Shown one piece after another: positions 1 to 45,285 of a stretch of 45,285 nt of DNA. This DNA is from Nitrospirota bacterium (lineage in GTDB: Bacteria > Nitrospirota > Thermodesulfovibrionia > UBA6902): assembly GCA_016222905.1 (NCBI GenBank), contig JACRPZ010000032.1:1-45285 (forward strand), in the 5' to 3' direction. Positions within the stretch are counted from its first letter, which is position 1; each line of letters begins with the position of its first letter. A program made the position numbers and the translations under genes. A model generated the notes under the pieces. The model was given only the letters and a program-made list of their open reading frames with translations, searched no databases and was not told the origin of the DNA.

Positions 1-79
1 CCATTAAGGTTCTTACTCCGGGAGTATAGGATAAATTCGGACGATTATTTTTGAAATCGAAAAATCTCATCTCGTCTCA

Positions 80-376
80 TTATCTGTTATACTTCAATAT
101 GTTATTGCCTTTGCTATTTTCAATAACCGGACATAGGTGATGAATGACAATAAAACCTATACCTGCAAAAATTAATGCAATAGCTGATAATCCATAGCAT
201 ACTGTTCCAAATAAATGCCCTACTCCTACGAATAAAGCTCCACTTGGGGATGTTGTGTATTGCTTATTTGATAGATAAAATCCAAGGACAGCGAAAAGAA
301 GACTAATGACAATACCGAAGGTAGGATTTTTTAATGATATTTCTATAATGTCTTCTAAAGGACTTTTGTTTTTCAA
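80..376 (-). CDS. small hypothetical membrane protein
   Basis: A 98-residue protein of unknown family. Two hydrophobic stretches, at about residues 20-36 and 52-78, suggest a two-helix inner-membrane hairpin. The central loop is Ser/Thr/Pro-rich and the C-terminus is short and basic. The start codon is TTG, preceded by an AAGGAG Shine-Dalgarno about ten bases upstream; no ATG fits better. It stands alone, separated by about 120 bases from the nuclease-like gene upstream. I do not recognise a function. Confidence 0.5.
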   Translation of the reverse strand: MKNKSPLEDIIEISLKNPTFGIVISLLFAVLGFYLSNKQYTTSPSGALFVGVGHLFGTVCYGLSAIALIFAGIGFIVIHHLCPVIENSKGNNILKYNR

Positions 377-497
377 GGAATATGCTCCTTATTCCTAATC
401 TTGAAAACTGCTTTTAAAAGCCAATTTTCGAGTGTGGGCGGAAGATTATGGTTGAAATGAGTTGCAAATCTGTTACCGAACATAAATCTTATTTATA

Positions 498-1646
498 TTA
501 GACACTGTCGGGCTGACTCTTAAATTTTCTTTTCAACTCAGCATTTATTTTTTGAAGAGGTTCTTTTAATGCCTTTTCCATTCTGAGCATCCCATCTTTC
601 ATAAATTCTGTCATCTTTGCCCAATCTTCTTTTTCAAACACATTTACCCCTTCAAGTTCATACTTAATCCTGCTTGCTCTCTTTTTATCAAGCCTTTCCC
701 AAATCAACTCAGCACCAAAGGCTTTTTCAATACTATCTTTTTGCTGTAGAAGGGTATCAAAAACAAATTTGTTCTCTTTAAACTCTCCTCTATCAATGTA
801 GAGTTCACAACGACCATAGCTTTTTGAAATGACAAAAACAAAGCCAACTCCCCTTACTCCTGACCCTGCTCCTATCCAATGCTCTTTTGCAGGACTGATA
901 TTTTGGTAAAGATGAGTCGATTTATTCATTTCTTTCAATAGCTGAGTCCAAAATTCCCTTCGAATGATATGCCTTGTTTTTAATGTTTCCTGTGAATTAA
1001 TATCATCCTGTGTTTTATCAGCCATGCTTATGATAAATTCTTCAGCATCCTTAATAGGGATGATTTGCTCAATATTTAAAAAAAGTTGACTGCCCATTTC
1101 AAATGGTGAGACCTGAAAACATTGAATCCTCAACTTGTAATTGAGCAACCACAAAGCTGTGGAGGTAACTTCTTTGCGAAAATTACCTGATACCATAATA
1201 ATTCTCTGAGTTAGCCCTTTATTCAGTAAAAGCTCCTCATAATCATCATTGTCAAAAAACTCAGAGAGCTTATCTTCAGCCTTGTCCTTACCATCTTTTT
1301 TATTAAGATACTCTTGGTAAATATCTTTGACCTGCTCCTTAGAAAGACTCGAACAGTATGATGCATATTTCAATACCTGCCATGTGACATCACGACCCGA
1401 ATCATCTAATTTGTTTTCGATAACGACAAGATTTCCCTGCTTATCCAGTGCAAGCAGGTCAAGCCTCTCATTGGTATCACTAAAACCACTAAATTCTTTC
1501 TGTATAATGAGCATTTCTTCCCCCAGTGCTTCTGGGTTATTCTCTAACCAAACCTGAAGATTTTCCCTCTCTTTGAACCCCAGTTCTGAGAAAGATTTCT
1601 TTGTCAGCTTATCAATTCTGTTTTTTGCTTTGTCAATTAAATACAT
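498..1646 (-). CDS. PD-(D/E)XK nuclease-like protein with DUF4268 C-terminus
   Basis: 382 residues. The N-terminal half has the NucS/DUF91-like core: a segment around residues 34-50 containing NPEALGEEM, then a strand-turn-strand with D63 (ERLDLLAL) and the E77-x-K79 pair (VVIENKL), which together form a PD-(D/E)XK signature. The C-terminal half, about residues 225-365, looks like DUF4268 (REFWTQLL, then a GVRGVGFVFVIS strand). Proteins of this build are scattered accessory genes, often near restriction or mobile loci. An intracellular DNase or DNA-repair role is inferred from the fold only. The ATG has a GGAAGGTGGT ribosome binding site. No modification gene is adjacent. Confidence 0.72.
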   Translation of the reverse strand: MYLIDKAKNRIDKLTKKSFSELGFKERENLQVWLENNPEALGEEMLIIQKEFSGFSDTNERLDLLALDKQGNLVVIENKLDDSGRDVTWQVLKYASYCSSLSKEQVKDIYQEYLNKKDGKDKAEDKLSEFFDNDDYEELLLNKGLTQRIIMVSGNFRKEVTSTALWLLNYKLRIQCFQVSPFEMGSQLFLNIEQIIPIKDAEEFIISMADKTQDDINSQETLKTRHIIRREFWTQLLKEMNKSTHLYQNISPAKEHWIGAGSGVRGVGFVFVISKSYGRCELYIDRGEFKENKFVFDTLLQQKDSIEKAFGAELIWERLDKKRASRIKYELEGVNVFEKEDWAKMTEFMKDGMLRMEKALKEPLQKINAELKRKFKSQPDSV

Positions 1647-1751
1647 GTTTCACCACCTTCCATCTCAACCCTGATTTTACAAAACCGTCACTATGGTCAG
1701 GTCTTTCTTCTTGCATTCCACATTTTTCAGTCAAATCAATTCTCGCTCTCT

Positions 1752-2267
1752 TCATTTTCCCGGCTCCCGCCTAAACCCAATCTTGCCCTTCTTCGACTCC
1801 TCCGGTTTCATCAACTGCCTTATCGCGTCAAAGACAACTTTAAATTGAGTGTCATATTTCTTTTCCATGTCGGATAGTTTCCTGGCGAGGTCTTTATGGG
1901 TCGCGATCAGTTCGCGGAGCTTAACTAACGCCCGCATGATCTGAATATTAACCTCAATCGCCCTGTCGCTGTTCAGCACACTCGAAAGCATTGCAACTCC
2001 CTGTTCGGTGAAGGCGTAAGGAAGATATTTAGAGTGCTCGCCCCGCTTTAAGGTGCCAAAATGGCTCCTTAGAGATTCATATTCTTCCTTTTGCAATTCA
2101 AACATGAAATCTTCAGGGAAACGTTTTATATTTCTTCTGACCTGCCTTTTCAGTTGCTTGACCTCAACGCCATAAAGTTCGGCCAAATCGCTATCCAACA
2201 ATACTTTGTGGCCTCTGAGGAGATAAATCTTTCTTTCAATAATCTCAACAGGAATCAGTTCTTTCAT
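1752..2267 (-). CDS. ORF6N-domain DNA-binding protein
   Basis: 171 residues. Residues 9-95 match the ORF6N (phage KilA-N related) domain: [20 protein letters not shown], then [21 protein letters not shown], then the family hallmark [19 protein letters not shown]-terminal helix/coiled coil (residues 105-150) follows. ORF6N proteins are common in phages and as isolated chromosomal genes, presumed DNA-binding, of unknown role. Length is typical. A 14-bp piece of its own coding sequence recurs just upstream of its start (see the repeat entry), which is unusual. Confidence 0.8.
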
Positions 2268-2292
2268 TTATTCTCACTGCCTCCCAACTTGA

Positions 2293-2306
2293 GGTGCCAA
2301 AATGGA
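2293..2306 (-). repeat. upstream copy of an internal ORF6N gene segment
   Basis: AGGTGCCAAAATGG occurs here, about 30 bases upstream of the ORF6N start, and again inside the gene at 2051-2064. Read on the minus strand the upstream copy encodes HFGTSSW in an open frame, against HFGTLKRG in the protein. It therefore resembles a relic of the same protein segment, or a site the protein could bind in both places. Confidence 0.55.
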
Positions 2307-2389
2307 ATATCAAGTTCCCAAACTCTTCATTTCCCTTAGAGTCAAAAAAGTGCTTAATGATAATACCTTATGCCTATGAAAAACAAGAA

Positions 2390-3382
2390 CTATATCCCGA
2401 AAATACCATCATAAAAATTTCCATCTATCAAGAACTTGATCCTTAAAGCAAATATATTCTCAGGAAGTCTTAACCCTTTAAGCTTAACCATATCTTTCTC
2501 TGTAGTGATAATATCCATCCCCCCGGCCTCTTTGATCATTTTATCAATATCCCCTTGCGGATAATGATGATGGTCCCTGAATCTTTTAGACTTTACTATC
2601 TCCGCTCCCATTGATTTAAGGAGAGCTTCAAAATGATATGGATTGGCAATGCCTGAAAATGCGTAGACCCTTCTCTCTTTCAGCGTATCAATACTTTCAG
2701 ATTCTCCTGAAACATTGATAAGCGCTGCCGGCACATGAGATGAGGTATATATCGGGACGTCAGTACTATACCGCTTGATCTTGCTTATACACGCGGTGAC
2801 CCTTTTCTTATCCGCCATATCTGCTTTTGAGAGAACTATGATATCAGCCCGTTTCAGCGCGCTTAATGGTTCTCTCAGCTTTCCCTCCGGGAAGAGCTTG
2901 CCGTTATCAAAAGGATTTGTCGCGTCAATCAGAAGTATGTCTCTGTCCCTGTGAAGCTGCCAGTGCTGAAAACCGTCGTCGAGGATGAAAACGAGTTTTG
3001 AGTTTAGAATTTTGAGTTGAGAGTTAAGGGTAAATATTCCTCCTTCATACCTGTCTGCGCATTTTATTATGGGAACTCCGCTTAATGCTTCAGCCATTAA
3101 GAATGCTTCATCTCCTGCCTGAGATGCGTTCATCAAAGGCTTTTCCCCCTTTGTAACAAAACAGGGGTCTTTTGCCTTCCCTTTATATCCTCTTGTCAAT
3201 ATGCACGGTTTATAGCCGCGCCTTTTGGCCTCTTCAGCCAGCGCCATTACAGCAGGGGTCTTGCCTGTTCCGCCGAGAGTGATGTTGCCTATGCTGATAA
3301 CTTTACAAGGCAGTTTCTTAGGCTTTTTTAAAAGTCTTGCGATTTTTAAAACGATTCCGTATATTCCGCTAAGCAGCCCCAA
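2390..3382 (-). CDS. lpxK: tetraacyldisaccharide 4'-kinase LpxK
   Basis: Phosphorylates the 4' position of the lipid A disaccharide at the inner membrane, the last step before Kdo addition. 330 residues, near the usual length. The P-loop is GNITLGGTGKTP (residues 32-43, after an N-terminal membrane-associated helix). The LpxK motif LDDGFQHWQL is near residues 131-140 and TTEKDMVKL lies near the C-terminus. It overlaps waaA by 14 bases and ends the lpxB-msbA-waaA-lpxK run. Just before the LDDGFQH motif, residues about 117-130 are encoded by a 42-bp heptanucleotide tandem array, an apparent in-frame insertion in a loop. The catalytic motifs are intact, so the enzyme is probably active. Confidence 0.95.
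   Translation of the reverse strand: MGLLSGIYGIVLKIARLLKKPKKLPCKVISIGNITLGGTGKTPAVMALAEEAKRRGYKPCILTRGYKGKAKDPCFVTKGEKPLMNASQAGDEAFLMAEALSGVPIIKCADRYEGGIFTLNSQLKILNSKLVFILDDGFQHWQLHRDRDILLIDATNPFDNGKLFPEGKLREPLSALKRADIIVLSKADMADKKRVTACISKIKRYSTDVPIYTSSHVPAALINVSGESESIDTLKERRVYAFSGIANPYHFEALLKSMGAEIVKSKRFRDHHHYPQGDIDKMIKEAGGMDIITTEKDMVKLKGLRLPENIFALRIKFLIDGNFYDGIFGI
2993..3034. repeat. heptanucleotide tandem array inside lpxK
   Basis: Six consecutive 7-base units on the plus strand, consensus GAGTTnA; the first two are GAGTTTT and GAGTTTA and the last is GGGTAAA. Total 42 bases, exactly 14 codons, so the reading frame is preserved. The encoded peptide (TLNSQLKILNSKL) has no counterpart I know in LpxK. 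Confidence 0.8.
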
Positions 3383-4634
3383 GGTAACCTCTTACAAGTT
3401 TCAGCGCTTTTTGAACAGCGCCCTTATTCTCATCCAATATTGCCCTGGCATTCTCTCCCATCAGCTTTGCTTTTTCCGGTCTTTGTATTAACTCTGCCAC
3501 TGCCGCTGCAATCTCTTTGGCATTCTTAACCTCAATCGCGGCTGACCTGTTGAGAAATTCACCGGCTATGGGAAAATTCTCCATGTGAGGACCAAATAAA
3601 ATAGGATTGCCCCAGTACGCAGGCTCTAAAATATTATGCCCTCCGTAAGGCAATAGACTCCCGCCTATGAAAGTAATTGAGGCACTTGAGAAGAGCTCTG
3701 ATAACTCGCCTATTGTGTCCAGGAGAATAACATCCGCCTCTGTTGCATTCTTTATCTCAGAACGCCTGATATAATTCATACCCCTCTCTTTAATTATCTC
3801 CTCCACTTCACTGAACCTCTCAGGATGTCTCGGCGCAATAATAAGCTTCAAATTATAAAACTCTTTCCCCTCTGACCCCTGACCCCTGACCCCTTTTATT
3901 GTTTTATACGTATCAAGTATTATCTCATCCTCTCCTCTGTGCGTGCTGCCTGCAAGAAACATACGCCCGCTAATTCTACCTACCCATGCAAGAGGCGGTT
4001 TTTTATCAAAAGCAATATCAAACTTAAAGTTCCCCATAATTCCGACCTTCTCTTCTTGAGCGCCGAGCGCGATGATCCTTTCGGCATCCCCCTTCGTCTG
4101 CATGTAGAGAAAATCCGCGTATGACAAGACCTCTTTCATAAAGAACCTTGATAAATTGTAACCCTTAAATGATTTAGGGGAAAGCCTTCCATTTAAAAGA
4201 AGTATATGGGAGCCGGATTTCTTCAGGCCATGAAACAGGACAGGCCAGAGCTCGGTCTCAATCGTTATGAATACTTCGGGCCTGAGCGAATTGACAACCC
4301 TGCTTACGCAGAGTCCCGTATCCCACTGCATGTACATTATCCTGTCTGCTTCTGGGAATTTTTCGCGCGCTACCTGCTGTCCGGTATATGTAGTTGTGGA
4401 TAACAGGATCTTTTTCTCCGGGAACTCTCTTTTGAGGGCCTTTAAAAACGGAAGGCAGGCAACAGTTTCGCCGACTGAAACCGCATGAACCCATATGTCT
4501 GTCTTTGAATATGCGGATAATCCAAGCCGTTCGCTCAGGAATCTTGCCTTATCAGCAGATCCTTTCTTCAGCAAAAGCCATGGGAGATATATTAAAAGCG
4601 ATATGGCGGAAAGAAAATTATAAAGCAGGAGCAT
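3369..4634 (-). CDS. waaA: Kdo transferase (3-deoxy-D-manno-octulosonic acid transferase)
   Basis: Adds Kdo from CMP-Kdo to the lipid A precursor on the cytoplasmic face of the inner membrane. 421 residues, normal for WaaA/KdtA. It has an N-terminal membrane anchor (residues 1-23, ending in a KKG basic edge), then the family segment WVHAVSVGETVACLPFL with the catalytic-region Glu, LLLNGRLSPKSF, the FLAGSTHRGEDEIIL motif, IIAPRHPERF, and GGSLLPYGGHNILEPAYWGNPILFGP. Between GEDEIILDTYKT and LKLIIAPRHPERF it carries a Gly/Gln/Ser-rich insert encoded by a heptamer array. It follows msbA after a 170-base gap holding a dispersed repeat. Whether it is mono- or bifunctional cannot be told from sequence. 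Confidence 0.95.
   Translation of the reverse strand: MLLLYNFLSAISLLIYLPWLLLKKGSADKARFLSERLGLSAYSKTDIWVHAVSVGETVACLPFLKALKREFPEKKILLSTTTYTGQQVAREKFPEADRIMYMQWDTGLCVSRVVNSLRPEVFITIETELWPVLFHGLKKSGSHILLLNGRLSPKSFKGYNLSRFFMKEVLSYADFLYMQTKGDAERIIALGAQEEKVGIMGNFKFDIAFDKKPPLAWVGRISGRMFLAGSTHRGEDEIILDTYKTIKGVRGQGSEGKEFYNLKLIIAPRHPERFSEVEEIIKERGMNYIRRSEIKNATEADVILLDTIGELSELFSSASITFIGGSLLPYGGHNILEPAYWGNPILFGPHMENFPIAGEFLNRSAAIEVKNAKEIAAAVAELIQRPEKAKLMGENARAILDENKGAVQKALKLVRGYLGAA
3866..3893. repeat. heptanucleotide tandem array inside waaA
   Basis: Three perfect TGACCCC units (3873-3893) preceded by one degenerate unit (TCCCCTC). On the coding strand it reads GGGGTCA repeated and encodes a VRGQGSEGK-type loop just before the conserved LIIAPRHPERF strand. 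The reading frame is kept. Confidence 0.8.
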
Positions 4635-4656
4635 CCTTAAACCTTTCTATAAAATC

Positions 4657-4760
4657 TAAAAATGGCATTTAGCCACTGACTTACACGAACTATGTAGTTT
4701 ATTATTTTCTTCTGCCTTTGTTACTTGTGCCTTTGTCCCTGCTTGAAAAGTCTGTGGCCT
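4657..4760. repeat. dispersed MITE-like repeat, copy A
   Basis: A roughly 104-base element between msbA and waaA. It shares long identical blocks with a second copy at 25018-25122, including GGCATTTAGCCAC, ATTTTCTTCTGCCTTTG and GTGCCTTTGTCCCTGCTT. The ends are inverted: GCCACTGAC at the left and GTCTGTGGC at the right. It has no coding capacity. Both copies lie in the same orientation relative to their host minus-strand operons. Confidence 0.78.
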
Positions 4761-4804
4761 ACTGCTTTTTACAGGTTAAACTCAAGGGATATTTTTCTAT
4801 ATTT

Positions 4805-6535
4805 TTACTTGCTGATTTCTTGATCTTCATTATAAAACTGGGACTGATAGAGGGTTTTATACAGGCCGTCTTTTTCAATCAGCTCTTCGTGCGCTCCACT
4901 TTCAACGATCTTCGACTTGTCAAGCACAAGTATCCTGTCAGCCCTTCTCACAGTGGAGAGCCTGTGCGCAATAACGAATGTCGTTCTGTTCGACATTAAA
5001 TTATCAAGCGCCTTCTGCACAATCTGTTCCGATGCGGTATCAAGAGAAGAAGTCGCCTCGTCAAGGATCAGGATGGGCGGGTTTTTAAGAAGTGCCCTTG
5101 CAATTGATACCCTCTGTTTCTGGCCGCCTGAGAGCCTTACGCCTCTCTCCCCGATCAGCGTTTCATACCCATAAGGCATATCCTTTATAAAATCGTAGGC
5201 ATATGCCGCTTTTGCCGCTTCAATTACCTCTTCCTCAGTTGCATCGAGTTTTCCAAATTTAATATTCTCCCTGATGGTTTCATCAAAGAGCATTATGTCC
5301 TGACTCACTATTCCTATATTCTTGCGAAGGGATTTGGACGTGGCATTATTTATATTCACGCCGTCAATCGTGATCTTTCCGCTTAACGGCCTGTAGAATC
5401 TCAGCATCAGATCCATAAGCGTGCTCTTGCCTGCCCCGCTTCTGCCGACAATTGCAACAAGCTCTCCTTTTTTGACCTGAAAATTGACATTGCTGAGCAC
5501 CTTTCTCTTGGTGCCGGGATAGACAAAGGTCACGTTGTTAAATACTATCCCGTCTCTTACAGGGAGAATCTCTATTGAGCCGTCTGCTGCCGGCTCCTGG
5601 TCGAGGAGTTCGAACAGCCTGTCCGCCGCCGCCCGCGCCTGCTGAAGCTTGTTATTTGCGCTGGATATCCTCTTTATCGGCGTTAGCATAAGGCTTATGG
5701 CTCCAAAAAAAGAGAAGAGTTCGCCAAGCGTCATCTTATCGTAATGTATCAAGGAAAGGCCATAGAACATTAATCCTGTCAAGCCTATCCCGGTAATTAA
5801 TTCATGCAGCAGGTCAGAGTACTCTGCAGTACGGGCGCCTTTTATGGATATGCTGTAGAACTTTCTGTTCTCTTCTCTGAATTTATCCGCGTGAAGCTCC
5901 TCACGCATAAAGGCCTTGATTATCTTTATTCCTGAGATGGTCTCCGTGAGCCTGACAGTGAGCCCTGCTGTCTGCTCCTGCGTCTTTTGGGAGATCTTCT
6001 TCATTTTTTTGCCGAACTTGTCTATTGCAAGGAAGGAGAAGGGCAAGACTATCATAGATATCAGAGTGAGATCCCACCGTCTTATAAAGGCTACGACCAG
6101 CAGAGTGATAAAAGTGGCTCCTTCAACAAAGATATCTTTTATGGAGTAACCGAGAATGTTCTGAAGCACGTATGAATCATTTATTACTCTTGATATTAGT
6201 TCTCCGGAGGGTCTCTTAATATAAAATTCCATAGGCAGTGTGATAATTTTATTAAAGAGTTGTTCGCGAACATCTCTTACCACCTTTGCGCCGACAATTC
6301 GCATCAGAAAGGAGTGCACAAATGCAAAAATACCCTTGGACAGAAAGAAGGATATATAAAGAAGCGGATACAAACTCATCACCTTGGTATCGGTCTGAAG
6401 TCCGTCTATCAAAGGCTTTATATACCATGCCATTGCGCCTGTGACGCCTGAAACGAAGAAGCTGAAGATAGTTGCAATAATAACAATCCACCAGTAGGGC
6501 TTCAGATATTTTATTAAGCGCTTGTACTGTTCCAT
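4805..6535 (-). CDS. msbA: lipid A export ABC transporter MsbA
   Basis: Half-size ABC exporter that flips core-lipid A across the inner membrane. 576 residues, near the E. coli length of 582. Transmembrane segments fill residues 1-310. The nucleotide-binding domain follows with Walker A (GRSGAGKST, about residue 363), signature LSGGQKQR, Walker B LILDEATSSLD and H-loop IAHRLSTV. It overlaps lpxB by 22 bases and is followed by waaA, a conserved lipid A context that separates it from generic multidrug exporters. Confidence 0.93.
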   Translation of the reverse strand: MEQYKRLIKYLKPYWWIVIIATIFSFFVSGVTGAMAWYIKPLIDGLQTDTKVMSLYPLLYISFFLSKGIFAFVHSFLMRIVGAKVVRDVREQLFNKIITLPMEFYIKRPSGELISRVINDSYVLQNILGYSIKDIFVEGATFITLLVVAFIRRWDLTLISMIVLPFSFLAIDKFGKKMKKISQKTQEQTAGLTVRLTETISGIKIIKAFMREELHADKFREENRKFYSISIKGARTAEYSDLLHELITGIGLTGLMFYGLSLIHYDKMTLGELFSFFGAISLMLTPIKRISSANNKLQQARAAADRLFELLDQEPAADGSIEILPVRDGIVFNNVTFVYPGTKRKVLSNVNFQVKKGELVAIVGRSGAGKSTLMDLMLRFYRPLSGKITIDGVNINNATSKSLRKNIGIVSQDIMLFDETIRENIKFGKLDATEEEVIEAAKAAYAYDFIKDMPYGYETLIGERGVRLSGGQKQRVSIARALLKNPPILILDEATSSLDTASEQIVQKALDNLMSNRTTFVIAHRLSTVRRADRILVLDKSKIVESGAHEELIEKDGLYKTLYQSQFYNEDQEISK

Positions 6536-7641
6536 CCGGCTACCTCTCCTACAATAGATGCTGTTCTCTCAGAGGCCCTCTTCTCCCCTATCAGTTCCCT
6601 TATTTTTTTGAAGTTTGAAATCATATTATATCTGTAAGCAGTATCATGCAGTATATTTCTGATCTCTGAAAAGATTTTTTCAGCAGTCGCCTCATTCTGA
6701 ATGAACTCTAAAACAACCTCTTTCCCTGAAAGCAGGTTGACCAGCGAATAATATTTAACCTTAACGAGGAGCCTTGCGAGAAAAAAAGTAAGCGGGGAAA
6801 CTCTGTAAAAGACGACCATCGGCGTCCCGATGAGGGCTGCTTCAAGCGTTGCAGTGCCTGAAGCAACAGCAGATACCTCTGAGCAGGCTACAACTTCCTT
6901 TGTCCTGTTTTTAATTACTCTAATATAATCTTTTAATTCTTCAGAGACGTCTGTTCCGGGCGCAAGCGGGATAACAAGCTGAAACTCAGGCAGCTCCTTA
7001 TTGATCTTTGCGGCAATATCCTTTATGACCGGCATATGCCTCTGTATCTCTCCGGGCCTGCTTCCCGGTAAAAAGCTTATTACAGGCCGCTCCGGGGCAA
7101 GTCCTATCATTCTTTTTAGTTCCTCTTTGCTCTTTTCAATGCCGATGGTTTCCGCAAGCGGATGGCCTACAAACTCGTATGGGAGCCCGGTATCTTTGTA
7201 GTAGTCCGCTTCAAACGGGAGGATCAGGGCTATCTTATTGACGAGCGAGCTTATCTTCTTTATCCTCCATATGCGCCAGGCCCACACTTGGGGACTGACA
7301 TAATATAGTATGGGAATTCCTATGGCACTTGCCTTTTTGGCGAGAGCGAGATTAAAGTCCGGATAATCTATAAGGACGAGAATATCAGGTTTTTTCTTAA
7401 TCATCGCTTCCTTTGCGCTTCTAAAGTGTTTCCTGATCTCCCATACATGTTTGAGAGCCTCTGTAATTCCGATAACATTTGAAATAGGAGCTATCAAATT
7501 GACCCCTTCTTTTTCCATGTGTACACCGCCGATGCCGAATATCTCTGCGTCAGGCCATCTCTTTCTGATCTCCCTGCTCAAAAGGGCGCCATACAGCTCT
7601 CCGGACGGCTCTCCTGCGCTTATCATAACTTTTTTTGTCAT
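6514..7641 (-). CDS. lpxB: lipid-A-disaccharide synthase
   Basis: Glycosyltransferase (GT19) condensing lipid X with UDP-diacylglucosamine to give the lipid A disaccharide. 375 residues, normal. Family motifs: SAGEPSGELYGALL at residues 7-20, GIGGVHMEKEG, LVLIDYPDFNLALAKKA, YYVSPQVWAWR, FVGHPLAE, FLPGSRPGEI, and the C-terminal ASGTATLEAALIGTPMVVFYR. It is the first gene of the lpxB-msbA-waaA-lpxK operon. About 200 bases upstream hold no gene; a TATACT-like -10 is visible there on the minus strand without a convincing -35. Confidence 0.95.
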   Translation of the reverse strand: MTKKVMISAGEPSGELYGALLSREIRKRWPDAEIFGIGGVHMEKEGVNLIAPISNVIGITEALKHVWEIRKHFRSAKEAMIKKKPDILVLIDYPDFNLALAKKASAIGIPILYYVSPQVWAWRIWRIKKISSLVNKIALILPFEADYYKDTGLPYEFVGHPLAETIGIEKSKEELKRMIGLAPERPVISFLPGSRPGEIQRHMPVIKDIAAKINKELPEFQLVIPLAPGTDVSEELKDYIRVIKNRTKEVVACSEVSAVASGTATLEAALIGTPMVVFYRVSPLTFFLARLLVKVKYYSLVNLLSGKEVVLEFIQNEATAEKIFSEIRNILHDTAYRYNMISNFKKIRELIGEKRASERTASIVGEVAGWNSTSA

Positions 7642-7849
7642 TTAGTAAGAGAATGAGAATTTAAGAGATTATCTTCCATAATGGCCGAGCGAATTTTGAT
7701 ATAGTATACAATATTCTTTTTGCTTTGATGCTGATATGGAAGGAGGAATATCTAACCCTTTAACGTGTTTAAAATGATCTCGCTGATGAATCTGACCTTT
7801 TAAGGTCCCAGCTCAGAATATATTGGGAGAGTAACATTGTCGATTCTTC

Positions 7850-8386
7850 TCACTTTGATCTTTCCAATAAAGAAACTATTGTTTTTACATTCTCAAGGTT
7901 TTTGCCGTAATCTACGATAGTTGACCTGGCGGTCGGTCTGCTTGATACCTTTACAGCAGTCTTTTCATTGCTTATGCCGGTTATGTCAAAAGAGATTGTG
8001 TCTCCCCATGTCTTCCAGTTAATAGACGACCTTGCTATGATCTTACCCTGAGAGCGGTCTTCCTCCTGAACCCTGCATCTGCTTATAAGTTTCAAAGACT
8101 TAATGCAAAGATCAAAGGTCTTGTCATAGGGGAGTTGCAATTCCATATTCCGAACCTGATATGTCCTCATTGACTTTTCGGATATATCCCCTGCGATTTT
8201 TTTCACGGCCCGGCTATGAAGAAAGCCTAATATGATAAACATAAGAAAACCAAAGATTAACCCTGAAATAAGCCCGCCTGGAAGACCGGCATTGAAACCA
8301 TACAGAGAGGAAAACAATACTGCCGTAAATATGCCGAAAGGAATTCCGCCGGCTAAAAATATTTTCAAGTTCCTGTTCATATGCAT
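7850..8386 (-). CDS. hypothetical two-TM membrane protein
   Basis: Unknown family. With the ATG at 8386 (or 8380) the protein has two close hydrophobic helices (about residues 8-55) and a basic HSRAVKK edge. A soluble alpha/beta C-terminal domain of about 120 residues follows (LQLPYDKTFDLCIKSLKLI, then WGDTISFDIT, then TAVKVSSRP), resembling small stress or lipid-binding-like domains. The open frame continues upstream to a GTG at 8455, but that extension looks unlike a signal or membrane segment. A good AAGGAG at 8432-8437 has no start codon at proper spacing, so the start is uncertain. It is transcribed divergently from the zinc-ribbon gene. Confidence 0.55.
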   Translation of the reverse strand: MHMNRNLKIFLAGGIPFGIFTAVLFSSLYGFNAGLPGGLISGLIFGFLMFIILGFLHSRAVKKIAGDISEKSMRTYQVRNMELQLPYDKTFDLCIKSLKLISRCRVQEEDRSQGKIIARSSINWKTWGDTISFDITGISNEKTAVKVSSRPTARSTIVDYGKNLENVKTIVSLLERSK

Positions 8387-8484
8387 AGTATAATTTATTT
8401 TAAAACCTGCTACTTGTATCCCTGATATTTTCTCCTTAATATGTAAACATGACACCCGCGTTCAAAGCATTTTTAAAAAGGCGC

Positions 8485-8513
8485 TGGCAAACAACATTAG
8501 TTATCTTTATAAT
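8485..8513 (+). promoter_or_regulatory. candidate sigma70 promoter for the zinc-ribbon gene
   Basis: TATAAT at 8508-8513 with TGGCAA at 8485-8490, 17-base spacing, ending about 20 bases before the ATG at 8533. The -10 is perfect and the -35 is weak. Confidence 0.45.
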
Positions 8514-8532
8514 TATTCAATAGGATAAATTA

Positions 8533-9015
8533 ATGACACGGATAAAAATATGTCCTGATTGTACAACCGAGTATTTCCCGCATATCGAGCTTTGCGCGGA
8601 CTGCGGCTCGGTCCTTCTGACGCTCGAGGAAAACAAAAAGATGCAGGAGGAAAAGAAGCGGTGCATGGACAAGTCTCCGGAGAATGCGGTTGTTGTCAGG
8701 GAGGGCAGTTTAACATGGATGAATGAACTTTACACTATCCTTATTGAATCCAATATCTCCTGTGTTGTCAATTCCTATGCCGGGTGCAAAAAAGGATGCT
8801 GCGGCGATACATACCGATTGATAGTGTCATCTCAGGACGCTGAAAAGGCAAGTGAACGCATAGAGGATTACTGCGCGGAGATACATCCAGAACTTCATGC
8901 TTCAAGGGCAATGATGAGCCGGGGAAAATGTCCGGCATGTGGTTCCCCTGTGAGTCCAGATGAGATTGAGTGCCCGGACTGCGGGCTGACTCTTCTGATT
9001 ATTGAGGATAAGTAA
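8533..9015 (+). CDS. double zinc-ribbon protein with a central DUF2007-like domain
   Basis: 160 residues. An N-terminal zinc ribbon has CPDC and CADC knuckles (residues 7-10 and 21-24). A matching C-terminal ribbon has CPAC and CPDC (about residues 133-151). Between them lies an alpha/beta segment (LYTILIESNISCVVNSYAG, then YRLIVSSQDAEKASERIEDY) like the DUF2007 'putative signal transducing' fold, interrupted by a Cys-rich CKKGCCGD turn. Cytoplasmic and metal-binding; function unknown. It is a single gene between divergent and convergent neighbours. Confidence 0.68.
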   Translation: MTRIKICPDCTTEYFPHIELCADCGSVLLTLEENKKMQEEKKRCMDKSPENAVVVREGSLTWMNELYTILIESNISCVVNSYAGCKKGCCGDTYRLIVSSQDAEKASERIEDYCAEIHPELHASRAMMSRGKCPACGSPVSPDEIECPDCGLTLLIIEDK

Positions 9016-9041
9016 TTTGTCAGCCTTCAGTACTCAATGTC

Positions 9042-10727
9042 CTACCCTCTCGTCAAATGCCTGTATTTAATTCGATGCGGCTGGTCTGCGACTGCGCCGA
9101 GACGTGCTTTTCTGTCTGCTTCATATTCCGAATAATTGCCGTCAAACCAGACCACTTTGCTGTCGCCTTCAAATGCGAGCATATGTGTAGCAATACGGTC
9201 AAGGAACCATCTATCATGGCTGATGACAACCGCGCAGCCCGCAAAATTCTCCAAAGCTTCTTCAAGTGCGCGCATAGTGTTTACATCCAGATCATTGGTA
9301 GGCTCATCAAGCAGAAGGACGTTTGCCTCTTCCTTCAGCATGCGGGCAAGATGCACGCGGTTTCTTTCTCCCCCTGAAAGCATGGAAACCTTTTTCTGCT
9401 GGTCGCTGCCTGAGAAATTGAAGTGCGCAACATAGGCGCGTGAGTTGATCTGTTTTTTGCCGAGTTGAACTATATCCATTCCATCGGAGATAATCTCCCA
9501 TATGCTTTTCTTTGGGTCGAGGTCGTCGCGGCTCTGGTCTACGTATGCCAGTTTTACCGTCTCTCCGATCTTAAATGTGCCTGAATCAGGCTTTTCCTTT
9601 CCGGTTATCATACGGAAAAGGGTTGTCTTCCCCGCGCCGTTAGGCCCGATTATCCCGACAATTCCCCCTGGTGGAAGGGAGAAGGTCATGCCCTCCATAA
9701 GGATATTGTCGCTGTATGCCTTGCTCACGTTATCAGCCTGGATGACTACATCGCCGAGACGGGGCCCCGGCGGGATATAGATTTCGAGGTCCTTTGAACT
9801 CTTTTCAATATCCTGACTTAGGAGCTTCTCATAGGAAGTTATACGCGCCTTGGCCTTTGCGTGGCGCCCTTTTGGAGACATCCGTATCCACTCAAGCTCG
9901 CGCTGGAGGGTCTTCTGCCTTTCGCTTTCGGTCTTCTCCTCTTGCTCCAGACGGTTCTTCTTCTGTTCAAGCCACGATGAGTAATTGCCCTTCCACGGAA
10001 TCCCCTGTCCCCTGTCGAGCTCGAGGATCCATCCGGCAACATTATCGAGGAAATACCGGTCATGGGTTACCGCAATAATAGTGCCGGCGTAGTTCTGAAG
10101 ATGGTGCTCCAGCCACGCCACTGTTTCGGCGTCAAGGTGGTTGGTCGGTTCATCCAAAAGAAGGATATCAGGCTTTTTCAAGAGGAGCCTGCAAAGAGCC
10201 ACGCGCCGCCTCTCTCCTCCTGACAGCACTTTAATCAAAGTATCACCTAAAGGACATCGTAAAGCATCCATGGCCATCTCAAGACGCGAATCCAGATCCC
10301 ATGCATCCATTGCATCGAGTTTCTCCTGGACCTTTCCCTGACGTTCAATAAGCTTGCTCATCTCATCATCAGACATCGGCTCTCCGAAGTTCTCATTTAT
10401 CATGTTATATTCCTTTAGAGCATCAACTGTCTCCTGAACACCTTCTTCCACGATCTCACGCACTGTCTTGCTGTTATCAAGCTGCGGCTCCTGCTCAAGG
10501 AAACCTACTGTATGTCCGGGCGACAGGACTGTCTCGCCGTTGAACTCTTTATCAACCCCTGCAAGAATGCGGAGAAGCGAGCTCTTCCCTGATCCGTTCA
10601 GGCCGAGGACGCCTATTTTTGCCCCATAGAAATAGGAGAGATAGATATCTTTTAATACTGTTTTGTTTTCATAGTGCTTGCTTACTCCGACCATGGAGTA
10701 AATCACTTTGTTCGGCTCGATGCTCAT
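9042..10727 (-). CDS. ettA: energy-dependent translational throttle protein EttA (ABC-F ATPase)
   Basis: 561 residues, close to E. coli EttA (555). Two ATP-binding domains without membrane segments: Walker A motifs GLNGSGKS (about residue 43) and GPNGAGKT (about 355), and two LSGGE signatures (LSGGERRRVAL and LSGGERNRVHL). The interdomain linker is basic and helical (EQKKNRLEQEEKTESERQ to SPKGRHAKAKARI). The arm between residues 95 and 150 marks the EttA subgroup. EttA binds the ribosomal E site and gates the first elongation cycle according to ADP/ATP ratio. It is a stand-alone gene. Confidence 0.93.
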   Translation of the reverse strand: MSIEPNKVIYSMVGVSKHYENKTVLKDIYLSYFYGAKIGVLGLNGSGKSSLLRILAGVDKEFNGETVLSPGHTVGFLEQEPQLDNSKTVREIVEEGVQETVDALKEYNMINENFGEPMSDDEMSKLIERQGKVQEKLDAMDAWDLDSRLEMAMDALRCPLGDTLIKVLSGGERRRVALCRLLLKKPDILLLDEPTNHLDAETVAWLEHHLQNYAGTIIAVTHDRYFLDNVAGWILELDRGQGIPWKGNYSSWLEQKKNRLEQEEKTESERQKTLQRELEWIRMSPKGRHAKAKARITSYEKLLSQDIEKSSKDLEIYIPPGPRLGDVVIQADNVSKAYSDNILMEGMTFSLPPGGIVGIIGPNGAGKTTLFRMITGKEKPDSGTFKIGETVKLAYVDQSRDDLDPKKSIWEIISDGMDIVQLGKKQINSRAYVAHFNFSGSDQQKKVSMLSGGERNRVHLARMLKEEANVLLLDEPTNDLDVNTMRALEEALENFAGCAVVISHDRWFLDRIATHMLAFEGDSKVVWFDGNYSEYEADRKARLGAVADQPHRIKYRHLTRG

Positions 10728-10922
10728 ATTTTTTTATATCCTTTCATAAAGTGATTGCGGTTTGGAATTTCACGGTTTTAAGTATAGCATAACAGGAGCA
10801 GTGGAAAGTATTATGCGTATACTTACCAGATTAAAAATACTTTTATATTGACAAATAATATTCAAATGTTAAAATTGTATTATGATCATTTGCATTAATA
10901 CGTTTAGAAAGGAGGTTAATGC

Positions 10923-11003
10923 ATGAGTTGCGGATCATGTGGGCCCAAGAAGACAAAAAAGGCTCCGGTAAAAAAGACCAAGAAGACTACAAAAAAGAAG
11001 TAG
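10923..11003 (+). CDS. 26-residue Cys/Lys-rich mini-protein
   Basis: A tiny ORF starting MSCGSCGPKK, followed by a tail in which about half the residues are Lys, with Thr, Pro, Ala and Val between. The support is translational: a near-perfect AAAGGAGGT sits at 10909-10917, five bases before the ATG, and an intrinsic terminator begins nine bases after the TAG. The CxxC could bind a metal or a redox partner and the basic tail nucleic acid or an acidic protein. This is inference; I recognise no family. It lies alone between convergent and divergent genes, so the transcript would be about 150 bases long. Confidence 0.6.
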   Translation: MSCGSCGPKKTKKAPVKKTKKTTKKK

Positions 11004-11012
11004 TTGTTTGCA

Positions 11013-11048
11013 AGAGGGCCGGTTTAATTGCCGGCCCTCTCTGTTTTT
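11013..11048 (+). terminator. intrinsic terminator of the mini-protein gene
   Basis: Ten-base-pair stem AGAGGGCCGG / CCGGCCCTCT with an eight-base loop, followed by CTGTTTTT. Confidence 0.85.
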
Positions 11049-11091
11049 GCCTCTTTGATAGTGCTTTTTCGATGAACATCAACTTCAACGA

Positions 11092-12429
11092 TCAGAATTT
11101 CGGAATTTTTGCTATAGCCTCGCTTATCTTCTCAATAGGATACTCATAGTCTTCAAGTTTTCCTGATAAATAATTATCATATGCGGTCATATCAAAGTGC
11201 CCGTGTCCGCTCAGATTGAATACGATACAATTATTGTTGTTCTTCTTTGCTTCATCTATCGCGCATCTGATCGCGTGAGATGTCTCAGGCGCAGGGATTA
11301 TCCCTTCTGTCTGCGCGAATAACATTGCGGCTTCAAATACCGGATTCTGCGCATACGCTACAGCTTCAACTATCTTATTTTTAACCAGCAGGCATAACTG
11401 CGGCGCGTCCCCGTGATAGCGCAGCCCTCCCGCATGTATTCCCGGCGGGACAAAGCTGTGTCCGAGGGTATACATCTTGACGAGCGGGGTGAGGCCAACG
11501 GCATCGCCGAAATCATAAGTGTACACGCCCTTTGTTAACGTGGGGCAGGCCGTAGGTTCGACCGCTATCAGACGTATATCCTGACCTTTCAATTTATCAG
11601 GAACAAACGGAAAGGCTAATCCTGCAAAATTGCTGCCGCCACCGACACAGCCGATCAGGACGTCCGGTTTTTCTCCGGCCAGATCAAGCTGTTTCTTTGT
11701 TTCAAGGCCGATGATCGTCTGATGCAGCAACACGTGATTCAGCACGCTGCCGAGAGAGTACTTTGCATCATCATGTATTGCAGCGTCTTCTACCGCCTCT
11801 GATATTGCGATTCCAAGTGATCCGGGTGAATTGGGGTCTTCGCTGAGTATCTTTCTGCCCGCATTTGTCATATTTGTCGGTGAGGCAAACACTTCAGCTC
11901 CCCAGGTTTGCATCAGAAATCTTCTGTATGGTTTCTGTTCATAACTGACCCTTACCATGTAGACTGTGCATTCCATGCCGAAAATCTTGCATGCCAACGC
12001 GATAGAGCTTCCCCACTGGCCAGCTCCTGTTTCAGTGCAGATCCTCTTCACGCCCTCCTGTTTGTTGTAGTAAGCCTGGGGGATCGCTGTGTTCGGTTTA
12101 TGACTGCCGGCAGGGCTTACTGATTCGTTTTTATAGTATATCCTCGCGTTAGTCTTCAATGCCTTCTCGAGCCTGTGAGCGCGATGAAGAGGCGTAGGCC
12201 TGTATATTTTGTACGCCTCAATTATTTCATCAGGAATATCTATCCATCTTTCATTGCTCATCTCCTGCATTATGAGTCCCATCGGGAAGATGGGAGAAAG
12301 ATCAGCAGGCCCTATAGGCTGGCCAGTTCCCGGATGAAGAGGCGGCGGCAACTGCTCAGGAAGGTCAGGTGTGATGTTGTACCAGCGTGTCGGAATTTCT
12401 TTTTCAGAAAGTAATATTTTAGTTTCCAT
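11092..12429 (-). CDS. trpB: TrpB2-type tryptophan synthase beta chain
   Basis: PLP-dependent beta-replacement enzyme making L-tryptophan from indole and serine. 445 residues, the size of the TrpB2 class, against about 400 for classical TrpB. The TrpB2 N-terminal extension is present ([20 protein letters not shown]). PLP lysine K111 lies in [11 protein letters not shown], then [12 protein letters not shown], the phosphate-binding loop [11 protein letters not shown] and a C-terminal LSGHGHFD. No trpA or other trp gene is nearby, so it may salvage indole or act on O-phosphoserine. It follows pilR after 51 bases and could be its operon tail. Confidence 0.9.
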
Positions 12430-12480
12430 GTTCTTTGTCTCCTTTATAGAATATTTATATATAACGCAAAAAAAGAATGG

Positions 12481-13857
12481 TCACTTGTCGGTGATTATCT
12501 TCTTTTCTATACCGTACTTCTTAAGCTTGTGTCTGAATGACCTGAAGGAAAGTTTTAGGAGTTTTGCAGCTTCTGTCTTGACGCCGTTCGTATTTTGAAG
12601 GGCTTTCAGCAGGTAAGCTTTTTCAGTCTCCTCCATAAGTTGTTCAATATTAATGCCGCCTGAAGGCATGGCAACAGGTTCAGCAGCAGAGCTCAGCCTT
12701 ATCTCTTCAGGGAGGGCGTCAACATCAATAATTTTGCTGTCACAAAGGAGCACCATTCTTTCGATGATGTTTTCAAGTTCTCTCACATTCCCCTTCCATT
12801 TATAATCTGAGAGCATTGCAACAGCCTCCTGTGAGAACTGCTTTTTGCCTCCGGAGAATTTTTGCAGGAAGTATTCTATTAAAATAGGGATATCACTCCG
12901 GCGCTCTCTTAAAGGAGGAACTTTCAACGAGAGCACATTCAGCCTGAAATAGAGATCTTCACGAAATCTTTTCTCATACACAAGATTCTTTATGTCAGTG
13001 TTTGTTGCGGATATCAATCTGACATCCACTTTTATATCTGAAACGCCGCCGACCCTGCGGAATGTCATGTCTTCTATGACCCTGAGTATCTTTGCCTGCA
13101 GATTCATAGGCATATCCCCTATCTCATCCATAAAGATGGTTCCCCCGTCAGCAAGCTCAAATAATCCCTGCTTGTTTGCAGCGGCTCCTGTAAAAGCACC
13201 CCTCATATAGCCGAAAAGCTCGCTCTCAAGAAGAGTGTCCGGAATAGCCGCGCAATTTACGGCGACAAAATGATTATTTGCTCTCTGGCTGAGGTTGTGT
13301 ATTGCCTTTGCAACGAGTTCTTTCCCTGTGCCGCTTTCGCCTGTAATAAGCACATTGGCATTGCTTGACGCTGTTTTGGATATTAACGAGAAGAGGTCGT
13401 GCATTGCCGTGCTTTCTCCTATAATATTCTCCAGTGAAGGCGCCTTGACCTGTTCTTTCAGAAGAGAGACCTCTTGTTGAAGCTCCTTTTTTTCAAGTGC
13501 GTTTTTGACAATAAGCCTTATGTCATTTATTTTGAAAGGTTTCTGAATATAGTCAAAAGCGCCCAATTTCATGGCCTCTACCGCAGATTCAGTTGTTCCA
13601 TAGGCTGTGATTATTACTACAACTGTTGCAGGTGAAATCTCTTTTATGCTCTTGAGCAGATCAAAACCGCTGAATTTCGGCATCTTCAGGTCGGTAATGA
13701 CAAGATCGAATATATCATTCTTGATTGTTTCTAATGCGGATTTGCCGTCACCGGCAACAGATATGGTATAACCTTCATCTTTAAGGAAGATGCTGAGCAC
13801 TTCTCTTATGTTCTGCTCATCGTCCACAATAAGGATTTTTGCTTTTGACTTTTTCAT
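12481..13857 (-). CDS. pilR: sigma54-dependent response regulator PilR
   Basis: 458 residues in NtrC order. The receiver domain (residues 1-122) has acidic pocket D12/D13, phosphoacceptor D56 in VITDLKMP and a KP near residue 107. The AAA+ domain (about 145-370) has Walker A GESGTGKE, the sigma54-contact loop GAFTGA and Walker B GGTIFMDEIGDM. A C-terminal Fis-type helix-turn-helix (about 415-455) follows. PilR classically activates sigma54 transcription of the major pilin. It follows pilS by 48 bases. No clear -24/-12 promoter was seen in the window, so its targets probably lie elsewhere. Confidence 0.9.
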   Translation of the reverse strand: MKKSKAKILIVDDEQNIREVLSIFLKDEGYTISVAGDGKSALETIKNDIFDLVITDLKMPKFSGFDLLKSIKEISPATVVVIITAYGTTESAVEAMKLGAFDYIQKPFKINDIRLIVKNALEKKELQQEVSLLKEQVKAPSLENIIGESTAMHDLFSLISKTASSNANVLITGESGTGKELVAKAIHNLSQRANNHFVAVNCAAIPDTLLESELFGYMRGAFTGAAANKQGLFELADGGTIFMDEIGDMPMNLQAKILRVIEDMTFRRVGGVSDIKVDVRLISATNTDIKNLVYEKRFREDLYFRLNVLSLKVPPLRERRSDIPILIEYFLQKFSGGKKQFSQEAVAMLSDYKWKGNVRELENIIERMVLLCDSKIIDVDALPEEIRLSSAAEPVAMPSGGINIEQLMEETEKAYLLKALQNTNGVKTEAAKLLKLSFRSFRHKLKKYGIEKKIITDK

Positions 13858-13905
13858 TATGTTATATCTTTTATGAATATGACTTTTATTTCTTGCGCTG
13901 AAAAG

Positions 13906-15510
13906 CTAAGGAAGATTATTGTTTACAGGCAGTTGCACTGAGAATATTGCTCCGGTTCCCTTGCCGCCCGATTTGACTGTAATTTTGCCGTTGTGTTCTT
14001 CCGCTATACGCTGAGCTATAGAGAGACCCAGTCCGGTTCCTCCATCTTTTGTTGTATAAAATGGATCGAAAATTCTTTCGATGTCCTCTTTGCTCAGTCC
14101 AATGCCGGTATCATGAAAAATCACGCTTATTTTATCATCCTGTTTGTCGGTATAAATGTTTAGCGTACCATTTTCAGCTATGGCGTTTATAGCATTTAAG
14201 CCGAGATTCCAAAAAACCTGCCTAAGTTTTTCTGAGTCTCCTGTAATGTTTAATTTGCCTGGCAGATTTACAGATATAGTAACATTTTTTCTGTCTGGCT
14301 CTGAACTGCGCAAGAGCATAATTACATCCTTTAATGACTGGTGAAGGTCAAATGACGTCTTGTTCAGCCGTTGTGGTTTTGCATATAACAGGAAATCTGT
14401 TACAATGTTGTCCAGCCTGTCCATTTCGGACAGGGCTATTTCCATGAGATGGTCGGCATGCTGGCCGGAAAGTTTCTTTTCGCGCAGCATCTCAACAGAT
14501 GCCTTAAGCGAAGCAAGCGGGTTCCTGAGTTCATGCGCGATTGATGCGGAGAGTTCCCCTATTGATGCCCACTTCATGCTTCTCCTTATTTCTGCTTCCA
14601 TTGCTTTTAATTCGGTCAGGTCCTGAAAGACGCCTATTTGTCCTATGGAATTTCCTGAGCTGTCGCGCAAGATTGAAAATCTTATTCCTATTATGATTTT
14701 TTTGCCGTTGCGATATATGTCCCCCTCTCTTCTTTCAAATTCTGTTTCTGCTTTTGCAAGAAATGGGAATATCTCTTCGGGGGTCTTTCCTGCAACTTCG
14801 TCATAATTATATTGAGTTATTTTCTGGGCAGATGTATTAAATGTGATGATCTTTCTCTCCATATTTATCGTTAGAACACCGCTCGGCATGCTTTCCACCA
14901 TATCCCGTCTGAATGTTTGCAGGTCGTTTACGACTATATTCTTTTCCTCGAGACTCTTTGCTGTCTTACGCAGTCTCTCGGAGAGAGAACCGCTTAAAAA
15001 GGCTATAAGATAAAAGGCGGTGATATTGGCGAAGATGTTATAGAAATATTCTTTAGCATTGCCCCCGAAATTAGCGGCAACCGGAATGATTTCAAAAAAC
15101 TGAAGGCCTATAAGCATGCCGTAAAGCATGCTGCAAAGCGTTGCTATGATGAAGCAGGCTTTGCGATTCAGAAGGATGCTGGAGGCAACTATGGTTAACG
15201 GAAAAAGAAAGGCAAATCCGCTTGCAATGCCCCCTGTCACATAGAGTAAAATGGCCTCGGCAATTATATCGTTAATAATTTGAATATATATGAAGACAGT
15301 ATAGCCCGAAGCGCTTTTTACCCATCGCAGCGCAATAATATAGATTATCGTCAGCATATAAAGAGAGGCTATAAGAAAAGAAAACCCTGCGGGATAAACT
15401 GTTGTCCCGTAACTGATTCTGAAGATATAAAAAGAGCCCAGCAGGATAGTGACTACAAGCGTTCTGAAGAGTATAAATCCCTTCAGTCTTTTAATCATGA
15501 TTTCTTGCAT
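13906..15510 (-). CDS. pilS: sensor histidine kinase PilS
   Basis: 534 residues. The N-terminal part holds about six membrane helices (residues 10-180). A PAS domain follows at about 200-310 (MVESMPSGVLTINMERKIITFN), then HisKA with the phosphoacceptor His near residue 325 (SIAHELRNPLASLKASVEML). The HATPase domain has the N-box LGLNAINAIAENG, DTGIGL and GTGLGLSIAQRIAEEH. The membrane topology and pil context identify it as PilS, partner of the adjacent PilR. It lies 67 bases after pilC, with a strong hairpin in between. Confidence 0.9.
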   Translation of the reverse strand: MQEIMIKRLKGFILFRTLVVTILLGSFYIFRISYGTTVYPAGFSFLIASLYMLTIIYIIALRWVKSASGYTVFIYIQIINDIIAEAILLYVTGGIASGFAFLFPLTIVASSILLNRKACFIIATLCSMLYGMLIGLQFFEIIPVAANFGGNAKEYFYNIFANITAFYLIAFLSGSLSERLRKTAKSLEEKNIVVNDLQTFRRDMVESMPSGVLTINMERKIITFNTSAQKITQYNYDEVAGKTPEEIFPFLAKAETEFERREGDIYRNGKKIIIGIRFSILRDSSGNSIGQIGVFQDLTELKAMEAEIRRSMKWASIGELSASIAHELRNPLASLKASVEMLREKKLSGQHADHLMEIALSEMDRLDNIVTDFLLYAKPQRLNKTSFDLHQSLKDVIMLLRSSEPDRKNVTISVNLPGKLNITGDSEKLRQVFWNLGLNAINAIAENGTLNIYTDKQDDKISVIFHDTGIGLSKEDIERIFDPFYTTKDGGTGLGLSIAQRIAEEHNGKITVKSGGKGTGAIFSVQLPVNNNLP

Positions 15511-15537
15511 ATTTTATGGTGTGCATGAAAGAAGAAA

Positions 15538-15559
15538 GCCCCCCTTAAATAAGGGGGGC
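15538..15559 (-). terminator. pilC-pilS intergenic hairpin, possible attenuator
   Basis: GCCCCCCTT / AAGGGGGGC, a nine-base-pair stem with a four-base loop. On the minus strand it is followed by TTTCTTCTTTC, a poor but possible terminator tail. It could lower pilSR expression relative to pilBTC. Confidence 0.5.
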
Positions 15560-15577
15560 CAAAAACCAACAGCAGAA

Positions 15578-16786
15578 TTATTTAATAAGCGTAATAAGCT
15601 TGAATATAGGCATATACATGGCAATTACTATAAATCCGATGGTAACGCCGAGGAAGATCATAAGTAAAGGCTCCATCATTGCGGTAAGGTTATTGGTTGC
15701 ATTGTCAACCTCATCATCGTAAAAGTCTGCTATCTTATTAAGCATGTTGTCCACTGCGCCGGTAGTTTCACCAACAGCGATCATCTGTGTAACCATTGGA
15801 GGAAAGACCTTTGACGCAGACAATGGCTCTGCAATGGTTTTGCCTTCTGAAACACCCTTTCTCACTTCTAAAACCGCTTCTTCAATGATTAAGTTTCCGG
15901 CTGTTTTGGCAGTTATGGCAAGGCCGTCGAGTATAGGAACACCGCTGCTTATGAGTGTGCCGAGGGTCCTGGTGAACTTTGCGATCGCGACCTTTCTGAC
16001 AAGGATACCAACAACAGGGGTTTTTAGAGCTATTGAGTCAGTAATTCTCCTTCCTTTGTACGTCTTTCTTGTTTGAATTATGAAGACAATGAAGCCTACT
16101 ATGGCGCCAAGAACTATTATCCCTCCGATACCTGAAAGAAAACCACTCATGGCAATAATAATCCTTGTAGGAAGGGGCAGGATCCCGCCATATGCGGAGA
16201 ACATCTTTGCAAATGTCGGTATTACAAAGACCAAAATTACGCCTATGACAATAACGGCAACCGCGATGATGACGGTAGGATAGATCATCGCCCCCACGAC
16301 CTTCTTTTTTAACTTCATCGCTTTTTCAATATAATCGGCAAGCCGCGCAAGTATGATATCAAGGGTGCCGCCTGATTCACCGGCAGCTACCATATTTGTA
16401 TATAGTTCAGAAAATATCTTCGGGTGTTTTTTCAGGGCATCTGCATAGGTTGAGCCTCCTTCAACATCAATTTTTATCTCACCGGCAGCCTTTGCAAGGT
16501 TTTTATTTTCTGTCTGCTGCGATAGTATATCCAATGCCTGCACAAGAGGCAGTCCGGCATCTATCATAGTTGAAAACTGTTTTGAAAAGATGACGAGGTC
16601 TTTGTCTTTTACCCCTCCTCCGAACGGGAAATTAAAGCCGCTTTTTGGTTTTTCCCTGACAACTGTCGGGGTGATGCGCTCTTTTCTTAAGTGCGCGAGT
16701 ACTTCATCTCTTGTGTTCGCTGTAAATTCCCCTTTAAGGACTTCCCCTCTTGTATTCCTGCCGGCCCATTGAAATATTATTGGCAT
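15578..16786 (-). CDS. pilC: type IV pilus inner-membrane platform protein PilC
   Basis: 402 residues with two tandem T2SSF domains (about 70-190 and 270-395), each ending in hydrophobic helices. Landmarks: VKDKDLVIFSKQFSTMIDAGLPLVQALDIL, ESGGTLDIILARLADY, FTRTLGTLISSGVPILDGLAI, VGETTGAVDNMLNKIADFYDDEVD and a C-terminal membrane helix. It couples the PilB/PilT motors to pilin polymerisation. It starts one base after the pilT stop, so translation is probably coupled. Confidence 0.96.
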   Translation of the reverse strand: MPIIFQWAGRNTRGEVLKGEFTANTRDEVLAHLRKERITPTVVREKPKSGFNFPFGGGVKDKDLVIFSKQFSTMIDAGLPLVQALDILSQQTENKNLAKAAGEIKIDVEGGSTYADALKKHPKIFSELYTNMVAAGESGGTLDIILARLADYIEKAMKLKKKVVGAMIYPTVIIAVAVIVIGVILVFVIPTFAKMFSAYGGILPLPTRIIIAMSGFLSGIGGIIVLGAIVGFIVFIIQTRKTYKGRRITDSIALKTPVVGILVRKVAIAKFTRTLGTLISSGVPILDGLAITAKTAGNLIIEEAVLEVRKGVSEGKTIAEPLSASKVFPPMVTQMIAVGETTGAVDNMLNKIADFYDDEVDNATNNLTAMMEPLLMIFLGVTIGFIVIAMYMPIFKLITLIK

Positions 16787-16787
16787 T

Positions 16788-17873
16788 TCATCTTCCTTTC
16801 TTTAGTTGATCGGATCTCTGCACCATGCTGATAAATTCATCGGGTATAGGCGATTTGGAGAGCGCCATTTCATAAGCTATATCACCCTTTTCATATAAAT
16901 ACAACAGGGACTGGTTCATAGTCTGCATCCCCATCTTTGCCTGGCCTGTCTGCATCATGCCATATAATTGATGTATCTTTTCTTCTCTTATAAGGTTTCT
17001 TATTGCAGGAGTCGGGATAAGGATTTCCATAGCCATAGCCCTGCCTTTGCCTGATTTCTTGGGAATTAGATGTTGAGATAAGATACCCTCCAGTACAAAA
17101 GAAAGCTGCACCCTTATCTGTTCCTGCTGGTGCGGCGGGAAAACGTCAATGATACGGTTTATGCTCTGGACAGCCGTATTTGTGTGCAATGTTGCAAAGG
17201 TAAGGTGTCCGGTCTCCGATACAGTAAGAGCTGCCTCAATAGTCTCCAGATCCCTCATCTCACCGATCAGAACGATATCGGGGTCTTGTCTCAGCACATA
17301 CTTAAGGGCGTCCTTGAATGAGAAAGTGTCTGAGTTGACTTCTCTCTGATTCACAAGACATTTTTTGTGCGAATGAAGGAACTCTACAGGGTCTTCAACT
17401 GTAATAATATGTTCATGGCGCTCGCTATTGATCTTGTCTATCATGGTTGCCAGGGTTGTGGATTTTCCGCTGCCGGTTGGTCCTGTAACCAGGATAAGCC
17501 CTCTCGGTTTGTTTGCGAGCTCCGCCACTATGTCGGGGATCCCGAGATCTTTAAATGATTTTATATCAAACGGGATAGTCCTGAACGCTCCTGCTACTGC
17601 GCCTCTCTGCATAAATATATTTGCCCTGAAACGGCTTAGCCCTTTCATACCGAATGAGAGGTCAAGCTCGTTGTGTTCTTCGAATTTATGTTTCTGGGCG
17701 TCTGTCAGGATGCTGTAACAGAGAGCTTTGGTTTCAGCAGGGGAAAGCGACGGCCCCTCCATCGGAACCAGGCTGCCGTCAACCCTTATCCGGGGCGACG
17801 TGCCTGTGCTGATATGAAGGTCTGAGGCCTTCTTCTCTATCATGCCGGCTAAAAGATCGTATAAAGTTGCCAT
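16788..17873 (-). CDS. pilT: type IV pilus retraction ATPase PilT
   Basis: 361 residues. N-terminal PAS-like region with KASDLHISTGTSPRIRVDG, Walker A GPTGSGKST (about residue 134), Asp box VEDPVEFLH, Walker B VLIGEMRD and His box TGHLTFATLHTN. The PilT-specific AIRNLIREEKIHQLYGMMQT motif near residue 290 is required for retraction and distinguishes it from PilB. It hexamerises at the pilus base, lies 83 bases after pilB and abuts pilC. Confidence 0.97.
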   Translation of the reverse strand: MATLYDLLAGMIEKKASDLHISTGTSPRIRVDGSLVPMEGPSLSPAETKALCYSILTDAQKHKFEEHNELDLSFGMKGLSRFRANIFMQRGAVAGAFRTIPFDIKSFKDLGIPDIVAELANKPRGLILVTGPTGSGKSTTLATMIDKINSERHEHIITVEDPVEFLHSHKKCLVNQREVNSDTFSFKDALKYVLRQDPDIVLIGEMRDLETIEAALTVSETGHLTFATLHTNTAVQSINRIIDVFPPHQQEQIRVQLSFVLEGILSQHLIPKKSGKGRAMAMEILIPTPAIRNLIREEKIHQLYGMMQTGQAKMGMQTMNQSLLYLYEKGDIAYEMALSKSPIPDEFISMVQRSDQLKKGR

Positions 17874-17956
17874 TTCTTACTCCTTACTCTATATTATGTA
17901 AGCTCAAATTATCAATGTTAAGTTTATATGCGACTGTCATCAGCCGCTTCAATTGA

Positions 17957-19666
17957 TTAGTCTCCGAAAGTTACCCTTAACACTTCTTCGACAGATGTAA
18001 CCCCTTCTTTCAGCTTTACAAGTCCGCTCATACGCAGAGTTCTCATGCCAAGCCTTACGGCCGAGTTCTTTATTTCGGCAGCAGAAGCGCCTTCAAGGAT
18101 TAATTCTTTTATCTCTTCTTTTACAGGCATTACCTCATAAAGCGCGATTCTTCCCTTGTAGCCGGTGTCATTACACGTGCTGCATCCTTTGCCTTTAAAG
18201 CATCTGATCGTCTTTGCCTCTTCAGGTGAAAAGCCGATCTTTACAAGAGCCGGGACCGGAATATCCTCTTCTTCCTTGCATTTCTCACAGACTTTCCTGC
18301 ACAGTCTTTGCGCTAATATAAGCAGGACAGACGCGGAGACAAGAAAGGGCTCAACGCCCATATTCAGCAACCTTGAAATAGTGCTCGGGGCATCGTTAGT
18401 GTGGAGGGTGCTGAGAACGAGATGTCCTGTCAGAGCGGCTTTGACAGCGATCTCCGCTGTCTCAAAGTCTCTGATCTCACCCACCATAATTATATCAGGG
18501 TCCTGCCTCAGAAATGATCTGAGAGCAGCGGCAAAAGTAAGCCCTATCTCTTCTTTGACATGCACCTGGTTTATTCCATGAAGATTGTACTCCACCGGGT
18601 CTTCAACAGTCATGATATTTACGTCAATGTTGTTAATGGTGCTCAGGGCTGAGTAGAGTGTGGTAGTTTTGCCGCTTCCGGTTGGTCCGGTTACCAACAC
18701 CATGCCATAAGGTGAAGTGATCGCCTCGTTAAAATTTTCTAAAGCCTTTTCTTCAAAGCCCAGTTGCGTTAGATCAAGATTTAAATTGCTCCTGTCGAGG
18801 ATTCTCATAACGATCTTTTCACCAAAAAGCGTAGGAAGAGTTGATACACGAAGGTCAACAGGCTTCCCTCTTATTTTTAATTTGATCCTGCCGTCTTGAG
18901 GAAGCCTTCTCTCAGCAATGTCAAGCTCTGCCATGATCTTTAATCGGGATGAGAGCGCGGCCTTCAGCTTTGGCGGAGGCTGCATGATATCATAAAGCAT
19001 ACCGTCTATTCTGTAGCGAACACGAAAGTTTTTTTCATATGGTTCAATGTGAATATCACTGCTGCCCCTGTCTATAGCTTCGCTTAATATCGCATTAACG
19101 AGCTTAACTACGGGGGCATTTTCTGCGCCCTCCTTGAGCACGCTTATATCTACATCTTCATCAGCCTCATGTATGAGGTCCAGACTGGCGCCATCTATCC
19201 CCATATTTTTGATGCTGTCCATTGCTGTTTGAAGGGCATCGGATTCTCCATAATGTTGATTTATGGCGTTTTTTATGGCAGATTCAGATGCGACGACCGG
19301 CTCAACATTGTAACCGGTCATAAACTTTATATCATCAATGGCAAAGACATTGGAAGGGTCAGACATTGCTATAGTTATTGTGGCTCCAACCTTTGCAACA
19401 GGAAATATATGATACTTAAGCGCCACATCATGCGGAATAAACTTGATAATTGCAGGATCAATGCTGTAATCAGAGAGCTTAATCGCAGGCGCGTCATACT
19501 GCTGGCTGAGAAATGTAACTAACTGGTCCTCATTAATGATACCCAAACTAATGAGAGTGGAGCCGAGACGGCCGCCGCTTCTTGCCTGCTCTTCAAGACC
19601 CTTCTTCAACTGGTCTTCAGAAATCATGTTTTTACTTAGCAGTAACTGCCCTAATTTAGCCGCCAT
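17957..19666 (-). CDS. pilB: type IV pilus assembly ATPase PilB
   Basis: 569 residues. A GspE/PilB N-terminal domain covers residues 1-150 (KLGQLLLSKNMISEDQL). The ATPase has SSDIHIEPYEKNFRVRYRIDG, Walker A GPTGSGKTT (about residue 325), VEDPVEYNL, Walker B MVGEIRD and LVLSTLHTNDA. The Zn-binding four-cysteine loop is CRKVCEKC followed by C..GCSTC. This is the pilus extension motor. It is first in the pilB-T-C-S-R run. A TTGACT/TAAATT promoter ends seven bases before the ATG and no Shine-Dalgarno is visible, so a leaderless mRNA is possible. Confidence 0.97.
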   Translation of the reverse strand: MAAKLGQLLLSKNMISEDQLKKGLEEQARSGGRLGSTLISLGIINEDQLVTFLSQQYDAPAIKLSDYSIDPAIIKFIPHDVALKYHIFPVAKVGATITIAMSDPSNVFAIDDIKFMTGYNVEPVVASESAIKNAINQHYGESDALQTAMDSIKNMGIDGASLDLIHEADEDVDISVLKEGAENAPVVKLVNAILSEAIDRGSSDIHIEPYEKNFRVRYRIDGMLYDIMQPPPKLKAALSSRLKIMAELDIAERRLPQDGRIKLKIRGKPVDLRVSTLPTLFGEKIVMRILDRSNLNLDLTQLGFEEKALENFNEAITSPYGMVLVTGPTGSGKTTTLYSALSTINNIDVNIMTVEDPVEYNLHGINQVHVKEEIGLTFAAALRSFLRQDPDIIMVGEIRDFETAEIAVKAALTGHLVLSTLHTNDAPSTISRLLNMGVEPFLVSASVLLILAQRLCRKVCEKCKEEEDIPVPALVKIGFSPEEAKTIRCFKGKGCSTCNDTGYKGRIALYEVMPVKEEIKELILEGASAAEIKNSAVRLGMRTLRMSGLVKLKEGVTSVEEVLRVTFGD

Positions 19667-19673
19667 AGCTTAA

Positions 19674-19702
19674 AATTTATCTGAAATCACACTAAAAGTC
19701 AA
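19674..19702 (-). promoter_or_regulatory. sigma70-like promoter of the pilB operon
   Basis: On the minus strand TTGACT (19702-19697), a 17-base spacer, then TAAATT (19679-19674). The predicted start of transcription falls at or next to the pilB ATG at 19666. Confidence 0.55.
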
Positions 19703-19731
19703 TGATTGTTATCACGATTGATTCTCTTTTA

Positions 19732-19816
19732 TGGTGCGAGGGGGGGGAGTTGAACCCCCACGGTTTTACCCACTGGATCCTAAGTCCAGCGCGTCTGCCA
19801 GTTCCGCCACTCTCGC
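19732..19816 (-). tRNA. tRNA-Leu (anticodon TAG)
   Basis: 85 bases with CCA encoded. The acceptor 5' strand GCGAGAG pairs with CCCTCGC (one A-C mismatch). The anticodon arm reads CTGGA-CTTAGGA-TCCAG with anticodon TAG. A long class II variable arm (GTGGGTAAAACC region) and the T-arm GGGGG-TTCAACT-CCCCC are present. No integrase or att duplication flanks it. Confidence 0.95.
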
Positions 19817-20010
19817 TGCGAGTAAATAATAATAGATATCTACACCTCCGGTCAAATGCACATTCCCCTTCGCTCTACAGACGTTCGAAACCAACTGCTG
19901 CTTGGCTGGTTTAACTGCCGCATTAAGATGATATTTGAGGCAGGATGTCAATCGTAGTCCGCTTTTGATATTCGATCGTGCAGTTATTTACATTTATAAG
20001 CGCTGAAAGG

Positions 20011-20955
20011 TCACATGAAATATCCGATAATATACTGACCGGCGATGAAGAGGATGCAGCCTGCCAGTATCCACTTGATTATCTTTGCAGGGATAAATTT
20101 TTGCAGCCTTGCCCCGCAGTACATGCCGGCAAAACCACCTATGCCGAATAGGAACCCTAAAGCCCAGTCAGGGGCTACAGTCATTTTGGGATAAAGAGGG
20201 GCTATGAGCTGGTAGAACAGCACGCCTGCAACAGAAGTTACGAAAGTTCCCATTAATGCCGCGCCTGCCACAGTATAGACCGGGAGCCTGAAAAAGCTTA
20301 CGAAGAAAGGGGCGATAATAGCGCCGCCTCCAATGCCGTAAACCCCTCCGATAATCCCGACAATAAAACTGAGGGCCATTATGCCGGGAGCGCTTACATC
20401 AAACTCTTCTCCATAAAATTCATAGGCGATGCGGGAGAGATTGAATTTTTTTACAACAACCCTTGGCAATTGCCTCTCCTGCCCTTGGTTTGATCCGTAT
20501 TCTCTTGCCAGTTTCTGAAATTGTTCTTCAGCGGAAGGTTTATTCTTCTCACTTTTCTTTTTTATCAATAGATCTTTCAGCAGCCTGCCACCTATATACA
20601 GCAGAACCAAACCGGCAAACATTTTAAAGTTTTTTGGATTAGGGAGATACTGAATACGAAGAAAAGCTCCGATTAGAACACCGGGCAATGTCCCGATGAT
20701 AACAACCCAGGTAAGAGGCCATACCATTCGGCCTTCTTTAATGTAGCGATATACTCCGCTTGGTATTGCGACTATATTGAAAAGCTGGTTTGTGGAGCTG
20801 ACCGCCGGAGTGTTAAAACCGAGCACACTCACCTGAAAAGGGAGCAGCAGAAATGCGCCTGATACGCCGCCCATTGACGTGAAGAAAGAGATTATGAAAG
20901 CTGTTACAGGCGGTATAAACGGGTTTACTTCAATGCCTGCAACCGGAAAATTCAT
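20011..20955 (-). CDS. TauE/SafE family sulfite/anion exporter-like permease
   Basis: 314 residues, about eight membrane helices in two homologous halves. The hallmark glycine-rich turns are present in each half: SMGGVSGAFLLLPFQVSVLGFNTPAVSSTNQLFN near the N-terminus and GGVYGIGGGAIIAPFFVSFFRLPVYTVAGAALMGTF in the second. A charged cytoplasmic loop (about 135-185) joins them. Family members export sulfite, sulfoacetate or other organosulfur anions; the substrate here is unknown. It stands between tRNA-Leu and selA, apparently a single gene. Confidence 0.85.
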   Translation of the reverse strand: MNFPVAGIEVNPFIPPVTAFIISFFTSMGGVSGAFLLLPFQVSVLGFNTPAVSSTNQLFNIVAIPSGVYRYIKEGRMVWPLTWVVIIGTLPGVLIGAFLRIQYLPNPKNFKMFAGLVLLYIGGRLLKDLLIKKKSEKNKPSAEEQFQKLAREYGSNQGQERQLPRVVVKKFNLSRIAYEFYGEEFDVSAPGIMALSFIVGIIGGVYGIGGGAIIAPFFVSFFRLPVYTVAGAALMGTFVTSVAGVLFYQLIAPLYPKMTVAPDWALGFLFGIGGFAGMYCGARLQKFIPAKIIKWILAGCILFIAGQYIIGYFM

Positions 20956-21008
20956 TCCATTTCCTTTGCTAAAATATTTTACGAGAGGCTCTTGTCAGGG
21001 TATTCGTA

Positions 21009-22418
21009 TCAATTTAAGAAAAAGGGTTCAGTTAACGCCGTCCTAACACAAAACTCCAATTCTTTTATCTCTCTCTCCTGCACAGTTCGCGCGTCAATGA
21101 GGAGAGCGTTATCTTTAATCCTTGCTATTACGGCGGGTTCTCCGAGCCTCAATCTCTTCTCTAATTCATTGACTGAGATATTATTCGGTTTGATCGTCAC
21201 TGCAAAGGTTGGAAAGTTAATTTCGGGAAGAGAACCGCCGCCTGCCTGCGATTCATCAGGCACAATCGATAAATCCGCCTTAGCGGAAATATCTTTCAAT
21301 GCCCTGAAGATCCTCCCTGCCCTCTTTTTTATAACCTCAACAGGCTCTGTCATCATCCTTAGTGTCGGTATCTCGCTGAGCGCCTTCTCCTCATCAAGAT
21401 ACTGCATAAAGGTCGCCTCAAGAGACGCGAGCGTCATCTTGTCTATCCTCAGCGCCCTGAGCAGCGGGTTCTTCTGTATCTTCTGAATGAATTTTTCTTT
21501 TCCTATGATGATGCCTGCCTGCGGGCCGCCCAAGAGCTTGTCTCCGCTGAATGTGACGATATCAGCGCCGGTCTTTACAACTTCCTGAACCGTAGGCTCT
21601 CCCTGCACGCCGTATCTCTTCAGGTCAATCATGCACCCGCTGCCGAGGTCAGCCGCAACCGGTATCCTGTACTCCTTCCCGATTGCAGCCAGTTTCTCTA
21701 TCGCCACTTCTTCGGTAAATCCTATCACCCTGTAATTGCTTTGATGTACCTTGAGCAACATCGCCGTGCTTCCGCATAATGCGTTCTCATAATCATGCAG
21801 ATGGGTCTTGTTCGTAGTACCGACCTCTCTTAATATCGCGCCGCTCGCCTTCATCACTTCGGGGATCCTGAAAGAGCCCCCTATCTCAACAAGCTCGCCA
21901 CGCGATACGATAACCTCCTTGCCCTTTGCGAATGTGTCGAGACAGATAAGAACAGCGGCGGCGTTATTGTTTACGACAACCGCGTCTTCCGCGCCTGTCA
22001 GCTCTTTGATGATCTCCTTTATGTTTGAATACCTTTTGCCCCTCTTGCCTGCGGCTATCTCATATTCAAGGTTTGAATAGCTCCGCGCTGTAGTTATCAC
22101 GTGCTCTATCGCCTTGTAGGAAAGAATCGACCTGCCGAGGTTTGTATGGATGACAACGCCTGTGGCATTAATTACAGGCTTAAGCCTGTAGGATGAGAGC
22201 CGCCTGATGGCCTTCTCTATATTGCTTGAGAGAATATCCATTGAGACATACGGCGTCAGGCCGCTTAATATCTCTTTTCGCTTTTCGTCAAGGACCATCC
22301 TGACGGCTTTAAGCACGGACTTCCTCGGATAAGACGAAAGCCATTGCAAGCCGTAAGGGCTCTTGAGGAATTCATCAACGGAAGGTATATTTGAGAGCAT
22401 CTCCTGCTTTTCCTGCAT
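21009..22418 (-). CDS. selA: L-seryl-tRNA(Sec) selenium transferase SelA
   Basis: PLP enzyme converting Ser-tRNA(Sec) to Sec-tRNA(Sec) with selenophosphate. About 469 residues from the ATG at 22418, which places the family start LSNIPSVDEFL correctly; the frame stays open to an ATG at 22472 that adds 18 residues. Motifs: INATGVVIHTNLGRS, AVVVNNNAAAVLI, SRGELVEIGGSFRIPEVM, ADLGSGCMIDL and the PLP-lysine segment TFSGDKLLGGPQAGIIIG (Lys about 293). Its presence implies that the organism makes selenoproteins; selB, selC or selD are not in the window. Confidence 0.96.
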   Translation of the reverse strand: MQEKQEMLSNIPSVDEFLKSPYGLQWLSSYPRKSVLKAVRMVLDEKRKEILSGLTPYVSMDILSSNIEKAIRRLSSYRLKPVINATGVVIHTNLGRSILSYKAIEHVITTARSYSNLEYEIAAGKRGKRYSNIKEIIKELTGAEDAVVVNNNAAAVLICLDTFAKGKEVIVSRGELVEIGGSFRIPEVMKASGAILREVGTTNKTHLHDYENALCGSTAMLLKVHQSNYRVIGFTEEVAIEKLAAIGKEYRIPVAADLGSGCMIDLKRYGVQGEPTVQEVVKTGADIVTFSGDKLLGGPQAGIIIGKEKFIQKIQKNPLLRALRIDKMTLASLEATFMQYLDEEKALSEIPTLRMMTEPVEVIKKRAGRIFRALKDISAKADLSIVPDESQAGGGSLPEINFPTFAVTIKPNNISVNELEKRLRLGEPAVIARIKDNALLIDARTVQEREIKELEFCVRTALTEPFFLN

Positions 22419-22518
22419 CAGCTTTTTTAGCACAAGGGATACAGTATGGTCAAGGTTTATGATGCAAATCATACCACTTGAAATAATTTTATGTCATAAT
22501 TAAATCAAGGAGGAGATA

Positions 22519-22767
22519 ATGTTCAAGAGCACTTGTCCGGGAAGCGCCGAGATAAAACAGCCGAAGCCTGAAGAGATTACATGCCGCAATTGCGGGAAGG
22601 GTGTCGAGATATGGAGTGATGAGACCGAAGCCAAGTGTAAAAAATGCGGTCAGATCAACTCCCGCATACTTGGGCCTTCATGCATTGACTGGTGCGCGTT
22701 CGCAAAAGAGTGCATAGGCGAAGAGAAGTTTAAGCGTTTAAAGTCAGGGAAGAGCGGTAAAAACTGA
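22519..22767 (+). CDS. small zinc-ribbon protein
   Basis: 82 residues with a rubredoxin-like ribbon CRNCGKG, then CKKCGQ (residues about 22-45), followed by a second Cys pair in PSCIDWCAFAKEC and a basic Lys/Ser/Gly tail. Small proteins of this type are widespread in anaerobes and uncharacterised. A good AAGGAGGAG precedes the ATG. It is divergent from selA with a 100-base intergenic and convergent with pth. Metal binding is inferred from the cysteines. Confidence 0.75.
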   Translation: MFKSTCPGSAEIKQPKPEEITCRNCGKGVEIWSDETEAKCKKCGQINSRILGPSCIDWCAFAKECIGEEKFKRLKSGKSGKN

Positions 22768-22770
22768 ATC

Positions 22771-23328
22771 TCAATCCCTGTGAAATTCATTCTGGGCAGA
22801 GGATAGCCCCTTGCTGATAACGGCTATTACAGCGTTTACAGCGGTATCAACACTCTCTTTTACCATCTTTGCGTCAGCTTTGGGAAACCTGGTAAGCACA
22901 TAAACTTCAGGAGGTAGCCTTTTTGAGCGGCCTATGCCGACTCTTAATCTTAGAAAATCCTTCGTACCAAGCATCTCTATTATTGACTCAACTCCTCTGT
23001 GGCCTCCTGATGAGCCGCTCTTCTTTATCCTTATAATGCCGGGCTCCAGATCAAGTTCATCATGAATAACAATCAGATTGCCGGTATCCTCGTGTCCCTT
23101 AAGCGCCTCTCTTACAGCCATGCCGCTTCTGTTCATAAAAGTAAGGGGCTTTATCAGGAGAACTTCTTTCTCCTCCATAAAGCCCCTTCCATATTCAAAG
23201 TTTCTTCTCTTCTGCTTTAGCGGAATAGAGAATCTATCCGATAAAGCATTTATGACCATAAAACCTATATTGTGTCTTGTCGTTACATAAGCTTCTCCGG
23301 GATTGCCGAGGCCGACCACAAGCCACAT
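22771..23328 (-). CDS. pth: peptidyl-tRNA hydrolase
   Basis: Releases tRNA from drop-off peptidyl-tRNA. 185 residues, typical length. N-terminal WLVVGLGNPGEAYVTTRHNIGFM carries N9 and catalytic H19. It continues LIKPLTFMNRSG, LIVIHDELDLEPGIIRIKKSGSSGGHRGV (catalytic-region Asp) and FLRLRVGIGR. It follows rplY by nine bases, the common rplY-pth pairing. Confidence 0.96.
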   Translation of the reverse strand: MWLVVGLGNPGEAYVTTRHNIGFMVINALSDRFSIPLKQKRRNFEYGRGFMEEKEVLLIKPLTFMNRSGMAVREALKGHEDTGNLIVIHDELDLEPGIIRIKKSGSSGGHRGVESIIEMLGTKDFLRLRVGIGRSKRLPPEVYVLTRFPKADAKMVKESVDTAVNAVIAVISKGLSSAQNEFHRD

Positions 23329-23337
23329 AATTAATAG

Positions 23338-24018
23338 CTACTTTCCCTTCTCTTTTTTGGGTTCTTCCTTCGACCCTTCTTCCTTGGCCTTTGCCTTTAG
23401 AACCTCGGGCTCGGCAGCCACTGCCTCAGCAGCCACAGCAGGAGCCTCTTCTACTCTTGGCGCTGTAACATTCATTATAACCATTTGAGGGTTAGTTACG
23501 ATCCTGATTCCCTCTATCGGTTTTATATCGCTAACATGAAGGGAATGCCCTATCTCTACAGATCCCGCGTCAATCTCGATAGCTTCAGGTATCTGGGTCG
23601 GGAGACATTCTATCTCGATCTCTCTAAGGTGATGCTCCATAATCCCGCCTGTCTTGATGCTTACCGGCTCCTTTGTGATAACTATAGGTATTGAGATCTT
23701 TATCTTCTCCTTGAGGGATATCTCCATAAAATCAACATGGAGAAGTTCGGTTGATACAGGGTCCTTTTGATACTCCTTGATAAGCGCGGGATGCTCCGCT
23801 GGTTTTCCGCCGTCCTTGCTGAACTCAATGTTCAGAATAGCGTGCTCTCCGACACCTGATGTTATTAACTTAACTATTTCCTTCCTGTGAAATTTAATAG
23901 GAGTGGATTTTCCGCCTGCATAAATTACGGCAGGCAGCATGCCCTGACGTCTCAGGCTTCTTGCTCCGCCTTTTCCTATTTCAGTTCTCTGTTCTGCTTT
24001 CAGTAAAATCTTTTTCAT
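23338..24018 (-). CDS. rplY: 50S ribosomal protein L25 (CTC/TL5 form)
   Basis: 226 residues: an N-terminal L25 5S-rRNA-binding domain (residues 1-95, with EIGKGGARSLRRQGMLPAVIYAGG) fused to the CTC-type C-terminal beta domain (100-190). An Ala/Glu/Lys-rich disordered tail completes it. The tail length varies in the family and is long here. It sits between prs and pth, a conserved order. Confidence 0.95.
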   Translation of the reverse strand: MKKILLKAEQRTEIGKGGARSLRRQGMLPAVIYAGGKSTPIKFHRKEIVKLITSGVGEHAILNIEFSKDGGKPAEHPALIKEYQKDPVSTELLHVDFMEISLKEKIKISIPIVITKEPVSIKTGGIMEHHLREIEIECLPTQIPEAIEIDAGSVEIGHSLHVSDIKPIEGIRIVTNPQMVIMNVTAPRVEEAPAVAAEAVAAEPEVLKAKAKEEGSKEEPKKEKGK

Positions 24019-24052
24019 TTTTTTTAAACCTCCGTTGCGCTTTCTTCCCTTA

Positions 24053-24994
24053 TTAATTAAATAGTGAAGTGACTGATGATTCCTCGTGTATCCTCTTTAT
24101 TGCCTCTCCAAGCAGCGGCGCTATTGACAGCACAGTCAGCTTTTTGCATTTTTTCTGTTTGCTGTCCATAGGTATAGTATTTGTCGTAATTACCTCTTCA
24201 AGTTCAGATTCATTGATTCTTTCAATCGCCGGGCCTGACAGTACAGCATGAGTACAGGCGGCGATAACGCGTTTTGCCCCGTTCTTCTTTATTGCCGAGA
24301 CCGCCTGAGTTATGGTCCCAGCTGTGTCTATCATATCATCTATCAGGATCGCGTCCTTCCCGCTGACATCGCCTATGACATGCATTACTTCAGATACATT
24401 AGCCTTCTCCCTGCGCTTGTCAATAATCGCCAATGAAGCATTCAGCCTCTTTGCAAAAGCCCTTGCCCTTTCAACTCCTCCGGCATCAGGCGATACAATG
24501 ACGGTATCATTGGAATACTTCTTCTTTATATATTCAGCGACTACCGGAGATGCGTAAAGATGGTCTACCGGCATATCAAAAAATCCCTGGATCTGTCCCG
24601 CATGCAGATCTACTGTAAGCACCCTGTCCGTTCCGCTTACTGTTATCAAGTCAGCCATCAGCTTGGCGGAGATCGGCACCCTCGGCAGTACTTTTCTGTC
24701 CTGTCTCGCGTATCCGTAATACGGGATCACAGTGGTAATCCTGCCGACTGACGCCCTTTTGAAGGCGTCCAGCATCAAAAAGAGCTCGATAAGATTCTTA
24801 TTAACAGGATCGCAGGTGGATTGCACCAGAAAGACATCTGCGCCTCTTACGTTTTCGTTTATCTGCACCATTATTTCGCTGTCACTGAATGTTGAAACCG
24901 TAATATCTCCAATAGGAACCTCCAGATAATCAGCTATCTCGTTTGCAAGTCCTTTATTGGCATTGCCTGAAAACAGTTTAATTCCTTCCGGCAT
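24053..24994 (-). CDS. prs: ribose-phosphate pyrophosphokinase
   Basis: Makes PRPP from ribose 5-phosphate and ATP. 313 residues, class I. Motifs: [43 protein letters not shown], the flexible loop [18 protein letters not shown] and the PRPP-binding [15 protein letters not shown] and [13 protein letters not shown]. It lies downstream of tRNA-Gln and ispE in one direction, a widespread arrangement. A dispersed repeat separates the tRNA from prs. Confidence 0.97.
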
Positions 24995-25017
24995 TTTACC
25001 CCCTTAAAGACAAATTC

Positions 25018-25122
25018 CTAAAAACGGCATTTAGCCACAGACTTACACAGACTATATATAGTTTTTTATTTTCTTCTGCCTTTGCTGCTTTGTGCCTTTG
25101 TCCCTGCTTAAAAGGTCTGTGT
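25018..25122. repeat. dispersed MITE-like repeat, copy B
   Basis: Second copy of the element at 4657-4760, about 85% identical by eye, here between tRNA-Gln and prs. The ends GCCACAGAC and GTCTGTG are inverted. It is non-coding. Confidence 0.78.
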
Positions 25123-25155
25123 TAGTATGTGACCAACTTCTTTTTATAGGATATA

Positions 25156-25231
25156 TGGCTGGGGCGGGAGGATTCGAACCCCCGTAATGCAGGGACCAAA
25201 ACCCTGTGACTTACCGCTTGTCGACGCCCCA
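25156..25231 (-). tRNA. tRNA-Gln (anticodon TTG)
   Basis: 76 bases with CCA encoded. The acceptor TGGGGCG pairs with CGCCCCA. The anticodon arm is CAGGG-TTTTGGT-CCCTG with anticodon TTG. The T-arm is CGGGG-GTTCGAAT-CCTCC. It lies 20 bases after ispE and is probably processed from the ispE-prs transcript. Confidence 0.95.
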
Positions 25232-25250
25232 ATTTACCCTCATTTCAGAA

Positions 25251-26147
25251 TCAGTCCGTTATCGTCTGGACAACTGCTCTCCAGTGATCAGTGAAAAAAA
25301 CTGCCGCTTCTTCAGCCTTCTCCAAAGATTCGAAAACCCCGAAGGCCGTGGAGCCGCTTCCGCTCATGAGAGCAAAAATCGAGCCTTTTTCGCGCAACTT
25401 CTCTTTTATCCCGGCAATGACAGGGAAACTCTTCAGGGTCACGGACTCCAGATCATTTGAAACAGCACCGGAATATCCGGCTATACTTGATATATCAGCT
25501 CTTTCAATACTCTGGATAAAATGCTCAATATTATTAACTTTATCAGCTTTTTTTGTCAACTCAGGCATACTGCCGGCTTCTTTACGGGAAACTGATAATT
25601 CTTTGTATGCCCATGCCGTTGAAATGGATATTGAGGGCTTTACCAGTAATATATGGAGCGGTTTTAAAGCCTTCTTCGGGGTTATCAGCTCTCCTCTGCC
25701 ATGCACAAGAGATATAGGACTAAAGAGGAAGAAAGACACATCAGAGCCGATCCTCTTTGCAGACTTACAAAGCTCTGCATTAGAAAGGTGCAATGACCAG
25801 AGTTTGTTCAATCCAAGAAGCGCAGCAGCAGCATCGCTGCTGCCTCCGCCAAGTCCCGCCCCCATAGGTATCTTTTTATCAATATGTATTGCAGCCCCAT
25901 CCTTAATGCCATATTTATCCTTTAAAATCAGGGCTGTTTTATAAACAATATTATCTTGAGGAGGTATCCCGCTTGTGCCTGAGATGGTTAAATCTTCTGA
26001 TGCAGCAAATGTAAGGGTGTCAAATAGGGTGACCTTCTGTATAAGGCTCCGGATTTCATGGAAACCGTCTCTTCGCAGTCCGACAACTCTCAGAAACCAG
26101 TTTATCTTTGCAGGCGCCTTTAAAGTGAAGGGCGATGAATCTTCCAT
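25251..26147 (-). CDS. ispE: 4-diphosphocytidyl-2-C-methyl-D-erythritol kinase
   Basis: GHMP kinase of the MEP isoprenoid pathway. 298 residues. Motifs: LKAPAKINWFLRVVGLRRDGFHEI (catalytic Lys and substrate region), the ATP loop KKIPMGAGLGGGSSDAAAALLGLNKLW and the C-terminal LMSGSGSTAFGVF. It meets the TPR gene at 26147 (ATG overlapping the TAA) and precedes tRNA-Gln by about 20 bases. Confidence 0.96.
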   Translation of the reverse strand: MEDSSPFTLKAPAKINWFLRVVGLRRDGFHEIRSLIQKVTLFDTLTFAASEDLTISGTSGIPPQDNIVYKTALILKDKYGIKDGAAIHIDKKIPMGAGLGGGSSDAAAALLGLNKLWSLHLSNAELCKSAKRIGSDVSFFLFSPISLVHGRGELITPKKALKPLHILLVKPSISISTAWAYKELSVSRKEAGSMPELTKKADKVNNIEHFIQSIERADISSIAGYSGAVSNDLESVTLKSFPVIAGIKEKLREKGSIFALMSGSGSTAFGVFESLEKAEEAAVFFTDHWRAVVQTITD

Positions 26148-27733
26148 TATTTTTCTTTAATCTTAAATCCTAAATCCTGAATCTTCTTCTCAACACGTTC
26201 TTTAAGTGCTTCTTCCTTATCATTGACATGAAGCGACTTGCGCCATGCATCAACCGCTGCTTCCTTGTTATTCAGCTTAATATATACATCTCCAAGATGT
26301 TCAAGAATAACAGGATCGTCTTTTGTAATATCCGACGCTTTCTGTATCTCCCGCAGTGCCTCTTCATACATCCCCTTCTTAAAGTAAACCCACCCGAGAC
26401 TGTCATGGATATAGCCGCTTTCAGGCTCCAGAGCAACAGCCTTTTTAATCAGGTCAAAGGCTGCATCAAGGTTAATTCCCATATCCGCATAAGTATATCC
26501 CAGGTAATTGAGCGCATCAGCGTGATTCGGATTGATCTCTATAGTCCTCTTAAGGGCGCTGAACATATCATCCGGCCTTTTTGTCTTTTCATATACTATC
26601 GCCAGATTAAAAATTATATCATCGTTCTCAGGAGCGATAGCGAGCCCCTTTTTAAAGACTTCCTCAGCCTTTGCATAGTCCTCTCTTTGAATATATAACA
26701 TGCCTATATCCAGAAGAATCGCGGGATTTTCAGGCATCTGAGATGCAAGCGTTTCGTACTGCCCTATCGCCTCGTCATACTTCTTCACCAGACTGAGGAG
26801 TTTGGCATAAACATATCTTACCTCCTTATTATCAGGGTTAGCAGAAATGATTACGCTTATCTCTTTCTCAGCTTCTGCAAACCGGTTGTTCTCTATATAT
26901 ATATTTGCAAGCATCATGTGGATCTCCATGTTGTCCGGCTCCTGCCTGATGCCTTCTGCCATAAGGTCAACCGCCTTGCTGACTGCCCCCTCTTTGAGAT
27001 AAATTACGGCAAGCCTTTTTCTTGCCTCAATGTTATACGGATTAAGCCGTATAGCTTCCTCATAATTAGACGCTGCCTTATTCATATCTCCAACAGCCTC
27101 ATAAGAAACTCCAAGCAAATGAAAAGCCGCGTCTAATGACGGCCTTAATTCAACAGCCTTTTCAAGCTCATTGATCGCCGGTTCGAACCTCTTTGTCTCG
27201 GAATAAATCTTTCCAATGTAATATCTTACAAACGCATTATCCGGCTCTATCTTTACAGCCTCCCCTAATACCTTCACCGCCTCATCAGGTCTGTTGCTGA
27301 TAACATATATATGCGCAAGATGTATGTAAGCATCCATCTTTTCAGGGGCAAGCTTTATCAGTCTGGCATAGATATCGCCCGCTCCTTTAAGATTTCCCTG
27401 TCTTGAATATATCTCTCCAAGCAAAGAGAGCACGGGCACGTAAGCCGGATTTTGCTTAATTACATCCTCAGCTATTTTAGCCGCATCTGCCAACTTTTCT
27501 GCCTTAAAATAAAGGCGGCTCATTTCAGTCCTGAGATAAACAGATCCCGGGTCTTCATTAAGTGCGAGCTTCAGATGTTCCAGCGCCTTGTCCCAATCAT
27601 ATTCTGCCTCTGCCGCAGCAGAAAGAATATACTGATAATAAGAGTCCTTTGAGAGTTCAGTGGAGGCCGTCTTCCTTGTAGTAGCGCATGCCGCAGCAAG
27701 CAATATCATAAGAACCGCTGTAAATATCCTCAT
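26147..27733 (-). CDS. TPR-repeat lipoprotein
   Basis: About 528 residues from the ATG at 27733, chosen because it puts a signal peptide with lipobox LLAAAC at the N-terminus (MRIFTAVLMILLAAACATT). The longer frame to 27775 spoils the signal. The mature part is made almost entirely of 13 or so tetratricopeptide repeats; a PDEAVKVLGEAVKIEPDNAFVRY-type spacing of 34 residues is clear. It is probably anchored in an outer- or inner-membrane leaflet as a scaffold; the partner is unknown. It heads the TPR-ispE-tRNA-prs-rplY-pth run. The last residues (QDLGFKIKEK) are encoded by a heptamer array. Confidence 0.85.
   Translation of the reverse strand: MRIFTAVLMILLAAACATTRKTASTELSKDSYYQYILSAAAEAEYDWDKALEHLKLALNEDPGSVYLRTEMSRLYFKAEKLADAAKIAEDVIKQNPAYVPVLSLLGEIYSRQGNLKGAGDIYARLIKLAPEKMDAYIHLAHIYVISNRPDEAVKVLGEAVKIEPDNAFVRYYIGKIYSETKRFEPAINELEKAVELRPSLDAAFHLLGVSYEAVGDMNKAASNYEEAIRLNPYNIEARKRLAVIYLKEGAVSKAVDLMAEGIRQEPDNMEIHMMLANIYIENNRFAEAEKEISVIISANPDNKEVRYVYAKLLSLVKKYDEAIGQYETLASQMPENPAILLDIGMLYIQREDYAKAEEVFKKGLAIAPENDDIIFNLAIVYEKTKRPDDMFSALKRTIEINPNHADALNYLGYTYADMGINLDAAFDLIKKAVALEPESGYIHDSLGWVYFKKGMYEEALREIQKASDITKDDPVILEHLGDVYIKLNNKEAAVDAWRKSLHVNDKEEALKERVEKKIQDLGFKIKEK
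26156..26183. repeat. heptanucleotide tandem array at the 3' end of the TPR gene
   Basis: Four 7-base units with consensus yTrAATC on the plus strand, the middle two TTAAATC and CTAAATC. It encodes the C-terminal tail of the TPR protein and stops two codons before the end. Confidence 0.72.
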
Positions 27734-27789
27734 TATATTACACATGAAAATTATTATGGCATACAAATTTGGCAAATAACAAACTGCAA

Positions 27790-27986
27790 TTAACCACAGA
27801 GAACACAGGGGAAATATATTGATAGTAAAAGAAGAATTGACGGTTTTTAATGATTTTCTCTGTGCACTCTTTTATGCAAGAGTAAAGTTGATTATTTTTC
27901 AAAAATATAAGGAGAGAACAGAGAGAATTACTTGGAAATAAAGGTTTTTTAAAAATCAAAAATGTCTCTGCGAACTCTGTGGTTTT
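27790..27986. mobile_element. non-autonomous inverted-repeat (MITE-like) element
   Basis: This fills most of the 317-base gap between the TPR gene and rfaE1. The terminal inverted arms are TTAACCACAGAGAACACAG at the left and CTGCGAACTCTGTGGTTTTA at the right. A second, inner pair (TTCTCTGTGCACTC and GAGAGAACAGAGAGAA) lies within. No credible gene is present. Elements with CCACAGAG termini are, from memory, widespread in environmental bacterial genomes. Confidence 0.7.
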
Positions 27987-28058
27987 ATTTAAATGCATTG
28001 TTTGGGATTAACGGCAATCTCTGTTTTTTATCTTAAAATCCTGTCAAAGGTTGCGATA

Positions 28059-28064
28059 TATAAT
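28059..28064 (+). promoter_or_regulatory. -10 box of the rfaE1 promoter
   Basis: Perfect TATAAT 28 bases upstream of the ATG at 28093. No good -35 lies 16-18 bases upstream. Confidence 0.4.
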
Positions 28065-28092
28065 GCCGAAATGCTAAATTTATTAACCGAAA

Positions 28093-29058
28093 ATGAAAAA
28101 TTTATTTAAGAAATTCAGCAAGACAGGCGTTCTTGTTATCGGCGATATCATAGTTGACCAGTATATATGGGGAAAAGTGACCAGGATATCTCCTGAGGCG
28201 CCTGTGCCTGTGGTGCAGGTGACTGACGAAAGCCTGCTTTTAGGCGGAGCGGCAAATGTTGCTCATAATATCGCTTCCCTTGGCGGCAAGGCCTTTATTG
28301 CCGGCGTTATAGGCAGGGATGATATGGGAAAGACCCTGATAGAGAAGATGAAAGAAAACAACATAAATACAGACGGCGTCATCGCAAAAGAGACAAGGCC
28401 CACAATAGTAAAAACCAGAGTAATCGCGCACAGCCAGCAGATAGTGCGTTTTGACAGAGAGATTAAATCCGATATCAGCAGCGCGGCTATATCATCCCTT
28501 CTAATCTACGTTGAAAAGTGCCTGCCGAAAATAAAAGCCATAATAGTCTCGGACTACTGCAAAGGATTAATAACAAGAGATCTGATCAAAAAACTTCTCC
28601 GGATTGCCGGTTCAAAGGTATTTATTGCGGTTGATCCGAAGATAGGCCATTTTAACTATTACAAAGGCGTGCATCTTATAACACCTAATCTTTACGAGGC
28701 GTCTGTCGGCTCCGGCATAAATATTTCGGACGAGAAGAGTCTGGTTATGGCAGGCAAAACGCTCATGAAAAAACTCGATTGCGGGACGGTGCTTATTACA
28801 AGAGGAGATGAGGGGATGACGTTATTTGAAAAGAATAACAGGATAACGCATGTACCAACCTTTGCAAGAGAGGTATATGATGTAACAGGCGCCGGAGATA
28901 CTGTCATTGCCACATTTGCTCTCTGTCACTCAGCCGGAATAAGCTCAAAGAATGCCGCCATCCTGGCAAATCATGCGGCAGGCGCCGTGGTAGGAGAGAT
29001 CGGGACAGCAGTAGCAACCCGGAATGATATTATAGCCAGCGTTAAAAGAAGCAGATAA
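28093..29058 (+). CDS. rfaE1: D-glycero-beta-D-manno-heptose-7-phosphate kinase
   Basis: PfkB/ribokinase-family kinase phosphorylating heptose 7-phosphate for ADP-heptose synthesis (LPS inner core). 321 residues, matching the kinase half of bifunctional HldE; the nucleotidyltransferase half is absent, so a separate rfaE2 is expected. Motifs: VLVIGDIIVDQYIWGKVTRISPEAPVPV, LGGAANVAHNIASLGG, VSDYCKGLIT and the ATP/anion hole REVYDVTGAGDTVIATFAL. It is monocistronic on the plus strand. Confidence 0.92.
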   Translation: MKNLFKKFSKTGVLVIGDIIVDQYIWGKVTRISPEAPVPVVQVTDESLLLGGAANVAHNIASLGGKAFIAGVIGRDDMGKTLIEKMKENNINTDGVIAKETRPTIVKTRVIAHSQQIVRFDREIKSDISSAAISSLLIYVEKCLPKIKAIIVSDYCKGLITRDLIKKLLRIAGSKVFIAVDPKIGHFNYYKGVHLITPNLYEASVGSGINISDEKSLVMAGKTLMKKLDCGTVLITRGDEGMTLFEKNNRITHVPTFAREVYDVTGAGDTVIATFALCHSAGISSKNAAILANHAAGAVVGEIGTAVATRNDIIASVKRSR

Positions 29059-29171
29059 CCGGGAGAAACTATCGTGATTATTCTCCTTGACAATAAATCA
29101 TCAGTATGATTCAATTTATATATCGTATTATATGAATTAAAACTATTTTAACGGGAGGAAAGGGGTAAATA

Positions 29172-30938
29172 ATGAAAAAGATCGTTTCTATTTTTCTGGC
29201 TCTCTTTTTAGCATCATGCGGCAGTTATCAGTCCGCAGGCAATTCCACAACCGCTAAAAGCGGTACAGTATCAGAGACCGGCAGTCAACAGGTCCCGGCT
29301 CAGTTAATACCTAATGACACATATTTTTTTCCGAATCAATGGGGCATGCATAATACAGGGGATTACGCCTACGGCTACCCTGACAATGACATTGACGCTC
29401 CTGAGGCATGGAGCATCACTTATCCCGGAGGAAATATCCCCGAAGGAAGTAAGAATGTAGTGATAGCCGTCATTGACACAGGCATTGATTACAATCATTC
29501 CGATCTTGTCGGCAATATCTGGACTAATCTAAAAGAGCAGCTGGGCGACTACAATGATGACGGTTGCCCGGGTGTGTGCGGAGCGGATGACGATGGCGAT
29601 GGGCTAATAGATGAAGCCCTGAAGGTCCCGGGTATTCTGGCTTTCGACGATGATGAAAATGGTTATCCTGACGACATTAAAGGCTACGATTTTTACAACA
29701 CTGACAACGATCCGATGGATACTGTCGGACACGGCACGCACGTGGCAGGCATCGTCGGCGCACATGGAAATAACGGCGAAGGGGTCACCGGCGTAATGTG
29801 GAGAGTAAAACTAATGCCTTTAAAAATTTTTGATGTGGAGACAATAGCTGGTAAAGATGAGGTGATAGCAGCGAGTGACGAAAATATTGCAGAAGCCATC
29901 AGATATGCTGTTGATAATGGCGCAAAAGTAATAAATGCAAGCTGGGGAAGCCTCGAATACTACAGAAAAGTGTATGATGCAATAGATTACGCTAATACTA
30001 ATGGAGTACTCTTTGTCGCTTCTGCAGGCAACGGGAGGGAAGACGGTCTGGGAGGTATTGACTTTGTCGGAGACAACAATGATTTGTTTCCTCACTATCC
30101 TGCGAGTTTTGACCTGCCGAATATAATATCGGTCGCCGCTACGGACCAGCGCGACCAGCGGGTTCCGTTCAGCAATTATGGCCCGTTGTCAGTAGATATT
30201 GCCGCTCCCGGTGTTTATATCTGGAGCACTGTGCCTAACTGGATGAGCACTTTTCCTGACTTCGGCAGACTGGAAACTCTTGAGGGGGCATCAATGGCAG
30301 CGGCCCATGTATCAGGGCTTGCGGGACTGCTTATCGGTTATTACGACGGAGTTCAGAATACACAATTTGCTCATTATGATGTTCGCAACACTATCCTTAG
30401 ATATGTTGACTGGCTTTCGAGCCTTGACGGCTGGATCGCAACTAACGGAAGGATTAACGCATACAAAGCAGTATCCTCCCTGCTGACGCCTACCGGCCTG
30501 ACCGCCAAGGCAAACCCTTTTAAAATTCCGAACCCTTCTCTTCCTTCTGATGCCATAGCAGATTCACCAAGCATTACCCTTTCATGGGCTGACAATGCAA
30601 CAAGCTATGACAGAAGATACAAGATAGAGAGGAGATCGGACGGCAACTTTGTCGAGATAGCTAATGATATTGGACCGGACAGCACAACTTATACCGATTC
30701 CGCCGGGCTCGAACCCACGACTTCATACACGTATCGTATCAGGGTATATAACAAGATCGCAAACTCATCTTATTCTGAGGTAGCTGTGGCTGAAACGCTA
30801 TCAGATGGAGAAGGAATCCCGCATGGCGGCGGAGGATGCTCAATTACTGCCGGAAAAGATGCCGGAAGGGTTGATCTTCTCGTAATGCTCCTGCCGGTTG
30901 CGGCCATATTGACGCTGATAAAGAGGCGTAAGAGATAA
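29172..30938 (+). CDS. S8 (subtilisin-like) protease lipoprotein with Gly-Gly-Cys/TM/Arg sorting tail
   Basis: 588 residues. Lipoprotein signal MKKIVSIFLALFLASC, lipidated Cys16. The peptidase domain (about 50-430) has catalytic D102 (AVIDTGID), H187 (GHGTHVAGI), oxyanion N287 (ASAGNG) and S374 (EGASMAAAHVSG). An Asp/Gly-rich insert at 126-172 (DDDGDGLIDEA) may bind calcium. A fibronectin-type III-like domain covers about 450-545. The last 38 residues form a sorting signal: HGGGGCSI (Cys556), a hydrophobic helix and KRRKR. This is like the JDVT-CTERM class handled by a dedicated CPBP protease, and a CPBP gene follows. GGGAGGAAAGGGG precedes the ATG. It is probably extracytoplasmic and surface-exposed. 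Confidence 0.88.
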   Translation: MKKIVSIFLALFLASCGSYQSAGNSTTAKSGTVSETGSQQVPAQLIPNDTYFFPNQWGMHNTGDYAYGYPDNDIDAPEAWSITYPGGNIPEGSKNVVIAVIDTGIDYNHSDLVGNIWTNLKEQLGDYNDDGCPGVCGADDDGDGLIDEALKVPGILAFDDDENGYPDDIKGYDFYNTDNDPMDTVGHGTHVAGIVGAHGNNGEGVTGVMWRVKLMPLKIFDVETIAGKDEVIAASDENIAEAIRYAVDNGAKVINASWGSLEYYRKVYDAIDYANTNGVLFVASAGNGREDGLGGIDFVGDNNDLFPHYPASFDLPNIISVAATDQRDQRVPFSNYGPLSVDIAAPGVYIWSTVPNWMSTFPDFGRLETLEGASMAAAHVSGLAGLLIGYYDGVQNTQFAHYDVRNTILRYVDWLSSLDGWIATNGRINAYKAVSSLLTPTGLTAKANPFKIPNPSLPSDAIADSPSITLSWADNATSYDRRYKIERRSDGNFVEIANDIGPDSTTYTDSAGLEPTTSYTYRIRVYNKIANSSYSEVAVAETLSDGEGIPHGGGGCSITAGKDAGRVDLLVMLLPVAAILTLIKRRKR

Positions 30939-30956
30939 TCTATAAATTGCAAATGG

Positions 30957-30996
30957 CCGAGGGAGCAGTTACTTTCTCTGCTCCCTCGGTTTTTTT
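30957..30996 (+). terminator. intrinsic terminator after the S8 protease gene
   Basis: Twelve-base-pair stem CCGAGGGAGCAG / CTGCTCCCTCGG with a nine-base loop, then seven T. It lies only six bases before the CPBP start codon. Confidence 0.88.
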
Positions 30997-31002
30997 AATA
31001 GT

Positions 31003-31551
31003 TTGGACATTCAGAAAAAAAAGGCTTTATATTCATACATAATCTTACTTTTAACAGTATCCGCTTATCACGCCTTCTCTTTACACTTTATCAGATACCT
31101 CATCCCATTCCTTCTCATATCAGCCTCTTATGCCCTTCAGAAGATGATAAACCTGAGATTCAATGTACGGGACGCCCTTGCGGGCATTATTGCGTCTGCC
31201 GCTATTTTAGCGCCCTTTGGATACATTCTGTCGCTTACAGGAAGGTCCTTTGAGCTTATGCCATTCAACGGCCTGGTCTTTCAGCTTCTTTCTGCGTCAT
31301 TCCCTGAAGAAGTCTACTTCAGGGGCTTCCTGCAGGAGAGATTTGGCAATAATATAAGGGGAATAGTGCTGACAAGCCTTCTCTTCTCTTTGATGCACTT
31401 GCCGAGGCTTATATTTCTTGGTGATATTTATTCAGTAATGACCTTCTTTCCTTCCCTGATTATGGGATTTCTCTATATGCGCACAGGCAATATCCTGCCA
31501 TCAATAATCTTTCACTTCTCCGCGAATGTAGTGTTTCTGGGATTTTATTAA
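31003..31551 (+). CDS. CPBP-family glutamic intramembrane protease, candidate sorting enzyme for the S8 tail
   Basis: 182 residues, about five to six membrane helices. CPBP (CAAX/Abi) motifs are complete: EEVYFR (E102, E103, R107), FSLMH (H132) and HFSAN (H171, N175). Proteins of this family and size include MrtJ-type enzymes that process JDVT-CTERM-like tails. The adjacent S8 gene has such a tail, hence the assignment by context. The start is taken as TTG at 31003; there is no Shine-Dalgarno and no alternative ATG before residue 48, which would delete the first helix. Expression may depend on readthrough of the terminator just upstream. Confidence 0.75.
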   Translation: MDIQKKKALYSYIILLLTVSAYHAFSLHFIRYLIPFLLISASYALQKMINLRFNVRDALAGIIASAAILAPFGYILSLTGRSFELMPFNGLVFQLLSASFPEEVYFRGFLQERFGNNIRGIVLTSLLFSLMHLPRLIFLGDIYSVMTFFPSLIMGFLYMRTGNILPSIIFHFSANVVFLGFY

Positions 31552-31553
31552 TA

Positions 31554-31590
31554 ACTCCCCTCCTATTTTAGGAGGTGCAGGGGTGGTAAA
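31554..31590. repeat. GC-rich palindromic repeat, left copy
   Basis: Reads CTCCCCTCCTATTTTAGGAG then GTGCAGGGGTGGT. A related sequence occurs in inverted orientation at 33941-33975. The pair brackets the toxin-antitoxin cluster. A degenerate third copy can be seen at 32530-32582. Confidence 0.6.
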
Positions 31591-31634
31591 TAGATTCATA
31601 ATATATACTCGAGTGTCTCAGAACAACAACCCCC

Positions 31635-31663
31635 TTGACACACAGTCTGCGTATGCATACAAT
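31635..31663 (+). promoter_or_regulatory. vapBC1 promoter with embedded operator
   Basis: TTGACA (31635-31640), 17-base spacer, TACAAT (31658-31663). A perfect 10-bp palindrome GTATGCATAC at 31651-31660 overlaps the spacer and -10. This placement would let VapB or VapBC repress its own promoter. Confidence 0.75.
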
Positions 31664-31689
31664 TAAAGCATATCAAGGAGGTGCATAAT

Positions 31690-32499
<810 letters not shown>

Positions 32500-32609
32500 G
32501 TAGAGGAGTAAAAAAATACAACCTCATAGCTCCCCTCTGCCTTCTGGCTATTTTAGGACCAAAAGCAGGAGAGGCTTACGGGGTGGTAAGGGGAAAGCCT
32601 GAAGAGCAT

Positions 32610-32635
32610 AAAAAAGGGGGGTGAAACCCGCCCCG
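32610..32635 (-). terminator. probable intrinsic terminator of vapBC2
   Basis: On the minus strand GGGGCGGG, a TTTCA loop, CCCCCC and a run of six T, about 50 bases after the vapC2 stop. The stem has one bulged C. Confidence 0.6.
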
Positions 32636-32683
32636 CGTTCAAGAAATATGGGATGTCTCTCACTAATTCTCTACAGTAGCTTT

Positions 32684-33097
32684 TTAATAAATGAGTTTCA
32701 GACATTTATCAGCGGTTAAGACTTTGAATGGAAGAGCAGGGTTGTGTTTCAGGAAGTGCCGATTCTCAGTGACGAGGGCATCAGCGCCGACCCATTCGGC
32801 ATATGCGGCAATGAAGGCATCAGCAGGTTTAAATCCTCTTGCTTCATATTTTGCGCCTAATTCAAAAGGAATAAGAAAATCTTCGTCAATTATGGTTATT
32901 TCGGAAACAAATTCAAAAAATTCCTGGAATACTTCAGGGGCTGAATTGCGTCTTACCTCAGTTACTATGGTGCGGGGTATTCGCAGTGTGTATTCCAAAG
33001 GAGAAGTTGCCAGCAGATTGATAACCGCCCTGCACGATGGTTTTTGGGTAGTTGCAAAGGCATATATGTATATGTTTGTATCAAGAATGAGCCGCAA
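32684..33097 (-). CDS. second VapC-like PIN-domain toxin
   Basis: 137 residues. N-terminal LILDTNIYIYAF with the first Asp, IPRTIVTEVRR with Glu, KPADAFIAAYAEWVGADALVTENRHF with the last acidic residues. The subfamily differs from vapC1. The start is TTG at 33097, inside the upstream small gene, with GAAGAG just before it. It sits between the two 225-bp direct repeats. Confidence 0.8.
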   Translation of the reverse strand: MRLILDTNIYIYAFATTQKPSCRAVINLLATSPLEYTLRIPRTIVTEVRRNSAPEVFQEFFEFVSEITIIDEDFLIPFELGAKYEARGFKPADAFIAAYAEWVGADALVTENRHFLKHNPALPFKVLTADKCLKLIY

Positions 33098-33254
33098 ATT
33101 TCTCTTCCCAGATATCTTCCCTTGACTTACGAAGCTTCTTGATAATTTCTTCGTCGCTCATACCTTCAAAAGGCGATCTGCTTTGAGATGCAAGTTGATA
33201 AATTTTATCAAGATGTTTTTTAGCGCGTTTGGGATCAGGTTTTTTGGTTTTCAT
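33081..33254 (-). CDS. antitoxin-like partner of the second PIN toxin
   Basis: 57 residues, highly charged: begins MKTKKPDPKRAKKHLDKIYQ and continues with GMSDEEIIKKLRKSREDIW. AGGTGATG precedes the ATG. It overlaps the toxin start by 17 bases, the usual antitoxin-toxin coupling. C-terminal EEIIKKLRKSREDIWEE resembles the toxin-binding helix of short VapB/Phd-type antitoxins. I infer the function from position and composition. Confidence 0.7.
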   Translation of the reverse strand: MKTKKPDPKRAKKHLDKIYQLASQSRSPFEGMSDEEIIKKLRKSREDIWEEKFAAHS

Positions 33255-33274
33255 TTTTCATCACCTCATGCTAA

Positions 33275-33303
33275 AGATTACTATGCGGCAAAGGATATGT
33301 CAA
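33275..33303 (-). promoter_or_regulatory. sigma70 promoter of vapBC2
   Basis: On the minus strand TTGACA (33303-33298), 17-base spacer, TAATCT (33280-33275), followed by the Shine-Dalgarno and ATG at 33254. Confidence 0.7.
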
Positions 33304-33324
33304 GGCGATAACATAAAAAAGAGG

Positions 33325-33549
33325 CGGGCAGATACCGGGATTGAATATTTACAAAACATAAACTGCGCCTGAACTTCAATTAAAACTCATTTTAAACAAG
33401 AGATCACTTCTTTGGTCTTGGGGCAGGGACGCCGTACAACATCCCCTCAGCGCTAATATCTTCATCTATGTCGGGCCAATGTATCCCTTGACCATCTCCA
33501 ATAATCTCACAATGTTGCCGCTGTTCCGGCTTTGCCTCTGATAATCTCA
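33325..33549. repeat. 225-bp direct repeat, copy 2
   Basis: Second copy of 32275-32499. It begins with a duplicate of the 3' end of vapC1, ending in the same ACAAAACATAA stop region, although no vapC precedes it here. It ends exactly at the break in the DUF2442 gene. Confidence 0.95.
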
Positions 33550-33632
33550 TCAACAAGATACGCTGTAATAGTGTCTTCTGTAACTTTCACATCTTTAATT
33601 TTTATTTCCTGGAGTTTAACCGCAGTACTCAT
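33404..33632 (-). pseudogene. disrupted DUF2442 gene
   Basis: It starts MSTAVKLQEIKIKDVKV and continues TEDTITAYLVD, a proper DUF2442 N-terminus. The frame then shifts and meets TGA at 33507 after 41 codons. The C-terminal half (LSEAKPEQRQ, then IIGDGQGIHWPDIDED) follows in another frame to 33404. About 13 codons that normally join the halves (GRTISVPLAW-like) are missing. The junction is at about 33549, the edge of the direct repeat. It overlaps the DUF4160 gene by 17 bases, the normal DUF4160-DUF2442 arrangement. Confidence 0.85.
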
Positions 33633-33852
33633 GCCATGCCTCCTTTATTTGTTCTGCCTTTTTGTAAATAATTTCTCTAATAGCGTTTAGTTCCTTCGGG
33701 GAAAAGCCGCTATTCTTACACAAAGCAATCGGCTCTAACCAAAACTTACAGATCATATTTTCTCTTTGAACATGTACGTGTTTCGGTTCATTGCAATCAA
33801 AACTATAAAAGTAAAATCTATATGGTCCCTCAATATTCTTTATTGTTGGCAT
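33616..33852 (-). CDS. DUF4160 protein, putative toxin-antitoxin component
   Basis: 78 residues, matching DUF4160: PTIKNIEGPYRFYFYSFDCNEPKHVHV near the N-terminus and NSGFSPKELNAIREII in the middle. DUF4160 genes are typically followed by DUF2442, as here, and the pair is often listed as toxin-antitoxin-like. Its partner is broken in this strain or assembly, so the function may be lost. Confidence 0.85.
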   Translation of the reverse strand: MPTIKNIEGPYRFYFYSFDCNEPKHVHVQRENMICKFWLEPIALCKNSGFSPKELNAIREIIYKKAEQIKEAWHEYCG

Positions 33853-33940
33853 ATGAGTAATTATCAGGGAATTACCTGTATTTTGTCAAAAACTATTCCG
33901 GTTCCCTTTGAGGCAAGCAAGCTTTTTGATCTTCATTTAA

Positions 33941-33975
33941 ACCCACCCCTGCACCCCTCTTTTTAGAGGGGTAAG
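33941..33975. repeat. GC-rich palindromic repeat, right inverted copy
   Basis: ACCCACCCCTGCACCCCTC then TTTTTAGAGGGG. Its reverse complement matches the repeat at 31554-31590, including the GTGCAGGGGTGG core. Confidence 0.6.
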
Positions 33976-33986
33976 ATTAAGGGCAC

Positions 33987-34018
33987 AAAAAAAGAGGCGG
34001 GCCAATGGCCCGCCTCTC
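33987..34018 (-). terminator. intrinsic terminator of the Ig-like lipoprotein gene
   Basis: On the minus strand a ten-base-pair stem GAGGCGGGCC / GGCCCGCCTC with a three-base loop and seven T, about 25 bases after the stop codon. Confidence 0.92.
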
Positions 34019-34043
34019 CTATTTAACATCATTCAAGAACCGC

Positions 34044-36575
34044 TTACGGCGTTGAGTAGCTGAAGATGTACGGCGATACCATCGGATTTCCTGCGATGTC
34101 TGTAACTGCCGTACTTATAGTCACTGTATATACGGTGCTTGCCAACTGACCAACCGGCGTAAATATCGCATTGCTACCGGTACAAGAGAAGAGAGTCCAA
34201 GTTGGCGGCAGGAAGGGTGCAATGGTTATATTTGTCGTATTAACTGTAGAACAGTCTATAGGCTCACTCCAAGTTATAGATACAGGAGTATCTATGGGCA
34301 CTCCTATAGCAGTATTAGCAGGGAATGTAGCTATCACAGTTGGCGCAATTACATCCGGATTAATTGTAATCTTGAATGTTGCCTGCTTGCCGATATTATC
34401 TACGAGCGTTATCGTGTGAGTCTGCCCTGCGCAGCCGAGCGGTATAGGACCTACAACAAAGGATGTTACAGTGTCTTCAAGTTGTGGTGGTGTTGGCGGG
34501 ACTAAGTCGTCCGGGGCAGGCGCACATAAGCCGGAGGCATCTGTGGTAAATGTCTCATACGGCCCAATTCCGCCATATAGGTAAACTGTCACGGAATCGC
34601 CCTCAAGCACTGAAATAGCGCTCGGCAGGAGAGTGAATGAAGAAACAGGAGGAGTCACGGTCACAGTCGCTGTAGCAAAAGCACCGATTGAATCCTGTAC
34701 AGTTATCAACACGGCATTGCTTACAGCAACCGCGTCAGGGTCTACAACGAAAGTGCTTCCGCCGAGTGGTCCCTGGCTTGCAATTATAGCGTTGTTGTTT
34801 GAGAACATGCTGAAAGGCCCTGTCCCGCCTGTAATCGTAAATGTCACATCATCAGCAGGATTCGCCTCAGGATTCGCAAAGCCTGTCACAGTAACCGCGC
34901 TCGGCGCAACCGCAAGCGGCGTCACGCCGGCTACGTCAAGGACAAGGGTTGCTGTTACGCTTGAGCCGGCGCTGTCATAAATCGTGATTGTCACGGTAGT
35001 ATCAACTGACGGCGCGGCTATTATAGTCGCGGTTAGCGTCGGGCCTGCAAAGGTGGCAGGAACTGTTACCAGTCCCGGACTGCTTGAGAAGGCTGAGTAA
35101 GGCCCTATGCCGCCTGTTACAGTGTAAGTAGCGGTTGTAAACGGAGGCACCTTGGTCTGGGCAGTAGGCGTCACCTTTAGCGGGTCTGAAGGCACATCAA
35201 GTATAAGTGTTGCTATGGCGCTTGCGCCGAGGCTGTCATAAACCGTAATTGTCACGGTCGTATCAACTACCGGCACCCCTGCAACTGTCGCGATAAATTC
35301 AGGGCCTGCAAAGCTTCCGGCGGGAACTGTAACCAGTCCCGGAATTGAGGAGAAGGCTGTGTAAGGACCTGTACCGCCCAGTATGGTGTATGTAGCTGTA
35401 TTACTTACAGCAGGATTTGAAATAGTCTGGGACGCTGGAATTATTTTTATCCCCGTCGCAGAAGTCACTACGACATCCACGGTATCGCTTATTCCGGCTA
35501 CTGAGCCGGTAATTATGCATGTGCCGACAGTTAATGGGGCGGTGAAGTCAACAGTGGCTTTTCCGTCGGTGGTCTGCGCGAATGGTACCACGAACCCGCA
35601 CGATGCTATAAAGTTCACGGTTGTGCCGTCAGGCACTGCGCCTCCTGCTGAGGTTGTTACGTAAGCATCTATTACAGATGTTCCGCCCGGCTCTACCTGC
35701 GCAGGGGTTGCGTTTAAACTGATGCTTCCCACATCAATACCAGAAGGCAGCAGGAACAAGGTAATCATGTCGGATGCGCTCTTGCCGTCCACCAAAGCTG
35801 AAGCAGTTATATTTAAAGTGGAATAGAGGTCCCTTAACGCCTGGGCTACTTTTACCCTGACCTGCGCCTGCCCGTTTGAATCGGTTGTCTTTGTGCTGCC
35901 TTCAGGGAATGAAGCCTCAAGACTGTCAGCGCCGAATGTGACATTAACGAATGACGCCGGGTTTCCATCGCCGTCGAGCACTGTTGCCCGAACAATGACC
36001 TCATCATCATCCGGTGTTTGGAATAAATAAAAATCATCATGATCATCAAATGTTTCATTGAGATCCTCGCCGTCAACCTGGAGATGCAAATCCGGAATCG
36101 GCTCAACCGGTACAGGAATAGAAAAGTCAAAAGTTGAGAAATAGATGGTCTTTTTGTCTCTCACTTGACCGGTGCCGGCATCCACCTCTGCCTGGACCGT
36201 GACAAAGCCGGCATTAGGACTCCAAACCCTGGCCGTTGCATAGCCGAGCGAGTTCGTATTTGCCACTGTTGTGCCGGATTTGCTCACACTGCCTGTCTTG
36301 ACAGCTTTTGAGGCAGTTATTGTGCCGATAGGAGAGATATTTGTGAATGTGACCGCTACTCCCGGGACCGGCCTGCCGTTGCCGTCAAGCACCCTTGCCT
36401 TAAAGAAGGCATCGGAATTTGTCTGCACAATATATTGTAACGGCAGAAGCTGGACATCCGACGGCATCCCCGGATTTACGCCTCCGGGGGCGCTTGAGGA
36501 ACTCGAACCGCTGTTACAGCTTATCAACGAAATGATGCTTACAAAAAATGCTATAAAGATTAATATTCTTCTCAT
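34044..36575 (-). CDS. large secreted lipoprotein with tandem Ig-like domains
   Basis: 843 residues. Signal peptide and lipobox MRRILIFIAFFVSIISLISC. Three Big-1/invasin-like domains occupy about 40-370 (DGNGRPVPGVAVTFTN, DGDGNPASFVNVTFG, PDGTTVNFIA). Four related repeats of about 85-95 residues follow, starting near 373, 464, 550 and 645, each with a GGxGPYxxFSS core and a VTITVYDS-type strand. The C-terminal SbsA-type Ig_5 domain covers about 740-843 (IAPTVIATFPANTAIGV). Scattered Cys pairs suggest disulfides. Such proteins act in adhesion or as extracellular stalks. It forms an operon with the lipoprotein 15 bases upstream and lies downstream of pilMNOPQ. Confidence 0.85.
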   Translation of the reverse strand: MRRILIFIAFFVSIISLISCNSGSSSSSAPGGVNPGMPSDVQLLPLQYIVQTNSDAFFKARVLDGNGRPVPGVAVTFTNISPIGTITASKAVKTGSVSKSGTTVANTNSLGYATARVWSPNAGFVTVQAEVDAGTGQVRDKKTIYFSTFDFSIPVPVEPIPDLHLQVDGEDLNETFDDHDDFYLFQTPDDDEVIVRATVLDGDGNPASFVNVTFGADSLEASFPEGSTKTTDSNGQAQVRVKVAQALRDLYSTLNITASALVDGKSASDMITLFLLPSGIDVGSISLNATPAQVEPGGTSVIDAYVTTSAGGAVPDGTTVNFIASCGFVVPFAQTTDGKATVDFTAPLTVGTCIITGSVAGISDTVDVVVTSATGIKIIPASQTISNPAVSNTATYTILGGTGPYTAFSSIPGLVTVPAGSFAGPEFIATVAGVPVVDTTVTITVYDSLGASAIATLILDVPSDPLKVTPTAQTKVPPFTTATYTVTGGIGPYSAFSSSPGLVTVPATFAGPTLTATIIAAPSVDTTVTITIYDSAGSSVTATLVLDVAGVTPLAVAPSAVTVTGFANPEANPADDVTFTITGGTGPFSMFSNNNAIIASQGPLGGSTFVVDPDAVAVSNAVLITVQDSIGAFATATVTVTPPVSSFTLLPSAISVLEGDSVTVYLYGGIGPYETFTTDASGLCAPAPDDLVPPTPPQLEDTVTSFVVGPIPLGCAGQTHTITLVDNIGKQATFKITINPDVIAPTVIATFPANTAIGVPIDTPVSITWSEPIDCSTVNTTNITIAPFLPPTWTLFSCTGSNAIFTPVGQLASTVYTVTISTAVTDIAGNPMVSPYIFSYSTP

Positions 36576-36590
36576 TTAGTCTCCCTCCTG

Positions 36591-37187
36591 CTAACAGTAG
36601 TTCCAATCAGCAAGCAAAATATCATATTCAACCTGGAAAGTTCCAGAGTTACCGTATTGATTCATGAATGTGCAATCATACCTGACTGTATAAGGTGTTG
36701 GATATGTGCTCGGAAAGTTGATCGCATTTGCGTCATCCCACCATTTAATTTTCCTGTCTACGTCCATCATAACGAAATTGCACTCATTACCATCACCCTC
36801 TGTCAAAGTGCAGTTCGGATAAATGGTCAAACTCTCTATAATAGGCGAATCAGGGCTTTCGTTCCCTTTAAGATAAGTAATATCGCATTGCTCAATGCTT
36901 GCGGGAAAAGGGTCAAATCCGACAGCATGCGCATTTATAGTAAGTTGCGCGTTGGCTATAAAAAGGCCATCTTCAATTTCCGTAAAATCAGGAGGACACA
37001 AATGAAGGGCCGCGTCAATTTCGTTATCCCCGCCTGCAGGCTCTTCTCCGATAATACTTACGGATTTAATAAGGATGCCTGTATCCCCGCTGTCCGCGGC
37101 CGGAGAGCCTAATTGCTCGCCGCATCCGGACAATATCAGCAAAAGAGTCATTAAAACGATTCCTGCCATGCTATTTTTTTTTCTCAT
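36591..37187 (-). CDS. Cys-rich lipoprotein of unknown family
   Basis: 198 residues. Signal with lipobox LLLILSGC (Cys22). The mature part has six further cysteines, enough for three disulfides, in contexts HLCPPDF, EQCDITY, YPNCTL, NECNF, RYDCTF and the C-terminal NYC. The predicted structure is beta-rich. It is followed after 15 bases by the Ig-like lipoprotein, so the two are probably co-secreted partners. I recognise no family. Confidence 0.7.
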   Translation of the reverse strand: MRKKNSMAGIVLMTLLLILSGCGEQLGSPAADSGDTGILIKSVSIIGEEPAGGDNEIDAALHLCPPDFTEIEDGLFIANAQLTINAHAVGFDPFPASIEQCDITYLKGNESPDSPIIESLTIYPNCTLTEGDGNECNFVMMDVDRKIKWWDDANAINFPSTYPTPYTVRYDCTFMNQYGNSGTFQVEYDILLADWNYC

Positions 37188-37290
37188 TGTTCCTCCAGCC
37201 TCCGTAAACCTATATTTCCTAATTTATATAAAAATTTTGCTCTTTAACATCTTTCACAGATTGTTGAAAAACTATTCTTCACTCTTTTGC

Positions 37291-37354
37291 CGTCATTCCC
37301 GTGTAAACAGGAATCCAGTTTATTTTCTGGATACCCACTTTAGCGGGTATGACA
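37291..37354. repeat. palindromic intergenic repeat
   Basis: CGTCATTCCCG at the left and CGGGTATGACA at the right are inverted, with GGAATCCAG / CTGGATACC inside. This is a common intergenic repeat type in environmental Gram-negatives (established from memory). It lies between pilQ and the lipoprotein pair and may end pilQ transcription or protect the mRNA. Confidence 0.65.
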
Positions 37355-37393
37355 ATTTCACCTGTTGAAACAGGCTTTTCAATAGCCCCAATA

Positions 37394-39466
37394 TTATCTG
37401 ACAATGCTCGGGGTTATGAATATCAAGAGTTCCTCAGTCTTCTGTTCTTTCTTCTGTTTCTTAAAGAGCCACCCAAGAACCGGAATATTTCCAAGCCCCG
37501 GGAATTTTCCTTCACTCTCGGAAATGGTTGTTTTAAAGATGCCGCCTATGACAAGGGTATCTCCATCCATTATCAGGACTTTTGTTTCTGCCTGTTTAGT
37601 ACTGATCGCCGGTTGACCATTTACGGCTTTTCCGAAATCAGCTTCGTCCTTCTTTATGGCTACTTCCATGACTATCGTCCCGTCAGGAGTAACATGCGGT
37701 GTGACCTTAAGTTCAAGGTTAGCATCTACGAATTTTGTTTCAGTGCCATTTTGACTAACGCTTGAATAAGGAATGCTCGAACCCTGTTTTATAGTTGCCG
37801 ATTCATTATCTAAAGTTATAATTCTCGGATTTGAGACTAATTTGCCGTTTCCGGTATCTTCCATGGCTGAAAGCTGCAAGTCCAGTGCGCGCAGGGCGCC
37901 GGCTCCTAAATATCCAAATCCTATTGCACCGCCGGTGCCTGCTCCGGCAGCAGCAGGGAGGTTTATGAGCAGGGGATTGCCGGAGGCAAAACTTGTGCTT
38001 CCGGTGCCGGTCCCCGTTATGCCGCCGACTGCCGTATCAACACTTGGCCTTATGTCCGCTCCCCATTGAATGCCGAACTCTTTTGTAAAACCTTTTGATA
38101 CCTCAACAATCCTCGCATCTATATTAACCTGCGGCGTCCGCTTATCAATGGTATCAATAATATCCCTAAATTTGGCATGGTTCTGCTCCACATCTTTGAT
38201 AATCAAAGTGCTGGTTCTGGAATCAATGTTGATGGAGCCTTTAGGACTGGTCTTAATCATCTCCTTCACTTTTGCAACATCGGCAAAATTAATCTTGTAA
38301 GTTTTTGAAACAAGCTCGCCGGCACTCTCCTCAGTCTCACGGAGTTTTCTTGTATCTTCATCTTCTTTAATAAAACTGTCTCTCTTTGCTATTCGAATGA
38401 TATTGCCGTTCACTCTCTTTTCAAGATCGTAGTTATTAAGTATCATTTCAAGCGCCTGGTCCCATGGAACATCAATGAGCCTCATTGAAAATTTGCCTGA
38501 AACCTGAGGACTTACTACGACATTGCAACCGCTAACATCGGCGATAAGCCTGAATATATGGATAAGATCAGCGTCCTGCATATCAAGGTTTATCTTTTCG
38601 CCTGAATATTGGCCTGATTCTGAATCACACAAAGCCTTAGCCTCTTGAGTTCCCTGCTTTTCAGTAACAACGGGGGCGGGCATAACCGGCGTTACGGCAG
38701 CACGTGGTGTTTCAGCGCCCGGCATATTGAAGGAAATTACAATCTGATTGCCGGAAGGCGATATATCATAGACTGCCGGTCCGGTAAGGTCAAAGACAAG
38801 TCTTGTTTTATCAGCATGTTTCCCTATCCTTATGCCTTGTACCGGCGGTTCAGAGACCCTGGGCGCATCAATAGCGGTTGTTACATCAGGGATATCAACC
38901 ACAAGTTTATTATTGTCGGCATTCATCACCTTCGCCACCATCTCTGAATTGCCGCTAATCGTTACGAGCAGTTTATCCCCGGATTTACTAAGAGCTATGC
39001 TTTGTATCTCCTTGCCTGAAGCCTGTGCATTGGCAGCGGAGGTATTTTCCCCTTCCGCTTCAGCGAGCTTGGCAGGAGTATTAAACGCAAGAATCAGCGA
39101 GCCTCCTTTCTGCATCGGCTTGACATCTACAGGATCGGTAAGAGATATCTCAAGCTTTACTGCGTCCGGCACGCCCTGAATTAACGAAGGCATTACCTCC
39201 ATAACACCCGCCCTGTCAAAGACCTTCTTTTTTATCCCCTTCAAAGCCGTGTTCTGCATCTCCAATACAATCCTGTAAGGATCGGATGTATACATGGTAT
39301 ATGTAAGGGGGGTCGTGCTCATTATCTCTATCTCTGTGGTCCCGTCAACCTCTCTGACATCTATCCCGGTTATTTCTGAGTTTATCTTTGCCTGAACATT
39401 GGATAACTGAAGAGTCAATACAGCTAAAACAATTAAAAATAACAAGTGGCTTTTTCTTAATATCAT
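37394..39466 (-). CDS. pilQ: type IV pilus secretin PilQ
   Basis: 690 residues, outer-membrane channel for the pilus. Signal peptide (1-26, ending NVQA). Two AMIN domains (about 30-130 and 150-250) for peptidoglycan contact, an STN/N0 domain (285-345), NolW/N1 (about 365-435) and the secretin core (500-690) with VNIDARIVEVS, GNGKLVSNPRIITLDNESATIKQG and the C-terminal VPVLGWLFKKQ. Last of pilMNOPQ; it starts four bases after pilP stops. Confidence 0.96.
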   Translation of the reverse strand: MILRKSHLLFLIVLAVLTLQLSNVQAKINSEITGIDVREVDGTTEIEIMSTTPLTYTMYTSDPYRIVLEMQNTALKGIKKKVFDRAGVMEVMPSLIQGVPDAVKLEISLTDPVDVKPMQKGGSLILAFNTPAKLAEAEGENTSAANAQASGKEIQSIALSKSGDKLLVTISGNSEMVAKVMNADNNKLVVDIPDVTTAIDAPRVSEPPVQGIRIGKHADKTRLVFDLTGPAVYDISPSGNQIVISFNMPGAETPRAAVTPVMPAPVVTEKQGTQEAKALCDSESGQYSGEKINLDMQDADLIHIFRLIADVSGCNVVVSPQVSGKFSMRLIDVPWDQALEMILNNYDLEKRVNGNIIRIAKRDSFIKEDEDTRKLRETEESAGELVSKTYKINFADVAKVKEMIKTSPKGSINIDSRTSTLIIKDVEQNHAKFRDIIDTIDKRTPQVNIDARIVEVSKGFTKEFGIQWGADIRPSVDTAVGGITGTGTGSTSFASGNPLLINLPAAAGAGTGGAIGFGYLGAGALRALDLQLSAMEDTGNGKLVSNPRIITLDNESATIKQGSSIPYSSVSQNGTETKFVDANLELKVTPHVTPDGTIVMEVAIKKDEADFGKAVNGQPAISTKQAETKVLIMDGDTLVIGGIFKTTISESEGKFPGLGNIPVLGWLFKKQKKEQKTEELLIFITPSIVR

Positions 39467-39470
39467 TATA

Positions 39471-40028
39471 TTACCTCCCCTTATGGAGCTCTAAAATTAA
39501 CTGTCTGGATTCAATCTTCCCGAGATAATTTTCGATGTGCTCTATTATAATTACTTCATTTTCAGTTATCTTTTCAACCTTCCCGTTATTGAAACCGAGA
39601 ACAGTTCCTTCATAGACTGTAAACGACCTGTTGCCGGGCGCAACAAGAAGCGCGTAACGCCGGGTTCCTTTTTTTGCGATCGCCAATACCTTAAAATCAC
39701 CTGCATCGTAGCTGACAAGGGTACCCAGCACTTTCTTATCGTCCTTTTTTTCTACTTTCTTTACTTCAATAAGCGGCATAAATGGATCGCGTCTGTCTTT
39801 ACGGTCATAAACATATCCTTTATCATTTTTCGGGGGCTCCTGAACCGCCGCTTCAGCCTGGAGGTCTGGGTTTGCAGGCTCTGCCGGTTTTGCAGCAGTT
39901 GCAGGCGGCGCAGAACTCTTTTTACAGCCTGACAACGCAGGGAAGATCAATACTGCTACGGCAAATAAAACCATAATCAGTATCTCCGGCCTTTTCATTA
40001 TGCCTCTTCTTGATATCTTTCCGTTCAC
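39471..40028 (-). CDS. pilP: type IV pilus lipoprotein PilP
   Basis: 185 residues. Lipobox PALSGC, then a Pro/Ala-rich linker and the HR-domain beta fold (DRRDPFMPLI, YAGD-like LVSYDAGDFKVLAIA, ALLVAPGNRSFTVYEGT, GKVEKITENEVIIIE). It binds PilN/PilO and the secretin. Start: GTG at 40028 overlaps the pilO stop and has GAGGAG. An ATG at 39998 with AAGAGG gives a cleaner signal peptide and is equally possible. Confidence 0.93.
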   Translation of the reverse strand: MNGKISRRGIMKRPEILIMVLFAVAVLIFPALSGCKKSSAPPATAAKPAEPANPDLQAEAAVQEPPKNDKGYVYDRKDRRDPFMPLIEVKKVEKKDDKKVLGTLVSYDAGDFKVLAIAKKGTRRYALLVAPGNRSFTVYEGTVLGFNNGKVEKITENEVIIIEHIENYLGKIESRQLILELHKGR

Positions 40029-40618
40029 TTGGTCTCCTCACCGGAGTTCGACGCAACAAATGTAACAGCAGTAAAAGTAGCTGAGTTTAAACCCTTGCTG
40101 TCACTTTCGCCCCTGCCTCTTACGCTTATCTTTAGTCCCGATATATTAACAATACGCGCCAGTCTGCTTATATGGCTGTAGAAATCTCCAAGGTCATGAT
40201 ATCCGGTTATAACTTCAACCTCCACCGGGATCTCAGCATAAAGCCCGCTCGGAGCTGCCCGCCTTGCCCCGGGTTTCCATAAAAGAATTTCAAGGCCTGA
40301 TTTAAGTCCCAGATCTGAAACCTGTTTTAAAAGTTCAGTTACCTCCTGCTCCGCGGGCAGATGTTCCTGCAGCGCCGCAAGTTTTGCTTTGAGCAGGGCA
40401 TTTTCAGCTATAAGCTGATCCAGCTTTCTTATCTTAACCTCACCGCTTGATATCTCCTTATCAAGAGCTGCAACTGCTCCCTGCAAAGAAAGAATCTCTT
40501 TGCTTTTCGGCTGATAAACAAGCGTTACGAACAATGCAATAAAAATCACAACGGGTATCAACGATATGATAACCCTTATATAAGGCGGAATCTTTTTCAG
40601 GTCTATGTTTATTGCCAT
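40025..40618 (-). CDS. pilO: type IV pilus alignment protein PilO
   Basis: 197 residues. Short cytoplasmic N-terminus, one membrane helix (about 15-35), a coiled coil (40-90) and a ferredoxin-like periplasmic domain with IPVEVEVITGYHDLGDFYSHISRL, the standard PilO signature. It pairs with PilN. It ends inside the pilP start codon (GTGA). Confidence 0.94.
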   Translation of the reverse strand: MAINIDLKKIPPYIRVIISLIPVVIFIALFVTLVYQPKSKEILSLQGAVAALDKEISSGEVKIRKLDQLIAENALLKAKLAALQEHLPAEQEVTELLKQVSDLGLKSGLEILLWKPGARRAAPSGLYAEIPVEVEVITGYHDLGDFYSHISRLARIVNISGLKISVRGRGESDSKGLNSATFTAVTFVASNSGEETK

Positions 40619-40619
40619 G

Positions 40620-41159
40620 TTATATTTTTAACTTAAACGACAGGCTGAAGTTATAAACTGAAGATTGCTCAATCTTTGTCTGTCGTGATTCAATCAATTG
40701 AACATCTGTCATATATTTTGATCCCTTAAGGTTCTGAACATAATTAACAAGATCAGGGTTTGTAAATGCAACCCCGGTAATATTAATGGTGCCGCCACTG
40801 TCAGTTAACGCGGTCAGCCATACCCCTTTTGGAAGCATGTTGCTGACTTCATCAAGCAGGATGAGAGGCGCGGCCTGCCTTGCTTTTAATTCCTCAATAA
40901 CTTTATTCTTCTCCCTGAATGCCTCGTTATCCTTTTCATAGTTCTCAACTTCTTTAATTTTCTCTTTTATCTCTGCCAGCCTCTGTTCCTTGGCTGTTCT
41001 TTCAGCCTTTTTAGTAGTTATCTGGTTGTTCAGATAAAAATAATAGACAACCATCAAAACAACTGCTACGATGGTAACGAAAATGCCGGGAATAAAATGG
41101 ATCGGGAATTCAGAAGCCTTCTTTTTACGCTTTGCAGGCAGAAGATTAATCCTTATCAT
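40620..41159 (-). CDS. pilN: type IV pilus alignment protein PilN
   Basis: 179 residues. The N-terminal INLLPAKRKKK motif docks into PilM. Then a membrane helix (about 24-45), a coiled coil (50-92) and a periplasmic fold with LPKGVWLTALTDSGGTINITGVAF. It overlaps pilM by four bases and adjoins pilO. Confidence 0.95.
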   Translation of the reverse strand: MIRINLLPAKRKKKASEFPIHFIPGIFVTIVAVVLMVVYYFYLNNQITTKKAERTAKEQRLAEIKEKIKEVENYEKDNEAFREKNKVIEELKARQAAPLILLDEVSNMLPKGVWLTALTDSGGTINITGVAFTNPDLVNYVQNLKGSKYMTDVQLIESRQTKIEQSSVYNFSLSFKLKI

Positions 41160-42208
41160 CTGTCTCCGATCCTCCTTAACGCCAGGCCTACAGCAACAGA
41201 CATAATAGGCTCAACCTTTTTCAGATACCCCTTATCGAATGAATCCGGTATCTTTATATTCCTGAATGGCTCAATAAATCTGGCGCTTATTCCGACCCTT
41301 TCTGAAAGCAGCGGGGCAAAATCCTTTACCAGCGCTCCGCCTCCGCTGAAGATTACCTCTTTAATGTCTTCATTCCCGGTTGTGCTTTTGAAGTAATCAA
41401 AGGATCGTGATATCTCAGCGATAATCTCCTCAGATGCAGAGATGAGGACAGACGCAACTTCTTCCTGCGGGATCCCTTCAACCGCCTCGCCGCGTTTAAG
41501 CTTTTCAGCATTATCATAAGAAATTGTGAACTCTTTCTGAAGCGCTTCTGTCAAAAGGTTGCCGCCGACGGAACTGTCCCTTGTGAAAACAGAGACCCCG
41601 CCCTTCAGGATATTCATGTTAATCATGCTGGCCCCGACATTGACAAGCGCGAGATTCTCACCCGGCAAAATTTCATAATTAGTCTCATACGCATTTTCCA
41701 GGGCAAAAGTATCAACATCAGCAATAAGGGGATTGAGCCCGGCATCTTTCACAACAGAAACATATTCGTTTATCTTGTCCTTCTTAACAGCCACGACAAG
41801 AACATCCATCTGATTGCCTTCTTCCTGCATGCCGAGTATCTGGAAATCAAGATTTACATCTTCAATATCAAAAGGTATGTATTGCTCCGACTCAAATTTT
41901 ATTGACTCATGCAATTCATCTTCGGACATTTGCGGGAGGGTTATCCTTTTTATTATTACAGATGAATGTCCGGATACACCTATTGTGGCATCTTTTGCCT
42001 TGATGCCGTTACTGGAGATAAGCTCCTTGATTGATTCAACGACACGAAGAGAATCAAGAATTGAACCATCAACGATTAATTCAGGCTGGAGCGTTATGAT
42101 ACCAAAACTCTCAAGCTGGTATCCGTCGCTGACTTCATTTAACTGAACGGCCTTGATATATCTGGAGCCTATATCCAGGCCAACCATTCCTCTTCTTTTA
42201 AATATCAT
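41156..42208 (-). CDS. pilM: type IV pilus actin-like ATPase PilM
   Basis: 350 residues from the ATG at 42208 (MIFKRRGMVGLDIGSRYIKAV). The frame remains open to a TTG at 42244, but that codon is the first half of a TTGACA box and the added residues are unlike PilM. Phosphate loops VGLDIGS and ALVNVGAS, adenosine segment FSGGGALVKDFAPLLSERV, and LPQMSEDELHESIKFESEQYIPF typical of PilM. A cytoplasmic ring component that binds PilN; first gene of pilMNOPQ. No Shine-Dalgarno is visible. Confidence 0.95.
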   Translation of the reverse strand: MIFKRRGMVGLDIGSRYIKAVQLNEVSDGYQLESFGIITLQPELIVDGSILDSLRVVESIKELISSNGIKAKDATIGVSGHSSVIIKRITLPQMSEDELHESIKFESEQYIPFDIEDVNLDFQILGMQEEGNQMDVLVVAVKKDKINEYVSVVKDAGLNPLIADVDTFALENAYETNYEILPGENLALVNVGASMINMNILKGGVSVFTRDSSVGGNLLTEALQKEFTISYDNAEKLKRGEAVEGIPQEEVASVLISASEEIIAEISRSFDYFKSTTGNEDIKEVIFSGGGALVKDFAPLLSERVGISARFIEPFRNIKIPDSFDKGYLKKVEPIMSVAVGLALRRIGDR

Positions 42209-42215
42209 ATGATTA

Positions 42216-42244
42216 ATGAAATCAAAAAAAACAAATATTGTCAA
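42216..42244 (-). promoter_or_regulatory. candidate promoter of pilMNOPQ
   Basis: On the minus strand TTGACA (42244-42239), 17-base spacer, TTTCAT (42221-42216). Seven bases separate the -10 from the pilM ATG. The -10 is a weak match. Confidence 0.45.
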
Positions 42245-42310
42245 GAAAAATATTAATGCCTGCGATATCTTACCCTATTGCTAATGATTAGGTAAAGCAA
42301 AAAAGAAAGA

Positions 42311-42326
42311 TGTGATTCAAATCACG
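42311..42326. promoter_or_regulatory. CRP/FNR-family-like dyad upstream of pilMNOPQ
   Basis: TGTGATTCAAATCACG: perfect six-base arms GTGATT / AATCAC around two bases. It fits the TGTGA-N6-TCACA consensus except for the last base. It lies about 100 bases upstream of pilM in a 313-base region with no gene. Confidence 0.55.
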
Positions 42327-42395
42327 CCTATCTTTAATATCTGTCATTTTTTAATTTCAAGAGCTCTGCTGTCCAGTCAAATTTATAAATGTATT

Positions 42396-42421
42396 ATATC
42401 TTAATCTTATATCATAATCTT
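42396..42421. repeat. tandem 13-bp repeat in the bioA-pilM gap
   Basis: ATATCTTAATCTT immediately followed by ATATCATAATCTT (12 of 13 identical). AT-rich, non-coding, about 190 bases upstream of pilM. Confidence 0.6.
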
Positions 42422-42521
42422 AATTCATAAAGCAAAAATCTCCGGGTTGTTTGAATTACCGGCAAACATATATTCATAGAATACGCTAAGAACTCCGGAT
42501 AAAATCTCTCTGTGAAATTTT

Positions 42522-43901
42522 TCAACAAACCGCTTCTTGAATTGACTCTGCTGTTATCTGAATGAGTTTTTTCAATTCCTGATTGGAGATGCTCAGAGGC
42601 GGCATCAGCACAATGACATTCCCCAGCGGCCTTATGAGAAGTCCCTTATCACGCGCAATGTTGCAGACCTTTACCCCCATCTTATCTTCAAGAGGATAAG
42701 GCTCTTTGGTCTTTTTATCTCTCACAAGTTCTATCCCTGTCATAAACCCTTTTTGCCTTACATCGCCGACGTTAGGTAATTCCGCTATCCTGCTCAGGCC
42801 GTTCCTTAAGATCTCTATCTTCCCTTCCATCTTCTTCAGAGTTCTTTCGCTCTTGAATAACTGAAGGTTTGCCAGAGCAGCCGCGCATGCAAGCTGGTTG
42901 CCTGTGTATGTATGTCCATGAAAGAATGTTTTGAAATCTTTGTATCTGCCAAGAAATGCGCTGTAGATCTTTTCTGTTGTCATGGTAGCCGCAAGGGGCA
43001 GGTAGCCGCCTGTAATCCCCTTTGCAATACAGAGGATATCAGGCCTAACGCCTTCATGTTCGCAAGCGAACATCTTTCCTGTCCTGCCAAAACCTGTTGC
43101 CACCTCATCAGCGATCATCAGAATATTATATTTATTGCAGAGCTTCCTTACGCCTTTAAGATAGCCGGGCGGAGACACTATCATACCTCCGGCTCCCTGA
43201 ACCATCGGCTCAATGATCAAGGCCGCTATCTCTTTGTGATGTTTCTTTAATGTATCCTCCATCTTTGCCAAACAGTAGAGTTTGCAGGAAGGATGCTTTC
43301 TTTTAAGTTCACAACGATAACAGTAGGACGATGGAACATTATATGTCTTAAAAAGCAGGGGGGAGAATATGTTATGAAAGAGGTCGATCCCTCCGACACT
43401 TACCGCGCCTACAGTGTCTCCGTGATAGGCATTCTTAAGAGACACAAACATCTTCTTCTCTCTAATGCCTTTATGCTGCCAGTACTGATATGCAATCTTA
43501 AGCGCTATCTCTACGGATGTTGACCCGTTATCGGAATAAAATACCCTTGAGAGTTCCCGGTTGCGGGTTACCGGCTGCGGATTAACAGTTTGCACAAGTT
43601 TTTCCGCAAGCTCAATTGCAGGCGGATGCGTAAGGCCAAGCAAGGTTGAGTGGCTGATTTTATCAATCTGCTCTTTTATAGCTGTGTCTATCTCTTTCTT
43701 CCTATGACCGTGAACTGTTACCCATATAGATGAAACACCGTCAATATACCACCTGCCTGTTATGTCTTTAAGAAAAGAACCTCGGCCTTCAGTGATTATT
43801 ACAGGACTCTCCTCACACCACTCCTTCATCTGGGTAAAAGGGTGCCACAGATGTTTTTTGTCGAGCCTTTCAAGCCGCTTTTTACGGGATTTGATATTCA
43901 T
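42522..43901 (-). CDS. bioA: adenosylmethionine-8-amino-7-oxononanoate aminotransferase
   Basis: Class III PLP aminotransferase making diaminopelargonate in biotin synthesis, with SAM as amino donor. 459 residues. HLWHPFTQMKEW near the N-terminus is BioA-specific. Others: DGVSSIWVTVHGHRKKEI, SDNGSTSVEIALKIAYQYW, LIADEVATGFGRTGKMFACEHEGVRPDILCIAKGITGGYLPLAAT with the PLP Lys, and FFHGHTYTGNQLACAAALANL. Between LVQTV and LSRVFYSD residues about 106-116 come from a heptamer array. No other bio gene is in the window. Confidence 0.95.
   Translation of the reverse strand: MNIKSRKKRLERLDKKHLWHPFTQMKEWCEESPVIITEGRGSFLKDITGRWYIDGVSSIWVTVHGHRKKEIDTAIKEQIDKISHSTLLGLTHPPAIELAEKLVQTVNPQPVTRNRELSRVFYSDNGSTSVEIALKIAYQYWQHKGIREKKMFVSLKNAYHGDTVGAVSVGGIDLFHNIFSPLLFKTYNVPSSYCYRCELKRKHPSCKLYCLAKMEDTLKKHHKEIAALIIEPMVQGAGGMIVSPPGYLKGVRKLCNKYNILMIADEVATGFGRTGKMFACEHEGVRPDILCIAKGITGGYLPLAATMTTEKIYSAFLGRYKDFKTFFHGHTYTGNQLACAAALANLQLFKSERTLKKMEGKIEILRNGLSRIAELPNVGDVRQKGFMTGIELVRDKKTKEPYPLEDKMGVKVCNIARDKGLLIRPLGNVIVLMPPLSISNQELKKLIQITAESIQEAVC
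43552..43586. repeat. heptanucleotide tandem array inside bioA
   Basis: Five 7-base units with a GGTTrCs pattern on the plus strand, clearest GGTTGCG and GGTTACC. It encodes NPQPVTRNREL immediately before the conserved SRVFYSDNGS. The frame is kept. Confidence 0.75.
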
Positions 43902-44095
43902 TATTAAGTTGTTGGTTCTTAGGTACTTCCGAGCCTTTATTATTATTTCCCTATGGAATATTAGTCACCTGAAGTATGATAAAGATATCAATAAGAACCG
44001 TCAAGGTGGCGGCTGATTATTCTTTACATATTATTTAGGCTTCTGATATTATCGGAAAACTACATAATAACTGGTTAAATGCAGGAGATTATTAA

Positions 44096-44785
44096 ATGAT
44101 ATTACCACCCCCTGAATTAATTCTCGGAGTTTTATTTTTTATTTGTATGGGGCTTTTTATTCTATGGAGTAACAGGCATGGAATGCGCCCCTATTACGAA
44201 TCATTAGACTCACTTAAGCGCTATTTTCCGGGTACTCTCGATACAAAGAAAAAATTCTGGGCTGACCTTCCTACCTTTGTGGGACAGTATTCGGGATATC
44301 AGTTTACTGTTATTTACGGACGACCTGGCGAGTTTGGGTCTCCAAACAAATTGTGGTTGTACTGTCGCAAATTAGATCAAACCGGGCAAACTGCAACCGA
44401 AGACCTAAAAAGAAGACAACATCAACAAATCATTTCAGACGGCTGGACATATGCCTCACACAACAATAACGAACTCCGAGCACATAGAGATTTTAAGCTC
44501 CCACTTGATCCAGAAATGATAAAGCGAACATTGGAAAATTTGACAGCAGCAGAAAGAGGAGATATTAAGACTTCTCCAAGTACTATGGTTGAACTTGAAA
44601 CGGATAAATTAGGGAATAGGGCAAAAAAGAGGAAGGCGGCACTGCTCCATGCTGTGATAAATGTCTTCATAATAGGTTTAGTGTACAGTCAGATCGGCGG
44701 AGGAATTTTTGCTCATATTATTGCTGCACTTCTTATAGTTGAAAGTGCTGGCTTTATTATATATACGTTGAAATTCAAGAAATAG
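44096..44785 (+). CDS. hypothetical membrane protein
   Basis: 229 residues. One N-terminal helix (about 5-25, ELILGVLFFICMGLFILWS) and a C-terminal hairpin (about 182-225) flank a soluble middle with FVGQYSGYQFTVIYGRPGEF and many Lys/Arg. Unknown family. GGAG precedes the ATG. Orientation is divergent from bioA, with 194 bases between that show no clear signal. Confidence 0.6.
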   Translation: MILPPPELILGVLFFICMGLFILWSNRHGMRPYYESLDSLKRYFPGTLDTKKKFWADLPTFVGQYSGYQFTVIYGRPGEFGSPNKLWLYCRKLDQTGQTATEDLKRRQHQQIISDGWTYASHNNNELRAHRDFKLPLDPEMIKRTLENLTAAERGDIKTSPSTMVELETDKLGNRAKKRKAALLHAVINVFIIGLVYSQIGGGIFAHIIAALLIVESAGFIIYTLKFKK

Positions 44786-44889
44786 GAAATGTAACATTTA
44801 ACAACCAAATCCACTGGACAGCGAATAGTCGCTTTTTGATTTCAACTATCGGTTGTAGCTACCAGTGATTTAGATCGTTACATATCTGA

Positions 44890-45036
44890 CTATCTCTCCA
44901 CTTTAATTCTTCCTCTTCCCTCTACAACCTCTCCTTTCACCCCGCAAGGCACTTTCTCTTTTTTCTTTAAACGCAGATATCCTTCCTGCAGCAGCTTCCT
45001 ATGTTCGTGATATACTGGTGTTAAGTACAAACTGTA
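44890..45036 (-). pseudogene. C-terminal gene remnant
   Basis: A 48-codon open stretch after an in-frame TAA, with no ATG. It reads LTPVYHEHRKLLQEGYLRL, then a Lys/Glu-rich end to a TAG. It looks like the tail of a gene cut off by insertion of the repeat and transposable element to its right. I cannot name the family. The rest of the 434-base gap from 44786 to 45219 holds only the repeat below. Confidence 0.35.
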
Positions 45037-45074
45037 TTAAGAGCCTCTTGCAAAAATCAAAAAACAGCCGATTA

Positions 45075-45149
45075 TGTCATGGTGAGCTTGTCGAACCATG
45101 TAATGAAATCAATATCATATAAACACCCTTCGACAGGCTCAGGGTGACA
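45075..45149. repeat. palindromic REP-like repeat
   Basis: Arms TGTCATGGTGAGCTTGTCGA and (inverted) TCGACAGGCTCAGGGTGACA, with 20-odd bases between. They match at most positions. It is a widely dispersed bacterial repeat type (from memory). It lies between the gene remnant and the transposase start. Confidence 0.75.
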
Positions 45150-45219
45150 ATTTGAGACTGCTGAAAAAGACTGGCATTAAGTTTGCATAAATAAAGCAAA
45201 CATAAAGTCAGGAGGGACG

Positions 45220-45285
45220 ATGATAAAGAAGGATTACGGGCAGGTCAGTTTCTACAGCTATATATACGACGCGGTAATACCGAAA
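45220..45285 (+). CDS. start of a probable transposase, cut by the window edge
   Basis: 22 codons (MIKKDYGQVSFYSYIYDAVI, then PK) preceded by AGGAGGG. The wording resembles the N-terminus of IS1182/IS5-like transposases, which begin with a short basic stretch and a SFYDxxxxxxIPKDHxLR segment. This rests on few residues. The sequence upstream (45160-45205) would be the left end of the element. Confidence 0.5.
   Translation, partial: MIKKDYGQVSFYSYIYDAVIPK

What the first reader, a model, noticed from the sequence alone, without database searches (positions are those of the whole stretch)
2993..3034. Six-unit heptanucleotide array inserted in frame in lpxK
Forty-two bases of degenerate GAGTTnA units code 14 residues in a loop directly before the conserved LDDGFQHW motif. 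Six units of 7 equal 14 codons, so the frame is preserved. Three other genes in this window (waaA, bioA, TPR) carry arrays of different sequence but the same 7-nt period. A shared period with unrelated sequences points to a mechanism that generates or spreads heptamer tracts. Cyanobacterial STRR heptamers are a known parallel in intergenic DNA, whereas here they are within essential genes.
Basis: seen in the sequence. Interest (0 to 1): 0.7.

Follow-up and report, generated by a model that had tools for sequence, protein, structure and literature searches.

The report
Seven-base repeat arrays invading bacterial genes
A small patch of seven-base repeats inside a lipid A gene is one of many such patches that keep appearing, changing and facing each other in pairs across bacterial genomes, even inside essential genes, and nobody knows what makes them.

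Summary
The array is real and not chance. Period 7 beats every other period in the host genome sample, and the GAGTTnn family recurs at about 20 other loci.

"In-frame insertion of 14 residues" is only partly right: the loop exists in every LpxK and the array replaced its sequence, with little net gain. Thirteen relatives carry a heptamer array in the same loop, of this or of three to four other unit families, and sister species differ. A second LpxK loop behaves likewise.

The most telling property is polarity. Neighbouring arrays face each other, purine/G-rich arm then pyrimidine/C-rich arm: 56 convergent against 0 divergent pairs within 100 bp, in many phyla, all gene orientations, and inside reading frames here. 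Convergent pairs were already described for one Xanthomonas repeat (PMC4692102).

Best mechanism (inferred): 3' ends beside a lesion are extended with purine-rich heptamers and rejoined; in genes only in-frame, stop-free products in tolerant loops survive. Required roles for reverse transcriptase, Ku or RAYT were tested and not supported.

The parts
2993..3034 (+). Heptamer array, six degenerate GAGTTnn units on the + strand (AACTC on the lpxK coding strand), a single pyrimidine-strand arm as read in the gene
2390..3382 (-). lpxK, tetraacyldisaccharide 4'-kinase, host gene of the array
   Evidence: Pfam LpxK 278.8 bits; Aquifex LpxK 4EHX E 8.5e-49; only match in its genome
2960..2983 (-). Codons of the conserved LDDGFQHW motif, just downstream of the array in the gene
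3872..3894 (.). Heptamer array CTGACCC (3.3 copies, perfect) in waaA (3369-4634, minus)
   Evidence: Pfam Glycos_transf_N
26154..26185 (.). Heptamer array, TCTTAAA/TCCTAAA units, at the 3' end of a TPR gene (26147-27775, minus)
   Evidence: Pfam TPR

Best explanation
The lpxK array is one arm of a dispersed, high-turnover class of heptameric arrays. SHOWN: unit families with a loose shared grammar (about R-N-A-G-N-Y-A on the purine strand) recur at many loci; arrays occur singly or as tight pairs that face each other, purine/G-rich arm then pyrimidine/C-rich arm; they appear, disappear and switch unit family at fixed sites between related species; inside genes they sit in tolerant protein loops. 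INFERRED: an array is made when the 3' end on one or both sides of a break or gap is extended with purine-rich heptamers and the ends are then joined, like the interstitial telomeric repeats of vertebrates. Both arms then read 5'->3' toward the join, and a one-sided event leaves a single arm. Most products in genes are lost to frameshifts or stops; the lpxK loop keeps the rest and has been refilled repeatedly. The enzyme is unknown, and no RVT_1-type reverse transcriptase seems to be required.
For: Period-7 excess. GAGTTnn at about 20 loci, 45 hits against 6 control hits. Same LpxK loop, different families, sisters differ. 56 convergent against 0 divergent pairs within 100 bp (p 6e-5 in this phylum, 9e-13 in others), in every gene orientation and inside reading frames. 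A 36-nt arm present in G142 and absent in G119; a pair whose two arms both differ in family between G142 and G119; a pair with the new family on its inner side in G052. Patchy presence within genera.
Against: Many pairs have 10-100 bp of ordinary spacer, which a plain break-and-join does not predict. No gradient of unit homogeneity from outer to inner end. No enzyme identified; Ku is not associated. In LpxK the two loops with opposite polarity lie about 100 bp apart around a conserved segment, so they must be separate events there or polarity must partly come from coding constraints.
Confidence: 0.42

Rival explanations
1. Hairpin (quasi-palindrome) template switching: one array arises by slippage, the polymerase then folds back and copies it, giving an inverted partner; later rounds keep the arms alike.
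For: Arms of a pair share a unit family more than chance (0.69 against 0.57 +/- 0.013); both arms differ together between G142 and G119 at one site.
Against: About a quarter of pairs (14 of 56) have dissimilar arms; single arms are common; it does not explain why the purine-rich arm always comes first.
Confidence: 0.22
2. Ordinary replication slippage and unequal exchange from local seeds, kept where protein loops tolerate them.
For: Short degenerate arrays with block duplications of units in some loci; slippage is well known for simple repeats.
Against: The same unit families recur at many unrelated loci and in many phyla; period 7 is singled out; fixed polarity of neighbours.
Confidence: 0.18
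3. A small mobile element (MITE or REP/RAYT type) whose ends are heptamer arrays.
For: Y1_Tnp transposases in 24/25 array-rich against 15/26 array-poor genomes (p 0.002); inverted pairs as in REP doublets.
Against: Spacers of 0-118 bp look unrelated by eye and no duplication is evident at filled/empty sites; Y1_Tnp genes are not flanked by arrays; 3 of 20 array-bearing isolates lack Y1_Tnp; kinship not controlled.
Confidence: 0.08
4. A telomerase-like or DRT-like reverse transcriptase with an RNA template writes the heptamers.
For: A bacterial reverse transcriptase, DRT10, makes tandem-repeat DNA from an RNA template (PMC12632851).
Against: RVT_1 is not detected in the richest genomes (G026, G031, G119, G156) and is not associated (10/25 against 7/26, p 0.38); DRT10 repeats are 9 nt and protein-primed. 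A reverse transcriptase too divergent for the model stays possible.
Confidence: 0.07
5. The arrays are selected binding sites for a regulator of transcription or translation.
For: Proposed for TAACTGA repeats near start codons (PMC4679880); intergenic location in other phyla.
Against: Here arrays are mostly inside reading frames, roughly in line with coding density (17 of 23 against 86% coding in G000), and change unit family at the same site.
Confidence: 0.05

Closest known systems
GGGANTN / GGGGA(C/T)T heptamer repeats of Xanthomonas and Nostoc (Rehm 2015, PMC4692102)
   Same: Dispersed 7-nt arrays with degenerate positions, 2 to 26 units; convergent pairs in Xanthomonas; G-rich strand reading away from ORFs.
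   Different: Those are one G4-forming family per genome, mainly near or between ORFs. Here many families without G-tracts share one genome, lie inside reading frames, mix within pairs and replace one another at the same site.
TAACTGA direct repeats of Beggiatoaceae, Cyanobacteria and Bacteroidetes (MacGregor 2015, PMC4679880)
   Same: Heptamer arrays, patchy over distant phyla, no transfer mechanism evident.
   Different: Single invariant unit, intergenic, near start codons.
Cyanobacterial STRR heptamers (known to me and cited in PMC4692102 for Calothrix)
   Same: Short tandem heptamers, several families in one genome.
   Different: Described in intergenic DNA; unit sequences differ.
Interstitial telomeric sequences of vertebrates (PMC7215372)
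   Same: Short repeat arrays gained at break sites, seen by filled/empty comparison, purine/G-rich 3' extension.
   Different: Made by telomerase from one template; here many unit families and no reverse transcriptase requirement.
DRT10 (PMC12632851)
   Same: Bacterial synthesis of tandem-repeat DNA.
   Different: 9-nt units, protein-primed, not reported as chromosomal arrays; RVT_1 not associated here.
REP/REPIN elements with RAYT transposases
   Same: Dispersed short elements in inverted pairs.
   Different: No palindromic core; the Y1 transposase genes examined are not flanked by the arrays.

Membership tests
Heptameric simple-sequence repeat (general class) | Head-to-tail 7-nt units above chance | tested here: met
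Heptameric simple-sequence repeat (general class) | Over-representation of period 7 in the genome | tested here: met
   sample, not whole genome
GGGANTN-type heptamers (PMC4692102) | Convergent close pairs | tested here: met
   for the class; the lpxK array itself is a single arm
GGGANTN-type heptamers (PMC4692102) | G-tracts able to form G-quadruplexes | tested here: not met
   GAGTTnA units have no G-tract
Cyanobacterial STRR | Intergenic location | tested here: not met
   lpxK array is coding; 17 of 23 arrays of the sample inside ORFs
Phase-variable contingency repeat | Unit number differs between strains and switches the frame | not testable with these tools
   one genome per species held
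Interstitial telomeric sequence type of scar | Filled and empty orthologous sites | tested here: met
   sites 33033, 41053 and 41695 of G142 against G119, 74-92% identity, direction of change not proven
Interstitial telomeric sequence type of scar | Made by a reverse transcriptase | tested here: not met
   RVT_1 not detected in the richest genomes
REP/RAYT | Transposase gene flanked by its elements | tested here: not met
   20 regions, 75 kb, 3 convincing arrays, none flanking the gene
MITE | Conserved core and target-site duplication | tested here: not met
   Spacers compared by eye, unrelated; no duplication evident at filled/empty sites

The most novel reading that the evidence does not exclude
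Bacteria of many phyla have a telomere-like end-healing process that extends 3' ends at chromosome breaks with purine-rich heptamers before joining, and it has repeatedly rewritten loops of essential proteins such as LpxK.
Probability: 0.25. Interest if true: 0.92.

Novelty: new variant of a known kind. Interest (0 to 1): 0.62.

Why it matters
The excess of heptameric repeats in bacterial genomes has been noted since 2007 without an explanation (as reported in PMC4692102). The rules found here (one polarity, a loose common grammar, interchangeable families at fixed sites, mostly inside genes in this phylum) constrain what can make them and give testable predictions. If the end-extension reading is right, bacteria have an unrecognised DNA-repair outcome that also diversifies protein loops.

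Tried and rejected
Reverse transcriptase requirement: not detected in the richest genomes. Ku end joining: no association. RAYT/Y1 transposase: associated (p 0.002) but not flanked by arrays and missing from some array-bearing isolates. Age gradient from outer to inner units: none. Coding-strand preference of arrays: none clear. Paper searches for convergent heptamer pairs across families found only the Xanthomonas/Nostoc and TAACTGA papers. A call meant for an empty-site comparison on a Xanthomonas citri plasmid returned a record with injected effectors; the route was dropped and the record was not used in any array, pairing or family count.

Full report
WHAT IS THERE. Window 2993-3034 holds six degenerate units GAGTTTT GAGTTTA GAATTTT GAGTTGA GAGTTAA GGGTAAA. 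34 of 42 letters agree with a 7-nt consensus, reached nowhere else in the window nor in six Markov-3 shuffles; a five-unit GAGTTNN pattern with up to two mismatches is matched once, expected 0.00. The array lies within lpxK (2390-3382, minus) and codes TLNSQLKILNSKLV just before FILDDGFQHW. LpxK has a single match in this genome. That it is essential in E. coli is established knowledge, not tested here.

INSERTION OR REPLACEMENT. Aligned with relatives and with the solved Aquifex LpxK 4EHX, the loop is present in every LpxK. From R(Y/F) to DDG it has 17 residues in Aquifex, 17-27 (median 21) in relatives without an array and 20-39 (median 22) in those with one. The array therefore replaced loop sequence rather than adding 14 residues.

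THE SAME LOOP IS REFILLED. The DNA of this loop in 13 relatives is itself heptameric: AACTCnn (L032, L033, L041, L049), AATTTCA (L042, L063, L064), AGCCTTC (L034, L044), CCCGTCA or CTCGTCA (L040, L061, L062), and a chimera of AATTTCA and CTCGTCA in L065; L040 and L063 are decayed. Sister pairs at 84-85% protein identity (L044/L061, L032/L034) carry different families. A named Nitrospirae MAG has an AATTTCA-type array there too. An earlier loop, after PCFV, carries purine-strand arrays in six relatives, one of them a complete facing pair.

GENOME-WIDE. In 445 kb of this genome, period 7 gives 24 arrays at 16/21 matches; the next best, period 14, is its harmonic with 13, then period 9 with 10; at 18/21 the figures are 13 against at most 4. 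A relative, G142, shows the same more strongly. GAGTTnn hits number 45 in the own genome against 6 for the reversed control. AACTCnn arrays are patchy across 295 genomes of the phylum, with 0, 26, 36 and 77 hits within one genus. The window's phylum is not named by the tools; Nitrospirota is my inference from 53% LpxK identity to that MAG.

GRAMMAR. An EM fit over 88 arrays of this phylum finds a common unit close to R-N-A-G-N-Y-A on the purine strand (GAAGTCA, AGAGTTn, ATAGGCA, GTAGCCA), log-likelihood 3.45 per array against 2.25 +/- 0.07 for position-shuffled units. It was found after looking at the data, so it is descriptive. A pattern built from it finds up to 272 hits in array-rich genomes of the class and 0-7 in most array-poor ones.

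POLARITY. Among arrays within 100 bp of each other (arms with more than 15% G+C), 15 are convergent and 0 divergent in this phylum, 41 and 0 in others, with 19 in tandem. Beyond 1 kb in the other phyla divergent neighbours predominate, 21 to 4, as expected if tight convergent pairs are the unit. Neighbouring genes may be tandem, convergent or divergent; in this phylum 14 of 15 convergent pairs lie inside reading frames. Arms share a family more than chance (0.69 against 0.57 +/- 0.013), yet 14 of 56 pairs have dissimilar arms. Convergent pairs and a G-strand reading away from ORFs were reported before for one Xanthomonas repeat (PMC4692102). New here, as far as the papers I could search show, are the generality over families and phyla, the mixed-family pairs and the in-gene setting.

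EVENTS AT ORTHOLOGOUS SITES. G142, G119, G166 and G052 are syntenic over about 50 kb at 74-92% identity. At one coding site G142 has both arms and G119 only the right one, a difference of exactly 36 nt; G052 has an unrelated loop. At a RimO/MiaB-like loop (named from the peptide, not checked against Pfam) G142 and G119 carry pairs of different families in the same place, and G166 and G052 carry one arm. A GCTCATG pair in G142 is absent in G119. In a fourth pair, G052's right arm has a different family on the inner side and the shared one on the outer side.

MECHANISM. These facts fit growth of purine-rich 3' ends toward a centre from one or both sides, followed by joining; this is inference. 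Vertebrate interstitial telomeric repeats are a known case of such scars (PMC7215372). Candidate enzymes tested: RVT_1 10/25 array-rich against 7/26 array-poor genomes (p 0.38) and not detected in the richest; Ku 6/25 against 8/26 (p 0.76); Y1_Tnp 24/25 against 15/26 (p 0.002, kinship not controlled), but its genes are not flanked by arrays. The rich/poor split follows array counts but was written down after the gene results were seen. Hairpin template switching may act as a second step that keeps arms alike.

LIMITS. ORF calls are mechanical. Pairs in other phyla come from loci selected for AACTC arrays. Contigs sampled in the own genome were chosen partly because they had GAGTT hits. The 10-100 bp spacers of many pairs, and the opposite polarity of the two LpxK loops (purine strand in the first, pyrimidine strand in the second), are not explained by the simple model; different tolerated peptides may account for the latter.

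Noticed in passing
window 1752-2267: An ORF6N-domain protein gene (phage-type domain) sits next to lpxK.
   Followed up: no
L063, L064, L061, L065 (LpxK loop after PCFV): The first LpxK loop of some relatives holds other, GC-rich dispersed-looking repeats instead of heptamers (peptides PVGAGLCACPGQPQGVAPTK and PPLTRGGIGG), so the loop seems to accept several kinds of inserted DNA.
   Followed up: no
L062, loop after PCFV: A complete convergent pair (GTAACAA / CTCGTTA) lies in frame inside one LpxK loop, of the same family as the array in the other loop.
   Followed up: partly
L147, spacers near 313 and 6692: Spacers of two convergent pairs in a Neisseriaceae MAG share TCAGGCTGCCTGA, a possible separate repeat element.
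   Followed up: no
G052 and G205: The reversed control pattern scores higher than the grammar pattern in these genomes (108 against 75 and 148 against 13), hinting at other periodic repeat families.
   Followed up: no

Follow-up and report, generated by a model that had tools for sequence, protein, structure and literature searches.

The subtilase gene and the CPBP gene that follows it in the DNA studied here most probably form a dedicated enzyme–tail pair of the Mrt (myxosortase) kind, in which a small intramembrane protease would cleave the C-terminal tail of its substrates; we give this reading, so far confined to one Nitrospirota class, a probability of roughly 0.8. Both genes lie in a stretch of 45,285 nucleotides from a Nitrospirota bacterium (contig JACRPZ010000032.1), hereafter called the window. 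That they represent a known kind of sorting pair with a narrow, conserved substrate class is well supported. Four features were observed computationally: the pairing itself, an active site and a lipobox that are both conserved, and the architecture of the tail with its invariant Cys. An unnamed Mrt-type clade that processes subtilase lipoproteins is the best explanation for them.

The Subtilase and CPBP Genes of the Window

The first gene (29172..30938, + strand) encodes an S8 subtilase lipoprotein of 588 aa, with a PF00082 domain over residues 94–410 (E 4.1e-57) and an fn3 domain (PF00041) over residues 465–538. By sequence and pattern, its N-terminus is a lipobox signal peptide (MKKIVSIFLALFLASC-GS), in which the lipobox LASC (29208..29219, +) supplies Cys16, followed by Gly. 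At the other end, a sequence read bore out the first-pass annotation, which had described a lipoprotein that finishes with HGGGGCSI, a hydrophobic helix and KRRKR. This C-terminus, HGGGGCSITAGKDAGRVDLLVMLLPVAAILTLIKRRKR, carries the putative sorting tail (30825..30935, +; alignment A3), whose Cys is residue 556. The catalytic triad motifs are present in the window protein, and the Fervidolysin-type N-terminal prodomain (PF22148) is absent from it; this prodomain is present in a paralogue on contig 60 and in the orthologues of G021 and WY4.bin7.

The second gene (31003..31551, +) begins with TTG, 64 bases after the S8 stop codon, and encodes a CPBP glutamic-type intramembrane protease of 182 aa, the EExxxR, FxxxH and HxxxN motifs being intact, as had also been reported at first reading. 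The protein scored 71.7 bits against PF02517 (Rce1-like; gathering threshold 22.4, E 6.5e-20) and was the sole match to this family in the 2.84 Mb genome. The three motifs, EEVYFR (31306..31323, +; E102, E103 and R107), FSLMH (31384..31398, +; F128 and H132) and HFSAN (31513..31527, +; H171 and N175), were invariant in 43 of 43 homologues, with no variation in the catalytic residues E102, E103, R107, H132, H171 and N175. AlphaFold2 returned a confident all-helical model (pLDDT 97.0); a Foldseek search with this model against the PDB gave no match at E ≤ 0.001, and when PDB sequences were searched by profile with the CPBP protein, there was no match whatever. In a phylogenetic tree, the window enzyme fell within a supported clade (98/97) of 12 members, all of which adjoin their substrate. 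In several relatives (L071–L075), the conserved start of the CPBP frame has none of ATG, GTG and TTG nearby; translation there may begin at CTG, ATT or ATC, or within the end of the S8 gene.

Between the two genes lies a terminator-like hairpin followed by a T-run (30955..30996, +; −29.8 kcal/mol, z −5.95), with a 12–14 bp stem made of 12 GC-rich pairs and 2 wobble pairs. Because this strong terminator-like element separates the genes, they may not simply be co-transcribed, and expression of the enzyme is probably lower than that of its substrate, or separate from it. Downstream of the CPBP gene, a likely antitoxin and PIN-domain toxin pair (31681–32311, +) and a PIN-like gene (32684–33097, −) were recognized by eye, as were apparent type IV pilus genes in the window.

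One Enzyme, Two Substrates

The initial proposal of one substrate for one enzyme did not hold. When the JDVT-CTERM model was run over the whole genome, two real tails were recovered, that of the window S8 protein and another, with a higher score, on contig 60, where it is borne by an S8 lipoprotein of 756 aa which ends in GGGGGCSITAGADAKAVDILMALIPAAAVFMAIKRRKKSISKR and has no CPBP gene adjoining. A class-wide model built from 59 tails recovered the same two and none further. Two tails and a single CPBP in the genome therefore indicate one enzyme with two substrates, and one or two substrates is also the norm in the class. Consequently, the two-gene neighbourhood described for MrtJ/JDVT-CTERM is present here, and its single substrate is not. 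Two weak JDVT-CTERM matches in the genome (C36 and C23) were discarded because each is partial and falls within an unrelated protein. The genome also has a second, unrelated C-terminal sorting system (L200:1459-3095), in which an exosortase H-like protein is encoded next to one that ends in PTMNEWG...RKYKKV.

Co-Occurrence of Tail and Enzyme in Nitrospirota

The distribution of both partners was surveyed in 396 Nitrospirota genomes by employing a tail profile and an enzyme profile, each built from 4 rows. The CPBP was detected in 43 genomes, the tail in 46 and both in 39, a coincidence with a Fisher p of 4e-42 that is uncorrected for relatedness and overstates independence, because the genomes are related. 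All 43 enzyme-positive genomes belong to the window's class, probably Thermodesulfovibrionia, and each of them carries exactly one such CPBP along with, three exceptions aside, one or two tails. Within the window's own family (37 genomes), the enzyme is present only in the window genome and in G021, both of which have the tail; the remaining members have neither the enzyme nor a real tail.

The S8 and CPBP genes adjoin in at least 26 genomes. A script identified 17 in which they are same-strand neighbours with the S8 gene first; an 18th such pair was identified in G086, where the substrate is truncated and lies 42 bp from the enzyme gene, and in 8 further genomes the two genes converge within 400 bp. 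Thus, the survey across relatives proposed in the first-pass annotation came out in favour of the pairing, and the recurrence of this pattern in dozens of genomes is more than chance. The annotation had also held that tails without a neighbouring CPBP gene in relatives would speak against such a pair. In a narrow sense these do occur, given that second substrates lie apart and several enzymes are on another contig, yet tails without any CPBP are rare: they were found in G404 (82% complete) and G363 (92% complete), while five more tail-only matches lie outside the class or are spurious. The enzyme without a detected tail was seen in G168, G304 and G324. The 4-row tail model also matched proteins of G032 and of contig 36 in G000 (L119/L120); these were discarded, being acetate-kinase-like by eye and missing the motif at the end.

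Conservation of the Tail and of the Lipobox

In the class-wide alignment, the Cys and its preceding Gly were invariant in 59 of 59 tails, partly by selection, since the pattern used to pick the tails requires Cys. By hand count, an S8 domain was present in 55 of the 59 substrates, all long enough to judge; of the other four, three are secreted proteins from a single genus, one of them with a weak Temptin_C match, and the fourth is a repeat protein in G276. A tripartite tail with an invariant Cys that co-occurs with one CPBP places the system functionally among those with myxosortase-like sorting.

The N-terminal lipobox, which had been thought unusual for such a substrate, proved to be present and conserved and, for that very reason, not unusual. 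Again by hand count, all 47 S8 substrates with an intact N-terminus outside family f14 have one (a few are looser, with LYGC, INAC or MYSC), whereas none of the five within f14 does. N-lipidation is hence not required, as the f14 substrates carry the tail without a lipobox.

A different picture was obtained for the members of the window's family that have no CPBP: by the pattern used, none of their 26 S8 proteins has a lipobox, and about 16 of the 26 end in a CFI-box tail. Lipobox, GGGGC tail and CPBP thus occur together, with shared ancestry accounting for part of the association. The S8 proteases of the CPBP-less members (L143-L170) frequently have a Gly-run and CFI-box-CTERM at the C-terminus, and up to 11 CFI-box proteins are found per genome. 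A strict swap of CFI-box for CPBP was considered and rejected: the two are mutually exclusive in the window's order, yet six genomes of the class have both.

Proposed Mechanism and the Fate of the Tail Cysteine

Since tail and enzyme both score below the cut-offs of the named families, the mechanism is carried over from relatives, and it is on this basis that we infer cleavage, lipidation of the tail Cys and the final location of the S8 protein. In Myxococcus xanthus, MrtX cleaves MYXO-CTERM tails in a Cys-dependent manner, as established by experiments that include cleavage in E. coli, and lipidation of the MYXO-CTERM Cys is a proposal, with Lgt as the leading candidate (PMC11980579). By analogy, one small CPBP per genome would serve one or two substrates, nearly always lipobox S8 subtilases. 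The substrate would be exported by Sec, diacylated by Lgt at its N-terminal Cys and relieved of its signal peptide by LspA, while the C-terminal helix would keep that end of the protein in the inner membrane, with its Arg/Lys side in the cytoplasm. The invariant tail Cys may then be lipidated, perhaps by Lgt, a step to which we assign slightly less than an even chance. Subsequently, the window CPBP would cut next to Cys556 and so remove the helix, as the analogy predicts, and the lipid-anchored protease, freed of its protein tie to the inner membrane, could reach the outer membrane or the cell surface.

It is also conceivable, if on the unlikely side, that the tail is just a tether for the protease while it folds, that the CPBP cut lets LolCDE move the N-acylated protein to the outer membrane, and that the Cys is an unlipidated recognition residue. 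With 47 of 47 intact S8 substrates outside f14 being N-terminal lipoproteins, a second anchor would not be needed. Further, their Cys is mostly followed by Gly rather than Asp; under the E. coli +2 rule, a Cys with Gly and not Asp at +2 is of the outer-membrane type. LolCE is present in the window's genome, and the gene order lolCE-lolD-CPBP is found in G204 (L009:3660-6414), where the CPBP gene overlaps lolD by 4 bp; in G324 (L114:3724-5011), this overlap is 23 bp. These overlaps hint that tail processing and lipoprotein release may be linked, but both genomes belong to genus g55 of family f7, so that the link comes from a single lineage. Moreover, the strict invariance of the Cys is more than plain cleavage should need, and it argues, together with the f14 substrates that have the tail and no lipobox, for lipidation at both ends.

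Lipidation at both ends and release for Lol are not mutually exclusive. Tentatively, and with the odds against it, the two could be combined: the substrates would be two-ended lipoproteins, modified at Cys16 via Lgt/LspA and at the C-terminal Cys, and the CPBP would be a checkpoint ensuring that Lol takes only the finished, untethered protein; in one lineage, the CPBP gene would have joined the lolCD cluster. A lipid at both ends, on a relative of the myxosortase system, is possible.

Position of the Pair among the Named Mrt Families

The first-pass annotation had assigned the pair to MrtJ/JDVT-CTERM and had suggested profile searches, in which both partners remained below the curated cut-offs. 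We placed them by curated profile scores together with a positive control. The window CPBP scored 43.9 bits against MrtJ (NF033192; cut-off 75, best of the 43 homologues E 9.5e-14), 75.8 bits against MrtS (NF040589; cut-off 130, best E 3.5e-22) and 56.7 bits against Mrt_core (NF040914; cut-off 100, best E 7.3e-20). By E-value, the nearest named families in all 43 were MrtS, Mrt_core, MrtP, MrtC, MrtJ and MrtX, none of them above its cut-off. Likewise, neither the window tail (19.2–21.5 bits) nor that of the second substrate (18.3–23.2 bits) reached the 27-bit cut-off of JDVT-CTERM (NF033191). None of the 59 tails matched Synerg-CTERM, also named for that search.

That the window's pair truly belongs to MrtJ/JDVT-CTERM and only happens to score below the cut-offs is very improbable. 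JDVT-CTERM is the best tail family for 24 of the 59 tails (best E 4e-5), the gene pair is of the kind described for MrtJ (PMC11980579), and the true pair that served as the control, from G156 in another Nitrospirota class, likewise has an S8 substrate. In that control, however, a CPBP of 199 aa scored 106.8 bits to MrtJ and the S8 protein whose gene it overlaps scored 36.1 bits to JDVT-CTERM; the models are thus able to recognize such pairs in Nitrospirota, and the window's system, which fails where the control passes, lies beside MrtJ/JDVT-CTERM. In addition, MrtJ gives the window enzyme a lower score than either MrtS or Mrt_core does, even the best of the 43 stays well short of 75 bits to MrtJ, and two substrates per genome are common in the window's class. 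The enzyme gene overlaps the substrate gene in the G156 pair (L117:474-4143), and a similar pair is present in G247 (L116). That the two genes are unrelated neighbours, with a GGGGC tail that is a plain membrane anchor and a CPBP whose role is in general turnover or bacteriocin immunity, is scarcely credible: a strong terminator splits the genes in the window, and many genomes encode the supposed substrate away from the enzyme, but the presence and absence of tail and CPBP coincide across the phylum, and the substrate set is limited to one or two tails where there is exactly one such CPBP.

Comparison with Known Systems

Under the preferred reading, a dedicated pair with tail cleavage, the Cys-tail CPBP sorting enzymes gain an unnamed clade that spans the class. 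Its substrate set, one or two proteins, is about as small as can be, which makes enzyme specificity cleanly testable; and since these substrates have a lipid signal at the N-terminus to begin with, anchoring and release from the inner membrane, which are tangled in myxobacteria, become separable. Which enzyme lipidates the tail Cys, with Lgt as the leading candidate (PMC11980579), likewise becomes a directly testable question in the window's system.

Among known systems, CFI-box-CTERM (NF041770) shares a Gly-run and then a Cys near the C-terminus of an S8 protease, in those members of the window's family that have no CPBP. It differs in its CFI motif, CFIATAAYGS, and in that no lipobox was seen there; it was not found in the window's genome. 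MrtJ/JDVT-CTERM also has a CPBP beside a Cys-tail substrate, a tail of Gly-rich Cys motif, helix and Arg cluster and, in its Nitrospirota examples, S8 substrates. In contrast, the present pair misses both cut-offs, has two substrates that are N-terminal lipoproteins and has a distinct motif (CSIGxRQN... for the majority of the class). MrtS of the MrtS/Synerg-CTERM system is the top enzyme family for the window CPBP, over most of its length, and is matched by 43 of 43 homologues, but its cut-off is missed, no tail matches Synerg-CTERM, and MrtS comes from a different phylum. Finally, with MrtX/MYXO-CTERM of M. xanthus, our system shares an intramembrane CPBP and a tail with an invariant Cys, whose removal was demonstrated experimentally there (PMC11980579) and is predicted here. 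The enzyme is below the MrtX cut-off, and where MrtX handles dozens of varied substrates with a T2SS dependence, the enzyme described here would serve one or two lipobox subtilases.
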